Source: Spirochaeta africana DSM 8902 (lineage in GTDB: Bacteria; Spirochaetota; Spirochaetia; DSM-27196; DSM-8902). Taken from it: a stretch of 64,000 bases of DNA. This document shows positions 1 to 64,000 of the stretch, one piece after another. Positions within the stretch are counted from its first letter, which is position 1. Every line of letters begins with the position of its first letter. A program made the position numbers and the translations under genes. The stretch covers positions 1,426,001 through 1,490,000 of the forward strand of contig NC_017098.1 in NCBI RefSeq assembly GCF_000242595.2. The letters run 5' to 3'. The notes under the pieces were generated by a model. That model had not been told where the DNA came from and searched no databases. It saw only the letters and a list, made by a program, of their open reading frames with translations.

Positions 1-1
1 T

Positions 2-2278
2 ATGCTGCTGGGCGTCGGCAAGCAGGCAGCGATCGGGATGGCGACTGGTATGATCGGTGCCGGCAGCAGCTGGGCGTCTGATCATGTTACCGGTTGGGCG
101 ACCGGTGCGATCGGCGGACTTGGCGGCGAGGTTGTGGGCACGATTGGCAGCACGGCGCTGCAGGGGGCCACAATGCTGGCAAGCGATGTGGTGACCGATG
201 CGGTGCAGGCGTTTGATTTTAATAAAGATGGTCAATTGGTGTACAAGACAGCAAAATGGGAGGAAAACCGGAGCAATCGCTGGGAGAACGGAGCCGGCGG
301 GTTTCTGGGAGCCGGGCAGATCAGCAGCCTGGCGGGCAGCTTTACCAGCGGTATGCTGGCAGGCGATACCATCGGGTTCTCGGGTGTACACGCGGCCGGG
401 GTGCAGAGTGTTGCCGGATTCGGCGGCAGTCTGACCAGTATGGCAGTGGACATGGCCTTGACCGGCACCACCTCGCTGAATCTGCTGAACCTGAGCGATT
501 TCGGCTTCGGGGTGAACCAGGGGCTGTTTGAGCTGAGCCTGGGAAGCGACGGAATACGCGGAGCCTTCGGCGGCGGCGGTCATGGAATGAACTTCTCCCG
601 GCTGTCCTCGGTTGTCGGGGGGCTTGATGCCTTCGGCATGCAGCAGCGGATTCGCGGGTTCGACAACTCGGGGTCGGTAGAGTATGATGAATCCTATGAC
701 GGCTGGCGCAGCGCCGGCAGAGCCCTGCGCACCCAGTACAGCTTCGGGGACGGCGAGGCATTGAGTCAGCTCGATCGTCTGCTTGACGGCAGCGATGTAC
801 TGCGGATCGGCGGACTTGAGGACGGCACCCAGGGCCTGACCAGCCTGACCGCCGACGGCGGCCGCCTGGTGCAGCTTGCCACCCTCGGGGTACGCGGCGA
901 CACCAACAGCCAGCTGCGGGCCGGGATCGTGCTGCAGCACGAGGCGTATCGCAGCGGGGTGGTCGGCAGCGCGGCCGAGCAGCGCTTTAACACCGACCAG
1001 GCCGTCGCCGGTCACGCTGCAATGGCCTGGCGCATGGCCCAGCAGTTCGGCGCTGATTTTCTGGAGGGAGACGCCGCGATGATGGAAAGCTACGAGGCAT
1101 TCGATCACATGGTCACCACCGGCGACGCCTCCCGGCTGGCGGTGCACGCGGGACGGTTTGATGCGTCGGATGAGTATTGGCGTCTGATGGAGGATGGGAC
1201 CATCGTATGGGATGGAAGACGTGGATTGTACGACGAGGACGACAATCTTATTCGACTGGCAGTGGATGAGGACGGAATGACATTGGGGTATGGCGAAAGT
1301 CTCCTCGAGTATATGGGTGAGGACAATGCCCGACAGTTTCTTGCATCACGCGGAACGTCGATAGACGGGATGTCCGATAGAGAAATCGGTCTTGCACTGA
1401 TGGATACGTTGCCACTTACTTGGACGGTAGATGACGTTCCGATTGATCCAAATATGGCTGATCTTATGGATCGTGATTCCATTAATTATCAAACGGCGAG
1501 AAATGCCTGGCTTGGTGATTCGTATGAGCTTAGCGTTGTAAGAGAAGGTGTACTGCTGGCCAGCGAGAGAGGACCGTCGTTACCGTTTTTTGCTTCGGAT
1601 GATGTTTTGGCACAAGTTGCTATGAGAGATGAGATTATCGGACATATGAACCTGTATGATGCGGTACGTCAACTTGGATACGGAAATCCTGAAGGAGTTC
1701 AGAACTTCCTTGGAACTCTCGAACAACGGCAGGCCGAATATAATGAGCGGTATGTGAACTCTGGCATGGCGTTTACTCCTGAGAATTTCATTAGTCAGAC
1801 ATTTTATAATGAGCTGAACCGTTATCCATTGACCAATGGTTCGTATATAAGCTACATCCACTCGGGAATTGATACAGTAGGCCCAAATACCGAGGTTGTC
1901 AGTCCTGGATTTCTGCGCGCTGTAGATATTCCTGAGGCAACTCAAAGAGATAACGCAACTGTTTTGGGATTGGTCGGTAGCGATGTGCATTTCCGGTTAC
2001 TACACATGAATCCGACACAAATGGGACAAATTGGTGCCAATGCCATGTACACTCCTGGACAGGTGATCGGAGACTATGGAACGTGGTATAATGTGCTGGC
2101 GCATTTGCACCTTGAGGCAACCCGACTGAATGATAATGGCACTCGCGGTTTTGTCGATCCGTTGAATACTAGTGGGACGTGGTATCCAGGAAGTGATTTC
2201 TGGGGCCGATACGAAGAATTGTTGCCTAATGGTCTTTACAGAACCACTGGTGGCTGGCCATCAACATTCCCTAGATGA
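2..2278 (+). CDS. Large secreted spirochaetal protein, 5'-partial, with M23 peptidase-like C-terminal tip
   Basis: The frame is open at the window edge, so this is the 3' part of a longer gene; 758 residues are visible. Residues 1-390 are rich in Gly, Ala and Ser and include a block beginning VLQHEAYRSG near residue 310. From memory this block resembles large Leptospira-type secreted proteins (TIGR04388-like). After about residue 395 the DNA becomes clearly AT-richer and the protein changes character. The tip holds the M23 (LytM) zinc ligands in order: H620-S-G-I-D624 and H701-L-H703-L-E. A GQ-x-IGDYG turn lies between them, as in active peptidoglycan endopeptidases. A small signal-peptide gene follows 21 nt downstream. 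A conserved body with an exchangeable toxic tip is my inference. The family of the body is uncertain; the M23-like fold is fairly secure. Confidence 0.75.
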   Translation: MLLGVGKQAAIGMATGMIGAGSSWASDHVTGWATGAIGGLGGEVVGTIGSTALQGATMLASDVVTDAVQAFDFNKDGQLVYKTAKWEENRSNRWENGAGGFLGAGQISSLAGSFTSGMLAGDTIGFSGVHAAGVQSVAGFGGSLTSMAVDMALTGTTSLNLLNLSDFGFGVNQGLFELSLGSDGIRGAFGGGGHGMNFSRLSSVVGGLDAFGMQQRIRGFDNSGSVEYDESYDGWRSAGRALRTQYSFGDGEALSQLDRLLDGSDVLRIGGLEDGTQGLTSLTADGGRLVQLATLGVRGDTNSQLRAGIVLQHEAYRSGVVGSAAEQRFNTDQAVAGHAAMAWRMAQQFGADFLEGDAAMMESYEAFDHMVTTGDASRLAVHAGRFDASDEYWRLMEDGTIVWDGRRGLYDEDDNLIRLAVDEDGMTLGYGESLLEYMGEDNARQFLASRGTSIDGMSDREIGLALMDTLPLTWTVDDVPIDPNMADLMDRDSINYQTARNAWLGDSYELSVVREGVLLASERGPSLPFFASDDVLAQVAMRDEIIGHMNLYDAVRQLGYGNPEGVQNFLGTLEQRQAEYNERYVNSGMAFTPENFISQTFYNELNRYPLTNGSYISYIHSGIDTVGPNTEVVSPGFLRAVDIPEATQRDNATVLGLVGSDVHFRLLHMNPTQMGQIGANAMYTPGQVIGDYGTWYNVLAHLHLEATRLNDNGTRGFVDPLNTSGTWYPGSDFWGRYEELLPNGLYRTTGGWPSTFPR

Positions 2279-2299
2279 TAGACCTGAGGAGAAAGTCAA

Positions 2300-2752
2300 A
2301 TGTTGAGTGAAAACCGAGTTGTTATCACAATTATGAGCTTACTGTTGCTAGTATCGAATGTTACTGTTTATGCACAAGAACAGTCCTTTGAAGGGGTCTG
2401 GATTCGTAGTCCTACAGAATCAAAGAATTTCGATCCCTTTACTCCAGACTTCGTAATGATTGATCGCATTGGGGCACACTACTTAGTTGTATTTGTTAAC
2501 TCTATTATTGAGGGAGATCGTGTTCTTGCAGAATCCTTTCATCATTTGTATCGATTAGAAGCGGCCACTCTTATAAGTACCGGGACACGTTTATCCCGGA
2601 TATCAACACTTCACTTAACCTCAAGTGATGAACTTGTTGAAATTATTGAAATTCCCGAGATTGGGGAATCGGGAGAGAATATCTATGTGAGACCGACAAT
2701 CGGTGATTTTGCATCCATGGTTGAATGGTATGGCTATGATCTTGATAAATGA
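2300..2752 (+). CDS. Small periplasmic protein of unknown family; candidate immunity partner
   Basis: This 150-residue protein has a typical signal peptide (hydrophobic core at about residues 8-22, then VYAQEQ, a likely signal peptidase I site). The mature part is about 125 residues, acidic and predicted mostly beta; I recognise no family. A Shine-Dalgarno GAGGAG at 2286-2291 sits 8 nt before the ATG, and only 21 nt separate it from the stop of the secreted peptidase-like gene, so the two are probably co-transcribed. It shares the AT-rich composition of the upstream tip. Export to the periplasm, where an M23 enzyme would attack peptidoglycan, makes an immunity role plausible. An unrelated accessory lipocalin- or DUF-type protein cannot be excluded. 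Confidence 0.6.
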   Translation: MLSENRVVITIMSLLLLVSNVTVYAQEQSFEGVWIRSPTESKNFDPFTPDFVMIDRIGAHYLVVFVNSIIEGDRVLAESFHHLYRLEAATLISTGTRLSRISTLHLTSSDELVEIIEIPEIGESGENIYVRPTIGDFASMVEWYGYDLDK

Positions 2753-2896
2753 TTCCCGTGCTATCACAAAACTCGTTACCACGGTCGGATCGAGTAATTG
2801 GATGGTATGATCGCCATTCCCAGCGCATATGTTTGGCCCTTTGACAGTCTCAGAGCAGGTGATTGTCGGACTGTGCGGAGCGTATGAACAGGATTT

Positions 2897-2904
2897 TCCC
2901 TTGA
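2897..2904. repeat. Left target-site duplication of the IS256-family element
   Basis: TCCCTTGA here is repeated exactly at 4246-4253, immediately outside the two terminal inverted repeats. Eight base pairs is a usual duplication length for the IS256 family. An exact copy means the element has probably not rearranged since it landed. Confidence 0.85.
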
Positions 2905-2933
2905 GATAACGTATAATATCTTGCGCAATTTCA
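2905..2933 (+). repeat. IS256-family left terminal inverted repeat
   Basis: The inner 18 bases (2916-2933, ATATCTTGCGCAATTTCA) match the reverse complement of 4217-4234 with one mismatch. The outer 11 bases match less well. Confidence 0.85.
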
Positions 2934-3008
2934 AGTTTCGATAAAAAGAAAGTCCTCAATCTGACGATTGATTAAGTACGACCCAAACCAAGTCAGAAGG
3001 AGGACCCC

Positions 3009-4190
3009 ATGGGTAAGATTATCGAGATAAACGAGCAGGAAGTCAAAGACCATTTGGGTAATTTTGTCAGGGAGACGGTGGAGGAAACCTTGAACGCTAT
3101 GCTGGAGGCAGAAGCAGAACAGCTGTGTAATGCGCAAAAACATGAGCGCAGCTCTGAGCGAACGGGGTATCGTGCCGGACATTATGATAGGAAACTGCTA
3201 ACGAAAGCAGGCGAAGTGAATCTGCAGGTTCCCAAGCTGAAGAAGGTGACGTTTGAAACTGCCATTATTGAACGGTATAAGCGACGCGAGATCTCTGTTG
3301 AGGAGGCAATGGTAGAGATGTACTTGGCTGGCGTTTCTGTCAGACGTGTCGAGGATATCACCGAAGCCCTTTGGGGTGCCAAGGTCTCACCAGGAACTAT
3401 CAGCAACCTCAATAAGAAAATCTACGAAGAAATTGAAAAATGGCGCAACCTGCCGTTGAAGCAGCGCTACACCTATGTCTACCTTGATGGCATCTGGATG
3501 AAACGATCCTGGGCTGGTGAAGTACGCAATGTATCCGTTCTGGTAGCCATAGGCGTTAATCAGGATGGTTTCAGGGAGATAATCGGGGTTGCCGAAGGCA
3601 CCAAGGAAGACAAAGACAGCTGGCAGCGATTTCTCCGCTATTTGAAAGGCCGGGGACTGGAAACAGTGGAGATGTTTATCTCTGACAAGTCTCTGGGATT
3701 GGTAGAAGCGATACCAGAGTTTTTTCCTGATTCCCGGTGGCAGCGGTGCGTAGTGCATTTTTACCGCAATGTATTCAGCTTTGTTCCGCAGGGAAAAGTC
3801 AAAGCTGTTGCAACCATGTTGAAGGCCATTCATGCCCAGGAAAACCTGGAAGAGGCAGTCCGAAAGAAAGACCAGATTGCGAAGAAACTGATTGAAATGA
3901 AATTGTCCAAAGCAGCGGAGATCGTTCGAGAAGGTGCATTAGAAACCTTCTCGTATTATTATTTCCCGGTCGAACACTGGAAACGGATCAGGACCAATAA
4001 CGGGCTTGAAAGAATCATGCGAGAAATCAGAAGGAGGACACGTGTAATCGGTTCGTTCCCTGATGGTGAGTCAGCACTGATGCTGGTTGCAGCACGACTG
4101 CGCCACATCTCGAACTCAACATGGAGTGAACGGAAATATCTGAATATGGATCTGATGATCGAGTACGATCACGATCATCAGGCATCATAA
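3009..4190 (+). CDS. IS256-family (mutator-type) transposase
   Basis: This 393-residue DDE transposase has the usual length for the family. The catalytic residues appear to be D160 (YLDGIW), D226 (ISDKS) and E334 (NGLERIMREIRRR, the family's characteristic C-terminal stretch). The N-terminal third carries the typical GYRxGxYxR-like segment at about 53-61. An AAGGAGGA Shine-Dalgarno lies 6-9 nt before the ATG. The reading frame is intact, so the enzyme is probably active. The second motif reads SDKS where many relatives have SDAH, a tolerated variation. Confidence 0.95.
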   Translation: MGKIIEINEQEVKDHLGNFVRETVEETLNAMLEAEAEQLCNAQKHERSSERTGYRAGHYDRKLLTKAGEVNLQVPKLKKVTFETAIIERYKRREISVEEAMVEMYLAGVSVRRVEDITEALWGAKVSPGTISNLNKKIYEEIEKWRNLPLKQRYTYVYLDGIWMKRSWAGEVRNVSVLVAIGVNQDGFREIIGVAEGTKEDKDSWQRFLRYLKGRGLETVEMFISDKSLGLVEAIPEFFPDSRWQRCVVHFYRNVFSFVPQGKVKAVATMLKAIHAQENLEEAVRKKDQIAKKLIEMKLSKAAEIVREGALETFSYYYFPVEHWKRIRTNNGLERIMREIRRRTRVIGSFPDGESALMLVAARLRHISNSTWSERKYLNMDLMIEYDHDHQAS

Positions 4191-4216
4191 CAGCAGGGTC
4201 ACAGATTGATGGACGC

Positions 4217-4245
4217 TGAATTTGCGCAAGATATTTGACACTACC
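4217..4245 (-). repeat. IS256-family right terminal inverted repeat
   Basis: This is the reverse-complement partner of 2905-2933. It begins 26 nt after the transposase stop codon. Confidence 0.85.
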
Positions 4246-4253
4246 TCCCTTGA
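4246..4253. repeat. Right target-site duplication of the IS256-family element
   Basis: TCCCTTGA, identical to 2897-2904. Confidence 0.85.
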
Positions 4254-4341
4254 CTTGCCGGTATCCGGATACAGCTACCCGTCGGCGGGTGTATGCATTG
4301 CCCAAGGGGAGGTGTATGTGTTTGGTGGGAGTCCACGGGTT

Positions 4342-5074
4342 CCAGCTTGCTTCGCGGTAGTAGGTATGGTACATGTCGAACAGGACTGGCTTGCTGCGTA
4401 TAGTGCCGTGCGACTGCGGTGGGGCTCTGTTGGGGCACTGGTTGCCTATACCCTGGTGCGGGCGGTGGTTGTTGTACCAGTCGACGTATTGCCTGACCAC
4501 GGTGTGCAGTTGGCGACCGTTGAAGATCAGCATCTTGTCCAGGATTTCCCGGCGGATCGATCCGATAAAACGTTCGGCATAGGCGTTCATGTTCGGTGAG
4601 CCAGGAGTGATGGCAACACCGTGTATTCCTAACTGAGCGTAGTTACACCATCGCAGTTGCCGGAGTTGTCATGGATGAGCCAGAGGTCCTGTTCATGGCG
4701 GGTGTAGAGAAATCCTTTCAGCTGGTTGGAGACGAATGCCATGGTGGGGTTGGTGTTGATGCCGAACTGCGTGATCGAACGGGTTTTCAGTTCGAGGATG
4801 AAGAACACGTAGAACCGCTTGAAACCGAGGGTATCGACGGTAAAGAAGTCGCAACAGAACAGGCTGTTCCAGTGGGCAGCAAGGAATTGTTTCAAGGTAC
4901 CGACAGGCTGCGCACGAAGGTGGTGAATCGGGGTCGCTGCCGCTGTTGGGCAAGCTGCCGCTTGAGCAGGCGGTTTTCCGCCAAGAGCATGAAGACGGTA
5001 GCCGTGCGCCTTGATTTGGGGAGGGTGAAGAACAGCAGATACCGGACGCACAGGCTACAGAAGAAACCAACCAT
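4342..5074 (-). pseudogene. Decayed integrase-core (rve) transposase
   Basis: Three pieces in different frames line up with one DDE integrase-type transposase. The N-terminus is at 5074-4892 (ending LLAENRLLKRQLAQQ). A core segment follows at about 4880-4660 (CDFFTVDTLGFKRFYVFFIL, then WLIHDNSGN). The C-terminus lies at about 4660-4342 (AITPGSPNMNAYAERF, then YNNHRPHQGIG). About 100 residues between the N-terminus and core are missing, and there is a frameshift near 4640-4660. The natural C-terminus (SKPVLFDMYH) is still readable. An IS256-family element landed just beyond this 3' end. The gene cannot make a working enzyme. Confidence 0.85.
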
Positions 5075-5119
5075 GGCGGGTATCGTAGCTGGATCGGAAT
5101 ACGGCAGGCAAGGCCCTGG

Positions 5120-5659
5120 TTATTCCGATAGCTCCCGAATTTCCTTCTCGCTCAGGCCGGTGATGTCGGCGATATCGGTAATGCTGAATCCGCGATCCAG
5201 CATCTTGCGGGCATCCTCGCGGCGCGCCTGCTGCATGCCTCGCTGCTCGGCATTCTGTAGTTTCGAGTTCACATCCTTTAACCATTTTTCGCGGGCTTCG
5301 GCCATGTCCATGAGTTCGGCGTTGGCGGTAAAGTCACGGTAGACTCGGTGGGCCTTGCCCAGCGCATCGTTCTCCTTCAATAGTACTGTCATCTCATCCT
5401 CCTCTACAGAGCCTTCGTTTTCAAAGTAATAGCACCACGTATCGAGCCTGCTCTTTACATCAGCGGTACTTTCCAGCTGGTTCTTGGGCAGTTCAATGAA
5501 ATGAATCTGCAGGTGTTCGCTCAATACGTATTCGGGCTGATCGACCTCCGTGACCTGAAAACAACTGTGGTAGCCGGGAAGTTGCGGGAATATCTCGAAA
5601 TCCAGCAGATTGATGCAGACCGCAGGGTTCAGCGGGCGTACCTTCTGGCTCATAGGCAA
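5120..5659 (-). pseudogene. Rpn/PD-(D/E)XK nuclease family transposase, 5'-truncated
   Basis: The 179 readable residues match the C-terminal half of Rpn-type recombination-promoting nucleases. The family's mid-protein segment is visible (PAVCINLLDFEIF, then LQIHFIELPK), followed by a basic, Arg-rich stretch and a terminal helix-turn-helix-like end (GFSITDIADITGLSEKEIREL). The N-terminal nuclease half with the D-ExK residues is absent: the similarity stops at the start and the upstream DNA is a GC-rich structured element. The remnant has probably lost catalysis. Whether the short protein is still made from the internal ATG is unknown. Confidence 0.75.
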
Positions 5660-6069
5660 AGTGTACCCCTATTCGTCGGGCGAATCAACAATGAGCCGGA
5701 TGCCTGTCGTGACACGTAGATCCAGATGACACCCTCCCACGCGCGAGGTGGGAGGCCGGAAACCCCTCGGGGTGCGCGGCCCGGCCGGGCGTAGGTGACG
5801 GAGCCCGAGAGCCGGCCCGGGAGATTACCGTTGCACGAGAGATGATGAATCCCGACACGACAGGAGCGCCCAACGCACCCGAGGAGTTGCAGGCCGTACA
5901 CCGACCCCGCGGACAGCGGGGGCGCGCCCATTCTTGCGTACCGAGGTTGACGACCAGGCGATCGCCGAGGCTATCGACGGATTCGAGTTCATGCAGCAGG
6001 AATTTGGGAGAAACCGCAGACGAGGCGGTGTACTAATATGGTACAGATGATTTATCTACACGGGCATGT
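5660..6069. other. Gene-free stretch with GC-rich palindromic sequence and a small coding remnant
   Basis: No complete gene is visible. Between about 5740 and 5825 the sequence is extremely GC-rich and self-complementary, including the perfect palindrome GCCCGGCCGGGC. From 5931 to the stop at 6050 one plus-strand frame reads like a real protein end (FLRTEVDDQAIAEAIDG, then GGVLIWYR), possibly the tail of a lost gene. I could not assign the element to a known family. Confidence 0.4.
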
Positions 6070-6075
6070 TATACT
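6070..6075 (+). promoter_or_regulatory. -10-like TATACT, leaderless spacing
   Basis: TATACT ends 6 nt before the ATG at 6082, and there is no Shine-Dalgarno sequence. No convincing -35 is seen 17 bp upstream. The layout matches several other genes in the window. Confidence 0.45.
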
Positions 6076-6081
6076 GGTGGT

Positions 6082-6309
6082 ATGATTCGCAAGGTGGTAC
6101 GAAAAACCTCGCTGCATGAGCGGGAGAATCACGATCTCGAGTACTGGCTGCAGTGGGATCCTGCTGAGCGGGTTGCAGCCGTTGATTATCTGCGAGAACA
6201 ATACTATGGAAGAACAGAACGACTACAAAGAGTTGCTCGAGTTATTCAACGCTCACGCAGTAGCCCGGCGGACAGGGCGCGTAGCCCGGAGCAGCCCGAC
6301 CCCGGCTGA
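6082..6309 (+). CDS. Small protein paired with a nucleotidyltransferase
   Basis: Residues 1-50 (MIRKVVRKTSL, DLEYWLQWDPAERVAAVDYL, LQRVARVIQR) resemble short proteins that usually precede and overlap a DUF6036/AbiEii-like nucleotidyltransferase gene. I recognise the pairing from memory. The natural end is probably close to residue 55. The remaining Arg/Pro-rich tail runs into the repeat-like sequence at 6260-6320 and is likely spurious. The ATG at 6082 is preceded by TATACT at the leaderless distance. The partner gene is truncated, so the pair is probably non-functional. Confidence 0.55.
   Translation: MIRKVVRKTSLHERENHDLEYWLQWDPAERVAAVDYLREQYYGRTERLQRVARVIQRSRSSPADRARSPEQPDPG
6206..6268 (+). 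pseudogene. Nucleotidyltransferase N-terminal stub
   Basis: An ATG at 6206, overlapping the preceding small gene, opens a frame whose first 21 residues (MEEQNDYKELLELFNAHAVAR) match the start of DUF6036-like nucleotidyltransferases. The expected GGYA and DxD catalytic region is missing. Similarity stops at 6260-6268, at the first copy of a GTAGCCCGG repeat. The gene has lost everything after its first helix. Confidence 0.6.
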
Positions 6310-6320
6310 AGGCCGGGGGC
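6260..6320. repeat. Short repeat element with GC hairpin
   Basis: GTAGCCCGG occurs at 6260-6268 and again at 6281-6289. It is followed by a 7-bp GC hairpin (6300-6306 pairing with 6312-6318, 5-nt loop). No T-run follows, so it is a poor intrinsic terminator. It marks the exact point where the nucleotidyltransferase gene is cut. Confidence 0.5.
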
Positions 6321-6368
6321 ACGCCTATAATAGTTTCCAAAATTCTATAGAAGCACTACAGGGGCCGG

Positions 6369-7922
6369 TTACACCTCGACTGCCTGGCGGCTGCCTGCGG
6401 GTTCGCGGGATGCGATCAGTTCGCCTTCCATCGAGAGGTTGGCGGCGGCGGTAATGGTTACGTCGACGAAGCTGCCGATCAGGTGGTCGGGCTGGATGCC
6501 GTCGGGGACGGGGAAGCGGACGATGAGTTTGCCTTCGGTGCGGCCGCTGAGGTAGCCATCCTTGCGGTCTTCGCGGTCGACCAGCAGGCGTACGGTGCGG
6601 CCGATCATGGCGTTGTTATGCTCGCGGCTGACTTGTTGCAGTACCTCGGTGAGTTCGTGCAGGCGGCGTTTTTTCTCGTCCTGGTCGATGTCGTCGGCCC
6701 AGCGGGAGCTGGCGGCGCCAGGGCGGGGGGAGTACATGGCGATAAAGGCCATGTTGTAGCGGTACTCCTCGATCGCCTTGCGGGTGTTCTGGAACTGTTC
6801 CTCGGTTTCGCCGGTAAAGCCGACGATGATGTCGGTGAACAGGGTTGCTTCGGGCAGGATGCGGCGGACGTTGGCCACAACCTGGCGGTAGCGTTCGGCG
6901 TTGTGCTGGCGGTGCATCTTGATCAGTACCTTGTCGTCACCGCTCTGGATGGGCAGGTGGATCTGGTTGGCCAGCACGGGGTACTCGGCGATCACCTCCA
7001 GCAGTTCCTCGGTCATGTCGCGGGGATGTGGCGAGGTAAAGTAGACCCAGAATTCCTTGCCGGTTTCGCGGCCGATCTCGCCGACCTCGCGCATGAGCTG
7101 CGGAAAGTCCATCTCGTCGCCGTTGCGGTCCAGGCCGTAGGAGTTTACGTTCTGGCCCAGCAGGGTGATGGATTTATAGTCGTGTTCAACCAGGTCGCGC
7201 ACCTCGGCCAGGATCTCGGCGCTGGGGCGGCTGACCTCGCGGCCGCGGGTGTAGGGTACGGCGCAGAAGCTGCAGAACTTGTCGCAGCCGTTCTGGATCG
7301 GGATATAGGCGTCGAATTTTGACTGGTAGCTGGGTTTGACCTTCCAGTATCCCTTTTTGGGGTCGGCACTGTCGGGCGGGATGACCTCGGCCAGGGCGGT
7401 TGCTGCGCCGGTTCCCGCTGGCGTATCGGCTTCGGTGAGCTTGTCCGGGTCGGTGGTAATCCCCAGGCTGGCAGCCAGCTGGTCGGCGGCCCGTTCAGCG
7501 CCGGCATCGGAGTGCTGCTGGTAGTCGGGCTCATCATGTCCCAGGACACTGGCGTCCAGGGCACCGGCCGAGAGCGGGGTAGCGATTCCGTACTGCCGCA
7601 GCATGTTGGGGAAGTCGGGCAGTTCCTGGATGGTGAACAGCATATCAAAGCGGGTCAGAAATTTTTCCTTGTCGGTCGGCAGGATACAGCCGGAGACAAA
7701 GGTGACCAGGCTGCGCTCCTGCTTCCAGTCGTTCCATTTCGAGATCTTGGAATAGACCTTGTCGATGGCTTTCTGGCGAACCGAGCAGGCCACAATGCCG
7801 AGTAGATCGGCTTCTTCTTCTGATTCGGTGCGTTCATACCCCATGGCTTCGACAACCGAGCGGATACGCTCGGAATCGGACATGTTCATCTGGCACCCCA
7901 GGTGCAGGAGACAGTACTTCAT
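6369..7922 (-). CDS. miaB: tRNA-2-methylthio-N6-dimethylallyladenosine synthase (MiaB)
   Basis: A radical-SAM/Fe-S methylthiotransferase that adds a methylthio group to i6A37 of tRNAs. The N-terminal UPF0004 domain carries C10 (LGCQMN), C46 (ACSVRQKA) and C79. The radical-SAM cysteines are C213, C217 and C220, and a TRAM domain closes the protein. It is 517 residues, longer than the usual 440-470, because of a low-complexity acidic/Ala-rich insert at about 118-190 between the N-terminal domain and the radical-SAM core. The ATG at 7922 has no Shine-Dalgarno; TACTAT ends 7 nt upstream. RimO or MtaB is less likely given the ACSVRQKA motif. Confidence 0.93.
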   Translation of the reverse strand: MKYCLLHLGCQMNMSDSERIRSVVEAMGYERTESEEEADLLGIVACSVRQKAIDKVYSKISKWNDWKQERSLVTFVSGCILPTDKEKFLTRFDMLFTIQELPDFPNMLRQYGIATPLSAGALDASVLGHDEPDYQQHSDAGAERAADQLAASLGITTDPDKLTEADTPAGTGAATALAEVIPPDSADPKKGYWKVKPSYQSKFDAYIPIQNGCDKFCSFCAVPYTRGREVSRPSAEILAEVRDLVEHDYKSITLLGQNVNSYGLDRNGDEMDFPQLMREVGEIGRETGKEFWVYFTSPHPRDMTEELLEVIAEYPVLANQIHLPIQSGDDKVLIKMHRQHNAERYRQVVANVRRILPEATLFTDIIVGFTGETEEQFQNTRKAIEEYRYNMAFIAMYSPRPGAASSRWADDIDQDEKKRRLHELTEVLQQVSREHNNAMIGRTVRLLVDREDRKDGYLSGRTEGKLIVRFPVPDGIQPDHLIGSFVDVTITAAANLSMEGELIASREPAGSRQAVEV

Positions 7923-7929
7923 TAGTCAG

Positions 7930-7959
7930 ATAGTAGCACTGCAGCCGGGTTTGAATCAA
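7930..7959 (-). promoter_or_regulatory. miaB promoter, leaderless type
   Basis: Reading the minus strand: TTGATT (7959-7954), an 18-bp spacer, TACTAT (7935-7930), 7 nt, then the ATG. No Shine-Dalgarno is present. Confidence 0.5.
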
Positions 7960-8000
7960 GCTGAGTAAAAAAGTCGAGAAACGGTTTTTTAGGCTGCAGC

Positions 8001-8029
8001 TTGGGATTTACCGGACACAGTGATACAAT
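8001..8029 (+). promoter_or_regulatory. Promoter of the PspC-domain gene
   Basis: TTGGGA (8001-8006), a 17-bp spacer and TACAAT (8024-8029). This predicts a start near 8036, leaving room for the GGAGG at 8048-8052. It is a conventional leadered promoter, in contrast to its neighbours. Confidence 0.55.
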
Positions 8030-8059
8030 TCCGGGTACTACATGCGTGGAGGCAACAAC

Positions 8060-8242
8060 ATGAGTTTACGGAGATCGAGCTACGACCGGGTTTTGGGCGG
8101 GGTGTGCGGCGGGATTGCCCGCTCGCTTGATATCCCTTCGAGCACGGTACGTCTGGTGTGTGTGCTGGCGGTGGCACTGGGTGGGTTGAGTTTGTGGGTA
8201 TATATCATTGCCTGGATGCTGATTCCGGCAGACACCTTCTAA
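8060..8242 (+). CDS. PspC-domain small membrane protein
   Basis: The 60-residue protein is a single PspC domain: an N-terminal Arg-rich stretch (LRRSSYDRVLGGVCGGIAR) and one long hydrophobic segment (about 33-55) ending in WMLIP. PspC proteins act at the inner membrane in envelope-stress responses. The start is set at 8060, not the earlier in-frame ATG at 8042, because GGAGG at 8048-8052 is 7 nt upstream of 8060. No other psp genes are nearby, so the specific role is unknown. Confidence 0.85.
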   Translation: MSLRRSSYDRVLGGVCGGIARSLDIPSSTVRLVCVLAVALGGLSLWVYIIAWMLIPADTF

Positions 8243-8263
8243 GCCAGATGCGGGGCGACCAGG

Positions 8264-9136
8264 CTACAGCCGCAGTCCGATGCCGGCCTCGAAATTCAGC
8301 AGGCGGTCGTAACGGGCCTGCAGCAGATTGGCGCCACTGTAGAACAGCAGTGGACCGCGATGCAGGTTGACTCTTCCTGACAGGTGCAGGAACTCGATGT
8401 GTTCAAAGAACATCCCGCCGGTTCGCAGATATAGTGATATAGGACGGCCAGGATAGCTGCGCCAGACAATGCCGGCTGCTCCGCCGTCCCGATCAAGAAC
8501 CCCACGCAGGGCAGCCGCCTGGGCATACAGGGCCATAGAGAAGTAGTCATGCTGCACAACGGGGAAGCTGAACCCGCCGGCAATGGTGTGCAGTTCATTG
8601 GTCCCGTCATACAGGCGTCGATACTCAAAGTCCGGGCCGATGAATGGCAGCAGTTGCCCCTGCAGGGAGGCGTGCCAGCCGAATACCGGGTCGGCCAGGC
8701 GGTCGTCGCCGATCAGCCCCCCACCAAGCAGTTCGAACCAGAAAAACTTGCGAAAGCTGCCGGTGGCTGGATGCGGAATCCGTCGGGCATAGCTGCCGGC
8801 GCTATCCTCGGTCCATTCCAGTTGATCATGCAGGATGAAGTGCGGACGAAGCCCGCTGCTGTCCTGATAGGGATAGCTGTGGTAGTGCACCAGGTTGTGG
8901 TGATGAAACCACAGGTGGATCGTGATCTCCCAGAAGAACCTGGCAAAACTGTTCTCCGGTCGGTTTCCCGGGGAAGAATCCTCGGTTTCTTTTTCATCGG
9001 CGTCCCGGGCGCGCTCGGCCTCTTCTTTCTCTACGTTGCGCGCAAACGAGCCCAGGTCGGCATGGACTGCGGCGGGGATCAGCAGCAGAAATAACAGCGC
9101 GCAGCAGATCATTCTTACACGACGGATTTTGTACAT
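8264..9136 (-). CDS. Predicted outer-membrane beta-barrel protein
   Basis: 290 residues with a signal peptide (cleavage near AVHA-D) and a charged Glu/Arg-rich linker at about 30-65. A His/aromatic-rich segment (HLWFHHHNLVHYH) follows. The rest is alternating strands with many Tyr, Phe and Gly, ending in FEAGIGLRL, typical of a barrel's last strand. No named family is recognised. GGGAGG precedes the ATG. It converges with the PspC gene (21-bp gap). The His-rich patch could bind metal, but that is speculation. Confidence 0.65.
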   Translation of the reverse strand: MYKIRRVRMICCALLFLLLIPAAVHADLGSFARNVEKEEAERARDADEKETEDSSPGNRPENSFARFFWEITIHLWFHHHNLVHYHSYPYQDSSGLRPHFILHDQLEWTEDSAGSYARRIPHPATGSFRKFFWFELLGGGLIGDDRLADPVFGWHASLQGQLLPFIGPDFEYRRLYDGTNELHTIAGGFSFPVVQHDYFSMALYAQAAALRGVLDRDGGAAGIVWRSYPGRPISLYLRTGGMFFEHIEFLHLSGRVNLHRGPLLFYSGANLLQARYDRLLNFEAGIGLRL

Positions 9137-9210
9137 CCTGCCTCCCGTAACGGTTCTGTAATACAGTATATCACGCAGGCGGGCTGGTTCCCTGCGGGGA
9201 TCAGAAAAAT

Positions 9211-9927
9211 TCAGGGTGGCAACGGTTGCTGCTCCGGGGTGTCCCAGCTGGCAATTACCTGCTGATATTCCTGCAGGGCGGCCGTGCCAGCCGGATGCAG
9301 GCGGTATACCCCGCGGCGGATACGTTCAAACCAGCCGTAGTGGTTGTCGCGCAGTATAGCGGCAGCCTTTGGGGAGCCGCCGCGCTGGCGGCACTCGGCT
9401 GGCGACATCCCCTGGCTGTCCTGCAGAAGCCAGGCAAGATACAGCGCCTCTTCGCGATAGGCGGTAACGACCTTCCCCCGGGTGCCCCCGGGGGTGTGAT
9501 CCCCGCTGCGGCCATGTATCTCGCGCAGGATAGCGCGGCGACGGGGGTTGTTGCGTCGTGACTCCCGGGCAGCGGGGTGACATACCAGTTCAACCCGGGT
9601 GCGATGCTGCAGAAAGCGCACCAGCAGCAGGCCAAGCTCCAGGCGCTTGATCAGGCGAAGCTTGGCGCGGTAATTCGCCGGGTAGCCGCTGCCGACAACC
9701 GGTACGGCCAGATATACAGAATCACAGGACTCCTGCCGCTCTACCGCTTGCAGAATCAGTTTCAGGTTGATAGCTGACTTGAGCTCGATCGCAACCAGTT
9801 CATTACCGTGCCATGCAGCAATGTCACAGCCGGCGGCCTCGCCGACAACCTGATAGCCCAGTGAGCATAAATACTCTTGCACGGGTGGATAGAGTTCGGT
9901 TTCCCGCAGGCTGTGTAGCGCCGTCAT
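9211..9927 (-). CDS. DUF2161-like PD-(D/E)XK nuclease-fold protein
   Basis: 238 residues. The N-terminal half has the PD-(D/E)XK pattern D35, then E48-L-K50 (IELKS), as in DUF2161 proteins; I recognise that family with moderate certainty. The C-terminal part (about 150-225) looks like a winged helix (SPAECRQRGGSPKAAAILRD, then GVYRLHPAG). It lies 15 bp after the DUF389 gene and is probably co-transcribed with it. CCAGGA before the ATG is the likely ribosome site. Substrate and role are unknown. Confidence 0.7.
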   Translation of the reverse strand: MTALHSLRETELYPPVQEYLCSLGYQVVGEAAGCDIAAWHGNELVAIELKSAINLKLILQAVERQESCDSVYLAVPVVGSGYPANYRAKLRLIKRLELGLLLVRFLQHRTRVELVCHPAARESRRNNPRRRAILREIHGRSGDHTPGGTRGKVVTAYREEALYLAWLLQDSQGMSPAECRQRGGSPKAAAILRDNHYGWFERIRRGVYRLHPAGTAALQEYQQVIASWDTPEQQPLPP

Positions 9928-9942
9928 ATCCTGGAGTACCCC

Positions 9943-11187
9943 TTACTCGCGTGCGGGAACCGGTTCGATACGAAACAGGTGCAGCTCGACCGGGATGCCG
10001 CTGAGCTGTGCCAGCTCCGTCTGCAGGGTATCCGGTTCGACATCTCCGCCAAGCAGGATGGCACGAATGGCCAGGCCGTCCGGATTGTGCTGGATAGACA
10101 GCTCGTACACCGCACCGCGGCCAAGCTCGGTATACAGATAGTCCGAAGCAAGCTGCCGCATGCGGTTCTGTTCAACAAACCCCTGGGCAGCAACAATCAT
10201 CGGGATAGCGATCGCCAGGAGTGCTGCCAGGCTGATGATCAGCTGGCTGAATACCCGGCGCTTGATGCGTTCCTTATCGGGCTCATCGGCTGTTACATGG
10301 GGATGCAGATCAACCAGATAGAACACAATCAGAGCAGCCAGAGAAATTCCCAGCAGGTTGACCCCGAACAGGGTGGCAGCCCCGACGGCCAGATCCCAAC
10401 GCCCGATTCCCAGGGTAATACCGATGGTACACAACGGCGGCATCAGTGCGACCGCGATTGCTACCCCCGGGATACTGGCGCTGACCTTTTTGTTGGTGTA
10501 GGCATAGGCTCCAGCCAGCCCGGAGGCGAGTGCAATCCCGATATCAAGCAGGTTAGGTGTGGTGCGGGCAAGTATTTGTTCGGAGAGCTGTACGAACGGC
10601 AGCGCAAACGAAATCGCTGCAGTAATTCCCAGAACAATCAGGATACCCCACAGGAGGGTGGTGACCGCTTCCAGCACCGTGCGGCCCGAGCCCCACAGCA
10701 CCCCGGCAGAGAGGCCGAGTATCGGGCCCATAAGTGGCGCTACGATCATTGCACCGATAATGACCGCGGCAGAGTTGTTCAGCAGACCGAAGGTAGCGAT
10801 CAGGCAGGAGAGTACCAGCAGTACGTAGTACTCGGCACTGTCGGTTGCACTGGCTACCACCGTTTCATAGGTAAGATACTTTTCCTCGGTTTTCTGCTTT
10901 CGCTCGCGGTAAATCGCATACTCGTGACGAAGCCCTCCCAGGCCGCCGTTCAAGCTCAGCTCGCCATCGCGTCGGCGTTTCAGCAGATGGGTTGCAAAGT
11001 TCCAGCGGCGGATCTTTCGGGATTCCCGGGATACCTCATCTGCCAGCGACGGCTTGGCAGCTGCCGGCTCTCCCGGTTTAGGACGTTCATCCGATTTTGG
11101 CTGCGGCGCAGATCTGGCTACGGAAGGGTCACCGGGGGGCGTCTCCGGATTTCCCGGTTTTGTATTCGTTTTTTTTCGCCATCTCAC
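9943..11187 (-). CDS. DUF389 family (TIGR00341-type) integral membrane protein
   Basis: 414 residues from a GTG start. A Lys/Pro-rich cytoplasmic N-terminus (1-75) is followed by at least six hydrophobic segments between about 130 and 330. These include AAVIIGAMIVAPLMGPILG, characteristic of DUF389, and GVAIAVALMPPLCTIGI. A C-terminal soluble domain follows. The open frame runs upstream to 11841, but that part is antisense to the neighbouring secreted-protein gene and is not coding. GGGAGGA sits 7 nt before the GTG at 11187. Function is not established. Confidence 0.85.
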   Translation of the reverse strand: MRWRKKTNTKPGNPETPPGDPSVARSAPQPKSDERPKPGEPAAAKPSLADEVSRESRKIRRWNFATHLLKRRRDGELSLNGGLGGLRHEYAIYRERKQKTEEKYLTYETVVASATDSAEYYVLLVLSCLIATFGLLNNSAAVIIGAMIVAPLMGPILGLSAGVLWGSGRTVLEAVTTLLWGILIVLGITAAISFALPFVQLSEQILARTTPNLLDIGIALASGLAGAYAYTNKKVSASIPGVAIAVALMPPLCTIGITLGIGRWDLAVGAATLFGVNLLGISLAALIVFYLVDLHPHVTADEPDKERIKRRVFSQLIISLAALLAIAIPMIVAAQGFVEQNRMRQLASDYLYTELGRGAVYELSIQHNPDGLAIRAILLGGDVEPDTLQTELAQLSGIPVELHLFRIEPVPARE

Positions 11188-11288
11188 AGGTGATTCCTCC
11201 CTCGTATTGCCATAAAAACAGACAGAACATATCGTAGTTGATTGACCGCAGCGGCGCAATACTGCATGCAACAGACACCCCGGTGAGC

Positions 11289-11294
11289 TATACT
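11289..11294 (+). promoter_or_regulatory. -10 TATACT, leaderless type
   Basis: TATACT ends 7 nt before the ATG at 11302, with no Shine-Dalgarno between. No good -35 is visible at 16-18 bp. Confidence 0.5.
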
Positions 11295-11301
11295 GTATGA
11301 T

Positions 11302-12330
11302 ATGAAATATTGGTGGATGATCGTTCTGATGGGGTGGGCTGCCGGGATACCGGTGCTGGCAGGTGCCGAAGAGCAGATTATGCAGCTGCATTTCAGTGAG
11401 TTTGGCGGGTATGCCTACCATGCCAGCTCCACCCTTGATGCTGATTCGCATGTCGAGCTTGGCACTTACGGGATGCACACCCTGTTCGATGGGGATACCT
11501 GGACCGGATGGTCCGAGGGCAGCGACGGCAGTGGTATCGGCGAACGGCTGTGGCTGCGAATTGATCCGGGCAGCGATACGGTGGCGGTTATCAACGGGTT
11601 CGCGCGCAGCGAGCGGCTGTTTCTGGCCAATAATCGTGTACAGGGGTTGCGTGTGCGGCTGTGGGGCGGTTGGCTGCCGGACGGCATGGTTACCGAGTAT
11701 GGACCGGTGTATCTGATGGCACCGGTCAGCGACAGCTATGCGCTTGATTTGCAGGATTCGCGGGAGCTTCAGATGATTGCCTTGCCGTTTGACTATAGCG
11801 CTGCCGAGCTGGCGCGGGACCAGTTGCGTCTGCATGTGCATGGCTATGCCGAGCGCCAGGGGTTACCGGAACGCATGGTAGAAGAGGTCTATCTGATCGA
11901 GTTCGAGATTGTATCGGTTTTTCCTGGCAACCGCTGGGATGATACCTGCCTGAGTGAGCTGCGGGTATTCCCTCGGGATACCTATCGGGCGCAGCAGCTG
12001 TATGGCGAGGATGGAGTAATCCGCTACGACCGTACGCAGCACGATAACCCTGGTCGCGGACGTACCCTCTTACAGTCACGCGACTATCTGTATGATCCGT
12101 ATCTTGTCGACCCGGCCGGAGAGTGGGTGGTCGCGTTTCGCACCCCCCGGACAATCGAGGGCCGCGTGGAATCAGTAGCGGTACTGCTGCGACTGCCGCT
12201 GCCGGTTGAGTACCAGCATGCGGGGTTTCGTGATCTGGTGGATGCTGGCGGCCTGGCTATCGAGTTTGTGCCGGGCCCGAACGGCACAGTGCTTCTTTTC
12301 GATGATGGGCAGGAGCTGGTGCTGGAGTAA
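11302..12330 (+). CDS. Secreted protein with NADase-type glycan-binding-like domain
   Basis: 342 residues with a signal peptide (core at about 4-20, AGAEE cleavage). Residues 40-190 contain LFDGDTWTGWSEGSDGSGIG and a discoidin-like beta sandwich. That pattern is seen in the NADase-type glycan-binding domain (a galactose-binding-like fold). The C-terminal half has no recognised motif. The protein is probably periplasmic or surface-bound, interacting with carbohydrate. Expression seems to start from a TATACT placed for a leaderless message. It is divergent from the DUF389 gene and converges with the cyclase gene (44-bp gap). Confidence 0.65.
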   Translation: MKYWWMIVLMGWAAGIPVLAGAEEQIMQLHFSEFGGYAYHASSTLDADSHVELGTYGMHTLFDGDTWTGWSEGSDGSGIGERLWLRIDPGSDTVAVINGFARSERLFLANNRVQGLRVRLWGGWLPDGMVTEYGPVYLMAPVSDSYALDLQDSRELQMIALPFDYSAAELARDQLRLHVHGYAERQGLPERMVEEVYLIEFEIVSVFPGNRWDDTCLSELRVFPRDTYRAQQLYGEDGVIRYDRTQHDNPGRGRTLLQSRDYLYDPYLVDPAGEWVVAFRTPRTIEGRVESVAVLLRLPLPVEYQHAGFRDLVDAGGLAIEFVPGPNGTVLLFDDGQELVLE

Positions 12331-12374
12331 GCGGTTCCGCCGGATCGTGCTGCTCAGACCGACGCTCGCTGGCC

Positions 12375-14444
12375 TTACGCCTGCAGGTTGTTCAGTCGAC
12401 TGTTGTCGTGCGAGGCATCTATGCGCTGCAGCAGGCAGGCAACCACGGTATCCAGAGGTGCATCGGTCTGCAGCTGACGCAGGATCGAGCGGGCCTCTTC
12501 GTACTGTTCCTGCTGCATGGCTGCCACCGCAGCGGAGAAAGCCCCCCGTCCCTGCAGTTTTCGGCGCCGCAGCTCGGCATCATCGATATCAAAAACCTCG
12601 TAGATGGCAACCTCCTGTTGACGGCCGCGAATCATTTCGCTGCCAAGATGCCGAGTGGAGAAGCCGTCCGGCGGCAGACGGCGGTACACGCTATCGCTGA
12701 TGGTGATGCCGGTGCCATAGAACTTGTTCAGGCTTTCCAGGCGTGCGGCCACATTTACGACGTCCGAGATTACCGTGCTTTCCAGCCGTTCCTTTTCACC
12801 AATGATACCCAGCATGATCGGGCCGGAGTTGATGCTGACCCCGATCCGGATATCCGGATAGTCTGGATGCGCATGATTGAATCGTCCAACCTCCCGGTGC
12901 AGTGCAATAGCCGCCTGTACCGCCTGCGCCGGGTCGTTGGGAAAGATCGCCATGATCGCATCACCAATGTACTTGTCGATAAAACCGCCGTACTCGCGAA
13001 TTACCGGGCCGGTACGTTCCAGAAAGGCGTTAATAAAGCGGAAGCTGTCGGCGGGAGACATGTCCTCGGATAGCTGGGTGAAACCCCGGATGTCGGCGAA
13101 CAGAACCGAGAAGGTGCTATGGATCTGGTCGCCCAGTTGAATATCGACGATGTCATTCTTGCCGAGAAATCGCAGTACCTCCTGGGGCACGAAACGCCAC
13201 AATGAGGTGTTTATCCCCTCTATCAACATGTATGCCCTGGTGAACAGGTACGACAGGACAATGGTTTGGGTGATCGTAAATACCACCAGGCCGAGGTTGC
13301 TCAGATAGGCAGTCTGGATCAGCCCCCGATTATACATAATGTCATTCAGTGCAGTAAGAAAGAACACCACCCCGCCAAACAGCAGCAGGCGAGCCCCCCC
13401 ACGGTTGCGTACTGCTGCCAGAATCAAGACATAGATTATGTAGGTACCGCTGATACTGATCAGTATGTTATAGGCGGTCAGCAGGCGGGTAAAGAAGGTG
13501 GTCGGGGTGGAAATCACGATGAGCGCAAAGGCCAGGCTCAGCGAGATAATCAGCCAGGAGAACCACTTCTTCAGCTCCTGCGGGTAGATCAGTCTGAGGA
13601 ACAGTACAAACAGTGGGTAAAACAGGCAGATCGTGAGGTAATCCATACGCTGCCCCAGGGACCAGGGGAAGTTCGGGAAAAAAAAGTACCACAGGCGTTC
13701 ACCCATCAGCAGGGTGCGCAGGCTGATGATTACACAGAACAGACTGAAGGTGAGAGCACTGAGTTCTTTTTTTCGCAGGATGAAGATCATCATGTGATAC
13801 AACCCGATGATGCCCAGTATCCCGACGGTGATCATCTCCGACATTATCCGTGTTTCGCGCAGTCGCAGGATCTGATGATCGCTGCCCAGCACCAGCGGCT
13901 CGGAGAGTCCGCCCTTACTATGGTCGTAGTTTGATATATGAAGAGTCAGACGAACAGTGGTCGAGTCGGGTTGGAAGAAGGCGACCTTGGGCAGATACTG
14001 GGCCACGGCGGTGTCCTGCTGCAGCGAGGGACGCCCGTTGGAGGCGATAAGGGTGGTGTCGGCGTAGAGCCGGAATGCGGTATAGATATGGGTTATCCGC
14101 AGCCCCAGTACCTGGCCGACAGCCGACTCGGGCAGATGCAGGGTCAGCTGTTGGGTAGCAGCACCCAGGCCCGGCAGGGGTTGTTCGAAACGGTTCCATA
14201 TCTGCGGCTGTTCAACAGCTGGAGTGTTTGATCCGATTTCCAGCGAAACACCAGGATCGGTAAACTCATCCCGGGCGAACAGCCACTCACCATTCAATTC
14301 GATGGTGCCGTCCTGATCAAAATCCCAGGTGGACAGGTCGATTACCCCGCGCTGCGCCTGCGGGGTACCGGCATATATTCCAGCCGTGAGTACTGCCAGC
14401 AGAGCAAACAGCAGCACACAACGGCGCAGTACAGGCAACTTCAT
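12375..14444 (-). CDS. Receptor-type class III adenylate cyclase with 7TM sensor region
   Basis: 689 residues: a signal peptide, a periplasmic galactose-binding-like (7TMR-DISM extracellular) domain at about 30-180, seven membrane segments at about 195-400 and a class III cyclase domain at about 430-615. FADIRGFT and DKYIGDAIMAIF carry the metal-binding aspartates. The Lys in DKYIGD and the Asp in SDVVNVAARLE are the adenine-selecting pair, so cAMP is the likely product. The C-terminal 70 residues look helical. The ATG at 14444 was chosen over a TTG upstream because the signal peptide starts there and TATACT lies 7 nt before it. Confidence 0.85.
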   Translation of the reverse strand: MKLPVLRRCVLLFALLAVLTAGIYAGTPQAQRGVIDLSTWDFDQDGTIELNGEWLFARDEFTDPGVSLEIGSNTPAVEQPQIWNRFEQPLPGLGAATQQLTLHLPESAVGQVLGLRITHIYTAFRLYADTTLIASNGRPSLQQDTAVAQYLPKVAFFQPDSTTVRLTLHISNYDHSKGGLSEPLVLGSDHQILRLRETRIMSEMITVGILGIIGLYHMMIFILRKKELSALTFSLFCVIISLRTLLMGERLWYFFFPNFPWSLGQRMDYLTICLFYPLFVLFLRLIYPQELKKWFSWLIISLSLAFALIVISTPTTFFTRLLTAYNILISISGTYIIYVLILAAVRNRGGARLLLFGGVVFFLTALNDIMYNRGLIQTAYLSNLGLVVFTITQTIVLSYLFTRAYMLIEGINTSLWRFVPQEVLRFLGKNDIVDIQLGDQIHSTFSVLFADIRGFTQLSEDMSPADSFRFINAFLERTGPVIREYGGFIDKYIGDAIMAIFPNDPAQAVQAAIALHREVGRFNHAHPDYPDIRIGVSINSGPIMLGIIGEKERLESTVISDVVNVAARLESLNKFYGTGITISDSVYRRLPPDGFSTRHLGSEMIRGRQQEVAIYEVFDIDDAELRRRKLQGRGAFSAAVAAMQQEQYEEARSILRQLQTDAPLDTVVACLLQRIDASHDNSRLNNLQA

Positions 14445-14451
14445 GTTCCAC

Positions 14452-14481
14452 AGTATACCGGGGTGTACCGGATAATGCCAC
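14452..14481 (-). promoter_or_regulatory. Promoter of the cyclase gene, leaderless type
   Basis: Minus strand: GTGGCA (14481-14476), 18 bp, TATACT (14457-14452), 7 nt, then the ATG. The cyclase thus appears to have its own start although the kinase gene ends only 57 bp upstream. Confidence 0.5.
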
Positions 14482-14501
14482 CACAAATGGGGGATGACAG
14501 C

Positions 14502-15974
14502 TTAGCCGGGCCAGATTATGTGGTACCACACCCCGGGGCGGTCCAGGATAGTGATCTTTCCGCCCAGCTGCCCCTCTGCCAGCGCATAGACCGTGCTTAA
14601 GCCAATACCTGCTGGCGGGGTATCATGCGAGGGCATTCCCACACCGTTGTCCCCGTACAGCAGACGCAATTGATTATCGGCGGAACGCTCAACCTCTATC
14701 GTGATGCAGCCGGACTGATGGCGAGGAAAGGCGTATTTACAGGTGTTGGTGATCAGCTCATTCAGGATCAGGCCGCATGGAATGGCGCTGGTCAGCGGCA
14801 GCGAGATAGCGTTACAGCGCAGATCAAGCCGCAGGCTGTGTTCGCGCTCGAAACTCTCGGCAATCAGACTGAACAGATTCTGCAGATAGGACTCCAGATC
14901 GATATGCGTCAGGCTATTGGACTGATAAAGCTGGGTATGAACCAGCGACATCGCACTGATCTGGTTCTCGATGTCGCGGAACAGACGCAGTACCTCCTCG
15001 TTGCTGCTGTCAGAGGTCTTTAATGAGATTATTGAAATAATGGTCTGCATATTGTTCTTGGTGCGGTGATACAGCTCGCGGATCAGCACCTCTTTTTCGT
15101 GCACCGCTACCTGCAGCTGTCGTTCACTGCCGCGCAGTGCGGCGTTGGTTATCAGCATCTTTTCCGAGAACGACATCAGCACCCGGGCTACTACCACACT
15201 GCAGGCAAGTACCAGCAGCAAGGCCAACGGAATGTACGGGCGCCGGTACAGCGTCGGGCTGCGGATCAGCGAGGCATCCAGTAGTACAAACAGTCCCCAG
15301 AATGCTATGCCAATGACCAGGGCCCAGCCCAGCAGTTGAAGATTTCGGCGCATCGGTTCTATGCGGCGTGCTCCGGTGAGTTTACGCAGGGGGTCCAGTC
15401 GCAGCAGGGTCTCGGCGATAATGGTAAGCAGCAGCAGATTCAGCACATCCTTGATAAGGAAGTTTAGGAGTGTCGCGGTGGCTATACTGGTGCGAACATC
15501 TGCTGTCCATGGCGGAGGATTGAACTGCAGGATGTAGGGGTACAGTATCAAGTAGGCCACGGCGATAACCGGAATAAAGATCAGCAGCAGTCCTGCCATC
15601 CGGCGATACACGACCCGGCTTTTCAGATGGATCCGGTAGATCGCCAGCCGGCCGACACCGATAAAATAGAAAGTGAATACCGCCGCAGTAACCAGATTGG
15701 CCCAGCCGTTGTATGACCACAGCAGAAACGGGAACCAGCTGCCGCCGCAGATGCCGGCAACCATACCGTTGCGCGGTCCAAAGGCTGCAGCAGCCAGCAC
15801 CGGCAACAGTAACGGCCAGGGGATGCTGATTATCGTGTTGCCAAGGGAAAACGACAAGGACCAGGGGGCCAATACCAGACTGAGCAGCCCTGCCACTGCC
15901 GACAGCAGCACCGCACGACGCCCAGGGGTTCCGGGATGAGGCGGGATGTCGAAAGGCCAATGGTTGCCAAACAC
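14502..15974 (-). CDS. Membrane sensor histidine kinase, HisKA_2 type
   Basis: 490 residues from a GTG start. The N-terminal 275 residues contain seven or eight hydrophobic segments, a MASE-like integral sensor with no periplasmic domain. The dimerisation and phosphoacceptor region is HisKA_2 (LIRELYHRTKNNMQ, with H303 the likely phosphorylated residue). The ATPase part has the N-box (ELITNTCKYAF) and G-boxes (DNGVGMP, GIGLSTV). No response regulator is encoded nearby. It precedes the cyclase gene on the same strand. A TATACT placed for a leaderless message lies 6 nt before the GTG. Confidence 0.88.
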   Translation of the reverse strand: MFGNHWPFDIPPHPGTPGRRAVLLSAVAGLLSLVLAPWSLSFSLGNTIISIPWPLLLPVLAAAAFGPRNGMVAGICGGSWFPFLLWSYNGWANLVTAAVFTFYFIGVGRLAIYRIHLKSRVVYRRMAGLLLIFIPVIAVAYLILYPYILQFNPPPWTADVRTSIATATLLNFLIKDVLNLLLLTIIAETLLRLDPLRKLTGARRIEPMRRNLQLLGWALVIGIAFWGLFVLLDASLIRSPTLYRRPYIPLALLLVLACSVVVARVLMSFSEKMLITNAALRGSERQLQVAVHEKEVLIRELYHRTKNNMQTIISIISLKTSDSSNEEVLRLFRDIENQISAMSLVHTQLYQSNSLTHIDLESYLQNLFSLIAESFEREHSLRLDLRCNAISLPLTSAIPCGLILNELITNTCKYAFPRHQSGCITIEVERSADNQLRLLYGDNGVGMPSHDTPPAGIGLSTVYALAEGQLGGKITILDRPGVWYHIIWPG

Positions 15975-15980
15975 CGTGCC

Positions 15981-16009
15981 AGTATACCCGCGTTGGTGCT
16001 ATCTGGAAA
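15981..16009 (-). promoter_or_regulatory. Promoter of the histidine kinase gene, leaderless type
   Basis: Minus strand: TTTCCA (16009-16004), 17 bp, TATACT (15986-15981), 6 nt, then GTG. There is no Shine-Dalgarno. Confidence 0.6.
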
Positions 16010-16033
16010 GCATCAGGATCAGAAAAACAGGGG

Positions 16034-17062
16034 TTACTCGGCAGAGAACCCGACTGCCTGCAGAACTACCAGGCCGGTATCCAGCCCCCCCTGGTCATAC
16101 GGACGCGGGATATGGACAAATGCGTACCGGTTTTCGCCGTCGGTTGCACGCCCGAGTACCCGGACAACGGTTCCCTGACTCAGCACAGCCTTGGGGCGCA
16201 TATCTTCAGGCGACAGAAGCTCGGTCTCGGTCATGATGCGGTTCCGGGTTTCGGCGACTGTCTCTACTGTGGTATCCCCCAGGACTACGGTCTGGCCTGC
16301 TGGCCGCCGATTGGTGATATCATGCAGTACCGTGTCGCCAGGTGCGATGAGTGACCGGTGAGACAGAACATTGTCGGTATCCTCCTGGAGTGTCCAGATG
16401 CCTGGTTCCGGGAAATTGTCACCCTGACTGCGCGCGATCGGGTCGATCTCCCGTGCGTACTGGAGTTCAATCGCGGTGTCATCCACACGACGCCAGAAAC
16501 CGTAGAGACTGCGATCGCTGTCGCCAATGTACCGGCTGTTGAAGCGCCCGTTGGGGAAGAGCCGTACCCCCCAGCCCCAGCTGCCGTATGCTGGCGCCCA
16601 GGAGGTGCCGGCGAATGCCTCGATGTCCTGTGGGCCAGGAGGATCCCAGTCTGTCCCGGCAGCAAGGATCTGCGCCGTCTGCTCCGGCAGGCTGTCCAGG
16701 TGGACACCAAAAACAAAACCGGAAACCGTGTCATCGGTATGCATGGTTACCCGATACCAGTAGCCGGTCCGTTCACCAACCGTCTCAGGGACGGTAGTGC
16801 GGGCATCGGCCGCCAGCAGGGTTCCTTCGCGCAGCAGCTGGTTGACCTCGGCAGTGGTGGTCGGTTGACTTCGCAGGCGTAACCCGTCACTCAGGACAAT
16901 CAGGCTGTGACTGTCGCGTTCACCAAGGGACTGCAGTTCAGGATCGCCACTGTAGTCCCTGTCGTTGCGGTCATTGGCGCAGCCAGCCTGCAGCAGAGTA
17001 AAGCCGGTCAGCAGTGCCACGATCAGCATTATCCGGTGCGAATATCCACGGTGTATAGGCAT
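16034..17062 (-). CDS. Lipoprotein with SH3b-like domain
   Basis: 342 residues. The signal peptide ends in the lipobox LLQAGC (Cys27), so the protein is lipid-anchored. Residues 55-130 resemble a bacterial SH3 domain (LRLRSQPTTTAEV, then YWYRVTM), often a peptidoglycan- or peptide-binding module. Residues 150-245 form a second beta domain (FAGTSWAPAYGSWGWG). GGAGG lies 5 nt before the ATG. It stands alone on the minus strand between the kinase and the ABC operon. Its ligand is unknown. Confidence 0.7.
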   Translation of the reverse strand: MPIHRGYSHRIMLIVALLTGFTLLQAGCANDRNDRDYSGDPELQSLGERDSHSLIVLSDGLRLRSQPTTTAEVNQLLREGTLLAADARTTVPETVGERTGYWYRVTMHTDDTVSGFVFGVHLDSLPEQTAQILAAGTDWDPPGPQDIEAFAGTSWAPAYGSWGWGVRLFPNGRFNSRYIGDSDRSLYGFWRRVDDTAIELQYAREIDPIARSQGDNFPEPGIWTLQEDTDNVLSHRSLIAPGDTVLHDITNRRPAGQTVVLGDTTVETVAETRNRIMTETELLSPEDMRPKAVLSQGTVVRVLGRATDGENRYAFVHIPRPYDQGGLDTGLVVLQAVGFSAE

Positions 17063-17160
17063 AATAACCTCCGGTCACAGCATACCGGGTTAAACCGGTA
17101 CACTGCAAGCCTGATACGGCCTCCGAGCCGTCGCAGTTCGGGTGCTGTTGCGGGATTTTG

Positions 17161-17922
17161 TTACTCGATTTGCTGCCTGGCAGAGCGTGCTGCAAACAGC
17201 AGTGCACCTGCCGCCAGTATCGCGAGCAGTATGATGCCGTTTTGCAGGGGATGCCGATCGGGCCCGCCATTTATCATGTAGCGGAGGGCCTCCATGAGAT
17301 AGGTAACCGGGTTGCCACGGGCAACAGTGCGCAGCCAGGAAGAGGTGATCATCTCCAGCGGCATGAAGGTTGTGCTGAGAAACAACAGCGGGAATACTGC
17401 CGTGGTAACCAGGCGGGCTCCATCGGCACTGCCGGTTCGCAGCATGACACCAGCCGACAGGGCCGAGAGGAATATCCCCCACAGCAGGCTTATTCCGAGT
17501 ATTCCCAGCAGGGAAAGCCAGCCAAATGCCAATGGCATCCCGGCAATAACAGCGGCGGAGGTAAGAATTGCCGCACCAAGAACCGCCGCAGCTGCGTCGG
17601 CGGCTACCGCTGCAATCCCGACTGCCCATAACGGGGACGGGCTCAGCACCAATCGGCGAAAGTAGCCACTCTGCATATCCCGGTGAAGTGACTGACCGGC
17701 ACCTGCCGCGGAGCCCATCGCCAGGGAGACTATGCTCATGGGGAAGATAAATCCCAGATACCCTCCGGGACCAAAATCTGCCAGGGCTGCTACACCGCCG
17801 ATACCGGCATGGTAGACTACCAGGAAGAACAGGCTCATCGCCAGTCCTCCCAGAAAACCGCCGGGACGGCGGTACAATCCTCTGATAGCTCGTGCTGAAA
17901 GCAGTACAACCGGGGTACTCAT
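17161..17922 (-). CDS. ABC-2 type transporter permease
   Basis: 253 residues with six hydrophobic segments and the ABC-2 membrane pattern (a cytoplasmic N-terminus with ARAIRGLYRRP, and a final segment near 225-243). The start overlaps the ATPase stop by 4 nt (ATGA), so translation is coupled. With the adjacent ATPase it forms a drug- or lipid-type exporter of the daunorubicin/DrrB class. The exported substrate cannot be read from sequence. A double MerR regulator and an MFS carrier upstream suggest a drug-response role. Confidence 0.88.
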   Translation of the reverse strand: MSTPVVLLSARAIRGLYRRPGGFLGGLAMSLFFLVVYHAGIGGVAALADFGPGGYLGFIFPMSIVSLAMGSAAGAGQSLHRDMQSGYFRRLVLSPSPLWAVGIAAVAADAAAAVLGAAILTSAAVIAGMPLAFGWLSLLGILGISLLWGIFLSALSAGVMLRTGSADGARLVTTAVFPLLFLSTTFMPLEMITSSWLRTVARGNPVTYLMEALRYMINGGPDRHPLQNGIILLAILAAGALLFAARSARQQIE

Positions 17923-18692
17923 TGCAGACCTCCTTGTTCTATTGAATGACGATGCTGCCGGATAAATGTCAGATAGCTGTTCTCAAGGGACTCAGTGGAA
18001 TCCGGATGCATGTGCTTTTTGAATTCTCCGGTACAGCCTTGATAGCCGGATATTCCATCAACGAGCAGGATCATCTGCGCAGCATGCCGATCGACCTCCT
18101 CCAGGTACTGGGTGGTCAACAGTACCGTGCCCTGCTGCTGACGGACGAAGCCATCGATCGCCTGCCAGAATTCCTGCCGTACCTCCGGATCCATTCCTAC
18201 GGTGGGTTCATCCAGGATAAGCAGCTGAGGGCGGTGTATCAGAGCCAGTGCACAGTGGAGCTTGCGCCTGGTGCCTCCGGAGAGGTTCCGTGCAGGTTTT
18301 TCCAGATGGGACTGCAGCTGAAACAGCTCGACCAGTTCCTCGATGCGGTGGTGTGCGGTGGCTCGGGACATACGATACAGTCTGGATTGAAACCACAGGT
18401 GCTGCAGGGCCGTTTCATCCGGGTCCAGATCGTTATCCTGTCCGGCCACCCCGATCAGGGTGGCCAGATCCCTGGACCCTGGCTGGATCCGCCGTTCCTG
18501 GATCAGGACCTCGCCCCGGTCGGGCGTACAGAGTCCGCACACGGACCGTACCAGTGTGGACTTTCCGGCGCCATTCGGTCCGAGTACTGCGGTGGTACAG
18601 TTGCGTGCAACCTGCATCGACAGACCGGACAACGCCTCGGTTCCGTTGCGATAGGTCTTGTACAGATTCCTGATCTCTATCGCTGGTGTCAT
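17919..18692 (-). CDS. ABC transporter ATP-binding protein (ABC-2 exporter)
   Basis: 257 residues. Walker A GPNGAGKST is at about 38-46, the signature reads LSGGTRRK, and Walker B is LLILDEPTVGMDP. The family resembles DrrA/CcmA-type exporter ATPases. AGGAGG lies upstream of the ATG. It is the first gene of the two-gene exporter and starts 79 bp after the MerR gene on the same strand. The signature has TRR instead of the common QQR, also seen in DrrA relatives. Confidence 0.93.
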   Translation of the reverse strand: MTPAIEIRNLYKTYRNGTEALSGLSMQVARNCTTAVLGPNGAGKSTLVRSVCGLCTPDRGEVLIQERRIQPGSRDLATLIGVAGQDNDLDPDETALQHLWFQSRLYRMSRATAHHRIEELVELFQLQSHLEKPARNLSGGTRRKLHCALALIHRPQLLILDEPTVGMDPEVRQEFWQAIDGFVRQQQGTVLLTTQYLEEVDRHAAQMILLVDGISGYQGCTGEFKKHMHPDSTESLENSYLTFIRQHRHSIEQGGLQ

Positions 18693-18771
18693 GCGTGCCT
18701 CCTTGCAAAAGCTTTTGGTGCAGTGTACCTGGTGGGTGCAAAATAGGAGGTATGCGGGGTTATTGGAGAAA

Positions 18772-19662
18772 TTAGTTCAGCGAGGCGAGCTCTGCTGCCA
18801 GATCCTGCAGGTGGACACAGGCGGAGATGGCATCGGCCAGAGAGCTGATCCAGCGGTCCCGGGGAAAGGCGGGAAACAACTCCTGTTCGGCTGCCTCGGG
18901 GGAGTCAAGCAGAAACCGGATCCGGGTCTCCCCGGGGCTGCACTTATCGGTGCTGCATCCATCGGGGCTGTACCCATTCTGCTGCAGGGTCCGCAGCATG
19001 CGACGTATCGCAGTTATACTGTAGCCTGCGGTACGACACCAGCGGATCACCAGCAGACAGGCAATCTGATCAGGGAACAGTATTCGGTGACCGTACTGAT
19101 CCCGTTCCAGCTGCAGCATGCCGTTGCGGTCCCAGTTACGTATCCGGTGCGGGCTGATGTCACATAGTCGGGCGGCTGCAGTCACCTTTACCCCTCGTGA
19201 TGGTATCGTGCTGTCGACGGCTGAGGGGGTGCATGCTGCAGGGGCGCCTGCTTGGGACGAGCATGCTGGAGGCGAGCCGGCTGGAGGGGCGCCGACTGGA
19301 GGGGCGCCGCCCAGCCAGGCGTCTATAATCCGGATAGCTCGATGTGCCAGGTCGCTTTCTCGCCGCAGCAGCAGCTGCAATTCATACACCTGCTGCCGCA
19401 GGATATGGTAATTAGCGCTTCGCAGATGATGAATACAACAGAAGCAATAATCGCGGATGGGGCCGTACATCCAGTGGATTTTGAAAAGATGTCGCAGAAA
19501 ATGTACCTGCAGCTGCTGTTCCGGATAGAACATCCGCTGTCCGCCCGGGGTGCGTGGTACCGGCATAATATAGCCGGCAGACTCGTACCAGCGCAGGGTG
19601 TTCGGATGAATCTGCAGGCGGCGTGCCAGGGTATCCGTACCGATCCAGGGTTTAGCGCGCAT
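18772..19662 (-). CDS. MerR-type regulator with two helix-turn-helix domains
   Basis: 296 residues with two MerR-like winged helices: residues 6-55 (LARRLQIHPNTLRWYESAGYI) and about 153-215 (AARLCDISPHRIRNWDRNGML). Between them lie a C-F-C-C-I-H-H cluster (C73, C75, C76, H78, H79) and a Pro/Ala/Gly/Cys-rich linker at about 118-146 encoded by tandem 15-bp repeats. The first domain has the classic RWYESAGY turn. It overlaps the MFS gene's 3' end by 11 nt and precedes the ABC exporter, so it probably controls one or both. The effector is unknown; the cysteines allow metal or redox sensing. Confidence 0.8.
   Translation of the reverse strand: MRAKPWIGTDTLARRLQIHPNTLRWYESAGYIMPVPRTPGGQRMFYPEQQLQVHFLRHLFKIHWMYGPIRDYCFCCIHHLRSANYHILRQQVYELQLLLRRESDLAHRAIRIIDAWLGGAPPVGAPPAGSPPACSSQAGAPAACTPSAVDSTIPSRGVKVTAAARLCDISPHRIRNWDRNGMLQLERDQYGHRILFPDQIACLLVIRWCRTAGYSITAIRRMLRTLQQNGYSPDGCSTDKCSPGETRIRFLLDSPEAAEQELFPAFPRDRWISSLADAISACVHLQDLAAELASLN
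19265..19309. repeat. Three tandem 15-bp repeats inside the MerR-type gene
   Basis: Copies at 19265-19279, 19280-19294 and 19295-19309 share GGAGGSGMGCCG-like sequence, the last two differing at one base. They encode the repeated linker unit G-A/S-P-P-A/V on the minus strand. The repeats are in frame, so copy-number change would alter linker length only. Confidence 0.8.
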
Positions 19663-20860
19663 GACGAAACACCGTTGTTATCCCGATACCGCTAAGGTAG
19701 ATGCTGGCTGCAGTCGCCGTAATGATCGCGCCGCTCAGGAAGATTGCCGGCAAGCCAAAGCTGCTGGCCGCCCAGCCGAATGCCAGACCAACAATAATCC
19801 CGAAACCGGTATATACGAACGATACAACGGAACTGATTGTCGCGCGACCCTCGGACTGAATAACATGTTGTACCCGGCCGGACACAACTACCTCGGCAGC
19901 TGCCATGGCGCCAAAGTAGAGAAAGTAGAGCGGGAGTACAACCACCGAAGCTGGGGCCTGCAGTCCACCCAGTACAATACCGCCGCTGAGCAGCAGAGCT
20001 GCCGCCAGACTCCACAGCGCCAGGCGAGGCGGTCGCGAAACAGACACCCACTGCTCCAGCCAGTCTGCTGCCCAGGCTCCCACCCCCTCGGACAGGAATC
20101 GTATGGTGCCCCATATTCCGACGGCGGCCAGCGGTACTCCCCGGTAGGCTGCGTAGAGAAAATCATACTCATCGAGAATCCCGTATACTGCGGTAACCAG
20201 ACTGCCGAACACCACGTAGGACAGCAGCCCGGGGATCTGCATTGCGGCCATCAGCTGCTGGCGTATGATGCCGAGGCGGGATCGCACATCCGGGTGAACA
20301 TGACTGCTGTGCTGCTTCTCCGGTATACACACGGCAGCAGCGGCGGAAATCAGCATCGACAGACTGGATACCAGCAGTACTGCAGTCGTAGAAACACTGA
20401 ACAGTACCGCGCCTGTCAGTACCGAGAGGACAATCCCGGCTCGGGAAGCCAGAGTACCCCTGCCGGCCAGTCTGATGTACTGCTGCTGATCCCCCGTCGC
20501 CCGCAGGGCATCATAGAGCAATGCATCTGCTGTGCCGGTGGTGATTGCTTCCTGGCAGCCCCACAGCACAAATCCCAGCATGAATCCGCTGAATACCGGG
20601 AAATACATCCAGACCAGAAAGGCGGCGGCCTTCATTACCATACCCGCCGCTATGCTGAGGCGGCGGCTGCTCAGATCCGCCAGGATCCCGGATGGGATCT
20701 CCATAACGAGCATAGCCGCTGCCCACCCGGCCAGCAGTACGGCGATAGCCTGGTAATCAAGCCCGGTCTGCTGGAAGTAGATTACATAGACCGGATATAC
20801 CAGGGCAAAATCCTGGAAAAACCGATACAGGAGATAGGGACGGATTACCGCGCGGTGCAT
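19652..20860 (-). CDS. MFS transporter
   Basis: 402 residues with about twelve hydrophobic segments. The usual MFS loop 2-3 pattern is present (EIPSGILADLSSRR). It looks like a drug/small-molecule efflux carrier of the FsrB/tetracycline-type branch; the substrate is unknown. The ATG at 20860 was chosen because transmembrane segment 1 follows at a normal distance and TATACT lies exactly 7 nt upstream. An earlier in-frame start would overlap the divergent gene. It is the first gene of a probable MFS-MerR-ABC transcription unit. Confidence 0.85.
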   Translation of the reverse strand: MHRAVIRPYLLYRFFQDFALVYPVYVIYFQQTGLDYQAIAVLLAGWAAAMLVMEIPSGILADLSSRRLSIAAGMVMKAAAFLVWMYFPVFSGFMLGFVLWGCQEAITTGTADALLYDALRATGDQQQYIRLAGRGTLASRAGIVLSVLTGAVLFSVSTTAVLLVSSLSMLISAAAAVCIPEKQHSSHVHPDVRSRLGIIRQQLMAAMQIPGLLSYVVFGSLVTAVYGILDEYDFLYAAYRGVPLAAVGIWGTIRFLSEGVGAWAADWLEQWVSVSRPPRLALWSLAAALLLSGGIVLGGLQAPASVVVLPLYFLYFGAMAAAEVVVSGRVQHVIQSEGRATISSVVSFVYTGFGIIVGLAFGWAASSFGLPAIFLSGAIITATAASIYLSGIGITTVFRHAR

Positions 20861-20867
20861 GCATGGA

Positions 20868-20919
20868 AGTATAGAAAATGCGTCTGGCAGTGTACAGCCG
20901 AACCCTCTCGGCGTACACT
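20868..20919. promoter_or_regulatory. Back-to-back leaderless promoters sharing a palindromic -35
   Basis: The palindrome TGTACA (20891-20896) lies 17 bp from TATACT on the minus strand (20873-20868; 7 nt to the MFS ATG). It is also 17 bp from TACACT on the plus strand (20914-20919; 6 nt to the DUF3095 ATG). TGTACA matches TTGACA at 4 of 6 positions in both directions. Neither gene has a Shine-Dalgarno. The whole intergenic region is 65 bp. Confidence 0.6.
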
Positions 20920-20925
20920 GAGACC

Positions 20926-22101
20926 ATGGACTTGACTGAATATACACAGCTGACGCCTTTGCAGTCTTTCGAAGCTATTCTGGATGCCAGCGTGTACCAG
21001 GCAGTGCCGGACATGTGGGTAGTTATCGTTACCGATGTGGCAGACTCGACCAGGGCGGTGAGCAACGGCCTGTACAAGGAGGTCAATATTGCCGGTGCGG
21101 CAGCGATCTCTGCTGTCAGTAACCTTATCGGCAGTCTTGATTTCCCTTTCAGTTTTGGTGGTGACGGTGCGACTATCCTTCTGCCGCCAGCACTGGCGAC
21201 GCACGCATTGCCGGCCTTGGGGGAACTTCGAGCTCGGGTAGCGGCTGCTTTCGGGCTGGAACTCCGGGTTGGCAGTATTTCTGTGGGAGAGCTGCGAGGA
21301 TATGGTGCCGACCTGGGGGTTGCCCGGGTAGCGTTGGGCAACCGGGTTACCCAGGCGTCGTTCGAGGGCAGTGGGCTTGCTGTTGCAGAACAGCTGCTGA
21401 AGACGGGGCGGCTGGAACCTCTGGATGTTCCTCCCGGCAGCGCGGATATCAGTGGGTTCAGCTGCCGCTGGCGAGATGTGCCCTCGGCAGCCGGAGAAAC
21501 ATTGGCGATAATCATCATGCCGCTGGGGGATGCTCCGGCAGGGCGCATGGGTACCCTGCGCAAGACCTGGCGGTTGATAGAGTCGGTAGCAGGTGCCAAT
21601 GAACTCCATCCGGTGCGCAATGGGACTCAGCGGATGATTCATCGCCAGCGGGAGATAAATCGGGAAGCCAGGCTGTATGCCGGCCGCAGGAGGGGGATGC
21701 GGGTCTTCCTGCAGCGGCTGAGTATACGCTTTCAGTTGTTTGTGGTTGGCATCGCTCTCGGCCTGCACCTCCCGCTGCAACAGCATGGGAAAGACCTGTC
21801 CAGGGTTACTGCAGACAATATAATCCACGCAGATTTCCGGAAATACGATGGACAGTTGAAGCTGGTAGTCTCATGCAGCACTGCTCAGCGAGAACAGCTG
21901 CTGCAGCAGCTGGGTGAAATGGAAGACCAGGGGCAGTTGGTATACGGACATCATATCTCCGACAGGGCAGTAATGACCTGCCTGATCCACACCAGATCAG
22001 AACAGGAGATACATTTTATCGATGGGGCAGACGGGGGATATACCCAGGCTGCCGCAGAGATCAAGCGTAAATCGGGGGTTCAGCAGCCCGCGGACATCTG
22101 A
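20926..22101 (+). CDS. DUF3095 (adenylate cyclase-like) protein
   Basis: 391 residues. The N-terminal half has a cyclase-fold pattern (VIVTDVADSTRAV, then FSFGGDGATILLP) and NRVTQASFEGSGLA, features I associate with DUF3095. A basic segment at about 235-270 joins it to a second domain (250-385). No signal peptide is present, so it is cytoplasmic. Whether it makes a nucleotide is unknown: the first metal Asp (TDVADST) and a second acidic site (GGDG) are present, so activity is possible. The ATG at 20926 is supported by the upstream -10 TACACT at leaderless distance. Confidence 0.75.
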   Translation: MDLTEYTQLTPLQSFEAILDASVYQAVPDMWVVIVTDVADSTRAVSNGLYKEVNIAGAAAISAVSNLIGSLDFPFSFGGDGATILLPPALATHALPALGELRARVAAAFGLELRVGSISVGELRGYGADLGVARVALGNRVTQASFEGSGLAVAEQLLKTGRLEPLDVPPGSADISGFSCRWRDVPSAAGETLAIIIMPLGDAPAGRMGTLRKTWRLIESVAGANELHPVRNGTQRMIHRQREINREARLYAGRRRGMRVFLQRLSIRFQLFVVGIALGLHLPLQQHGKDLSRVTADNIIHADFRKYDGQLKLVVSCSTAQREQLLQQLGEMEDQGQLVYGHHISDRAVMTCLIHTRSEQEIHFIDGADGGYTQAAAEIKRKSGVQQPADI

Positions 22102-22119
22102 CCGCAGGGTATTTAAGTG

Positions 22120-22148
22120 TTGTGCGCGGTCGGCGTTTCCGGTATGCT
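22120..22148 (+). promoter_or_regulatory. Promoter of the DAHP synthase gene, leaderless type
   Basis: TTGTGC (22120-22125), 17 bp, TATGCT (22143-22148), 7 nt, then the ATG at 22156. No Shine-Dalgarno. Confidence 0.5.
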
Positions 22149-22155
22149 TGCGGCT

Positions 22156-23256
22156 ATGGTACGGACAGAGAACTTACGCATTGCCGGTATGGATAAACTT
22201 GTTTCGCCCCGTGAACTGGTGGCGGAATATCCGCTGACCGAGACGGCCTGCGACACGGTAACCCGTGGGCGCACCGAGGTCGAACGCATCCTTTCCGGTC
22301 AGGATGATCGCATGCTGGCCATTGTCGGCCCATGTTCAGTGCATGATCCCGCAGCGGGGCTGGAGTATGCAGAGCGCCTGGCGAAAATCAAGGACAAAGT
22401 GCAGGACGATATAGCGGTCGTCATGCGGGTGTACTTTGAAAAGCCCAGAACCAAGCTGGGGTGGCGCGGGCTGATTATTGATCCCCACCTGAACGGGAGT
22501 TATGATATCCAGGAGGGGTTGCGGCAGGCGCGGGCCTTTCTGCTGCAGGTGAACGAGCTGGGGATTCCGGCCGGATCCGAAGCGCTTGATCCCATTGTGC
22601 CACAGTATATCTCTGATCTGCTCAGCTGGGTCTCGATTGGCGCCCGTACTACCGAAAGCCAGACCCACCGCGAGATGGCCAGCGGGTTGTCGATGCCGGT
22701 CGGATTCAAGAACGGTACCGACGGCGGGATTGATGCTGCGGTAAATGCCATGGCCAGCTGCTTTGCCCCTCACAGCTTTATTGGTATTGATGAAGACGGG
22801 CATACCTGTGTGCTGCGAACCACCGGTAACAGCGCAGCCCATGTAATCCTGCGTGGCGGGCGTTCCGGCCCGAACTATCATGAAGAGGATGTAGAGGACG
22901 CTCGCGCGATGCTGCGCACCGCCGGTCTTCCCGAGGCGGTAGTCGTGGACTGCAGTCACGGCAACAGCCGCAAGGATCACACCAGGCAGAGTAGTGTGCT
23001 CGAGTCGGTGGTTCGCCAGCGGGTTGTCGGCAACACCGCTATCAAGGGCTTTATGCTGGAAAGCTTTCTGAAAGCCGGCAACCAGCCGCTCAGCTCACCG
23101 CAGGAGCTTGAGTACGGGCTGTCGATAACCGATAAATGCATCGACATAGAGGCGACCGAGGAGCTGCTGTGCGGGGCGCAGGAGATGCTGCAGGTACAGC
23201 GTGACCCGGTAGTCGGCAAATTCCATCTGCCAATTCGAGGGAGGGTACAGGCATGA
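22156..23256 (+). CDS. 3-deoxy-7-phosphoheptulonate synthase (DAHP synthase, AroF/G/H type)
   Basis: 366 residues. The enzyme joins phosphoenolpyruvate and erythrose 4-phosphate in the first step of aromatic amino-acid synthesis. Family landmarks include VGPCSVHDP (about 55-63), VYFEKPRTKLGW, GARTTESQTHREMASG, GFKNGTDG and DCSHGNSRKDHTRQ. Its length and N-terminus match the class I-alpha E. coli AroG type, which is usually feedback-inhibited. The isozyme letter cannot be set. The ATG at 22156 gives the family-typical MVRTENLRI start; earlier GTG and ATG codons are less likely. The next gene overlaps its stop by 4 nt. Confidence 0.93.
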   Translation: MVRTENLRIAGMDKLVSPRELVAEYPLTETACDTVTRGRTEVERILSGQDDRMLAIVGPCSVHDPAAGLEYAERLAKIKDKVQDDIAVVMRVYFEKPRTKLGWRGLIIDPHLNGSYDIQEGLRQARAFLLQVNELGIPAGSEALDPIVPQYISDLLSWVSIGARTTESQTHREMASGLSMPVGFKNGTDGGIDAAVNAMASCFAPHSFIGIDEDGHTCVLRTTGNSAAHVILRGGRSGPNYHEEDVEDARAMLRTAGLPEAVVVDCSHGNSRKDHTRQSSVLESVVRQRVVGNTAIKGFMLESFLKAGNQPLSSPQELEYGLSITDKCIDIEATEELLCGAQEMLQVQRDPVVGKFHLPIRGRVQA

Positions 23257-23702
23257 GCAAGCGTTTGCCCCGTCGAGCCGGACTGATCCTGGCAGCAGGG
23301 GTTACGCTGCTGCTGGCAGGCTGCTCGACACGAATCGCCCGCATTCAGAGTGATCCGTCGGGATATGCCGGTCGTACCGTTACAGTACAGGGCACCGTTG
23401 ACCGGATATTCCCGCTGCCGGTCGGCGAGTATCGGGTTGGTATTCTGAGCGACGATACCGCTGCCATTCCGGTGCTGGTTTCCGGTGATTATCGTGCCGG
23501 TGATGCAGTCCGGCTGCGAGCCGAGGTTGTGGCTTTCTCGGCCGATGGCATCCGGGCATCACGGGACGAGTTTGAGCAGCGCATCGGTTCGGCACTTACT
23601 GCGGTGGGCGCCGACGGTGATGACCTGGCACGACGGGTAATGAATCTGCTGATCCCTCTGGCAGAAACCTTCGAGATTACCTATCTGCTGATAGAACAGT
23701 AA
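23253..23702 (+). CDS. Small lipoprotein with OB-fold-like domain
   Basis: 149 residues. The signal peptide ends in LLLAGC (lipobox, Cys24). The mature part alternates beta strands (GRTVTVQGTVDRIF, then AVRLRAEVVAF), similar to OB-fold or YgiW-like modules, followed by a helical C-terminus. Translation is coupled to DAHP synthase by an ATGA overlap. No functional link to aromatic synthesis is evident. The family is not recognised. Confidence 0.65.
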   Translation: MSKRLPRRAGLILAAGVTLLLAGCSTRIARIQSDPSGYAGRTVTVQGTVDRIFPLPVGEYRVGILSDDTAAIPVLVSGDYRAGDAVRLRAEVVAFSADGIRASRDEFEQRIGSALTAVGADGDDLARRVMNLLIPLAETFEITYLLIEQ

Positions 23703-23733
23703 GCCCGGCACGATTCAGTGCGGTCTACGGGGA

Positions 23734-23762
23734 TTGGTTTTTCGCCCGTACATCAGTATATT
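23734..23762 (+). promoter_or_regulatory. Promoter of the M23 lipoprotein gene, leaderless type
   Basis: TTGGTT (23734-23739), 17 bp, TATATT (23757-23762), 7 nt, then the ATG at 23770. No Shine-Dalgarno. Confidence 0.55.
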
Positions 23763-23769
23763 TTTCTTC

Positions 23770-25248
23770 ATGATGACGAAAGCAATCATAATTGGTCTGA
23801 CAGCTGCGGTGCTGATTGCCGGGTGTGCAACCGACGAGGTTATTCCCGAACGATTCGAGCCGGACGCCTCCTATCGCGAGTATCTGCGGGCAATGACCGA
23901 ACTGGGGATGAAGGACTCAAGAATCGGTGCTGCCTGGGCTGCGGCCGGGGAACCGGAATCTGCATCGCCGGTGCGAGCAGCAACCCCGTTTGAGGAACGC
24001 CGGTTTCTTGACCCGCGGGAACCGCAGGCCTTGTTTTACCTGGTCGAAGGGGTTCGCGGACATCGCCTTGATGTACACATCGACGGGCCAGCCGATGCCG
24101 GGTACTTTGTGGATGTATTCCGGCTGCCCGAGGAATATCGTCCTGCTGCCGCTGGCGGTGCACAGGATGAGCCGCACCCCTGGGCTGAAGGTCTGCACGA
24201 GGAAGCCGCCTCCGCCGGCGGAGTGCAGCATGGCAGCAGTCATGTGTACTTCGAGCCGCGCAGACACCGCTATTACCTGGTGCGAATCCAGCCGCGTGTA
24301 CTTGAGGGTGGGGAGTTCACCATTCAGATAATCGCCGATGCCGCACTTGCCTGGCCGGTTCCCGGTACCGACCATACCGCTATCTGGAGTCCCTTCGGGG
24401 CACCACGCGATGGGGGTGTTCGGGTACATCACGGAGTGGATATTTTTGCGCCGCGGCATACCCCGCTGGTATCAATCTCGGAAGAAAGTTACGTCAGACA
24501 GGTCGGGCAGCGTGATCGCGGGGGCAATGTTGTCAGCATGATCGATCGCAAGCGGGATCTGCTGCTGTATTATGCCCACCTCGAGGATCAGGAGGTCGAA
24601 CTGCAGGGGCAGACTATACCGGCCGGCACCGAGATCGGCACCATGGGAAATACCGGAAACGCGATAACCACCCCGCCGCATCTGCACATCGGCATCTACG
24701 AGGGCAGCTGGGGACGACCGGTTGATCCCTGGTATTTCCTTGTCGCGCTTGATACCGAGCCGGAAGCGCCAGCAGCCGCTCCGGTCGAGCTGGGCGAGTA
24801 TGTCCGGGTTGCAGCTGCTGGCAGCAGGCTGTATGCATATCCCGGACAATCCAGCAGTATCATACCCAGTCCGGCGGTCACCGATGGCCGCGGGGACGGC
24901 TTGCCGCCTGCCGCCTTTCCGCAGCGGGAGATCGCCTACGGCGAGGTTCGGCGCGACGGACTGAGTCCTGACACGGTACTGCAGCTGGTTGGCATTATGC
25001 ACAGCTATGCCAAGGTTCTGGCTCCCGACGGCATCCGGGGATACCTGCCGCTGTCGGCGGTTGCCTCTCTCGAAGGCGATAATGCAGGCTTTACCCTGGA
25101 TGATAACACCACCCTGTTTGAACGAATCGGCGGGAGTGTGGTGCCGGTAGCGGTTGCCGCGCAGGGCAGCCGGTTGCGCGACCTTGGCAGCTACGAAAAC
25201 TATCGTCTGGTACAGACCGAGGATGGGGTAACCGGATGGCTGCACTAA
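23770..25248 (+). CDS. M23 family metallopeptidase lipoprotein with SH3-like C-terminus
   Basis: 492 residues. The lipobox is LIAGC. The central M23 domain (about 205-325) shows the zinc ligands HHGVD and HLHIGIYEG. The family's GxxGNT turn (MGNTGNAITTPPHLH) is also present. Two SH3b-like segments follow (about 345-490, ending GYLPL and GVTGWLH). Such proteins cut or bind peptidoglycan cross-links at the outer or inner membrane. The start at 23770 (MMTKAIII) is set by the signal peptide and by the TATATT -10 placed 7 nt before it. The following LOG gene starts inside its last codons. Confidence 0.88.
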   Translation: MMTKAIIIGLTAAVLIAGCATDEVIPERFEPDASYREYLRAMTELGMKDSRIGAAWAAAGEPESASPVRAATPFEERRFLDPREPQALFYLVEGVRGHRLDVHIDGPADAGYFVDVFRLPEEYRPAAAGGAQDEPHPWAEGLHEEAASAGGVQHGSSHVYFEPRRHRYYLVRIQPRVLEGGEFTIQIIADAALAWPVPGTDHTAIWSPFGAPRDGGVRVHHGVDIFAPRHTPLVSISEESYVRQVGQRDRGGNVVSMIDRKRDLLLYYAHLEDQEVELQGQTIPAGTEIGTMGNTGNAITTPPHLHIGIYEGSWGRPVDPWYFLVALDTEPEAPAAAPVELGEYVRVAAAGSRLYAYPGQSSSIIPSPAVTDGRGDGLPPAAFPQREIAYGEVRRDGLSPDTVLQLVGIMHSYAKVLAPDGIRGYLPLSAVASLEGDNAGFTLDDNTTLFERIGGSVVPVAVAAQGSRLRDLGSYENYRLVQTEDGVTGWLH

Positions 25249-25802
25249 AGGTGGCAGTGTATTGCGGTTCGGCATCCGGCAGCCATGAAGGCTTTGCCAG
25301 GGAAGCCCGGCACCTGGGCCGCTGTCTGGCAGATGCAGGTATTGGTATGGTATATGGCGGTGCAGCAGTCGGGCTGATGGGTACGGTAGCAGATGCGGTG
25401 CTGGCAGCTGGCGGAGAAGTGGTCGGTGTTCTGCCCCAGCATCTGGCAGATCGGGAAATCGCCCATACCGGGCTCACCCGGCTGCAGATCGTGCCGGACA
25501 TGCACAGCCGCAAGGCCCTGATGGCGGAACTCAGCGATGCCTTTATCGCGCTGCCTGGCGGTTTTGGTACACTGGAAGAGCTGTTCGAGGTGCTGACCTG
25601 GGCAGCAATCGGTATGCACCGCAAGCCGGTCGGATTACTGAACAGCTGTGAATATTATACCCCGCTGCTGGATTTTCTGGGCCAATCCGGTCAGGCCGGG
25701 TTTATCCGGCCTGATGCTCTGGCACTGCTGCATTCCCATCACCAGCCGCAGGGCCTGCTGGCGGCCATGCGGCTGCAAAGGAATCCGGGCTACACGTTGT
25801 AG
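25236..25802 (+). CDS. LOG family protein (TIGR00730)
   Basis: 188 residues with a Rossmann-type fold. The signature PGGFGTLEELFEVLTW is complete, and the preceding MHSRKALM carries the conserved Arg and Met. LOG enzymes hydrolyse nucleoside monophosphates to ribose 5-phosphate and a free base. The cellular substrate in bacteria is often unclear. The start overlaps the M23 gene by 13 nt, and the end overlaps gnd, convergently, by 13 bp. Confidence 0.93.
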   Translation: MAALKVAVYCGSASGSHEGFAREARHLGRCLADAGIGMVYGGAAVGLMGTVADAVLAAGGEVVGVLPQHLADREIAHTGLTRLQIVPDMHSRKALMAELSDAFIALPGGFGTLEELFEVLTWAAIGMHRKPVGLLNSCEYYTPLLDFLGQSGQAGFIRPDALALLHSHHQPQGLLAAMRLQRNPGYTL

Positions 25803-27241
25803 CTGCCTGCGGCAACATCACCGCCGGAACCGGTCCAGTTGGTGTGAAAAAACTCACCCCGCGGCTTGTCGGTGCGTTCATAGGTGTGGGCACCGAAATA
25901 GTCGCGCTGTGCCTGAATCATGTTGGCCGAGAGTCGCTCGCTGCGGTACCCGTCGTAGAACGACAGCGCGGTCGCCATTGTCGGCACCGGCACACCGGAA
26001 AGCGCAGCCTGGGCTACCACACGGCGCCAGCCGTCCTGGGAGGAATGGATGAGTTCGCGAAAATATTCGTCCTGCAACAGATTCGGCAGCTGCGGGTTGC
26101 GATCGTAGGCTTCCTTGATGTTGCCAAGGAATGCGCTGCGGATTATGCAGCCTTCACGCCACATCATGGCCACGGCGCCATAATCGATATCCCAGTTGTT
26201 TTCTTCGGAGGCCTGGCGGATCAGCATGTAGCCCTGGGCGTACGAAACAATCTTGCTGGCAAGCAGTGCCTTGCGAATATCCTCCACAAATCCGGTCGTG
26301 TCGCCATCAAAACGGTGCTCCGGTCCCTGCAGCAGTTTCGATGCCTGTACACGTTCATCCTTCAGGGCGGAGAGAGAGCGGGCCAGCACAGCCTCGATGA
26401 TCAGGGTAACCGGTATGCCGGCATCCAGGGCGTTGATGCCGGTCCATTTGCCGGTACCTTTCTGACCGGCGGCATCCATAATTTTGTCCAGCAGATAGGT
26501 GCCGTCGGGTTCCTTATAACCGAGAATGTCGCGGGTGATCTCGACCAGGAAACTGTCCAGTTCGGTGGTGTTCCAGTCATCGAAAATTTTGTGCATCTCC
26601 TGATTGGACAGCCCAAGGACGTGCTTCATTAGAAAGTAGGCCTCGCTGATCAGCTGCATATCGCCGTACTCAATGCCATTATGCACCATCTTTACATAGT
26701 GGCCGGCTCCATCCTTGCCGACCCAGTCGCAGCACGGGGTGCCATCGGGGGTTTTCGCAGCAATACCCTGAAAAATCGGTTTGACTGCCGGCCATGCCTC
26801 GGGGTTTCCCCCCGGCATAATCGAGGGGCCGCGTCGGGCACCTTCCTCGCCGCCGGATACACCGGTCCCGATGAACAGGATACCCTTTTCCGCGAGATCC
26901 CGGGTGCGACGGGTAGAGTCAGGATAGTGAGAATTCCCCCCGTCGATGATAATGTCACCGGTTTGCAGGTGCGGCAGCAGCATATCGATAAAACTGTCTA
27001 CCACTGCGCCGGCCTTGACCATCAGCATGATGCGGCGCGGGCGTTTCAGGGCAGCAACGAACTCCGCCACCGAACGGGTAGGTAGTATGGTATCATGTCC
27101 CTTGGCAGGGCCCTCTACAAAGCGATCAACCTTTTCCACCGTGCGGTTAAAAACCGCAACCGTGTAGCCATGGTCGCTCATGTTCAGTACCAGATTCTGT
27201 CCCATAACCGCTAATCCAATCAGTCCAATGTCAGCCTGCAT
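25790..27241 (-). CDS. gnd: 6-phosphogluconate dehydrogenase, decarboxylating
   Basis: 483 residues. It converts 6-phosphogluconate to ribulose 5-phosphate with NADP reduction in the oxidative pentose phosphate pathway. Landmarks are the nucleotide-binding GLAVMGQNL at the start, GTGVSGGEEGARRGPSIMPGG, and the catalytic KMVHNGIEYGDMQL. The C-terminal GTGKWT and SYDGYRSERLSANMIQAQRD-type segments are present. Length is normal for the long (E. coli-like) form. AAGGAGA precedes the ATG. No zwf or pgl lies nearby. Confidence 0.97.
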   Translation of the reverse strand: MQADIGLIGLAVMGQNLVLNMSDHGYTVAVFNRTVEKVDRFVEGPAKGHDTILPTRSVAEFVAALKRPRRIMLMVKAGAVVDSFIDMLLPHLQTGDIIIDGGNSHYPDSTRRTRDLAEKGILFIGTGVSGGEEGARRGPSIMPGGNPEAWPAVKPIFQGIAAKTPDGTPCCDWVGKDGAGHYVKMVHNGIEYGDMQLISEAYFLMKHVLGLSNQEMHKIFDDWNTTELDSFLVEITRDILGYKEPDGTYLLDKIMDAAGQKGTGKWTGINALDAGIPVTLIIEAVLARSLSALKDERVQASKLLQGPEHRFDGDTTGFVEDIRKALLASKIVSYAQGYMLIRQASEENNWDIDYGAVAMMWREGCIIRSAFLGNIKEAYDRNPQLPNLLQDEYFRELIHSSQDGWRRVVAQAALSGVPVPTMATALSFYDGYRSERLSANMIQAQRDYFGAHTYERTDKPRGEFFHTNWTGSGGDVAAGSYNV

Positions 27242-27309
27242 ATAGTCTCCTTGCTCACTCTGTGTCTCGCTATAGTGTAACGATTTTGTCGGATAACCGC
27301 CACCGCTGT

Positions 27310-27594
27310 TCAGTAGCGCACCTCAAATCCATTCAGCTGCGGCTGGTGTCCGGCATCCGCGGTTTTTACCTGATCAACCTGGGCCAGCGGCGGGCCAGTG
27401 CGGGCAGCCTGCAGAAATTGTCGGATGGATGCCCGGTCGCCCTGTACCAGGCATTCCACTGAACCATCGCTGCGGTTGCGAACCCAGCCGGTCAATCCCA
27501 GCCCGCGGGCATTACCAACCAGATAGTAGCGCATTCCCACTCCTTGTACCCGGCCGCGTATCCGCAGCATTACGCCTTGATATTGGGATTGCAT
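27310..27594 (-). CDS. acyP: Acylphosphatase
   Basis: 94 residues, the normal size. It hydrolyses acyl phosphates such as 1,3-bisphosphoglycerate. The catalytic Arg22 (GRVQGVGMRYYL) and Asn40 (GWVRNRSDGSVE) are present. Its start lies 25 bp inside the end of the upstream ParB-fold gene, so the two are translated together. Confidence 0.93.
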   Translation of the reverse strand: MQSQYQGVMLRIRGRVQGVGMRYYLVGNARGLGLTGWVRNRSDGSVECLVQGDRASIRQFLQAARTGPPLAQVDQVKTADAGHQPQLNGFEVRY

Positions 27595-28844
27595 GCCAGA
27601 AACTCCTTGAAGCTGTCCTCCAGGTCAATAACCCGGATATAACCCAGCTTTTTGGTTTCCTTTAGTATACGACGCTGCCAGAATTTCATCCAGCGCATGT
27701 ATACCACCGGAAAGGGCTTGGTAAGGTCCTCGCGCTCGTACAGCCGCAGGGCTGGCGAAAACAGCGAGTCGTGCCAGTCACATACCAGCTGATCAAGCAA
27801 CGGCTTGCGCTGCAGCTTCTGACGGATATAGCCGAAGTGGGTAACAAACAGCTGCCGCATAAGGAAGCGATAAAAATCGCACTGTCCCTCAGGGATACGT
27901 GCATCCGGTCTGAAGACCAGAATCCGGCTCAGCCGGAAGAACCGACGACGCTCCTGTTCGGGCGTTGCCATCAATCTGCGCCAGATCCGGCGCGTCAGAT
28001 GTGCACCTACGTGCAGGGGATTCAGCTGGGTATTGCGTGCCAGGTAGCGGCTGGCTGCCTCGGTTACACTGGCATCGCAGGACAGTGTTTCCCGGTGTTC
28101 CAGGATGTCACAGAGAATGTCCAGGTCGGTCTTGTTCGGGTACAGGGTCGGCAGCGCCTGGCGACGGATGATATGCATAAGCGGGGTGAATATCTCTTCG
28201 TCCCAGCGGTGCGCAATCTCTTCCTCGTCCGGGTGGTAGCCCAGCAGATGCTGGAGCTTGAGTCGGGATACATGATACACCTGTCGCTCCAGTCGCTGCC
28301 AGGTTTCTGCGCTGCCCTGCCCGAAGCGTTTTTCATCGATATAGCGGAACAGGGTGGTACGGCGCGCAAAGGCAACCTTGGCCCCGTACATCCCCAGGCT
28401 TGAGTAACAGAGGTTGGGCGGCAGCTGCACCGGAGACTCGATCTGTTGGACAACCGCATCCAGGTACCCGTTGGTATGGGTTCTGGCTGCCGAAACACGA
28501 TGATTGCCGTCCTGTACAAAGTAGTAACCGCCGAGTTCAAAAAGCTGCAGTGATTCGTTCAGACTGGATGAGAGGTAGAGGTCGCGAATACTGGTCCAGC
28601 GAATCTCCATCGAGCGACGGATAGGCAGGAACCCGACAGCGAAGTCGTTGGCACGGTCTACACTGCCGATGATCCGGCGGCAGTCGACCGTCTGCATGCC
28701 GGCATAGCGCTCTGCACGCGCCGGAAGTTGATCAAGGACAGCCCGCAGCGACAGCATGTGACCGTCATGGTTCGGCAGAAAAACCAGTCGACGCAGACGC
28801 CGCCGTCCGGCTCGGTATACCTCGTGAAACTTCTTGGTCACCAT
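27570..28844 (-). CDS. ParB-fold (DUF4032-like) protein
   Basis: 424 residues. The N-terminal part (about 40-125) has a ParB/sulfiredoxin-like pattern: CRRIIGSVDRANDF, then YYFVQDGNHRVSAARTHTNG. The GNHRVSAA box normally binds nucleotide. The rest is Arg- and aromatic-rich, helical, without a recognised motif. I know a similar N-terminus from actinobacterial DUF4032 proteins. The ATG at 28844 was chosen because CATACT ends 7 nt upstream and family similarity begins just after it; the open frame further upstream is antisense to argA. Function is unknown. Confidence 0.65.
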   Translation of the reverse strand: MVTKKFHEVYRAGRRRLRRLVFLPNHDGHMLSLRAVLDQLPARAERYAGMQTVDCRRIIGSVDRANDFAVGFLPIRRSMEIRWTSIRDLYLSSSLNESLQLFELGGYYFVQDGNHRVSAARTHTNGYLDAVVQQIESPVQLPPNLCYSSLGMYGAKVAFARRTTLFRYIDEKRFGQGSAETWQRLERQVYHVSRLKLQHLLGYHPDEEEIAHRWDEEIFTPLMHIIRRQALPTLYPNKTDLDILCDILEHRETLSCDASVTEAASRYLARNTQLNPLHVGAHLTRRIWRRLMATPEQERRRFFRLSRILVFRPDARIPEGQCDFYRFLMRQLFVTHFGYIRQKLQRKPLLDQLVCDWHDSLFSPALRLYEREDLTKPFPVVYMRWMKFWQRRILKETKKLGYIRVIDLEDSFKEFLACNPNIKA

Positions 28845-28851
28845 TGCTTCA

Positions 28852-28903
28852 AGTATGACGGATTCTGTTGATGATTGCCAAGGGGCGGAGTTTTGCGCAT
28901 ACT
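28852..28903. promoter_or_regulatory. Back-to-back leaderless promoters of argA and the ParB-fold gene
   Basis: The hexamer TTGCCA (28875-28880; TGGCAA on the other strand) is centred between two copies of CATACT, each 17 bp away: plus strand 28898-28903 and minus strand 28857-28852. Each CATACT ends 7 nt before its ATG. The region is fully symmetric in layout (66 bp). Confidence 0.6.
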
Positions 28904-28910
28904 GTGGTCT

Positions 28911-30218
28911 ATGGCTGTGCATTTGATTCGCGACATTTTCGCCTATGCTGATCGTTTTCAGGGTTCGGTATTTGTAATCCAGATTGACTATGACGTTATT
29001 GCCCACCCCTCGTTTCCGGTGGTACTGCAGGATCTGGTGCTGCTGCACCAGATCGGCATACGCGTGGTGCTGGTCCCCGGTGCACGCCGACACATCGATC
29101 AGGTTCTGGAGCGCTACGGTATTTCCTGTCCGACGGTGCAGGGGGTCAGGGTTAGCCGTCCAGAGGCAATCCCGTTTATCAAGATGGCTGCTTTCGATGC
29201 CGCAAATCGTGTCATGACCTTGCTCAGTCGGCATCGGGTAACCGGGATTATCGGTAACTGGGTCCGCAGCCGCGGGTTGGGGGTTATTAACGGTGTTGAC
29301 TACGAGGAATCCGGCAAGGTCGATCGCATCAGTATCGACCTGATCGAGGCAGTGCTGGATGACGGACTGGTGCCGATCTTTCCCTGTATCGGATGGAGCT
29401 CCACCGGCAAACCCTATAACATATCGAGCCTGGAGCTCGCCGCCAGACTGGCTGCCGACCTGGGGGCGGCCAAGCTTTTCTATCTGGCAGGCTTCGAGGG
29501 GCTAACGCGCGAAACTCTGCAGATCCCGGAGGATTTTTTACTCGACAGCTCCGGGCGCATCTCGCGGCTGTATCCGGATCAGGCGATGCAGCTGCTGCAG
29601 AACAACCCGCAATGTGATCAGTATATCGCCTCCATGATCGAGTGCTCGGTGAATGCCTGTCGCGCCGGGGTTGAGCGTGCTCATATCGTGGATGGTCGTC
29701 GTGACGGAGTTATTCTCGAGGAGGTGTTTACCAACCAGGGTGTGGGCACCATGATTCACAAGGCCCCGTTCGAGAGTTTACGAGCCATGACCGATGAGGA
29801 CGTGCCGGCCGTTATCAGGCTGATGCAGCCGGCAATGGAGAAGGGGATCCTGGTACAGCGTTCAGCCGAGGATCTGCAGCAGCAGTTGAGTGACTATGTG
29901 GTGTATGCCGCCGATGAACAGATTGTAGGCTGCGGGGCACTGCACCGCTGGGGCGAAGACTGTGCCGAGATCGCTGCCCTTGCTGCCGACACCGATAAAC
30001 CGTATGAGGGGGTCGGGGAGCGGCTGCTGCAGTATCTGCTGGAGAAGGCCCGGTCGATCGGCTGTCGTACGGTGTTTGTGCTGACTACCCAGACCGCTGA
30101 CTGGTTTGCCCGGTTCGGATTCGAGCATGCAGATATCGATCATCTGCCGCCTCAGCGCCGGGAGAGTTATAACCCGCAGCGTCGCAGCCGGGTACTGCTG
30201 CATCACCTCAAGGATTGA
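28911..30218 (+). CDS. argA: N-acetylglutamate synthase (ArgA type)
   Basis: 435 residues. The enzyme acetylates glutamate with acetyl-CoA in the first step of arginine synthesis. An amino-acid-kinase domain (about 1-285; VLVPGARRHIDQVL, then ITGIIGNWV-like segment) is followed by a GNAT acetyltransferase domain (about 290-435; FVLTTQTADWFARFGF). It parallels the E. coli protein over its whole length, including the end (YNPQRRSRVLLHHL versus YNYQRKSKVLMADL). The ATG at 28911 is favoured by the leaderless promoter layout, though a TTG at 28893 with a purine-rich stretch before it is possible. Confidence 0.93.
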   Translation: MAVHLIRDIFAYADRFQGSVFVIQIDYDVIAHPSFPVVLQDLVLLHQIGIRVVLVPGARRHIDQVLERYGISCPTVQGVRVSRPEAIPFIKMAAFDAANRVMTLLSRHRVTGIIGNWVRSRGLGVINGVDYEESGKVDRISIDLIEAVLDDGLVPIFPCIGWSSTGKPYNISSLELAARLAADLGAAKLFYLAGFEGLTRETLQIPEDFLLDSSGRISRLYPDQAMQLLQNNPQCDQYIASMIECSVNACRAGVERAHIVDGRRDGVILEEVFTNQGVGTMIHKAPFESLRAMTDEDVPAVIRLMQPAMEKGILVQRSAEDLQQQLSDYVVYAADEQIVGCGALHRWGEDCAEIAALAADTDKPYEGVGERLLQYLLEKARSIGCRTVFVLTTQTADWFARFGFEHADIDHLPPQRRESYNPQRRSRVLLHHLKD

Positions 30219-30222
30219 GTCT

Positions 30223-30585
30223 ATGCTGGCAATTCAGATTGAGAATATCCGCTTGCGGTGTATAGTCGGGGTGTACCCCCGTGAACGGTACCGCCGGCAG
30301 CCGCTGCGGATTGATCTGCGGCTGCTGTATGCCGATACCGCAATCATCCGCCAGGACGACATTGCGGTCGGGATGGATTATGCGCATATCACCCGGGATG
30401 TGCAGCGCTGGGCATCGGAGGGCCGGTTCCAGACGATCGAGGCTCTGGCCGGTTCGCTGGCCCACCGACTGGGCAGCGACTACCCGCAGATTGCGGAGGT
30501 ACAGATTACCATCCGCAAACCGCGTGCCCTGTCTGGTCGTGCGGTGGCCGGGGTCGTGTATAGCTGGCAGCCGGCCACTGATTAA
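30223..30585 (+). CDS. folB: Dihydroneopterin aldolase
   Basis: 120 residues, normal length. It cleaves dihydroneopterin to 6-hydroxymethyl-dihydropterin in folate synthesis. MDYAHITRDV, the FQTIEALAGSLA segment with the conserved Glu, and ITIRKPRAL with the conserved Lys are all present. It starts 4 nt after the argA stop, so co-transcription is likely. No other folate genes are adjacent. Its stop codon lies in a small tandem duplication derived from the convergent gene's 3' end. Confidence 0.93.
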   Translation: MLAIQIENIRLRCIVGVYPRERYRRQPLRIDLRLLYADTAIIRQDDIAVGMDYAHITRDVQRWASEGRFQTIEALAGSLAHRLGSDYPQIAEVQITIRKPRALSGRAVAGVVYSWQPATD

Positions 30586-30645
30586 AATCCTGGCAGCCTG
30601 CGATTCCGGTAGCCTGCGGTTAAAATCCCGGTAGCCTGCGATCCC
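30582..30645. repeat. Tandem duplication of the TIGR03545 gene's 3' end
   Basis: A 26-bp sequence at 30582-30607 repeats at 30620-30645 with 3 mismatches. On the minus strand both encode ...RLPGF followed by TAA, the last residues of the TIGR03545 protein. A partial third copy (GGTAGCCTGCG) lies between them at about 30608-30618. Confidence 0.75.
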
Positions 30646-32893
30646 GTCGGATAGCATCCATCTGTCGTTGGGCCTCCTCCTCGGCTCGCTGCCGCGCGGC
30701 TTCCTCGGCGGCCTCACGCTCCTCCCGGGCGCGCTGCTCAGCCGCCTCGGCGGCCTCACGTGCCCGGCGTTCGGCGGCAGCGGTCTCTTCCTGCGCTCGC
30801 CGCTCGGCAGCAGCAGCCTGCTCCTGCAATTCCTGTTCAAGCTCCTGTCTGCTTTGCTCGAGAGAGCCCATCGTGTCACGAAACTGTTGTTCCGCTTCGG
30901 CGATCATCTCACGGTACTCATTGGCCTCTTGCTGGAATTCGCTGGCCTGGCGGGTTATCTCCTGCAAGCGCTGCTGGTAGGGTTCAAGCTCGGCCTGTTG
31001 TTGCTCGAGCTGCTGCTGAAGTTCGCGTTCAAGCCTCTCGCGCAGCACATCGCGCTGTGCATTGAATACCTGCTGCAGCCCCTCGGCAAGATGGCGGTCG
31101 AGATTGGTGCTGCCGTGCAGCTGGCTGATGCGACCCTGTCGCACCAGTGCCGAGAGCTCAACCTCGACACTACCGGCTTGCTCAATCGCATCTTCGAGCA
31201 GCTGCAGCAGTAGCTGATTGCCGCTGGCACCCTGCAGCCGCGGTGCGGTGATTCTGATGTCGCCCTCAACGGCAACCGAGCCATCGCGGCTCATGATAGT
31301 GTCCCAGTACATCTCGGCGGTTCCTGTCAGCTGCAGTCTGCCGATCCCTGGCAGTTCATGATCAATATCAACGGGTAAACCCTGGTAGCCAACAGCAAGC
31401 TGGATTGGCGGTTCTGACGGGCGGTGCAGCGGCAGGTAGCCCTCTGCCTGTATCCCGGATTCCTCGCTGGCAAAGTGGTATTTAAGTTCGGTTGCCTCGG
31501 TCAATCGGGTCGGACTGCTACTTAACCGCTCCAGAGATAGTTCATGCTGTCCCTCGCCGGTGCTGAAACCCGAGAATGCACGCCCAAGGTAGAGCACGCC
31601 GGGGTACTCCTGACCCGGGAATTCCACATCGATACCGCCGCGGGAGGGGGCTGCGCCGCCAGACTCTGTGCCGGGTGCGAAACGCTGCTGTAGCTCCTGC
31701 AGCCGTTCAATACGTTGGTAGGCAGTACGAATATCCTGGATTCGGGACAGACCGGCATCGCTGATAAACGATGCCGCAATACCGATGAGCAGATCACCCG
31801 GGTCGTCAGTCAGGTCTGCGAGCCGGCTCTGCAGCATTGCGAGGTCCTGCTCGTAGTCCTCCTGCATCCCGGCGATGCGCTGCTGCACCTGCTGTATTTC
31901 GGAGCGGGCCTCTTGTATAGGCTGCTGTAGCTCGTGCTGCAGATTTTGAACCTGGGAACTCGCCTGTCGCAGCTCATCACGGGCCGCAATAATCTCATCC
32001 AGGCTGCGCAGATCCTGTGGCCGCAGTGCGGCAACATCTTGAGCGGTGCCTTGTGCAGCATCCAGCTGCTCACGGTACTCTCGCTGCTGGCTCGCCCAGC
32101 TGGCCGTCAGAGAATCGGCAGCCTCGCGAGCCTCGCGAGCAGAGCGTGTGATGGCGAGGTTGTCAAACTCATCTTGTATCACTGCCGACACACTCCCGGG
32201 TGAAAGTGCCGGCAGCGACAGATCCAGCAGTGGGTCGCGGGCTGACTGTTCTGCGGCAGCTGTCCCGGTTTCCTCAGGTGACGTTTCGCTATAGCGAGGC
32301 AGGGCACCGCTGACTGAACGCTGGCCGCCGTGCGCCAGGCTGCCGATCTGCATGTTCGTTATCGCAAGCTGTCGCCTTAGCAAGCCTGGTAAGTGGATCT
32401 CCAGAACAAGATCATCGGCCTGGAAGAGATTACGCATCGGCCGATTCTGGTTGGCAACCGTGACCTGCTCTATCGTAATGCTCCCGCTCAGCAGTTGAAG
32501 ATTCAGTCCCTGCACATCTGCCTGTGCCTGGAACACGTACTCAAGGCCGGATTCCAGGGCCTCGGTCAAAAGTCGGTCTTTCCATACCAGATTGAATATC
32601 ATCAGACCGGCTACTACGAGAGCCGGCAGGATCAGGCGCCCGGTTCTGAGCATCCCCCGGTTCTGTTTGATCGCCTTGGCCAGTTTTTTCAGCCGTTTGA
32701 GTTCTTTGGTGTCCGGATCAGGCTTCAGGTGTCGCTTGCCGTCATCACCCAGGATGAACATCGAGTCAAGGAAATCACGATCGTGCGGCAGATGCAGCCG
32801 ACCGATCAGGGTGTGCTGGAATCTTTTCGGGGTGTACGACCGCCGAGCGATTTTCGGGATGCGCTGGCTCTTGAGTTGTTTCTCCCGTTTCAT
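30620..32893 (-). CDS. TIGR03545 family protein
   Basis: 757 residues. A basic N-terminus (1-80) is followed by one membrane segment at about 87-103. A large extracytoplasmic part follows, with beta-rich AsmA-like stretches (SITIEQVTVANQNRPM). Long heptad coiled coils lie at about 255-365 and 640-750, the last very rich in Glu, Gln, Ala and Arg. Family assignment rests on the opening segment and the pairing with the TIGR03546 gene 2 bp upstream. Function is unknown; lipid transport or envelope organisation by analogy to AsmA is a guess. Confidence 0.85.
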   Translation of the reverse strand: MKREKQLKSQRIPKIARRSYTPKRFQHTLIGRLHLPHDRDFLDSMFILGDDGKRHLKPDPDTKELKRLKKLAKAIKQNRGMLRTGRLILPALVVAGLMIFNLVWKDRLLTEALESGLEYVFQAQADVQGLNLQLLSGSITIEQVTVANQNRPMRNLFQADDLVLEIHLPGLLRRQLAITNMQIGSLAHGGQRSVSGALPRYSETSPEETGTAAAEQSARDPLLDLSLPALSPGSVSAVIQDEFDNLAITRSAREAREAADSLTASWASQQREYREQLDAAQGTAQDVAALRPQDLRSLDEIIAARDELRQASSQVQNLQHELQQPIQEARSEIQQVQQRIAGMQEDYEQDLAMLQSRLADLTDDPGDLLIGIAASFISDAGLSRIQDIRTAYQRIERLQELQQRFAPGTESGGAAPSRGGIDVEFPGQEYPGVLYLGRAFSGFSTGEGQHELSLERLSSSPTRLTEATELKYHFASEESGIQAEGYLPLHRPSEPPIQLAVGYQGLPVDIDHELPGIGRLQLTGTAEMYWDTIMSRDGSVAVEGDIRITAPRLQGASGNQLLLQLLEDAIEQAGSVEVELSALVRQGRISQLHGSTNLDRHLAEGLQQVFNAQRDVLRERLERELQQQLEQQQAELEPYQQRLQEITRQASEFQQEANEYREMIAEAEQQFRDTMGSLEQSRQELEQELQEQAAAAERRAQEETAAAERRAREAAEAAEQRAREEREAAEEAARQRAEEEAQRQMDAIRRDRRLPGF

Positions 32894-32895
32894 TC

Positions 32896-33438
32896 TCAGC
32901 CTCCGATAGTGTCATAAAATACAGTCCACTTGTGCACAGCGCGGATCAGCTTGGCGACCTTGGGGGATTTATAGATCTTTTGTGCCCAGGTGCTGGATGC
33001 AATCCCGGGGACTACCCGGGTGCGCAGCGGCACTACCAGCGATTTTGTCGCCAGAAACACCAATGGAAAGATGGCCAGTCCGGTAATAAATCCCCCCATT
33101 ACCACGGTATTGTTAAAGCGACTTAATGGGAGCAGGGGCAGGGCGTACAGGTCGCTCCACAGGGCATACAGGGCATCAGTGGTCAGAACGCGGTACCCGA
33201 TGTCATGGAGAAGGGGATCCAGCAGCTGTGTCGCCAGAGAACCAAGCCCGAGGGTGAGCAGCGCAATCGCCTGGTTCACCTTTACAAAGAAAATCAGCAG
33301 GAACACCAACCAGAACAGCAGTGACGCCCCGGGAATCAAGGCTGCCCATACCCCCAGTGCTACCGCAGCCGCAATCTCGCCGGGCCGTTTGTTGGAATAC
33401 AATGCCGCCAGTACACGGGCAATACTCGAAATAACCAT
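32896..33438 (-). CDS. TIGR03546 family membrane protein
   Basis: 180 residues with three to four hydrophobic segments (about 20-75 and 112-135) and a basic C-terminus. It resembles DUF2062-like small membrane proteins (ALIPGASLLFWLVFLL). GAGGAGG lies just before the ATG and the next gene starts 2 bp after its stop, so it forms a fixed two-gene unit with TIGR03545. CATAAT at 33457-33452 is a likely -10. Confidence 0.85.
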   Translation of the reverse strand: MVISSIARVLAALYSNKRPGEIAAAVALGVWAALIPGASLLFWLVFLLIFFVKVNQAIALLTLGLGSLATQLLDPLLHDIGYRVLTTDALYALWSDLYALPLLPLSRFNNTVVMGGFITGLAIFPLVFLATKSLVVPLRTRVVPGIASSTWAQKIYKSPKVAKLIRAVHKWTVFYDTIGG

Positions 33439-33475
33439 GCCGCCTCCTCGGATTATGCAGCAGACGGGTCATAAA

Positions 33476-33504
33476 TTGACGCAACCGCCCCGCTGTGTCA
33501 TAGT
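33476..33504 (+). promoter_or_regulatory. dcd promoter, leaderless type
   Basis: TTGACG (33476-33481), exactly 17 bp, CATAGT (33499-33504), 6 nt, then the dcd ATG. No Shine-Dalgarno. This is one of the best -35 matches of the set. Confidence 0.65.
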
Positions 33505-33510
33505 ACTACC

Positions 33511-34041
33511 ATGATTCTATCAGGTAAAGAGATTCGGCGCCGTCTTGGGCAGGACATACATATCGACCCCTTTAACGAAGATCAGGTCAACCCGAACAGC
33601 TACAACCTTTCGTTGCATAACGAGCTGCTGGTGTATCAGGAGCATGAGCTGGACATGAAGCGCAACAACCTCAGCCGCAGGATTGAAATTCCCGAAGATG
33701 GGCTGTTGCTGGAGCCGAATCGCCTCTATCTTGGCCGCACACGCGAGTATACCGAAACCCGCAACCTGGTGCCGATGCTTGAAGGGCGCTCATCGATTGG
33801 CCGACTTGGTCTGTTCGTGCATATTACCGCAGGTTTTGGTGATGTCGGTTTCAAGGGGTTCTGGACGCTTGAGATTTTCTGCGTGCAGCCTATCAGAATC
33901 TATGCCGGCGTAGAGATCGCCCAGGTATTTTACCATACGATTGAGGGGGATTACGACACCTATCGCAGCGGCAAGTACCAGAACAACCATGATATCCAGC
34001 ATTCGATGTTGTACAAGGATTTCGAGCGGAAATCCCGCTAA
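33511..34041 (+). CDS. dcd: dCTP deaminase
   Basis: 176 residues. It deaminates dCTP to dUTP for thymidylate synthesis. It shows the family's DQVNPNSYNLSL start and LEGRSSIGRLGLFVHITAG. The catalytic Glu lies in GFWTLEIF. The C-terminal SGKYQNN segment closes the active site. An insertion sequence begins 20 bp after its stop, leaving the gene whole. Confidence 0.95.
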   Translation: MILSGKEIRRRLGQDIHIDPFNEDQVNPNSYNLSLHNELLVYQEHELDMKRNNLSRRIEIPEDGLLLEPNRLYLGRTREYTETRNLVPMLEGRSSIGRLGLFVHITAGFGDVGFKGFWTLEIFCVQPIRIYAGVEIAQVFYHTIEGDYDTYRSGKYQNNHDIQHSMLYKDFERKSR

Positions 34042-34060
34042 GGAATTTCTTAAGACATCC

Positions 34061-34072
34061 CAAAACGACACC
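34061..34072 (+). repeat. Left inverted repeat of the second IS
   Basis: CAAAACGACACC; an exact inverted match to 35320-35331. Confidence 0.8.
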
Positions 34073-34160
34073 TGCATTTTTTCTCTTTCTGCCGTGAAAA
34101 TGATTCCCCAGGCAAATTTCCTGTGTAGTAACAGGTACCAACCCATTGCAGGAGGTACCA

Positions 34161-35312
34161 ATGCACACCCCCCCTTTCTGTCCCAATCCGGACTGCCGCC
34201 ACCACCATCATCATACCCGAACCCGGGCTGAAAAAGCACGGGTTGGCACCTGGTTCTGGCGCAAGGGTCTACGGCATACTGCCTGCGCCGGCAGCCACCA
34301 GCGCTACCAGTGCATCGCCTGCAAGCGGTTTTTCACCGAGCGCACTTTCTCGATTGACTACCGCGTGCACCGTACCGTGTCCTACCGCGACCTGATCCGC
34401 GACATCTCCAGCCGGGTCAGTCTGGCCGCCACCCACCGCAACCGCGGGATCTCCCCGGCAATCAGGCGCAACCGAGTCGGTCGTCTGGCGCGCAACTGCA
34501 TCGCTCTGCATGCCGAGTGCCGCCCGTATCTCACCACCCCGGAGGATCTGATTGCCGATGGATTTGTGTCGTTCGAGGTGAGTCAGTATTATCCTTGCAA
34601 CCTGCATATCCTGATTGGCAAGGACAGCGAGTATCTCTTTGCTATGGATCACGTTACCATCCGCCGCACCGGCCGGATGAGCCCGCGCCAGAAGATCCGC
34701 CAGGCCGAGGTGGAGGCGGTCTACCGCCCGGCTCCGGACGGGATCATCACCTCGTTTACCCGGATCTTACACAGCATGGCCTGGCTGGTGCTGCAATGGG
34801 AGCCGGAAGACCCCGTACAGCTGATCACCGACAACAAGAAAGAGTACCCCGACGCGATCAGCCGCTGCGAAGTAGCTCATCGGCTTCTCAGTGAACAGAG
34901 CCTTGGCTGGCGGCATATCAGCTCACATCATCATCGCGGGCCTGGCGGGCCGATGTTTGCGATGGACAATTTTGACCGCGAGCTGCGTAAGGACATGGCG
35001 GCCTATGTGCGCGAGACGGTCACCTTCCGGCGCAATGTGCAGAACGCGATGGAGTCGGTGCAGGTGTATCGTATGTATCATAATTTTCTCAAGCCGTATC
35101 GGGTGCGGGGGGAAGCAAGCGCAAAACGCTGGCAGCGGGCCGGGCTGCCAGCCAAGCTGGTGAAGCGCCGGCTGAAAACCCTGTGTGTCCGGCGGGCATT
35201 TCTGAGCCATTATCCGGACATCCCGGAGGAGGATCTGCGGGTCTGGAAACGACATTTGTATACACCGGGACAATTGAAGCAGCAATTACCGTGGCAGTAT
35301 ATAGTTGCGTAG
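34161..35312 (+). CDS. Transposase with N-terminal zinc ribbon
   Basis: 383 residues. The N-terminus has a zinc-ribbon pattern (CPNPDC, then YQCIACKRFF), as in IS1-, ISL3- and IS1595-like transposases, and a His-run (HHHHH) just after it. Further on, an LITDNKKEYPDAI segment supplies a likely catalytic Asp and YRMYHNFLKPYRV resembles the end of a DDE core. The family is not certain. GGAGG precedes the ATG at 34161. It is flanked by 12-bp inverted repeats. Confidence 0.75.
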   Translation: MHTPPFCPNPDCRHHHHHTRTRAEKARVGTWFWRKGLRHTACAGSHQRYQCIACKRFFTERTFSIDYRVHRTVSYRDLIRDISSRVSLAATHRNRGISPAIRRNRVGRLARNCIALHAECRPYLTTPEDLIADGFVSFEVSQYYPCNLHILIGKDSEYLFAMDHVTIRRTGRMSPRQKIRQAEVEAVYRPAPDGIITSFTRILHSMAWLVLQWEPEDPVQLITDNKKEYPDAISRCEVAHRLLSEQSLGWRHISSHHHRGPGGPMFAMDNFDRELRKDMAAYVRETVTFRRNVQNAMESVQVYRMYHNFLKPYRVRGEASAKRWQRAGLPAKLVKRRLKTLCVRRAFLSHYPDIPEEDLRVWKRHLYTPGQLKQQLPWQYIVA

Positions 35313-35319
35313 GGTTCAG

Positions 35320-35331
35320 GGTGTCGTTTTG
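35320..35331 (-). repeat. Right inverted repeat of the second IS
   Basis: Reverse complement of 34061-34072, 7 nt after the transposase stop. Confidence 0.8.
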
Positions 35332-35346
35332 TTATTACTCAGGATA

Positions 35347-36951
35347 TTACCGAGGTTCGGCGAGCCCCCATTTCCGGCGCAGCTCATCAGGGCTGAGAGG
35401 TCGGTACCGGTTGTCTTCGCATGCCATGCCGTATATCTCTTGTAGCAGCTGATCGAGTCCGCTGTGCAGACGGAGGGCCTCGGCCTGCAGCTGCTTGTTC
35501 TCGGGCGAGAAGCCGCTCTGAGGAGCCCTGCCGCTAGTGATCAGGGTTTCCAGCAGCAGCTTGGCGGCAAGAAAGCGCCGGTATTTACTGATGCCGAGGA
35601 TGAGTGGGCGATCGAGCATGCCGATGACCTCCCAAGTGACCTGTTCAGCCTGCGAGTAGCGTCCGGCATCCTTGTCCTGATCGCTGAGTCTGACTGGCAG
35701 CTTTGATATTATTTCATCAAGATGCTCGACCAGATAGTCCAGTCGCAGCAGTCCGGTGGCAGCGTTGAACAGTATTGGTGTTCCCCTGGACTCGGCCTCC
35801 TGGAGATCCTGTTCCGAAACAGCCGGCCCGATGTCACCGCAGGTAAGCCTGCCGTCAGCCTCGCGCACCAGAACCCCGCCTTTGACATCAACCGGTGTCT
35901 TGAACGCGAATTCGAAAGCAGCTGGGCGGTCGCTTAAGGCAAAATAGGCCAGCGAAGCCGGCTCGACAGTAAATCCTAGGTTGTCGACGTTGCCGATATA
36001 GGCAAATCGCTTGCCATTTGCGAACAGGGTGCGATAGATGTCGGCCAATACCTGGAAGTTCTGGCCGTGTCCTCCCGGAAGTGCCACCGGGGTATTCGGG
36101 GTGCCATACGCCTGGTCAAAAATCCGGCGCGGCGTGCCCTCGGATGAGTGGGTAAAAGCGGCCAGCAGCGGCTGCACCGCATCCTCGACCCGGGTGATGT
36201 CGATGCCAGTGGCAGCGATAAGGTCCTGCAGCAGCGGAGACTCCCGAAACCCATCGTAGGCCTGCAACAGATCGTCGTGGGTGAATACACTGCTCATCTG
36301 GAACATGGGCGCTGCAGCCTGCTTTGCGCTGGCAGCGTCTGGTATGTCGGAAAATCGCAGCTGATACTCATAGGCCGTCAGCAACAGACTGCGCATCTTG
36401 AGCTCAAGGAAGCTTGGCCCCGGTGTGCCGTCGGGGTGGATAAACGCCGGGGCCAATCCCTTGGGGCGATCTGTCGCCAGCTGTGCGGCTGTCTCGAACT
36501 CGGCTTTTACGGCCGCAAACACCCCGCTGTCCAGACCTCGATTCTTTTTGGTGTCGCAATAGCTGGTAGCCGAGCCGCCATTCAGTACCCCGTAGGCTAC
36601 CAGGGGTGACAGGGCGATCCCCAGGGCACGCAGTGCCGCGGTATTCAGTTGAATCTCGGCAGAACGGGGAGCAGCACTGATCCGGGATATCTGCTCGAGC
36701 TCGGCGACGCTGACAGGAAGCTGCCAGTCCTCCAGCAGCTGCGTCAGGCGCTGACGCGATACTGTCAGGGTCAGATCGCCGGTAGCATCAATCACGTCCT
36801 GACCATCGATATCGGGCAGGCTATCCATACGCACCGGTTCCAGATGATCAAAATCGCCATTGTTAAGCCGCTGCAGCAGCGACAGGGTCATGGCGACATC
36901 TACCCCGCGAGACTCCAGTTCCTGTCGCAATTCTTCGCTTACCTCAGACAT
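35347..36951 (-). CDS. UTP--glucose-1-phosphate uridylyltransferase (UDPGP family)
   Basis: 534 residues of the eukaryote-like UDPGP family, which makes UDP-sugars from UTP and sugar 1-phosphate. Clear landmarks are PGGHGQNFQVL, RFAYIGNVDNLG and VDVKGGVLV. The N-terminal nucleotide-binding loop reads LNGGSATSYCDTKKN, where most relatives have GGxGTxxG and KxxxP. Substrate may therefore differ (glucose, GlcNAc or GalNAc 1-phosphate). AAGGAG lies before the ATG, and the gene follows glucokinase by 3 bp; the two could convert glucose to UDP-glucose together with a phosphoglucomutase encoded elsewhere. Confidence 0.8.
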   Translation of the reverse strand: MSEVSEELRQELESRGVDVAMTLSLLQRLNNGDFDHLEPVRMDSLPDIDGQDVIDATGDLTLTVSRQRLTQLLEDWQLPVSVAELEQISRISAAPRSAEIQLNTAALRALGIALSPLVAYGVLNGGSATSYCDTKKNRGLDSGVFAAVKAEFETAAQLATDRPKGLAPAFIHPDGTPGPSFLELKMRSLLLTAYEYQLRFSDIPDAASAKQAAAPMFQMSSVFTHDDLLQAYDGFRESPLLQDLIAATGIDITRVEDAVQPLLAAFTHSSEGTPRRIFDQAYGTPNTPVALPGGHGQNFQVLADIYRTLFANGKRFAYIGNVDNLGFTVEPASLAYFALSDRPAAFEFAFKTPVDVKGGVLVREADGRLTCGDIGPAVSEQDLQEAESRGTPILFNAATGLLRLDYLVEHLDEIISKLPVRLSDQDKDAGRYSQAEQVTWEVIGMLDRPLILGISKYRRFLAAKLLLETLITSGRAPQSGFSPENKQLQAEALRLHSGLDQLLQEIYGMACEDNRYRPLSPDELRRKWGLAEPR

Positions 36952-36954
36952 CGG

Positions 36955-38001
36955 TTACTCCTTTAGCATGCGGGCGGCGTTGGCCGCACCGTACAGGGAG
37001 ACATCGTAGTTACGAATGATATATACCGGTATCCGCTCGATTACCGTGCGGATATTCGGGTTATAGTTCTCGAGGAATGTACGCATAAACAGATCGTCCT
37101 CGAGGAAAAACTGCTGGTTCTTGGCGGCGATTCCGCCAGCCAGGAACAGACCGGCCGAGGGAATGTAGTTTAGCGCAGCGTTAGAGGCAAAATTGGCGTA
37201 CATCTGAACGAAGTAGCGCATAACCTGCTGGAGAAGCGGGTGGCCGTCTGCTGCGCCGCGGCTGATCAGTGGCGGGCGCTCGGTAACCGCAGCGTCGTCT
37301 ATCCTGGCAAGCTGATCATCGACCGGTCCGTCCAGTTTTGACCGAAAGAAGCGATACAGGTTGGATATCCCCATTCCGGAGATCGACAGCTCCGCACCGG
37401 GGCGCTGTCCATTCAGTTCAGCACGCAAGAACCGGTAAAAATCACTCATGGTGTCGTCGACCGGTGCCAGATCGACATGCCCAGCCTCGGTAGGGAAGGC
37501 CCGTACATGATCGCCGTTCCGGATCAGAAAACCGACGCCCAGACCAGTGCCGGCTCCCGCTGCCGCCATGACATCGCCATGAGGCTCCGGTATGCTGCCG
37601 TCGGGGTGCTGCAGAACAGTAACCTCTTCCGGATTGTCGAGCTGCAGCAGCGGCAGTCCGTAACATACCGCCGAGAAATCATTGATGACAAAGGCCGGTG
37701 CGCCGAACAGTTCGCTGATCACCGCGCCGTCGACCGACCAGGGCACATTGGTCAGTTTGCAGCGGTTGTCGCGTACCGGACCAGCGGCACTGAAACAGCA
37801 GGCGGTCAGCTTGAGGTCGGGATGATCGCGCCGAAAGCCTTCGAGCGAATCGCTGATGGCCTCTTCGATACCCGAAAGCTGCTGGGAGGAGTAGCGCTGC
37901 TTGCGCACAATCCGAAACGAGTTGCCCTCCGGAGCCATCAGGGCAATGGTTGTGTTGGTTCCGCCGACATCTCCGGCTACAATAACGGTTTCTGCGTTCA
38001 T
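36955..38001 (-). CDS. glk: Glucokinase
   Basis: 348 residues of the bacterial Glk family, phosphorylating glucose with ATP. GDVGGTNTTIALM is the phosphate-binding start. LTNVPWSVDG, NDFSAVCYGLP (substrate Asp) and AGAGTGLGVG follow, and GGIAAKN is near the end. The ATG at 38001 gives the standard N-terminus. Upstream, TATGAA lies 9 nt before the ATG with TTGTCG 18 bp further. It leads the operon with the UDPGP gene. Confidence 0.93.
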   Translation of the reverse strand: MNAETVIVAGDVGGTNTTIALMAPEGNSFRIVRKQRYSSQQLSGIEEAISDSLEGFRRDHPDLKLTACCFSAAGPVRDNRCKLTNVPWSVDGAVISELFGAPAFVINDFSAVCYGLPLLQLDNPEEVTVLQHPDGSIPEPHGDVMAAAGAGTGLGVGFLIRNGDHVRAFPTEAGHVDLAPVDDTMSDFYRFLRAELNGQRPGAELSISGMGISNLYRFFRSKLDGPVDDQLARIDDAAVTERPPLISRGAADGHPLLQQVMRYFVQMYANFASNAALNYIPSAGLFLAGGIAAKNQQFFLEDDLFMRTFLENYNPNIRTVIERIPVYIIRNYDVSLYGAANAARMLKE

Positions 38002-38069
38002 ATTGCTATATTCATAGCATTCTTGCGTCGGTTCCGACAATGGGTTAGGCTACATACTTGGAGGTTCTG

Positions 38070-39011
38070 ATGGAACAGAATGCCATGAAGTATCGGCTGG
38101 TAACACGCAGTGACTTTGACGGTCTGGTCTGCGGAATGCTGCTGAAAGAGCTTGAACTCATCGACGATATCACGTTTGTACATCCGAAAGACATGCAGGA
38201 TGGATTGATCGCTATCGACGGGCATGATATAACCACCAACCTGCCGTACGTTGACGGGGTTCATCTGGCGTTCGATCATCACTACAGTGAAACTATTCGT
38301 GTCGGACGCAAGGACAATCACATAATCGATCCGGATGCCAAATCTGCCGCCCGTGTGGTGTATAACTACTATGGGGGCGCCGAACGGTTCCCCAATATCG
38401 CCCCGGACATGCTCGAGGCCGTTGACAAGAGTGACGCCGCCGAGTTCACCCTCGACGAGGTGCTGAATCCTTCCAACTGGGAGATGCTCAATTTTATCAT
38501 GGATGCTCGTACCGGGCTGGGCAGATTTCGCACCTTCCGGATCAGCAACTATCAGCTTATGATGGAGCTGATCGACTTTTGTCGGAATCACACTATCGAC
38601 GAAATTCTCGAGATCCCGGATGTCAAGGAACGGGTCGAGTTGTATCTCTCTCACAAGGAACGGTTTCATGCGCAGCTCAAGGACAACAGTCGCATGCATG
38701 GCAGGGTACTGGTAGTCGATCTGCGCGGAGAGGACACCATCTTCGCGGGTAACCGGTTTGTCAAATACGCCCTGTTCCCGGAATCCGGGGTTTCTATCCA
38801 GGTGATGTGGGGGTTTAAAAAACAGAATACCGTCTTTACAGTCGGGAAATCCATCTTCAACGATTATTGTTCTATCAATATCGGTGAGTTGATGCTTTCG
38901 TACAACGGCGGCGGCCATGCCAATGCCGGTACCTGTCAGGTAGAGAACGAACGTGGTGACCAGGTCCTGCAGGAGCTGATCACCGCAATACAACAGCATT
39001 GCGAGGGATAA
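38070..39011 (+). CDS. DHH-family phosphoesterase
   Basis: 313 residues. The DHH domain has RSDFDGLVCG (first metal Asp) and LAFDHHYSE (the DHH motif). The C-terminal DHHA1 domain ends in SYNGGGHANAGTC (GGGHxxAxG). Members include oligoribonucleases (NrnA), exopolyphosphatases and pAp phosphatases; which one is unclear. GGAGG at 38060-38064 sets the start at 38070. It is the first gene of a run with sufE (2-nt gap) and sppA. Confidence 0.88.
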   Translation: MEQNAMKYRLVTRSDFDGLVCGMLLKELELIDDITFVHPKDMQDGLIAIDGHDITTNLPYVDGVHLAFDHHYSETIRVGRKDNHIIDPDAKSAARVVYNYYGGAERFPNIAPDMLEAVDKSDAAEFTLDEVLNPSNWEMLNFIMDARTGLGRFRTFRISNYQLMMELIDFCRNHTIDEILEIPDVKERVELYLSHKERFHAQLKDNSRMHGRVLVVDLRGEDTIFAGNRFVKYALFPESGVSIQVMWGFKKQNTVFTVGKSIFNDYCSINIGELMLSYNGGGHANAGTCQVENERGDQVLQELITAIQQHCEG

Positions 39012-39013
39012 CC

Positions 39014-39463
39014 ATGAACAACAGGAAGGATGTGAACCAGGTGCAGCAGTTCTTTGCCGAGGTCGAGGAAGAGCTGGTAAGCTTGCAGAGCATAGATTCA
39101 TTCGAGATGCTGCGGGAGATCATCGGATACAGCAAGCATCTGCCGGAGTTCCCCCAGGATCTGATGACAGAGGAGAATCGCGTGCATGGCTGCCAGTCGA
39201 CGGTATTTATTTCCGCGCAGCCAGAAGGAGAGCATGTCAGCTTTCTGGCTTTTTCTGATGCTCAGGTTCTGCGCGGCTATCTCGGTATTTTGCTGCAGGG
39301 ACTGAACGGTCTACCGGCGAGGGAGTTTCTCCAGCATGCCAAGGGTATTGTTGAGGGATTTGCCAAACGTACGAACATTGCTGCCAGTGTCACTCCCACC
39401 AGGGCAAATGCATTCGGCAATATTTTCGAGCTTATGGAAAAACAGGTGCGCGAGCTCGCGTAA
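39014..39463 (+). CDS. sufE: SufE family sulfur acceptor
   Basis: 149 residues. It takes sulfur from the cysteine desulfurase SufS for Fe-S cluster assembly. The acceptor Cys60 sits in the RVHGCQSTVF motif, followed by GYLGILLQGLNG and ANAFGNIFELM. Two nucleotides separate it from the DHH gene. No sufS or sufBCD is in the window, so its partner is elsewhere; CsdE-type function is also possible. Confidence 0.92.
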   Translation: MNNRKDVNQVQQFFAEVEEELVSLQSIDSFEMLREIIGYSKHLPEFPQDLMTEENRVHGCQSTVFISAQPEGEHVSFLAFSDAQVLRGYLGILLQGLNGLPAREFLQHAKGIVEGFAKRTNIAASVTPTRANAFGNIFELMEKQVRELA

Positions 39464-39482
39464 TCACCACCAGGAAGGTATC

Positions 39483-41915
39483 ATGAAAAAATCGATCACA
39501 AACTCTCTGCTGCTGCTGGCAGCTTTCAGCGTTATGGCGGCGTTTCCTGCGACGGCTCAGGAGTATCTGTTTCCCCAGGTTGCCGATCCCGAGGCGATTT
39601 TTGGCCCCGCCATGAACCCGGCAGCCCTGGGCTTTTCTCCAGGGGTTACCCTGGGACTGCAAACCGATGTGCCAGCCGGACAGGAGATCCGTTACAACCC
39701 GCTGCTGGTTTCGCGTGACTGGCGTGCTTCCCTCCAGCTGGGAAGCAGCGGCTTCGCCTATTCATCACGTGATCAACAGGAATTTTTTACCTTTGGCAGC
39801 GGTTTTGAAGTCCTGCCCGGGTTTGGCCTCGGGATCTCCAGTCATCTCCCTGCCGGAGACTGGCGCAGCGGGGAGTTCCGTGCCGGACTGCTGTGGCGGC
39901 CCGCATCAGCTGCATCGGTCGGGCTGGTGTATCGCGCCGATGCAGGCGACACATGGCAGCTGCATCCCGGGATCGCACTGCGCCCGATTGCGATGCTTGC
40001 GCCGGAACACGGACACCGCCTGACCCTGACCGCCGATGCCTCGTACGATACCGATGGAGCCGCCGGCGAGTATGCCGGACTGCAAGGGCTCGGTGCGCGG
40101 GTGGAGCTGCTGCCGGGACTGCAGGTGTACGGGAACTACGAACTCGACGGCAACTGGAATGTAGGACTGGAGACTGCTGTCGGATACGGCCGGGGCGGTC
40201 TCCGCTTTGCCTATCGCGAGGGCGCCGAGCTGCAGACTGTTACCAGCCGTTTCGCCGTGGAGTCTGCTCCACATGCGCCGGTGCCGTCTGTTCCGCAAAG
40301 CCGGATTATCGAGTATCAGGGACTGCAGCTTATCGGGGAAACAACCGGACTGCAACGGTTCGGTCAGTTCAGTTTCAGTGACGGCCGGATGCCGATCATT
40401 GAGTTTATCGAGGAGATCGAGCGACTGGGGCAGGACCCGGCGGTTGCCGGCATTCTTTTTACCAATCCGGTGTTCGATGCCGATCTGTCCCACGCCCTGG
40501 AGATAGCGGCTGCGCTGCAGCGTTTCCGAGAGACCGGACGAACGGTGGTGTTCTCTTTTGAACAGATCAACAGTGTAAGCTACATGATTGCGGCAGCCGG
40601 CGGGGATGAAATCTACCTGCGCCCTGCCGGAAGCATTATGGTGCGGGGCTTCGGGGCATCACAGCTGTTCTTTGGCGATTTGCTGGACCGATTCGGCATT
40701 CAGGCGGTGGGCTTTGAGACCCACCCGGCGAAATCTGCCAATCACCAAATCACAGAATCAGGTCTGACCGATGAATCACGGGAAAACCTCGAGTTCTTTC
40801 TCGGGGATGCATTTACCAGCTATCTGGAAATAATTGCCCAGGGACGCGGCGAACGACTGGCCGCTGATCCGGCTGATCTGTGGGATCAGGCCCCGTTCCT
40901 GGTTGCCTCGGCTGCAGCCGAGGCAGGTTTGATCGACGGTATCCTGTACCATGACCAGGTGATTGATCTGCTGGACGAACGCTATCCTGACAACTCGCGC
41001 GAGTCGGTTGACCGGACCCGCTATCGTGATCCTGCCTGGCGGACTCCACGTCGATCCCGGGTGGCGGTTCTCTATGCAGTGGGGCCAATCCTTCCGGGTG
41101 AGGGGATGCAGGGGATCACCATTGGCAGCGATACCCTGGCTCGACAGATACGGGATGCACGCCGGGACGATAGCGTAGAGGCCATCCTGCTGCGGGTCAA
41201 CAGTGGCGGCGGGTCTGCGCTGGCCTCTGACATTATCGCCCGGGAGGTATATCTTACCACCCGTGGTGACAACCCGAAGCCGCTGGTGGTATCCATGGGA
41301 GGGGTTGCAGCCAGTGGCGGCTACTATATCTCGGCCTATGCGGACCATATCTTTGCCTATCCGCTCACCCTGACCGGATCCATCGGGGTTACCGGCGCCA
41401 GTCTGCACTTTGAAAGCCTGCTGGAAGAATGGGACATCGGTGTCGATGGGGTAGCCGTAAGCGGCTCAAGCTTTTTTGCCGATCCCTGGCGTGCCCTTGA
41501 TGAACAGGATGCTGAAAAACTGCAGGATTTTTCTCAGGCTATCTACCGGCAGTTTCTTGATGTAGTTGCAGAAGGCCGCGGCATGGAGCTGGAGGATGTC
41601 GATGCTGCCGCCCAGGGTCGTGTCTGGACCGGAGCGCAGGCTCTGCAGCTGGGGCTTGTTGACGAGATTGGCGGATTCCTGGATGCACTGGACAAGGTCG
41701 TGCAACTGGCCGGAATTACCGGGCCAGTCGAGCTGTTTACCCCGGCCGGGGGCGGACTGCTGCAGCTGCAGGGACCGGCGGCCGAAGTCGCACGGGCAGT
41801 TCAACCGGAGTCACGGCTGCCGGAGCTGGAAGAACTGATCGACGAGATGCGCCTGCTGCAGCAGCTTTCTGCAGAGGGTGGGCTGTATCTTATGCCTTAC
41901 TCACTGCGATACTGA
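39483..41915 (+). CDS. SppA-type signal peptide peptidase fused to an N-terminal beta-rich domain
   Basis: 810 residues. A signal peptide (1-25, ATAQEY) leads into a beta-rich region (about 25-265) resembling PorV/outer-membrane barrel repeats (PAALGFSPGVTLGLQT). Two S49 domains follow: about 273-470, with the likely general base K417 (HPAKSANHQ), and about 524-740, with nucleophile S611 (GGVAASGGYY). Their spacing of 194 residues matches the Lys/Ser pair of the 67-kDa SppA type. S49 proteases clear leftover signal peptides or process envelope proteins. AGGAAGG precedes the ATG. Its end overlaps sbcB convergently. Confidence 0.85.
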   Translation: MKKSITNSLLLLAAFSVMAAFPATAQEYLFPQVADPEAIFGPAMNPAALGFSPGVTLGLQTDVPAGQEIRYNPLLVSRDWRASLQLGSSGFAYSSRDQQEFFTFGSGFEVLPGFGLGISSHLPAGDWRSGEFRAGLLWRPASAASVGLVYRADAGDTWQLHPGIALRPIAMLAPEHGHRLTLTADASYDTDGAAGEYAGLQGLGARVELLPGLQVYGNYELDGNWNVGLETAVGYGRGGLRFAYREGAELQTVTSRFAVESAPHAPVPSVPQSRIIEYQGLQLIGETTGLQRFGQFSFSDGRMPIIEFIEEIERLGQDPAVAGILFTNPVFDADLSHALEIAAALQRFRETGRTVVFSFEQINSVSYMIAAAGGDEIYLRPAGSIMVRGFGASQLFFGDLLDRFGIQAVGFETHPAKSANHQITESGLTDESRENLEFFLGDAFTSYLEIIAQGRGERLAADPADLWDQAPFLVASAAAEAGLIDGILYHDQVIDLLDERYPDNSRESVDRTRYRDPAWRTPRRSRVAVLYAVGPILPGEGMQGITIGSDTLARQIRDARRDDSVEAILLRVNSGGGSALASDIIAREVYLTTRGDNPKPLVVSMGGVAASGGYYISAYADHIFAYPLTLTGSIGVTGASLHFESLLEEWDIGVDGVAVSGSSFFADPWRALDEQDAEKLQDFSQAIYRQFLDVVAEGRGMELEDVDAAAQGRVWTGAQALQLGLVDEIGGFLDALDKVVQLAGITGPVELFTPAGGGLLQLQGPAAEVARAVQPESRLPELEELIDEMRLLQQLSAEGGLYLMPYSLRY

Positions 41916-43366
41916 AATACACTGCGATCCAGCAGTGCACCGTAGTCACGCAATGACTTCAGTACTACCGTGCCCCGGGCGTCCAGCCCGGGGCTTTCCC
42001 ACAGCTGCTTGATACGCTTTTCATAGGTTTCCCGGGTCAGTCCACTGGTGACCGGCGGCTGCAGCAGTCGCTTGGCACAAAAAGCCCGGTAGCGATCCCG
42101 TTCGGCCTGATCAAGTGCCTCCCAGGCGTTGCGCCAGACATACCGGCGAAACAGCACCGGTATCCGCTGGTCATGGCTTTTGGGTTCAATGGACAGCAGC
42201 TGGCCGGGTTCTGCATGGCGAATGGCTTCGAAGAGCTTTTTATCCTCATCGGCAAAAAAACCGCCAAACGGCCCGCCGCCGTAAATCATCAACTCGGGAT
42301 CCTCGGGTGTTTCCCGGGCAGGCCGCTCACCATATACCTTCTGGAATTTCTGGATCAGCAGGGTGTTGCGATACAGCATGCGGGCTCTTTCGGTGCAGAG
42401 TTCGATGTCGATATCCAGTCGGCGGGAGCTTTCCGGATCCAGCGCCGCGACCGGGGTAAGCACCGGGCTGCGGTTTTCATGGATCTCGGTAACATGAATT
42501 CGCTGCTCGGGAGCGAGAATCTCGCTGCTAGTGAATATGCGACGGCGAACCTCCTCTGTCGGGAGTTCGATGATCGGGGTGGGGTCATAGCGAAGATCAG
42601 CGGCAATAACAGCTTTAGGATTCTCCGGGTTTACCCCGACCGGGGCAACCGCGGTGGTGCAGCCAGCCTGCCGGGTATGGATGCCGTCGGTGTGCAGTAC
42701 TGGCCGACGCACCCCGATGTCCAGCAGTGAACGCACCTTGTCGCGGCTGCGATGATCCCAGGCAAACTGGTACAGTCTCGGGTTGGTTGATCGTACCAGC
42801 TGGGCCATCGCGATGGTTGCATACACATCTGCCAGGGCATCATGGGCACCGCGATGCTCGATGCCGTTGGCTGCCGTCAGGTGATCCAGCTTGAATAACG
42901 GTCTGCCGTCCTCGGCGGTTGGCCAGGTTATCCCGTCCGGCCGCAGGTCATGGGCAAGGCGGACTACATTTATCAGGTCCCAGCGGGAGTTGCCGTTGGC
43001 ATAATGCCAGGCATACGGGTCGATAAAGTTGCGATAGAACAGGTTCCGGATGAACTCATCATCGAATTTAATGTTGTTGTAACCCACTATGCAGGTGCCG
43101 GGTCTGGACAGCTCCTGATGTACCCGATTGGCAAAGTCGCGTTCCCGCAGCCCGCTGCGTTGCACGGTTTCCGGTGTGATACCGGTTATGATGCAGGCCT
43201 GTGGATCCGGGAGATAATCGGGAGTCAGGCGACAGTACAGCACCAGCGGATCCTCGACCGGGTTCAGATTATAGTCGGTTCGCAGCGCGGCGAATTGCGC
43301 AATACGGTCATATTTCGGGTTGCGTCCAAAGGTTTCCAGGTCGTACCAGAGCATAGTGTTTGGCAT
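41897..43366 (-). CDS. sbcB: Exodeoxyribonuclease I
   Basis: 489 residues. It degrades single-stranded DNA 3' to 5'. The DEDDh exonuclease residues are in WYDLETFG, NIKFDDEF and HRGAHDALADV. The SH3-like and helical C-terminal domain contains VPVLFRRY and RYRAF. Length fits the E. coli family. It starts 17 bp after the GH32 gene ends, on the same strand. Confidence 0.95.
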   Translation of the reverse strand: MPNTMLWYDLETFGRNPKYDRIAQFAALRTDYNLNPVEDPLVLYCRLTPDYLPDPQACIITGITPETVQRSGLRERDFANRVHQELSRPGTCIVGYNNIKFDDEFIRNLFYRNFIDPYAWHYANGNSRWDLINVVRLAHDLRPDGITWPTAEDGRPLFKLDHLTAANGIEHRGAHDALADVYATIAMAQLVRSTNPRLYQFAWDHRSRDKVRSLLDIGVRRPVLHTDGIHTRQAGCTTAVAPVGVNPENPKAVIAADLRYDPTPIIELPTEEVRRRIFTSSEILAPEQRIHVTEIHENRSPVLTPVAALDPESSRRLDIDIELCTERARMLYRNTLLIQKFQKVYGERPARETPEDPELMIYGGGPFGGFFADEDKKLFEAIRHAEPGQLLSIEPKSHDQRIPVLFRRYVWRNAWEALDQAERDRYRAFCAKRLLQPPVTSGLTRETYEKRIKQLWESPGLDARGTVVLKSLRDYGALLDRSVFQYRSE

Positions 43367-43383
43367 GGGCGAAGCTTACTACA

Positions 43384-44781
43384 TCAGAGCTTGAGATGCC
43401 ACAGCACTGCATCCAGGCAGGTGTCGGAGTAGAGCCGCAGAATACCGCACGAGAACATCGGGTGCAGGGATCTGGATACAACCTGTTGTCCGTTGTTCAG
43501 GAAGATCTCAAGGGTCATCCCGTCCCTGAAGACGCGAGCTGACTTTAACGGCCCGGATAGCTGATAGGGGATGGTATCCTCCCGACCCAGACGGATACCG
43601 TCAGGGTTGAGTGCAATCAGGTAACATGGGTGTGGCGGGCAGCCCAGATCCAGGCGGCACAGATGGAGGGTCCCCCCTTCCTGAGTATCAGGAGGATCGC
43701 ACCGCAGGTCGAGCTGCATCTCGAAATTCAGACCGGCGTATAAACGTCGGGTTTTGTGGTCGATTTTGAGTCTGAACTCATCACGGCGCAGCTTTTCTAC
43801 CAGCGGCCATGGACGCTGCAACAGCCGCTGTTCCGTCCCCAGTTCAAGTACCCGCGGCAGTGCCAGGGCGCCAGACCAGCCCTGACCTTCTGGATAGCCG
43901 CGAAGCCAGCCGACCAGAATCGGCTGGTGCTGGTTTTCCGGGCAGCAGAACACATTGGTTGCGTATAATCCGTTTTCCTGTCCATTGTCGTGATCCAGGA
44001 TACCATGTTGCTCCGGCAGGAATCTGCCGGCATCAGCATCGAACTCACCGATCCAGTACTCGACTGATCGATATGGAGAGATCAACAGCACCCATTTGCT
44101 GCCAACCTGGATAAAGTTAGGGCACTCGGGGAACTGCATGCTGCCGGGCGGAAAGCGGAACAGTCGGCTCAGGAAGCGATAGTGCTGCAGTCGGCGGTCG
44201 GTGGCCTCGTACAGCAGCAACACCCCCTGCTGATCCTCGACTGCTGCAATAACCACCAACACACGCTGCTCGTACCGGAACATAAACGGATCTCGCCAGT
44301 CCTGGCGAATGGGGAATGGCGGGAGTGGCAGAATGTTCTGAACACGCACCGGAAAGCGACGCAGCTGCTGATCACCGATCGCTGCATTCTGGGCGTTGTG
44401 TCGTTCAGGAGAACCTGCTGCTCCGGTGTACAGCAGTACCGGACAGTCGCTGAGCGACAGCATTCCGCTGCCGGACCAGCAGCCTGACTCATCAAGCTCG
44501 GGTTTCGGCTCGAGCGCAATCGACAGGTCCTCAAAGCTCAGCAGATCGCTGGATCGACAGTGGCCCCAGTACATGGTGCCGTGGGTATCGTTGTACGGGT
44601 TATGCTGGTAGAATAGGTGATATTGTCCCTGATGCCACAATGGTGCATTCGGGTCATTCATCCAGCCGCCCGGGGGTGTAAAGTGATAGCGGGGACGCAT
44701 GGTGTCCCGGTCCGCCCGTAGTGTAAGCAGTGAACGGGCGATGTGGGGCGGCGGCAGTGAGACGGGTTTTCTGTTCTCCAT
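43384..44781 (-). CDS. Glycoside hydrolase family 32 (invertase / sucrose-6-phosphate hydrolase)
   Basis: 465 residues. It is a five-bladed propeller plus a C-terminal beta sandwich. The catalytic nucleophile is D43 (WMNDPNAPL), the transition-state Asp is D164 (WRDPFMF) and the acid/base is E219 (PECPNF). It hydrolyses fructosides such as sucrose. No signal peptide is seen, so the substrate is intracellular, probably sucrose or sucrose 6-phosphate. TATACT lies 14 nt before the ATG with no Shine-Dalgarno, which would give a very short leader. Confidence 0.93.
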   Translation of the reverse strand: MENRKPVSLPPPHIARSLLTLRADRDTMRPRYHFTPPGGWMNDPNAPLWHQGQYHLFYQHNPYNDTHGTMYWGHCRSSDLLSFEDLSIALEPKPELDESGCWSGSGMLSLSDCPVLLYTGAAGSPERHNAQNAAIGDQQLRRFPVRVQNILPLPPFPIRQDWRDPFMFRYEQRVLVVIAAVEDQQGVLLLYEATDRRLQHYRFLSRLFRFPPGSMQFPECPNFIQVGSKWVLLISPYRSVEYWIGEFDADAGRFLPEQHGILDHDNGQENGLYATNVFCCPENQHQPILVGWLRGYPEGQGWSGALALPRVLELGTEQRLLQRPWPLVEKLRRDEFRLKIDHKTRRLYAGLNFEMQLDLRCDPPDTQEGGTLHLCRLDLGCPPHPCYLIALNPDGIRLGREDTIPYQLSGPLKSARVFRDGMTLEIFLNNGQQVVSRSLHPMFSCGILRLYSDTCLDAVLWHLKL

Positions 44782-44818
44782 AGTATTCTGTTATCAGTAT
44801 AGGTCAGGTTAGCCAGGT

Positions 44819-45943
44819 ATGAAAGAAAAACTCCACCCGTCACTCTCGGTTCTGTATCTGGAGTCATTTTATGGTGGTTCGCACCGTGATTTCGCCGATG
44901 GCGTGTGCACTCACAGCCGGCATTCGATTGACCTGAGAACGCTGCCCGCCGAGATGTGGAAGCGCCGCATCCGTCATGCTGCATTGCAGCTGGTCGGCAA
45001 TGATGTGGATCCGCAGAACTATGATGCAGTTCTGAGCGGCGGGATGATGAACCTGGCAGACCTGCGTGCCCTGTGGGGGGCTGACTGTCCGCGGCTGCTG
45101 ATGTATGCCCATGAAACCCAGTTCAGCTACCCCGTGCCGGAAAAGGCCGGATCCCACGATGAGTTTTTGCAGACCGATATCCGCAACCTGCTGATCGCTG
45201 ATGCGATTGCCTTTAATTCTGAAACCCACCGGACAACCTGTCTGACACATATCCGTGAGTACTGTGCCCGGGTCGGGATTGCTGCTGCCGTTGCCGATGT
45301 CATCGGGAATAAATCCTGTGTGATTTACCCTGGCTGCTGGTTCGAACCGGACAACAGCTATGATGATCTCAACCAGCAAAAAACCGGTTCGCTGCGGATA
45401 GTATGGAATCATCGCTGGGAGTATGACAAGGCGCCGGATGTATTCCTGGAGACCCTGCGGCTGCTGGCATCAGCCGGGAGTGAATTTCAGCTTTTGCTGC
45501 TTGGGGACCATACCTCCACCGCCTATCCTATACCGCATGACCTGCAGAAGCGTATCCTGCATGCCGGCTATGTGGGATCACGTGCGGCATATTATCGCAT
45601 GCTGTCGCGCGGGGACGTGGTGGTGAGTACCGCCCTGCAGGAAAACTTTGGTATTGCCGTGGTCGAGGCGATGTATCACGGCTGCCTGCCGCTGCTGCCG
45701 GCTCGGCTGTCCTATCCCGAGCTGCTTCCTGCCGGGCTGCAGGAACATGGATTGTACGAGAGCCCTGAGCAGCTGCAGACACGGCTGGCAGAGATGTGCA
45801 CACAGATTCAGGAACATGGGCGCCGGCAGGAGTGGCGCGATACCCAGGCTGAGCTGCAAAACCACATGGCCCGATACGCATGGCAGCGGCGCATTGCTGA
45901 CATGGACAGCTTTATCGCCGGGCGGGTTGACAGTTCCTGGTGA
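44819..45943 (+). CDS. tRNA-queuosine alpha-mannosyltransferase-like glycosyltransferase (DUF3524)
   Basis: 374 residues. The N-terminal DUF3524 domain opens with LYLESFYGGSHRDFADG and includes YAHETQFSYP. The C-terminal half is a GT4-type domain (RIVWNHRWEYDKAPDVFL, then LQENFGIAVVEAMYHGC). Homologues (QTMAN/GTDC1) add mannose to queuosine in tRNA-Asp. The bacterial role is inferred. It is divergent from the GH32 gene with a 37-bp gap. Its stop codon lies inside a large inverted repeat. Confidence 0.88.
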   Translation: MKEKLHPSLSVLYLESFYGGSHRDFADGVCTHSRHSIDLRTLPAEMWKRRIRHAALQLVGNDVDPQNYDAVLSGGMMNLADLRALWGADCPRLLMYAHETQFSYPVPEKAGSHDEFLQTDIRNLLIADAIAFNSETHRTTCLTHIREYCARVGIAAAVADVIGNKSCVIYPGCWFEPDNSYDDLNQQKTGSLRIVWNHRWEYDKAPDVFLETLRLLASAGSEFQLLLLGDHTSTAYPIPHDLQKRILHAGYVGSRAAYYRMLSRGDVVVSTALQENFGIAVVEAMYHGCLPLLPARLSYPELLPAGLQEHGLYESPEQLQTRLAEMCTQIQEHGRRQEWRDTQAELQNHMARYAWQRRIADMDSFIAGRVDSSW

Positions 45944-46019
45944 CGCCAGTTTTGTTGTTTGCCCTCTGAGACAGCCTCAGGAGCCCTCTGCACTGCCGAA
46001 CAACAATACTGGCGTCACC
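45939..46019. repeat. 23-bp-arm inverted repeat upstream of the lycopene cyclase gene
   Basis: Arms at 45939-45961 and 45997-46019 pair at 20 or more of 23 positions (GGTGACGCCAGT is perfect). The loop of about 35 nt contains an inner hairpin (CTGAG 45966-45970, CTCAG 45976-45980) and GCCCTCTG twice (45961-45968, 45983-45990). The left arm covers the stop codon of the mannosyltransferase gene. No T-run follows, so it is not a standard terminator. Confidence 0.75.
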
Positions 46020-46077
46020 CGGTATGAGTTTGACCCGCTACCCGGCCTGCAGTATTCTTAGAGGGCAGGGGGGAACC

Positions 46078-47235
46078 ATGCGCGACTACGACTACATCAT
46101 CGCCGGGGGTGGCATGGCTGGGTTGAGCCTCGCCTATCATCTGGCCCTGAGTCCATTACAGGATTCACGGATTCTTATCCTCGATCGCGAGCGAAAAACA
46201 ACCAATGACCGGACCTGGTGCTACTGGACCGAGAAACCGCATATTTTCGATACCATTGCCTACCGCAGCTGGGAACATCTGTGGTTTATCGGAGAGGGCT
46301 ATGAGGAACGTATTCCGTTAGCCCCCTTCCGGTATCAGATGGTACGCGGGGTTGATTACTACAAAGCGGTGGAAAGCACCCTGGACCGGTTTCCGAATAT
46401 CGAGCGTCATTATGGCGAGATAACCTCGCTTCAGGATACCCGCGAGGGTGGCCTGGTCGTGTGTGACGGCCGGGAATATCTTGGTCGCTATGTGTTCGAT
46501 GGCCGACTGAACCCCCGTGAGTTCACCGTTGACGAACAGCACTATCATTTCCTGAAGCAGCATTTTGTTGGCTGGGAGATAGAGACCGATCACGATGTAT
46601 TCGATGCCGAAGCAGCCACCCTGTTCGATTTCCGTACACCACAGAACAACGAGATGCGTTTCATGTACATCCTCCCGTTCTCTTCGCGTCGGGCTATCGT
46701 GGAGTTTACCCTGTTCTCGTATCATCTGCTTGAACGAAGCGAGTACGAACAGGCCATCCGTGATTATCTTACCAACATACTGCAAATCGATACCTGGCGT
46801 ATCCTCGACAGCGAGGATGGCATTATCCCGATGACCGATCAGCCGTTCCAGCGTCGGGTAGGGAAACATATCCTGCGCATCGGCACGGTCGGCGGCCGGG
46901 TAAAGGCCAGTACCGGCTTTGCCTTTTTCCGCACCCATCAGGACAGTGCCGCAATAATCTCTTCGCTGGTACAGCATCAGCATCCCTTCGCACTGCCTGA
47001 TCCCCCGGCACGCTATCGTTTGTTCGACTCGATGCTGCTGCAGATTCTGTATCGTCGCGGGGATCTTGCCGAGCCGGTGTTTACCCGATTGTTTGCCCGC
47101 AATCCGATACAGCGTCTGTTTCGCTTTCTGGATGAGCGAGGCAACGTGTGGGAGAATCTGCAGCTTATGGCAACCACCCGGTGGCGCTGGTTCCTGTCCG
47201 CCTGGTGGAGGATTGTGGTGCGTCGCAAGATTTAG
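46078..47235 (+). CDS. crtY: Lycopene beta-cyclase (CrtY type)
   Basis: 385 residues. It forms beta-ionone rings on lycopene. The FAD-binding start DYIIAGGGMAGLSLAY, then DRTWCYWTEK and RYVFDGRL, are family landmarks. LPFSSRRAIVEFTLFS and RIGTVGGRVKASTGFAF are also typical. GGGGGG at 46068-46073 is the ribosome site. With the CruF-like gene 45 bp downstream it suggests a ring at one end and a hydroxyl at the other. Phytoene synthase and desaturase genes are not in the window. Confidence 0.93.
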   Translation: MRDYDYIIAGGGMAGLSLAYHLALSPLQDSRILILDRERKTTNDRTWCYWTEKPHIFDTIAYRSWEHLWFIGEGYEERIPLAPFRYQMVRGVDYYKAVESTLDRFPNIERHYGEITSLQDTREGGLVVCDGREYLGRYVFDGRLNPREFTVDEQHYHFLKQHFVGWEIETDHDVFDAEAATLFDFRTPQNNEMRFMYILPFSSRRAIVEFTLFSYHLLERSEYEQAIRDYLTNILQIDTWRILDSEDGIIPMTDQPFQRRVGKHILRIGTVGGRVKASTGFAFFRTHQDSAAIISSLVQHQHPFALPDPPARYRLFDSMLLQILYRRGDLAEPVFTRLFARNPIQRLFRFLDERGNVWENLQLMATTRWRWFLSAWWRIVVRRKI

Positions 47236-47280
47236 CCCGGACGATCGGCAGATCCGGAAGAATGACCCAAGGAGTTTGGA

Positions 47281-48057
47281 ATGACACATCCGATTGCATG
47301 GCTCATGCAGACCTTCGCGCTGCTTTCACCTGTCGGGCAGGGTATTTTACTGCTCTGGATACTCGGCATGATAGCTGTGCCGATCCTCAAATGGACGCTG
47401 GGTAGCGGGGCAGAGAGGATCGGCATTACGATCGGTGTGTTGCTGCAGATAGCCCTGGTACTGTCGATTCTGCTGCCGGTGTGGGGTGTCGGTCGTACCC
47501 TGGCTGCCTGGATCGCGGTTTCCGGTCTGGGCTGGCTGAGCGAGGTTATCGGCAGCAGGACCGGCATTCCCTACGGCCCGTATCACTATACCACGGTGCT
47601 GCAGCCGCAGGTCATGCGGGTCCCGGTTATCATTCCGCTTGCCTGGATGATGATGATGCCGCCGGCCTGGGCGATAGGCCATGCCGCATCGGCTGCGCTG
47701 GGCGTCCCCGGATCGGCTGTATTCATGATCATACTGTCGGCCCTGGCATTCACCGCCTGGGATCTGTATCTTGACCCGCAGATGGTACACTGGGACTTCT
47801 GGCGCTGGGAGCGCAAGGGGCTGTATTTCGGCATCCCTCTGATAAACTATCTGGGGTGGTTCCTGGTGGCCGCCGCCATTACTGCGCTGGTTGGTCCTTC
47901 AGCTATCCCGGCACCGCCGCTGCTGCTGGTGTACTTCCTTACCTGGATACTGCAGGCAATAGCCCAACTGGCATTCTGGCGTCTGGTTGGTCCCGGGATC
48001 TTCGGATTGCTGGGAATGGGGGTAATGGCGGTATTAGCCTGGATGGGGATTCCATGA
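47281..48057 (+). CDS. CruF-type carotenoid biosynthesis membrane protein (DUF422)
   Basis: 258 residues with about seven hydrophobic segments. IPYGPYHYT, WDLYLDPQMVHWDFWRWE and YFGIPLINYLGWF are the conserved DUF422 motifs, with the acidic and His residues expected at the active site. CruF is a 1',2'-hydratase of gamma-carotene-type substrates; in other bacteria relatives make bacterioruberin. AAGGAG precedes the ATG. It is placed directly after crtY, so it probably hydrates a crtY product. Which carotenoid results cannot be told. Confidence 0.88.
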   Translation: MTHPIAWLMQTFALLSPVGQGILLLWILGMIAVPILKWTLGSGAERIGITIGVLLQIALVLSILLPVWGVGRTLAAWIAVSGLGWLSEVIGSRTGIPYGPYHYTTVLQPQVMRVPVIIPLAWMMMMPPAWAIGHAASAALGVPGSAVFMIILSALAFTAWDLYLDPQMVHWDFWRWERKGLYFGIPLINYLGWFLVAAAITALVGPSAIPAPPLLLVYFLTWILQAIAQLAFWRLVGPGIFGLLGMGVMAVLAWMGIP

Positions 48058-48140
48058 GTACCAGCCTGCCGGCGGAACGGCTTGCATATACGCCCTTTGT
48101 GGGGGCATAATGAACTGAACGCGCCGAGTAGGAGTTATGA

Positions 48141-50096
48141 ATGCTGATTGACCAGTTGACGCAGTTTTTTACGTCCCCGATGTGGACAAAATTCATCGTG
48201 CTGATATTCCTGGTGGTGCTGGTCACTTTCCAGGAGAAAAACAAGGGAGCGCAGAAATACCGGATGTTCCACCGGATTCTGTTTGTCCTGGTACTGCGCG
48301 ATGCTGTCTATATCTTCTTGCCGCTTGCTACCGTCATCATCCTTTCGGACGCACTGGTATTCTGGATATACATGGCCTGGTTCCGGCAGATGAAGGGGAG
48401 TCTGCGCGAGGATCGCGTTGCCGCCGTACTGAGTGGGTTCGGGGCAGCCTTCCTGATCGCAAATACAGTTTTCTGGTTTGCCGATCCCGCCTGGTCGCGT
48501 CTGGGTGCGGTTGCTATTATTGCTCACTACTTGTACCTGGCAGCGCGTACCTATGCGGTGTCCGAGTTCAACACCCGCCGCGCCGAGATAATCCTGGAAA
48601 CCCGCCGGGTAATGCTGATACTGCCAATAATCGTCAATTCCTTTTTTCTTCTGTTCGACTATACACCGGTCTTTGTACACTTTCTGATTATCCCGTTCAG
48701 CTACTTTATGCACTACGCGCTGCTGATGCGTTTTCAGGATCGGTGGGAGATCGAGGTCAAGGAACAGATTGATTTTCTGCAGAACGATATCAGCACAATT
48801 CTGGACTTTATGAAGAGCATTGGTCAGGCTATCTCGGCGCGTATGGACATGGACGAGATCCTGGAAACGGTCGTTCGTTCGGCCAGTCAGAACACCAACG
48901 CAGACGGTGGTGCCATTCTGCTGGTGGAGGAGGATGACCAGGGGCGCCCGGTACTGGCGCCCAAGGCCACCTACGGGGTGTACTGTCCCCCGGTACCGAT
49001 GAGCGATGTGGTCAAGACCAAGCTGGATGCTATCCGGCGCAACTTCGAGTCGATGCGCATCCCGCTGCCCGAAACTGTTCTCGGTGAATGTGCTGATACC
49101 AAACAGCCGATTTTTATACGGGAGACCTCGGGCGATGAGCGAATGAAGTACAATCACAGCGAGGATGCTATGTATGTCAGCTCCTTCATTGCGGTGCCGA
49201 TCGTTTCTGACGACAAGGTGCTCGGGGTTATTTCTATAGTCATGCGACGTAATGACCGGCTGTTTTCTGAGCAGGACTTTGACCACCTGAACACCTTTGC
49301 CGAATACACAGCTATCACCATGAATAACCTGTTTACCTACCTGGCACTGCTGGAGAAACAGCAGCTTGACCGGGAAGTGAACATCGCTGCCGATATCCAG
49401 ACCAACCTGTTGCCGAACAAGATTCCCCAGCTGCCGCAGCTGGGGCTGGCGGCCTACAGTGTAGCCGCCAAGGGGGTCAGTGGTGACTACTACGATATGC
49501 TCCCGCTTAAGCGCGGCAAGAAGATGGCTCTGCTCATGTGTGATGTTGCCGGCAAGGGGGTTCCCGCGGCGATGGTCATGGTTATTATCCGAACCATCGT
49601 GCACTTGATTGCAGGTGCCGAGGGCAAAACCTCCCGGGTGCTGCGCTGGATTAACCGCGGTATAGCCGGGCAGGTCAGTATCGAACGGTATGCGACTATG
49701 TGTTATCTCACCTACGATACCGAGAACTACGAGGTCGAGTACTCCAACGCGGCGCATCACCCGCTGCTGATTTACCGACCCAACGAGGACCGTATCGATA
49801 CCTATGATACCCCCGGGCTGCCAATAGGACTCGACAAGAAGACCGAGTACGGCGAGATCACGATCAAGGTGCAGCCTGGTGATGTTATGTGCCTCTATAC
49901 CGACGGTATCAACGAAGCGATGAATGCCGCCGGTGAGCAGTTCAGCTCGGAAAGCATTGCGGAGTCTATCAAGCGCAATGCGGCCAGGAGCGCCGACGAG
50001 ATACTGCAGCTGCTTATGGAGGAGATCGAGACCTTTGTCGCCGGAGCACCGCAGCATGATGACCAGACCTTGATGATCATGAAGATCCAGAAATAG
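48141..50096 (+). CDS. Membrane GAF-SpoIIE protein phosphatase
   Basis: 651 residues. Six or seven hydrophobic segments (about 15-195) are followed by a GAF domain (about 225-405; DGGAILLVEEDDQG). A PP2C/SpoIIE (RsbU-type) domain follows (about 420-650). Metal-binding residues are in GVSGDYYDM, MCDVAGKGVPAAM and HDDQTLMIM. Such enzymes dephosphorylate anti-sigma antagonists or similar partners; none is nearby. TAGGAG precedes the ATG at 48141. Confidence 0.9.
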   Translation: MLIDQLTQFFTSPMWTKFIVLIFLVVLVTFQEKNKGAQKYRMFHRILFVLVLRDAVYIFLPLATVIILSDALVFWIYMAWFRQMKGSLREDRVAAVLSGFGAAFLIANTVFWFADPAWSRLGAVAIIAHYLYLAARTYAVSEFNTRRAEIILETRRVMLILPIIVNSFFLLFDYTPVFVHFLIIPFSYFMHYALLMRFQDRWEIEVKEQIDFLQNDISTILDFMKSIGQAISARMDMDEILETVVRSASQNTNADGGAILLVEEDDQGRPVLAPKATYGVYCPPVPMSDVVKTKLDAIRRNFESMRIPLPETVLGECADTKQPIFIRETSGDERMKYNHSEDAMYVSSFIAVPIVSDDKVLGVISIVMRRNDRLFSEQDFDHLNTFAEYTAITMNNLFTYLALLEKQQLDREVNIAADIQTNLLPNKIPQLPQLGLAAYSVAAKGVSGDYYDMLPLKRGKKMALLMCDVAGKGVPAAMVMVIIRTIVHLIAGAEGKTSRVLRWINRGIAGQVSIERYATMCYLTYDTENYEVEYSNAAHHPLLIYRPNEDRIDTYDTPGLPIGLDKKTEYGEITIKVQPGDVMCLYTDGINEAMNAAGEQFSSESIAESIKRNAARSADEILQLLMEEIETFVAGAPQHDDQTLMIMKIQK

Positions 50097-50100
50097 CCCG

Positions 50101-50886
50101 GTGAACTGGGCGCAGATACACCTGCAGGACGATGGCCTTGTATCGCAGGACAGCGGGGACATCTATTTTTCCCAGGTTGATGGGGTACAGGAGTCACACT
50201 ATGTCTATCCTGGTGCCAATCGCGTCGGACAGCGCGCCGCGGCAGCCTGGGAGGCAGGTCAGGATTGTTTCGTTATAGCCGAACTCGGGTATGGAACCGG
50301 TCTGAACTGCGCTTTGAGTCTGTTGGAGCTGCAGCGTGCTGCCAGATCCTGTACCGCCGGCACCGCCAATGTTCGCTATATAGGGTTTGAATCCAGACCG
50401 GTAGATCCCCGCGATCTTGCAGGGATTATTCCGAAGGCTGCGGGTACCAATCCCGAACTGGCTGCGCTCTGGACAGAATTGTCCCACCGCCTGCAAGCCG
50501 CGGCGTCGCAGCACGATTCAACCACTGAGCCTGCAGGGTATACCATTCTCCGCTGGAGCACTCGGCCGGGATGGGAGATCGAGCTGCATATTGGTGACGC
50601 CCGCGAACTGGTTCCTCGTCAGCGGCTGCTGGCAGACTGCTGGTATCTGGACGGCTTCGCCCCATCCTGTGATGACGCACTCTGGGGAGCAGAGCTTCTA
50701 GAGGCAGTCTCGCTTCGAACCCGCCCCGGCGGCAGCTGCAGCAGTTTTACTGCCGCTGGTCGGGTACGGCGGCAGCTTGCATCCTGCGGCTGGCAGGTGA
50801 CCCGGGCCCCCGGATACGGCAGGAAGCGCCACATGACTTTGGCGGTACTGCCGCTTACTTCGAACTGTCCTCCCCGGGGTGAATAA
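50101..50886 (+). CDS. mnmD: tRNA 5-methylaminomethyl-2-thiouridine methyltransferase (MnmD-like)
   Basis: 261 residues from a GTG start 4 nt after the preceding stop. It corresponds to the methyltransferase half of MnmC, which completes mnm5s2U34 in tRNA. The SAM loop is ELGYGTGLN, and WYLDGFAPSCDDALWG is the family signature. IGFESRP also fits. The oxidase half is missing, as in stand-alone MnmD. It overlaps DUF1820 convergently by 32 bp. Confidence 0.9.
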   Translation: MNWAQIHLQDDGLVSQDSGDIYFSQVDGVQESHYVYPGANRVGQRAAAAWEAGQDCFVIAELGYGTGLNCALSLLELQRAARSCTAGTANVRYIGFESRPVDPRDLAGIIPKAAGTNPELAALWTELSHRLQAAASQHDSTTEPAGYTILRWSTRPGWEIELHIGDARELVPRQRLLADCWYLDGFAPSCDDALWGAELLEAVSLRTRPGGSCSSFTAAGRVRRQLASCGWQVTRAPGYGRKRHMTLAVLPLTSNCPPRGE

Positions 50887-51157
50887 CCGGAAAACTGCGT
50901 ACCTTTTCCCCGGCGGCTGTATCATGGTGCTGCGGCAGAACCTGGATCAGGGCGATACTCTGCAGAGGCAGCATCAGTTGTTCAGTGGTTCCGAAAAGTT
51001 TGCGGATTTCCTCGGTCTCCGGGTCAATAATGACCCGCTCTTCCGGCATGATCAGCTGCTCCAGCGAAACAAAATAGGGGTGGGTCATGTCCAGCATTTT
51101 TGCCTTGATGCTGTAGGTTTTATCATTATACGAGAATTCCACACGATAGATCGACAA
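50855..51157 (-). CDS. DUF1820 family protein
   Basis: 100 residues. YRVEFSYNDKTYSIKAKML, then LIMPEERVIIDPETEEI, match DUF1820 small proteins. The start codon is TTG with a near-perfect AAGGAGG (51169-51163) 5 nt upstream, which decides the start. The family is uncharacterised, with no membrane segment. Its last 32 bp are antisense to mnmD. Confidence 0.85.
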   Translation of the reverse strand: MSIYRVEFSYNDKTYSIKAKMLDMTHPYFVSLEQLIMPEERVIIDPETEEIRKLFGTTEQLMLPLQSIALIQVLPQHHDTAAGEKVRSFPVIHPGEDSSK

Positions 51158-51179
51158 ATCTGCCTCCTTGTTCTATGGT
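51151..51179 (+). promoter_or_regulatory. Promoter of the GH13 gene, leaderless type
   Basis: TCGACA (51151-51156, 5 of 6 to TTGACA), 17 bp, TATGGT (51174-51179), 6 nt, then the ATG at 51186. The -35 overlaps the start of the divergent DUF1820 gene. Confidence 0.55.
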
Positions 51180-51185
51180 AGATGT

Positions 51186-53618
51186 ATGGCAAAAGTTACC
51201 CGTTATAGTCAAGCAGAGTGCAGTGCAATCGTACCCGATAGCGCCGCAACCACCCGGTTGCAGCAGCAGCAGGCAGGATTGCCGCTGCAGGAAAAGGCAG
51301 CTCAGCTCGGGGCCCATCCCCACCAGGATGGCGCCGCCTTCGGTTTTTATCTGCCGGGGTCTGTCGAGGCTGAACTGGTGGTGTATCGCAGTCAGACCCC
51401 GATCGATCCGGCCGGACGTCACGGGAAAACCGTCTGTACCCGGTGCGTCTTCCCGCTTTCCGTTATCGATGACTATGCCTGGCTGGTGCTCCAGGGAGTC
51501 AGATTCGGCTCGAAGTCCTCAGTGGGTGATTTGTATTGGGTTAGATCCCGCCGTAACCATACCGAACCGATGCGGATCATTCGGGACCCGTTAGGCCACT
51601 CGGTGCCGTTCGGCGCATCAGGCCCGGCCGAGTTGTATGACCTGCACTGGCCGTCGCGCCAGGATGCCGACTACCTGAAGGCACGCGCTGCAGCTGCGCC
51701 GAATGATGAGCGGGTGGGGGTCGGTCGCCTCACTGGTCCCAGTGCAATCCTGCAGATTCATGTGCCTACCGCTACCAGTGAAGGCAGCTTTCGGGGGTTA
51801 TCGGCACTGTTTCAGGCTGTTGCTGACAAGATCAGGAATGGTGTGCAGCTGAGTCCGTTTGAAGAGTCGCTGTGTTCATACGATGCGGTTCAGCTCATGC
51901 CGATCGAACCGGTTATCGAGTACGAAGGACGACGGGGTTTCTGGGCCGAAACATACATCGATGATGGCGTGGTAAGCGTTGAGCATGGGCGACCGGATAT
52001 GACCAACTGGGGATATGACATAATGACTATTGGCTCTCCGGCAGTAAATCCCACTCTGCTGGCTACTGGCCGGCCAGATGAGTTTGTGGAGTTTCTGGAA
52101 ACCATGCATACCTTTCCGGGCAAGGGTATCCAGGTAATACTGGACATTGTGTATGGTCATGCCGACAACCAGAGCCAACCGCTGTTACAACCGGAGTTTA
52201 TTGCCGGACCGGGGATGTACGGTCAGGTTCTGGACTATCGTCATCCGGTTGTTCGTGAGATTCTGCTGGAGATGCAGCGCCGCAAGTCCTGCTATGGCAT
52301 TGACGGCCTGCGGGTCGATGGTGCCCAGGATTTCAAGTACTACGACCCGGAAGCCCAGCAGCTGCTGCATGACGATGATTATCTGCACCGCATGAATGAT
52401 CAGGTGGTCGAGGTGGCTGACAGCAGATACCTGCCGTGGATGATCTTTGAGGACGGACGGCCCTGGCCCGATGATGACTGGGAATTGAGTTCAACCTATC
52501 TTGAGGTAACCAGGCAGCTGCCGAATGTGCTGCAATGGGGCCCGCTCACCTTTGCCCATAATACCCCCTTCCTGTACACATTCTGGGCCCAAAAGTGGTG
52601 GCGGGTTCGCGAAGCCTTTCTCCAGGGGGAATCCTGGATTACTGGCTGTGCCAACCATGACACCCTTCGTCGCGGCACCCAGGTTGATCCGGAGGAACGC
52701 ATCAACTCCCGACTGGGGTCGGACCATCGTGCAATATTCCGGCGCGGCTACAACAACCCCGGTGCACAGCTGCTCGCATATGCCGCTATGCCTGGTGTGC
52801 CAATGGATTTTTTGCATGCCAATATCGGCGCCCCATGGAGCTTTATTCGCAACACCGATGATCGTTGGGCCATAAAGGTGGTATCGGAAGAAAGCCGATT
52901 CCTGACATGGGCAGTGGATGATGCCTTGTATGCCCGCAGTGATTCCTTTGTACGACTCAAGGGATTCGGCTTTACCACACTGGAGCGCCTGCGTGGTTTC
53001 CTGCATCACCTTGATCTGGCGATGCGGGCTGCCGAGTATCACCGCGAGACTGCTGCCCGTATTCTGGACGCCGCATTGCCGAACTCTCCGCTCAGTCCTC
53101 ACAGCCTGGCCAATCTGAATGCCTTTGCCAGGGCCTGGATGGATGACCTGCATGAATACTGTAATGCCTCGCGCTGGCATGACGGGGCTGATTCCCGTCA
53201 GAGCCGGTTTCACCGGGAACTCCGGGAACTGCGACGTCAGTACCCGTATCTATCCCGCAACATCAACCCGGCAACCGAGACGGTGTTTCACCTTGAGCCT
53301 TGCAATGGCAGCGTGGTGTACTGTGCATTGCGTCATAATCCCGCGGATGACAGCAGGATCCTGGTGGTAATAAACATGGAGGGAAAGACGGTTACCCTTC
53401 GGATAGAAAATCTGCTGAGTCAGGCAGTCGCTCGTTTGGCGATGCCCGACGGGTCTGCTGATGCCGGCAAGCTGTCCGATGCCGGCGGCCAGCTTGGTAC
53501 CGCTGCCCTGACTGGCGCAAAGCAGCAGGTTCTGCTGCACACCCCCGGAGCTGAGTGTGTACAGGGCGAGTGGCGGCTGCCGGACAGTGAGGGATGTGCT
53601 ATACTTCTGCAGCAGTAA
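51186..53618 (+). CDS. GH13-type glycosidase, probable glucosylglycerol hydrolase
   Basis: 810 residues. A (beta/alpha)8 core shows DIVYGHADN, then GIDGLRVDGAQDF with nucleophile D378. MIFEDGRPW carries acid/base E422, and CANHDT carries D492. The combination resembles GghA, which breaks down the salt-stress solute glucosylglycerol in cyanobacteria; this is family recall, not a search result. No signal peptide, so it acts inside the cell. The C-terminal 110 residues form a beta domain. The start is supported by the leaderless promoter. Confidence 0.75.
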   Translation: MAKVTRYSQAECSAIVPDSAATTRLQQQQAGLPLQEKAAQLGAHPHQDGAAFGFYLPGSVEAELVVYRSQTPIDPAGRHGKTVCTRCVFPLSVIDDYAWLVLQGVRFGSKSSVGDLYWVRSRRNHTEPMRIIRDPLGHSVPFGASGPAELYDLHWPSRQDADYLKARAAAAPNDERVGVGRLTGPSAILQIHVPTATSEGSFRGLSALFQAVADKIRNGVQLSPFEESLCSYDAVQLMPIEPVIEYEGRRGFWAETYIDDGVVSVEHGRPDMTNWGYDIMTIGSPAVNPTLLATGRPDEFVEFLETMHTFPGKGIQVILDIVYGHADNQSQPLLQPEFIAGPGMYGQVLDYRHPVVREILLEMQRRKSCYGIDGLRVDGAQDFKYYDPEAQQLLHDDDYLHRMNDQVVEVADSRYLPWMIFEDGRPWPDDDWELSSTYLEVTRQLPNVLQWGPLTFAHNTPFLYTFWAQKWWRVREAFLQGESWITGCANHDTLRRGTQVDPEERINSRLGSDHRAIFRRGYNNPGAQLLAYAAMPGVPMDFLHANIGAPWSFIRNTDDRWAIKVVSEESRFLTWAVDDALYARSDSFVRLKGFGFTTLERLRGFLHHLDLAMRAAEYHRETAARILDAALPNSPLSPHSLANLNAFARAWMDDLHEYCNASRWHDGADSRQSRFHRELRELRRQYPYLSRNINPATETVFHLEPCNGSVVYCALRHNPADDSRILVVINMEGKTVTLRIENLLSQAVARLAMPDGSADAGKLSDAGGQLGTAALTGAKQQVLLHTPGAECVQGEWRLPDSEGCAILLQQ

Positions 53619-55362
53619 TGCCGGCTGTGTTGGCGGTGACAACCTGATTGCGACCGGCGCGCTTGGCCTCGTACAGTGCAGCATCAGCTGCCTTCAGCAG
53701 CGATTCACTGTCGGTGCCGCAATCAGGGAAGGTCGCCAGCCCGATACTGATGGTAATGCCGTGTTTATGCAGCTCGTCAAAACGTAACTTGCTGATGGCG
53801 ATCCTGATGCGCTCGGCGATGGTCCAGGCGCTGCTGGCAGTAGTCTCCGGCAGGATCACCAGGAATTCCTCACCGCCATAGCGGCCTACCAGGTCCTCAT
53901 GGCGGACTATGCTGTTCAGCAGTGATCCGACCCGCTGCAGCACGGCATCACCGGCGGCATGGCCGTATTGATCATTGATCGGTTTAAAGTGATCGATATC
54001 TGCCATCAGCACCGCCAGCGGGCGGTGGTGTCGCCTGGCCAGTGACAACAGGCGGTCATAGAGCATCAGTACATGGTTGCGAATCGCGGTGCCGGTAAGC
54101 CCGTCGCGGGTGGCGAGGATATACAGCCGTTCAACCTCGCCGTACAGGCTGACGAGCTGGTGCAGTACCAGCGCCGCGATCAGCATTATGTAGGGAAACA
54201 GCAGGTACTGCCCCCAGAACAGCATCGCTCCTGTGTCATCCCAGCCGCGACTGGCAACTATATCCAGTATGGTAGCAGCGGTAAGGATAATGGTTGCATA
54301 CAGGAATGTCCGCGCGGTCGGCGAACGGCGGTACTCGATTACCATAACATACAGCACTGTGCCGATCGGGAGAATCCAGGAGTACTGAATCAAGGAAAAA
54401 TTGAGCTGGGCCAGAAACTGGGTTCCAGGCGATATCCAGCCGGCGGCAACGCATATCCCGACAAACACCATATACACCCGATGGTACCAGTGCAGGCGAT
54501 GCTCAAAGTACTGCAAAAAGAACAGCATGAACATCGGGATAAGCAGCCAGAGCATGGTGTACTCTATGCGGGTTGCCAGCCCGTAGTTGTTCAGCAGCTG
54601 CAAGACCGTAGTCAGGCGGATACTGAAATACACTGCGGCGGAAATGGTGACCAGAGAGAAATACAGATACTCGCGAGATGCTGGCCGGCGCAGATACAGC
54701 GCCAGAAACAGCAATCCTGTTACAAAGTAGAAGACAGAAAGAATAATCTGCAGAATATCACTGCCCAGACGTGAACGTGCGAAATCCCTGAATGGGCCGA
54801 CCCGGGGCAGTCCGATGATCCCCCCGGCGTAACTGCCGCCGCGCCGTACCTGCACCGCCAGGTAGTTGCTGCCGTCCTGTCGCAGCAGGTGGGTTGGCAG
54901 CTGGTAGAGACGCTGGATCCCGTAGGCCTCGTCGGCCCGGCCGGTGGCAATATTATGGTTTTGTCCAATCATGGTGCCGTTCAGCCAGACCTCATCAAAG
55001 TCGGCGATGAAGCCAAGCTGCAGTGCCGGTGGGGCATTATCAAGCCAGTGCAGAGGCGGGAGTTCAATCAGATACCAGCCGGAGCCGGCCTCCGGAGCGT
55101 CAAATCGGTGCGGAAACGATGCCACGGTCTCGATATCCCTCTCCTGTCGCACCGTGGAAAAATCAGATGTTCGGGAGGGCGTATAGTGGTCTCCCGGCAG
55201 GAAATCGATCTGTAGTGCAATCTCCTGCAGCAAAACCGGATTATCGAGCTGTACCGGTGTCGATGCGGTTGGTGATTCGGCCGCAGCGGCCAATGGTGAT
55301 ACACAGAGTACCAGGGCAATACACAGAGCTGCTGCAGTTGTTCGAATCACATACCCGGTCAT
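53599..55362 (-). CDS. Receptor-type diguanylate cyclase (7TM-GGDEF)
   Basis: 587 residues: signal peptide, periplasmic 7TMR-DISM extracellular-like domain (about 40-200), seven membrane segments (205-400) and a GGDEF domain (about 425-575). The active site reads GGEEF (496-500), so c-di-GMP synthesis is likely. ADIDHFKPINDQYGH is intact. I see no RxxD inhibitory site at the usual position. Translation is coupled to the TrmH gene by an ATGA overlap. It resembles the cyclase receptor at 12375-14444 in its sensor part. Confidence 0.9.
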   Translation of the reverse strand: MTGYVIRTTAAALCIALVLCVSPLAAAAESPTASTPVQLDNPVLLQEIALQIDFLPGDHYTPSRTSDFSTVRQERDIETVASFPHRFDAPEAGSGWYLIELPPLHWLDNAPPALQLGFIADFDEVWLNGTMIGQNHNIATGRADEAYGIQRLYQLPTHLLRQDGSNYLAVQVRRGGSYAGGIIGLPRVGPFRDFARSRLGSDILQIILSVFYFVTGLLFLALYLRRPASREYLYFSLVTISAAVYFSIRLTTVLQLLNNYGLATRIEYTMLWLLIPMFMLFFLQYFEHRLHWYHRVYMVFVGICVAAGWISPGTQFLAQLNFSLIQYSWILPIGTVLYVMVIEYRRSPTARTFLYATIILTAATILDIVASRGWDDTGAMLFWGQYLLFPYIMLIAALVLHQLVSLYGEVERLYILATRDGLTGTAIRNHVLMLYDRLLSLARRHHRPLAVLMADIDHFKPINDQYGHAAGDAVLQRVGSLLNSIVRHEDLVGRYGGEEFLVILPETTASSAWTIAERIRIAISKLRFDELHKHGITISIGLATFPDCGTDSESLLKAADAALYEAKRAGRNQVVTANTAGITAAEV

Positions 55363-56066
55363 GTAGTATCAGTGTAAGCGGAAAAGAAGCGTTCTTCCAG
55401 CTTATCGACATGTTTTATGCTGTTGCGCAGATACTGCAGCAGCAGGCTGCGGCGTTCATGCTCCGACAGAAGATAGTCTAGGTCGGAACATCGCAGTCGT
55501 TCGACCAGCCGGGTCAGGATTATGGCGGCTGACACCGAGATGTTGTAGCTTTCCACAAAGCCGTACATCGGTATACGGATATACTCATCGGCCAGTTCCA
55601 GTGCCGTTTCGCTTAATCCACTTATCTCGGTACCGAACAGCAGGGCTGCCGGGCCTTTTTCCAGGTTGAAGTGCTCCGGGGTTACATCGTCACGATGCGG
55701 TGTGGTGGCAACGATGCGGTAGCCGCGCTGACGCAGCTGCTGTACCGCTGCCGCGGTGTTGTCAGCCGATTCCCGGTAGCGATGCCGGGTAAGCCACTGG
55801 GATGTGCCCAGTTCAACCCCGGGGCTCAGGGTGTGGCTGTTGCGGTTTTCTATTATGTGGACATCCTGCACCCCGGTCGCATCGCAGGTGCGCAGCACTG
55901 CACTGGCGTTGTGCGGCTGGTAGATATCCTCCAGCACCACGGTCAGATAGCGGGTCCGGTTGGCAAGAACCTCCTTGATGCGACTCAGGCGGGCAGGGGT
56001 CACAAACTCCTGCAGGTGAGTGCACAGTTCAGTGGTTTTTTTCTCGGAAAGCTCTGCGGTATCCAT
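55359..56066 (-). CDS. tRNA (guanosine-2'-O)-methyltransferase, TrmH-like (SPOUT)
   Basis: 235 residues. SPOUT-type RNA methyltransferase with the three motifs LEDIYQPHNASAVLRTCDA, LLFGTEISGLS and IPMYGFVESYNISVSAAIIL. TrmH modifies G18 of tRNAs, and the C-terminal helical extension fits TrmH more than RlmB. The ATG at 56066 is preferred; TATACC lies 9 nt upstream. The earlier open frame is antisense to the M23 gene. Confidence 0.9.
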   Translation of the reverse strand: MDTAELSEKKTTELCTHLQEFVTPARLSRIKEVLANRTRYLTVVLEDIYQPHNASAVLRTCDATGVQDVHIIENRNSHTLSPGVELGTSQWLTRHRYRESADNTAAAVQQLRQRGYRIVATTPHRDDVTPEHFNLEKGPAALLFGTEISGLSETALELADEYIRIPMYGFVESYNISVSAAIILTRLVERLRCSDLDYLLSEHERRSLLLQYLRNSIKHVDKLEERFFSAYTDTT

Positions 56067-56075
56067 GTGTGAACA

Positions 56076-56125
56076 GGTATAGCCGATTTTCCGGTCTTTG
56101 AGAAGCGCGCAGATCATGGTAGGCT
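56076..56125. promoter_or_regulatory. Back-to-back promoters of trmH-like and M23 genes with overlapping -35s
   Basis: Plus strand: TTGAGA (56098-56103), 16 bp, TAGGCT (56120-56125), 8 nt, ATG 56134. Minus strand: TTCTCA (56104-56099), 17 bp, TATACC (56081-56076), 9 nt, ATG 56066. The two -35 hexamers overlap almost completely. The region is 67 bp. Confidence 0.5.
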
Positions 56126-56133
56126 GAGGCTGT

Positions 56134-57144
56134 ATGGCTAAAGTTTCGAATGTACGGCGTATGGTGCTCATGATGGCCATGCTTGGCGTCGGTGCCCAGG
56201 CAGCCGCCGGTCTGGAGATAACCCCTTCCGGGGATGGCAAATATGTTTTTCCGGTAGCTGCCGATCCAGGCTTGTATGCCTGGACGCAGTATCACTGGGA
56301 TGGCGGCAATGCGGTAGATATAGAAGCTGCCCCGGAGCTGCACCCCGATGACCGTGAGTATCAAGATGCAGTTTCGGCGCCAGTCGTTGCGGTGGTGTCT
56401 GGCCGTGCCCATCCCCTGGATAACTTGCGTGGCGGGATATCGGTGGTACTGCAGGGAGATGATGGACGGCAGTATTACTACGCACATCTGCAGCGGCGAA
56501 CGATTGACTACCCAACCAGGGTAGAGCAGGGGGCGGTACTGGGGTACATCGGCAGTACCGGACAATGGGCACAGTATCTTGAGCCGCATCTGCATTTTTC
56601 GATCGCCTCCGGTCATCATGAGGGGTATATGTGGGAGACTGACATCCACGCAGCGGGTTTCCTTGCCCGCGAGTTTGGTCTTGACTGGCGGCATCGACCG
56701 CATACCGAGTATCCCCCGGATGATCCACGCGGCTGGCCCTTTCCCGAACCCGGGATAATCGTAGCCGATTTTGCGACCACGGCTGCACAGAGCCCGACCC
56801 GGGGCGCCCTGATACTCCAGCCGCCGGCACCGATCCCGGTACGTTCAGGAGACAATCAGCGTCATCATCGGGTTCCGGTGGTGACCCCGATGAGTGGTAT
56901 GACCAGTTTCAGTCGTGATACCCCGTTCGGACCGCGCATTCAGGTGGTCAACGAGAAAACCGGGCATCTGATAGTGCTGTTCGGGGTGAACACCCATCTG
57001 AATCGCGACGGAATGGCAGTTCGGCGGGGACAGCTGCTCGGCTGGATAGAGCCCGATGCTTCCCTGCGGCTGCAGTATTTTCGCTACGGCCGACTGAGCG
57101 ATTACCAGCCGCTACTTGATTCTTCCCGTGATCTGCTGGAATAA
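56134..57144 (+). CDS. M23 family peptidase-like periplasmic protein
   Basis: 336 residues. Signal peptide, cleaved near AAAG. The M23-like domain (about 50-165) has WDGGNAVDIEAA where active enzymes have HxGxD: Asn replaces the first His. The second element EPHLHFSIA is intact. It may therefore be a catalytically weak or non-enzymatic LytM protein. A second beta domain covers about 245-330. The nearest -10-like sequence is TAGGCT, 8 nt before the ATG. Confidence 0.8.
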   Translation: MAKVSNVRRMVLMMAMLGVGAQAAAGLEITPSGDGKYVFPVAADPGLYAWTQYHWDGGNAVDIEAAPELHPDDREYQDAVSAPVVAVVSGRAHPLDNLRGGISVVLQGDDGRQYYYAHLQRRTIDYPTRVEQGAVLGYIGSTGQWAQYLEPHLHFSIASGHHEGYMWETDIHAAGFLAREFGLDWRHRPHTEYPPDDPRGWPFPEPGIIVADFATTAAQSPTRGALILQPPAPIPVRSGDNQRHHRVPVVTPMSGMTSFSRDTPFGPRIQVVNEKTGHLIVLFGVNTHLNRDGMAVRRGQLLGWIEPDASLRLQYFRYGRLSDYQPLLDSSRDLLE

Positions 57145-57153
57145 TGCGGGACT

Positions 57154-58416
57154 ATGCCGAAACGAAAACGCGGCCGCAAACGGCCCCCTTCCATCCCGGA
57201 ACCCCGGGAAGATCAGCGTGTGCAGCCCTACTGCATCCATTTTGACCACTGCGGCGGTTGTACCCTGCAGCACTTTTCCTATCCCGGGCAGCTTGAGCTG
57301 AAGCAGGGGGCGGCGGTACACGCCTTTCAGCGCGAACTGCTCACCGATCTTCCGGAACCACTGGATATTCTGCCGGCCCTGCAGGAGCGCGGGTATCGTA
57401 ACAAACTGGAGTATACCTTCAGCCGGCGGCGCTGGCTCACCCCCGAAGAGATCGCCGGCGGCGAGGAGTTTATCCATCGCGATGGCGCCGGTTTTCATGT
57501 GCGCGGATTTTTTGATCGGGTGCTGGATCTGCAGGAATGCCATCACCAGCCCGAGCCCAGCAATCGATTGCGGCTCTTTGTTCGCGATACCGCCCGTGAG
57601 CTGGGAATAAGCTTTTATGATATCTCAGCCAATGAGGGGGATCTTCGGACACTTATGGTGCGCACTACCCAGTCCGGGCAGGTGATGGCAGTGGTAATGT
57701 TCGGTTCAGACAATCCCGAACAACGTGAAGCGCTGCTGTCGCGGGTGGTGGCACAGTTTCCTGAGCTGAGCAGTCTGTACTACATAGTGAATACCACGCG
57801 AAACTCCAGCCCGATCGGACACGAACAGATCCTGTACGCTGGCAGCCCGACAATTACTGAAACGTGCGGGACGCTGCAGCTGGCCATACATCCAGCTTCG
57901 TTTTTCCAGACAAATACCGGACAGGCTGAGCGGCTGTACTCACTGGTTGCCGACTGGGCTGCGCTCGACGGGAATCAGGTGGTGTACGATCTGTACAGCG
58001 GTATCGGCAGTATCGGACTCTTCCTTGCCTCCGCGGCACAGAAGATTATCGGGATCGAGGTTATCGAGGACGCGGTGCATGGCGCTCGGGAAAATGCCAG
58101 CCTGAACGGGATTGCCAACGCGGATTTTCATTGCGGGGAAGCAGAGAAGCTGTGTACGCCCGAGTTTTTTGCAAGCCATGGAGCACCGGATCTGATTATT
58201 CTGGATCCACCGCGCCCCGGGCTGCACAAGAATCTGATTGCCACGCTGCGTGAGATTACGGCACCGCGGATCCTGTATGTCAGCTGCAATCCGTCGACAC
58301 AGGCCGATGATCTCGAGCAACTTGCCGATCTGTACCGGGTAGTACGGCGCCAAGCGGTGGATATGTTTCCGCAGACCCTGCATGTAGAGAATGTTGTGGA
58401 GCTCGCGCTGCGCTGA
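57154..58416 (+). CDS. 23S rRNA (uracil-C5)-methyltransferase family (RlmD/RumA-like)
   Basis: 420 residues. The Fe-S cluster cysteines C27, C33, C36 and C129 are present. The SAM motif is LYSGIGSIGLFL. Catalytic Cys378 lies in VSCNPSTQADDL and the DPPRPGL motif precedes it. The exact uridine target (RlmD U1939, RlmC U747 or tRNA) cannot be fixed. It follows the M23 gene by 9 nt; a run of basic residues opens the protein (MPKRKRGRKR). Confidence 0.9.
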   Translation: MPKRKRGRKRPPSIPEPREDQRVQPYCIHFDHCGGCTLQHFSYPGQLELKQGAAVHAFQRELLTDLPEPLDILPALQERGYRNKLEYTFSRRRWLTPEEIAGGEEFIHRDGAGFHVRGFFDRVLDLQECHHQPEPSNRLRLFVRDTARELGISFYDISANEGDLRTLMVRTTQSGQVMAVVMFGSDNPEQREALLSRVVAQFPELSSLYYIVNTTRNSSPIGHEQILYAGSPTITETCGTLQLAIHPASFFQTNTGQAERLYSLVADWAALDGNQVVYDLYSGIGSIGLFLASAAQKIIGIEVIEDAVHGARENASLNGIANADFHCGEAEKLCTPEFFASHGAPDLIILDPPRPGLHKNLIATLREITAPRILYVSCNPSTQADDLEQLADLYRVVRRQAVDMFPQTLHVENVVELALR

Positions 58417-58446
58417 CACCCCGCCTTCGACACTGTTCTGCGGTGA

Positions 58447-59541
58447 TCATACCCGCTGCAGAACAAACAGCCCCGGGAAACTGCCTCCGATCTCTATGAC
58501 ACGTGCGTCCATCTGACGCCATTCCGGCAGATCTCGCAGCAGGTAATTAAACAGGCCCCGCTTCTTGCCTGCCAGCAGTACCAGGCCGCCGCCCGGACGC
58601 AGTATCCGGGCGGCGGCCTGCAGGAGCTGGAGGTAGAAATCTCGAAAGTTCAGCCGGGCACCCAGGCGTACACCGAAGGGAGGATTGGTTACCACAAGGT
58701 CGACCGATCCTGCAGCAAGGTGTTCCTCGAGATGTGTGGCATCCCAGGTCCGGATATCCAGGCGGGGTGCCACACCAGCTGCAAGTGCGTTCTCGATACT
58801 GCCGGCAACAGCTGCCTCGTCAATATCCCCCCCCAGCACGGTGGCATCGGGTAGCATAGCGGCAGCCTCCAGCAGGATGGTGCCGGACCCGCAGCACGGA
58901 TCGACAACGGTAAGCCCGGCAGGATGGGCATCGGCCTGGCTTTCGTAGTCTCGCAGATATCGCATGCCCATCTGCAGCATGCCAGCGGCAATCGTGGTTC
59001 GCAGGGTTACACGTGGACGAAAGGCCCAGCGATAGCGTTTATCCAGTGATTCCGGATGGAGTTGAATCCCCATCCAGGCAGTGTCGTTGCGAATGTCGAC
59101 GCGAACCGTAAGCTCCGGGTTGTCCAGCTGTACTCGGGCCGGGGTACGGGCTCCAATCACCGCGCCGACCCGGCGGTTCACATCGCCAGAGGCAAAGGGG
59201 TGATCCCCGAAACGCTCGGTACATACCCGAAAGGATGCGGCGGTAGCAAGCCCCGGAATATCTGTTGCAGCGGCCAGGTCGGCAAGGGCGGGTATCATCG
59301 CATCCCCGCTGGCAGTCAGATTGCCGAGGTCCTGCAGGATGTAGTAGGCGGTACGCAGGCGCAACAGGCCCGGGGTATCTGTCGACGGCTGCTGCAGATA
59401 GGCCATTCCGCTGCGGATCTCACCCGGGACCGCAACAGCAGCCGATCCGGGCATTTCTCCCTGCAGTTTCTGTGCCTCCGCGGCGCAGATGTCCTCCAGT
59501 CCCGGGTCGCATACCAGGCGCAATGCTTTGTTCGTGTCCAT
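58447..59541 (-). CDS. THUMP-domain class I RNA methyltransferase
   Basis: 364 residues. The N-terminal THUMP/ferredoxin-like region (about 1-155) is followed by a Rossmann methyltransferase with VVDPCCGSGTILLEAA and the catalytic VVTNPPFG. It resembles the N2-guanine methyltransferases RlmL-N and TrmN/Trm14; target unknown. The ATG at 59541 gives the usual THUMP start. It lies 55 bp after the cardiolipin synthase gene on the same strand. Confidence 0.88.
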   Translation of the reverse strand: MDTNKALRLVCDPGLEDICAAEAQKLQGEMPGSAAVAVPGEIRSGMAYLQQPSTDTPGLLRLRTAYYILQDLGNLTASGDAMIPALADLAAATDIPGLATAASFRVCTERFGDHPFASGDVNRRVGAVIGARTPARVQLDNPELTVRVDIRNDTAWMGIQLHPESLDKRYRWAFRPRVTLRTTIAAGMLQMGMRYLRDYESQADAHPAGLTVVDPCCGSGTILLEAAAMLPDATVLGGDIDEAAVAGSIENALAAGVAPRLDIRTWDATHLEEHLAAGSVDLVVTNPPFGVRLGARLNFRDFYLQLLQAAARILRPGGGLVLLAGKKRGLFNYLLRDLPEWRQMDARVIEIGGSFPGLFVLQRV

Positions 59542-59596
59542 ACGCCATGGTATTGCAGACACGACAGAGGCGCAATGGCGTGCATCAATATTTCTG

Positions 59597-61054
59597 TCAG
59601 AGGTAGGGGGCTGCCAGCCGCATGGCCGCATCGCGCAGTTTTACCAGTAACGGTCGCTGATTAACCTCGGTCAGGGTAACCCGGTGCGCCGATGCAATTC
59701 TGGTTTCAACATGGTGCTCCAGCTGCTCACCGAGTTCGGCATTATAGCACTCCAGCCCGAACTCGAAGTTCAGTCTGAGGCTGCGAGGGTCCCAGTTCGC
59801 CGAGCCGATCAGACTCAGGATCCCGTCAACTACCATCAGCTTGCTGTGGTCGAAGGGCGGCGGGGAAAACCAGATGTTGCATCCCCATTCCAGCAGCTGC
59901 CAGAGCTGGGCCTGTGCTGCCCAGGCTACCATCTTCAGATTGTTGTTTCGGGGCAGTACAATGTCGACCCGAACCCCGCGCATGGCGCAGGTATTCAGGG
60001 CACTTATCAATGCACTGTCCGGCAGGAAATACGGGGTCATGATGCGAACCCGATGCTGGGCCGTGGCGAGGGCGCCAAGAAAGGACAGCCGCATCTTGTC
60101 AAAATCCTTGTCAGGTCCGTCCGGGATGGCTCTGGCAAGGACGCTGCCCTGTGGGGTGATTGCCGGAAACCAGCGGTCGCCACCCAGCTGTTCGCGGGTG
60201 CAGAACTGCCAGTCCTCGGCAAAGGTCGCCTGTAGCTGATGTACTACCGGGCCGGTAACCCGGAAATGTATGTCGTGTGTCGGATGGGGGGGATTCTCGT
60301 GTATCAGGTGATTAAAGCGGATGTTCATACCGCCGGTAAATCCCGTTACCCCGTCGACTACCAGGATCTTGCGGTGGCTGCGCAGATTCATGTACGGGGT
60401 AGCCCATGGCAGCAGGGTAGGCATAAAAAGGGCGGTGCGCACCCCGCGTGAGGTCAGCCGGAAGGTGATGGGGGGCATCGAGTAGCGTGCCCCAACCGAG
60501 TCTACAATGACCCGTACCTCCACTCCACGCTCGACTGCCCTGCCAAGTGCATCAGCGAACCGCGTGCCGGCCACATCGTTGTCAAAAATATAGGTGGTCA
60601 TCCCGATCGAGTAGCGCGCAGACTCGATTGCGTCGAGCATTGCCGGATAGGCTGAATCCCCATCGAACAGTGGCTCGACCGTATTGCCCCGCTGAAGATC
60701 ACGCTGGGTCAAGGTGCCAACCAGCCGTGCCATCGCCTGGATATGCCGGTGATGCTCCGCCAGCCCCGACGCCAGTTCATCCGGCGTGCAGGAGTTGTGG
60801 ATCTCTGCCTGGAGCTGGCGTTCATCACCACGCAGCCCTGACACCCGTCGTCGTATCCGGTTTATTCCCAGCAGGATATAGAGGATGCTGCCGACGAACG
60901 GTACCAGCCAGATCAGCCCGACCCAGGCAACCGTTGCCCGGGAGTCGCGCTTATACAGCAGGGCATGTATCGATGCCCCGCCCGAGAGAACAACTACCAC
61001 CAGACCGGTAAAGACTGGCCAGAAACGCTGTATAAACCCGACAAATTCCTGCAT
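59597..61054 (-). CDS. cls: Cardiolipin synthase
   Basis: 485 residues. Two N-terminal membrane segments (10-60) precede two phospholipase-D motifs: HRKILVVDGVTGFTGG and HSKLMVVDGILSLIGS. It condenses two phosphatidylglycerol molecules to cardiolipin at the inner membrane. Length fits ClsA. It starts 4 bp after the GPH symporter stop. Confidence 0.94.
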   Translation of the reverse strand: MQEFVGFIQRFWPVFTGLVVVVLSGGASIHALLYKRDSRATVAWVGLIWLVPFVGSILYILLGINRIRRRVSGLRGDERQLQAEIHNSCTPDELASGLAEHHRHIQAMARLVGTLTQRDLQRGNTVEPLFDGDSAYPAMLDAIESARYSIGMTTYIFDNDVAGTRFADALGRAVERGVEVRVIVDSVGARYSMPPITFRLTSRGVRTALFMPTLLPWATPYMNLRSHRKILVVDGVTGFTGGMNIRFNHLIHENPPHPTHDIHFRVTGPVVHQLQATFAEDWQFCTREQLGGDRWFPAITPQGSVLARAIPDGPDKDFDKMRLSFLGALATAQHRVRIMTPYFLPDSALISALNTCAMRGVRVDIVLPRNNNLKMVAWAAQAQLWQLLEWGCNIWFSPPPFDHSKLMVVDGILSLIGSANWDPRSLRLNFEFGLECYNAELGEQLEHHVETRIASAHRVTLTEVNQRPLLVKLRDAAMRLAAPYL

Positions 61055-61058
61055 CAGT

Positions 61059-62423
61059 TCAGTCCAGCTCCTGTATCTCGCGCATTACCGCATCGAAACG
61101 TGCTTTCGATATGGGATAAAACCACAGGATGACAATCCCGCCAAGAAAAAACAGTACCGGCACCGGACCTACCAGCCAGCGGATTCCGGTAATCGTCTGT
61201 TCGCTCTGCAGCGGAGCTACTCCCGCAATTTCCGGTTGCACAAACCCGACCAGCTCCAGCATCAGTCCGACCAGCCAGATGCCGATTGCCTGGCCGATCT
61301 TGCTCCAGAAGGTAAACATCCCGAAGAATACCCCCTCCCGGCGTACACCGGAAGCAGCAAAGTCAACATCGGTAACATCCGCTACAATGGCAAACGGCAT
61401 TACATACTGTGTGCCGAAACCGATGCCGGCCAGGGCCATAACAATATACGCAAAACGTACATCCATATGGGGGGCACCGATAAAGAACAGCAGTATCATG
61501 GCAGCAAAGAATCCCATGCCGGTAATATAGCTGTATTTCTTGCCGATCCGGCGTGAAACGGCAACCCAGAAGGGAATGCTGAGCATGCACACCAGCAGCA
61601 TTCCGCCCAGGGCGATGACAAAGGCATCCGGGCTGCGATAAATATACGTGAAATAATAGATCAGGCTGGCTTGAATTATATTTATCCCGGCGATATTCAG
61701 GCTCCACGGGATCAGGATCAACAGATATGGGCGGTTACGCATTGCCCCAAGGTAGTCCTTGAGCATAGTCAGCAGTTGCGGTGGATGATGGGCACCGCGG
61801 ACATGCTTCTTCTCCGGTACCAGCAGTACCGGGATGAGCCCGGTCACCAGCATGAACAGCCCGACTACGGCTCCCATGCCCTGCCAGCCGCGAACACCGC
61901 CTCCCATCGCCGAGATCAGCGGCAGAATCAGACCGGCGCCTACCAGGGTTCCGGTTACCGCAAACAGATTCCGAAAGGCATTCAGGGTGGTGCGCTCATG
62001 ATAATCCTGGGTTATCTCCGGAGACCATGCGCCGTAGGGGATGTTGTGCAGTGTGTAGGCGGTATTCACCACGCAGTACACGATAACGATGTACCAGAAA
62101 ATGCTGCCGACGCTGTCACCCGGGGGCGGCCAGAACAGCGCAGCCATAGAGAACCCCAGGGTAACAGCCCCGACAAGCATATACGGCCGCCGGCGTCCGA
62201 ACCGGGTATAGGTGTGATCGGACAAGTATCCCACCGCCGGATCGGTAATGGCATCCCAGATACGTCCGACCATTATGGCCGTACCGGCCAGTGCCGGTCC
62301 CAGCAGTACCGTGTCGGTAAGATAATTCAACAAATAGAATCCCATCATGGTAAAGAACAGGTTCCCCGGCAGGTCACCGAAACCATACCCGATGCGGATC
62401 CGCAATGGCAGCCGTTTTGTCAT
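61059..62423 (-). CDS. GPH family sugar:cation symporter
   Basis: 454 residues with about twelve hydrophobic segments. MVGRIWDAITDPAVGYLSD and RFGRRRPYMLVGA are hallmarks of glycoside-pentoside-hexuronide symporters (MelB/XynB type). It carries a sugar with Na+ or H+; the sugar is unknown. GGGAGAG before the ATG at 62423 sets the start over an earlier ATG at 62450. It probably leads a unit with cls. Confidence 0.9.
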   Translation of the reverse strand: MTKRLPLRIRIGYGFGDLPGNLFFTMMGFYLLNYLTDTVLLGPALAGTAIMVGRIWDAITDPAVGYLSDHTYTRFGRRRPYMLVGAVTLGFSMAALFWPPPGDSVGSIFWYIVIVYCVVNTAYTLHNIPYGAWSPEITQDYHERTTLNAFRNLFAVTGTLVGAGLILPLISAMGGGVRGWQGMGAVVGLFMLVTGLIPVLLVPEKKHVRGAHHPPQLLTMLKDYLGAMRNRPYLLILIPWSLNIAGINIIQASLIYYFTYIYRSPDAFVIALGGMLLVCMLSIPFWVAVSRRIGKKYSYITGMGFFAAMILLFFIGAPHMDVRFAYIVMALAGIGFGTQYVMPFAIVADVTDVDFAASGVRREGVFFGMFTFWSKIGQAIGIWLVGLMLELVGFVQPEIAGVAPLQSEQTITGIRWLVGPVPVLFFLGGIVILWFYPISKARFDAVMREIQELD

Positions 62424-62517
62424 GCTGATACTCTCCCGTGTAGCTATCATCGACTACCACGGCAGCGTCGTCAACACCTGAATTTAAAAATAATCTTGAC
62501 AAAATTACGTAACCTAC

Positions 62518-62546
62518 TTGACTTGGTTATAAAGTTTACATACTAT
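62518..62546 (+). promoter_or_regulatory. Promoter of the propeller-like gene
   Basis: TTGACT (62518-62523), 17 bp, TACTAT (62541-62546). A start near 62553 leaves the AAAGGGGG Shine-Dalgarno in the leader. A second TTGACA lies at 62496-62501, so tandem or overlapping control is possible. Confidence 0.5.
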
Positions 62547-62574
62547 AGCCAGTAAGTAGACAAAGGGGGCGAGC

Positions 62575-63636
62575 ATGAGATTGCGTAACTACGCACAACC
62601 ACTGTTGGCAATTTTTACAACTGCAGCGTTGCTCGGGCTCGCTGCGGCACATGCCGGAGACGGCGCGATAGCGGCCGCGGCCGCCGGAGTGTCACGCGAG
62701 GACGACGGCAGCAGCGAGACTCAGGGGAACACCGCTGCAGCTGCTGCCGAGGGTGCCGTCTTCCTGCTGCGTCCCGAACAGCGCGAACTGCTCGCGGTCA
62801 GCTATCATGATGGCAGCCTGCAGGCGCAGATTCAGCTTGAGGGTGTGCCGCAAGCGGTAGTGCCGACACCGGGCGGTGTGTCGGTATTTGTACTGCTGGA
62901 ACAGAGCGGCACTATCGAGATCTACAGTGCCGAGGACTTTTCGCATCAGAACACCGTAGATACCGGTCTTGATAGTATCCTGGCACTGTCCTTTTCGCCA
63001 AACGGGGATCGGGTGTACGCGGTTTCCGGCGACGGCAGTCAGGTCACCGAGTTCCGTCATCGCATGCTGGAGTTGACCAATCCTCGTCAGGTTGATGAAT
63101 TGCCCGGGTCGGGAGCCTTGGTGCCAAACCGTCGGGCTACCCGTTTGTATCGGGGCGGCGATGCCGGTGTATACAGCCTGTTCGGACAGAGCTTGCAGGT
63201 GGTAGATGAATACTCTGATGCCTTGCGTAATCCGGTTTTTGAGCCCGGCTACAGTGAACTGTGGGGGGTAACACCCGAAGGCAACGTGCAGGTACTGGAT
63301 GAGCGTTCCGGGCAGCAGCGGCGCCGGGAGCAGATAACCGTGCGACCGCAATCGGGCGTGGTAACCGACCGCATCAGTTTCCTGGCACAGGATGGTACAC
63401 GGGTGTACCAGTTCCGCCCGCGCAGCGGTGCTGCTCCCGAGATAGTTGAACTCCAGCAGCCGGCCGATTTCCTGGTGCGGGGCAGTGGCCAGACCGTATG
63501 GGCGGTGAGCGCCGACGGACAGCTGCAGGAAATCCTGAATGGCAGGGTCGCTGCATCCTGGGGGCTGGATCTCGACGGGATACAGGGAGGAGTTGCTGCG
63601 GTTGTTCGCCGCGACGGCTCATTTGCCTGTTTCTGA
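62575..63636 (+). CDS. Secreted beta-propeller-like protein
   Basis: 353 residues. Signal peptide (cleavage near AAHAGDG) and a low-complexity Ala-rich segment, then repeats of about 40 residues with strand patterns such as ILALSFSPNGDRVYAVSGDG, typical of YVTN/WD40-like propellers. No catalytic motif. It is probably periplasmic, with a binding role. AAAGGGGG sits 7-8 nt before the ATG. Confidence 0.7.
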   Translation: MRLRNYAQPLLAIFTTAALLGLAAAHAGDGAIAAAAAGVSREDDGSSETQGNTAAAAAEGAVFLLRPEQRELLAVSYHDGSLQAQIQLEGVPQAVVPTPGGVSVFVLLEQSGTIEIYSAEDFSHQNTVDTGLDSILALSFSPNGDRVYAVSGDGSQVTEFRHRMLELTNPRQVDELPGSGALVPNRRATRLYRGGDAGVYSLFGQSLQVVDEYSDALRNPVFEPGYSELWGVTPEGNVQVLDERSGQQRRREQITVRPQSGVVTDRISFLAQDGTRVYQFRPRSGAAPEIVELQQPADFLVRGSGQTVWAVSADGQLQEILNGRVAASWGLDLDGIQGGVAAVVRRDGSFACF

Positions 63637-63677
63637 GACAGCAGTGGTGAAATCCTGAAGATTCGGAGGAGGGTAAG

Positions 63678-64000
63678 ATGATTGAAATTTTTGGCGGCGC
63701 TGCCCTGGGTATTGCCCTGGGATGGGTACTGCAAAGCGGCGGGTTCTGCATGAACAGTGCCTTCAGAAGTATCCTGTTTGAAAAAGACAAGAGCCTGCTG
63801 CGCGCATGGTTGCTGGTGGTGCTGATCAATGTGCCGGCGATTACCCTGTTGCAGGATTTCGGAGTTCTGTATCCCCAGACCGCGCCGCTGTTCTGGCCGG
63901 CGTTGATAGTCGGAGGTTTGATGTTTGGTGTCGGCATGGTGATGGCCGGTGGATGCGCCAGTGGAACCTATTACCGTGCTGGTCGCGGGATGCTTGGTTC
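63678..64000 (+). CDS. YeeE/YedE family transporter, 3'-partial
   Basis: The first 107 residues are visible and the gene runs off the window. The family's two signature cysteine motifs are present: SGGFCMNSAFR and GGCASGTYYRAGRG. Members (TsuA) import thiosulfate or related sulfur compounds across the inner membrane. GGAGGAGGG precedes the ATG at 63678. A downstream TusA-like partner would be expected but lies outside. Confidence 0.88.
   Translation, partial: MIEIFGGAALGIALGWVLQSGGFCMNSAFRSILFEKDKSLLRAWLLVVLINVPAITLLQDFGVLYPQTAPLFWPALIVGGLMFGVGMVMAGGCASGTYYRAGRGMLG

Follow-up and report, generated by a model that had tools for sequence, protein, structure and literature searches.

RHS/YD-repeat polymorphic toxins, including examples in spirochaetes, were described by Zhang et al. 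(2012; PMC3482391), together with other peptidoglycan-directed toxin tips; the term "M23" is absent from the text of that paper. M23 effectors are known from T6SS, in the Tpe group of Acinetobacter (PMC6833914) and among the WHIX effectors (PMC12135965), and most adjacent predicted immunity genes in the WHIX study carry a signal peptide (PMC12135965). M23 toxins with periplasmic immunity are therefore already known from T6SS (PMC6833914; PMC12135965). A reading made from the letters of the present locus before any database search (the sequence-only reading) held that a spirochaete carrier with an M23 tip was undescribed. This stands for the open-access papers searched, in which neither the giant carrier nor a polymorphic toxin of spirochaetes ending in an M23 tip was found described, but the pairing of an M23 toxin with periplasmic immunity is not itself new.

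The window analyzed here, a 64,000-nt stretch of the Spirochaeta africana DSM 8902 genome, covers positions 1,426,001-1,490,000 of a single 3,285,855-bp contig (genome 99.98% complete). G000 denotes this genome, other G numbers the genomes compared, and L numbers loci. At a probability of about 0.8, we read the start of the window as a polymorphic-toxin tip with its periplasmic immunity protein, carried by an orphan, headless cassette of a carrier family that has no curated model.

The candidate toxin module and its linked gene

Within the window, the toxin-module ORF occupies 2-2278 on the forward strand, ends with a stop codon at 2276-2278, and encodes 758 of its 1300 aa. Nucleotide 2 was rejected as the gene start, since the window edge cuts the ORF and the true start lies upstream, at G000:1424376 (window -1624), in an open frame of 1360 aa. 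The sequence-only reading described the gene as GC-rich to about 1180 and AT-richer beyond, and this was borne out: the best single breakpoint in GC3 of the full ORF falls at residue 925 (window nt ~1151), with values of 0.80 before and 0.43 after (log-likelihood gain 79). Position 1180 was nevertheless rejected as a domain boundary, because the composition break precedes the end of carrier homology, and the M23 domain lies at nt ~1700-2239. The carrier extends to about window aa 485 (full-length residue ~1027, nt ~1455), up to which it matches sister modules bearing other tips. The AT-rich pre-toxin linker (1151-1699, forward strand) has a cassette-like composition, and its first ~100 residues are conserved in modules with other tips. 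The product had also been called secreted, a label that is unsupported for the window copy because the 1300-aa ORF lacks both a signal peptide and a full-length head. A phage collection searched with the window ORF returned no match.

Residues 567-746 of the window protein (1700-2239, forward strand) form a divergent M23 (LytM-type) metallopeptidase tip. By itself the tip has no Pfam match and does not reach the Peptidase_M23 gathering score, and it is labeled "M23-like, divergent" for this reason. Two M23 peptidases were the only PDB matches of the tip profile at E<=1 (weak, E 0.17-0.21), and hhalign comparison of the profile with canonical M23 sequences gave P=95% (E=1.7e-8). Structure models of the tip and the immunity protein were built from three-sequence alignments. 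The AlphaFold model of the tip has low confidence (pLDDT 52, pTM 0.56); searched with Foldseek, it gave M23/LytM proteins as all of the best 16 matches (probability 0.85-1.00, thereafter <0.1), and in VIA-align the same model (pLDDT 52) scored highest, at Z 8.5, against ShyA and LytU, almost every one of the top ~40 rows being an M23 protein. The original assignment of the tip to M23 is thus upheld by profile, hhalign, Foldseek, and VIA-align evidence.

Alignment of homologous tips places the predicted zinc ligands H620 and D624 in an HxxxD motif (1859-1873), an invariant H668 (2003-2005), which corresponds to the His conserved in the middle of M23 domains, and H701 and H703 in an HxH motif (2102-2110), all on the forward strand. 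Across 11 aligned tips H620, D624, G659, H668, and H701 are invariant, and H703 is conserved in at least 90%. Since H620, D624, H668, and H701 are retained in tips that are just 20-30% identical, the motif is not a chance occurrence. All three ligands named from the sequence at the outset (H620, D624, and H703) were found intact, with H668 and H701 in addition. We conclude that the tip has, as modeled, a divergent M23 fold with intact ligands, from which we infer catalysis. The tip is sporadic, with strong matches in ~9 of 395 spirochaete genomes. Matches of the tip profile (A1) at E 1e-6 to 1e-3 were not accepted as members; the three that were inspected (L101-L103) resemble ordinary cellular M23 proteins. 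A search for related loci with tip alignment A5 yielded two MAG loci, both already in the set, and nothing further.

Behind the tip, a gene at 2300-2752 (forward strand) encodes a predicted periplasmic immunity protein of 150 aa with an FEGVW motif. It is the AT-rich signal-peptide gene that had been noted 21 nt on (GC 0.395, GC3 0.325; window 0.575), and the 21-nt gap between the toxin-module stop and its ATG at 2300 contains a ribosome-binding-like GAGGAGA. The N-terminus, MLSENRVVITIMSLLLLVSNVTVYA-Q, is by eye a typical Sec signal (about aa 1-25). The AlphaFold model of the protein has low confidence (pLDDT 41), and the immunity profile found no match in the PDB. Profile A2, built from three partner genes and searched in 395 Spirochaetia genomes, gave five matches: the window, the second locus of the window's genome, G049, and two copies in G151. 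All five lie directly 3' of the tip, and homologues of the small gene occurring apart from the peptidase were not seen in these genomes. The immunity genes of G141 and G159 are related to that of the window (P=92%, E=5e-7; 0.2% for a control with an unrelated partner set), and for the partners of the G185, G244, G350, and G380 tips homology to the window gene was not demonstrable by comparison. The immunity family is fast-evolving. A signal-peptide gene of 127-167 aa lies directly behind the tip at 11 of the 12 strong tip loci; the twelfth, in G232, has no such gene within 400 nt, and HxE replaces HxH there.

Tip diversity on two carriers

Tip polymorphism was assessed in 63 modules of both carrier types, with similarity defined as blastp E<=1e-3. 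Carrier homologues end in different C-termini, and immediately behind almost all of them lies a gene that also differs and encodes a lipoprotein or a protein with a signal peptide. A tip kept constant among homologues was not seen: only 99 of 1953 tip pairs (5%) are similar. Tip and next gene are both similar in 24 pairs, the tip only in 75, the gene only in 20, and neither in 1834, an association with an OR of 29 (p 4e-21; the pairs are not independent). By a crude test, the following gene is signal-like in 61 of 63 modules, compared with 124 of 246 background ORFs. Another 32 carriers are complete at the 3' end, and in 29 of them a same-strand ORF begins within 150 nt of the stop. The locus family thus has a conserved carrier with variable C-terminal tips, a next gene that covaries with the tip, and orphan cassettes in arrays, the latter present in G000, G001, and G026. 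The layout of carrier, exchangeable tip, and cognate immunity that the sequence-only reading had recognized is supported by this tip diversity, by the OR of 29, and by the linkage of all five immunity matches to the tip.

The recognizable other tips are the wall enzymes M23, M15, and CHAP (below cut-off), and a C39-like peptidase also occurs. Because the other tips are mostly wall enzymes, the carrier seems specialized for periplasmic wall targets, with which exported immunity proteins would fit. A separate observation concerns the genes behind the tips at L108, L110, L111, L117, and L140, which are one family recurring with different tips and by eye resemble formylglycine-generating-enzyme-like lipoproteins.

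The tip occurs on two carriers. Together with the immunity gene, it is found on an RHS/YD-repeat protein in G049, in G151, and at the second locus of the window's genome (1,532,298-1,534,486; L058), where RHS/YD repeats and an RHS core are present. In the window, G141, and G159, the tip is borne by a non-RHS carrier that shares homology with the window ORF and reaches ~2,800 aa when complete; neither RHS/YD repeats nor an RHS core were recognized in the 1300-aa ORF, which has no Pfam/NCBIfam match. No Pfam or NCBIfam model matches the giant carrier, and the sole Pfam match among the carriers examined, C39, is a tip. Complete carrier homologues measure ~2,000-5,000 aa and have a Sec signal in those inspected; this was seen by eye on intact relatives, e.g., in G046, G141, and G159, and is absent from the headless window copy. 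The carrier head, a conserved stretch of ~300 residues, has profile matches in 80 of 395 Spirochaetia genomes (41 of 133 genera) and is also found in further classes of the spirochaete phylum.

Among the copies scanned, OEP (TolC-like) genes in divergent orientation, mostly accompanied by a HlyD-type adaptor gene, were seen beside full-length carriers in nine genomes of four families (L037, L038, L040, L043, L045, L049, L050, L051, and L053). These are possible export partners, or possibly ordinary synteny.

The headless array and its interpretation

The window's genome contains no carrier head detectable with two single heads or with the head profile, which detects heads across the class, and the window module is therefore a headless orphan cassette. 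It stands in an array that begins with an Rpn-type nuclease, a 982-aa module with a 416-aa partner, and a 661-aa M23 module with an LRR lipoprotein, and that continues after the window module with an IS256 element, a nuclease remnant, and a further carrier fragment. Mobile elements had been expected behind the small gene, and an IS256-type insertion sequence was located at 2905-4246 (forward strand; transposase 3009-4190, Transposase_mut 4.5e-111), one of ten ~1.34-kb copies in the genome. The remnant of an Rpn/YhgA-type PD-(D/E)XK nuclease (5120-5659, reverse strand) resembles, partly by eye, the intact gene abutting the upstream sister module. It is followed by an intermodule repeat of ~190 bp (5740-5932, no strand assigned), 86-90% identical to copies that follow two of the sister modules upstream and the RHS module (1.534 Mb), and by the carrier fragment (5948-6003, forward strand), an 85% match to the window carrier gene in its early part. 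The other repeat copies (G000:1420281-1420473, 1424099-1424258, and 1534690-1534877) follow immunity genes that belong to RHS as well as giant-carrier modules, and the repeat is a candidate recombination boundary.

Two further features of such arrays were observed. Rpn/YhgA-type nuclease genes (PF04754) lie inside the ~29-kb module array of G001 (1016807-1046013; L035/L036) in four of four copies, and in G000 one of three abuts a module (G000:1415459-1416028); these nucleases may move modules, or may merely be copied along with them. The sister M23 module at G000:1420532-1422517 (L009:9532-11517) has PHVD where PHxH is expected, so that an Asp may serve as one of its zinc ligands, or its function may be compromised.

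With regard to catalysis, target, inhibition, and delivery, we infer that the M23 zinc metallopeptidase tip would cut peptidoglycan cross-links, as its fold and metal ligands suggest, and that the Sec-exported immunity protein would bind and block the peptidase in the periplasm, a role to which strict linkage, the export signal, and known polymorphic-toxin logic point. In intact relatives the tip forms the C-terminus of a Sec-signal carrier, either RHS or a giant of 2,000-5,000 aa with the ~300-residue head, and the carrier would display or release it towards neighboring cells. Units of tip and immunity gene would swap between carriers and accumulate in arrays, the head presumably having been lost in the window's genome. 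The window array is thus a cassette store or relic, not a working secreted toxin, and the module is possibly silent because this genome has no head. A wider proposal, which we consider rather unlikely as a whole, is that of a phylum-wide antibacterial delivery family in Spirochaetota, in which Sec-exported giants with the ~300-residue head would deliver mainly peptidoglycan hydrolases, possibly through TolC/HlyD-type export or display, and exchange cassettes in arrays with Rpn-type nucleases between the modules.

Other explanations were weighed against this one. M23 enzymes often act in the producer's own envelope, and with its catalytic residues intact the tip might be an ordinary autolysin or envelope-remodeling peptidase on a structural surface protein, the small gene then encoding a dedicated inhibitor or chaperone that has no role in competition. 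However, the carrier bears many unrelated tips, the tip is found on two unrelated carriers and strongly in only ~9 of 395 genomes, and there are also the AT-rich, cassette-like composition and the arrays of orphan modules; we regard this explanation as highly improbable. That the module is a dead relic, decaying and functionless here while the family-level story alone is alive, is a minority possibility to be taken seriously, and it is compatible with the polymorphic-toxin reading. The lack of a head or signal peptide for the module in this genome agrees with it, as do the carrier fragments, the IS256 insertion, and the broken neighbors, but decay over a long time is made less likely by the intact 1300-aa and immunity ORFs and by the presence of all five catalytic residues. 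In other systems, orphan cassettes serve as a reservoir or retain immunity. The small gene could, lastly, encode a second secreted component of the peptidase (a co-toxin, activator, or adaptor) instead of an immunity protein, given that the support for immunity comes from linkage. There is little probability of this: the neighboring gene changes along with the tip, a behavior typical of immunity genes, and the product of the small gene, being short and bearing a signal peptide, matches the periplasmic immunity proteins that accompany wall-cutting toxins of T6SS (PMC12135965).

Comparison with described systems

Under the polymorphic-toxin reading, spirochaetes gain a candidate competition system whose carrier has no curated family model and occurs in about one fifth of the sampled Spirochaetia as well as in other classes. 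The presence of one tip/immunity pair on both the RHS and the giant carrier amounts to a natural swap experiment in which cargo and delivery can be told apart. Should both the M23 tip and the 150-aa protein encoded behind it prove active, the immunity family would represent a new type of inhibitor of M23 enzymes.

Among spirochaete proteins, those of TIGR04388 ("Lepto_longest"), from Leptospira-like spirochaetes, resemble the window family: they are large, bear a Sec signal, vary at the C-terminus, and in several cases have a gene immediately behind them. Membership of the window-family carriers in TIGR04388 was rejected, as none of them scores above the curated cut-off; there was no significant library match. 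A comparison for more distant kinship, of TIGR04388 with the carrier head, gave P=43%. The TIGR04388 proteins L150-L154 of G551 have differing C-termini, with a small gene at -10 to +1 nt behind three of the five, which gives TIGR04388 proteins the appearance of another polymorphic-toxin carrier of spirochaetes.

With M23 peptidases of the lysostaphin, LytM, and ShyA type, the window tip has the fold and the HxxxD, H, and HxH ligands in common, whereas it is divergent (no Pfam match alone) and stands in a toxin context with an immunity gene. T6SS M23 effectors and the window module share an M23 toxin domain; unlike in those effectors, no VgrG, WHIX, or T6SS context was seen at the window, and the carrier is a giant Sec-signal protein. 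RHS polymorphic toxins (PMC3482391) resemble the window system in that the carrier is constant, the toxin at its C-terminus can be exchanged, an immunity gene is linked, and orphan cassettes occur. The window carrier differs in not being RHS and in matching no Pfam/NCBIfam model, and yet RHS proteins in G000, G049, and G151 bear the same tip/immunity family.
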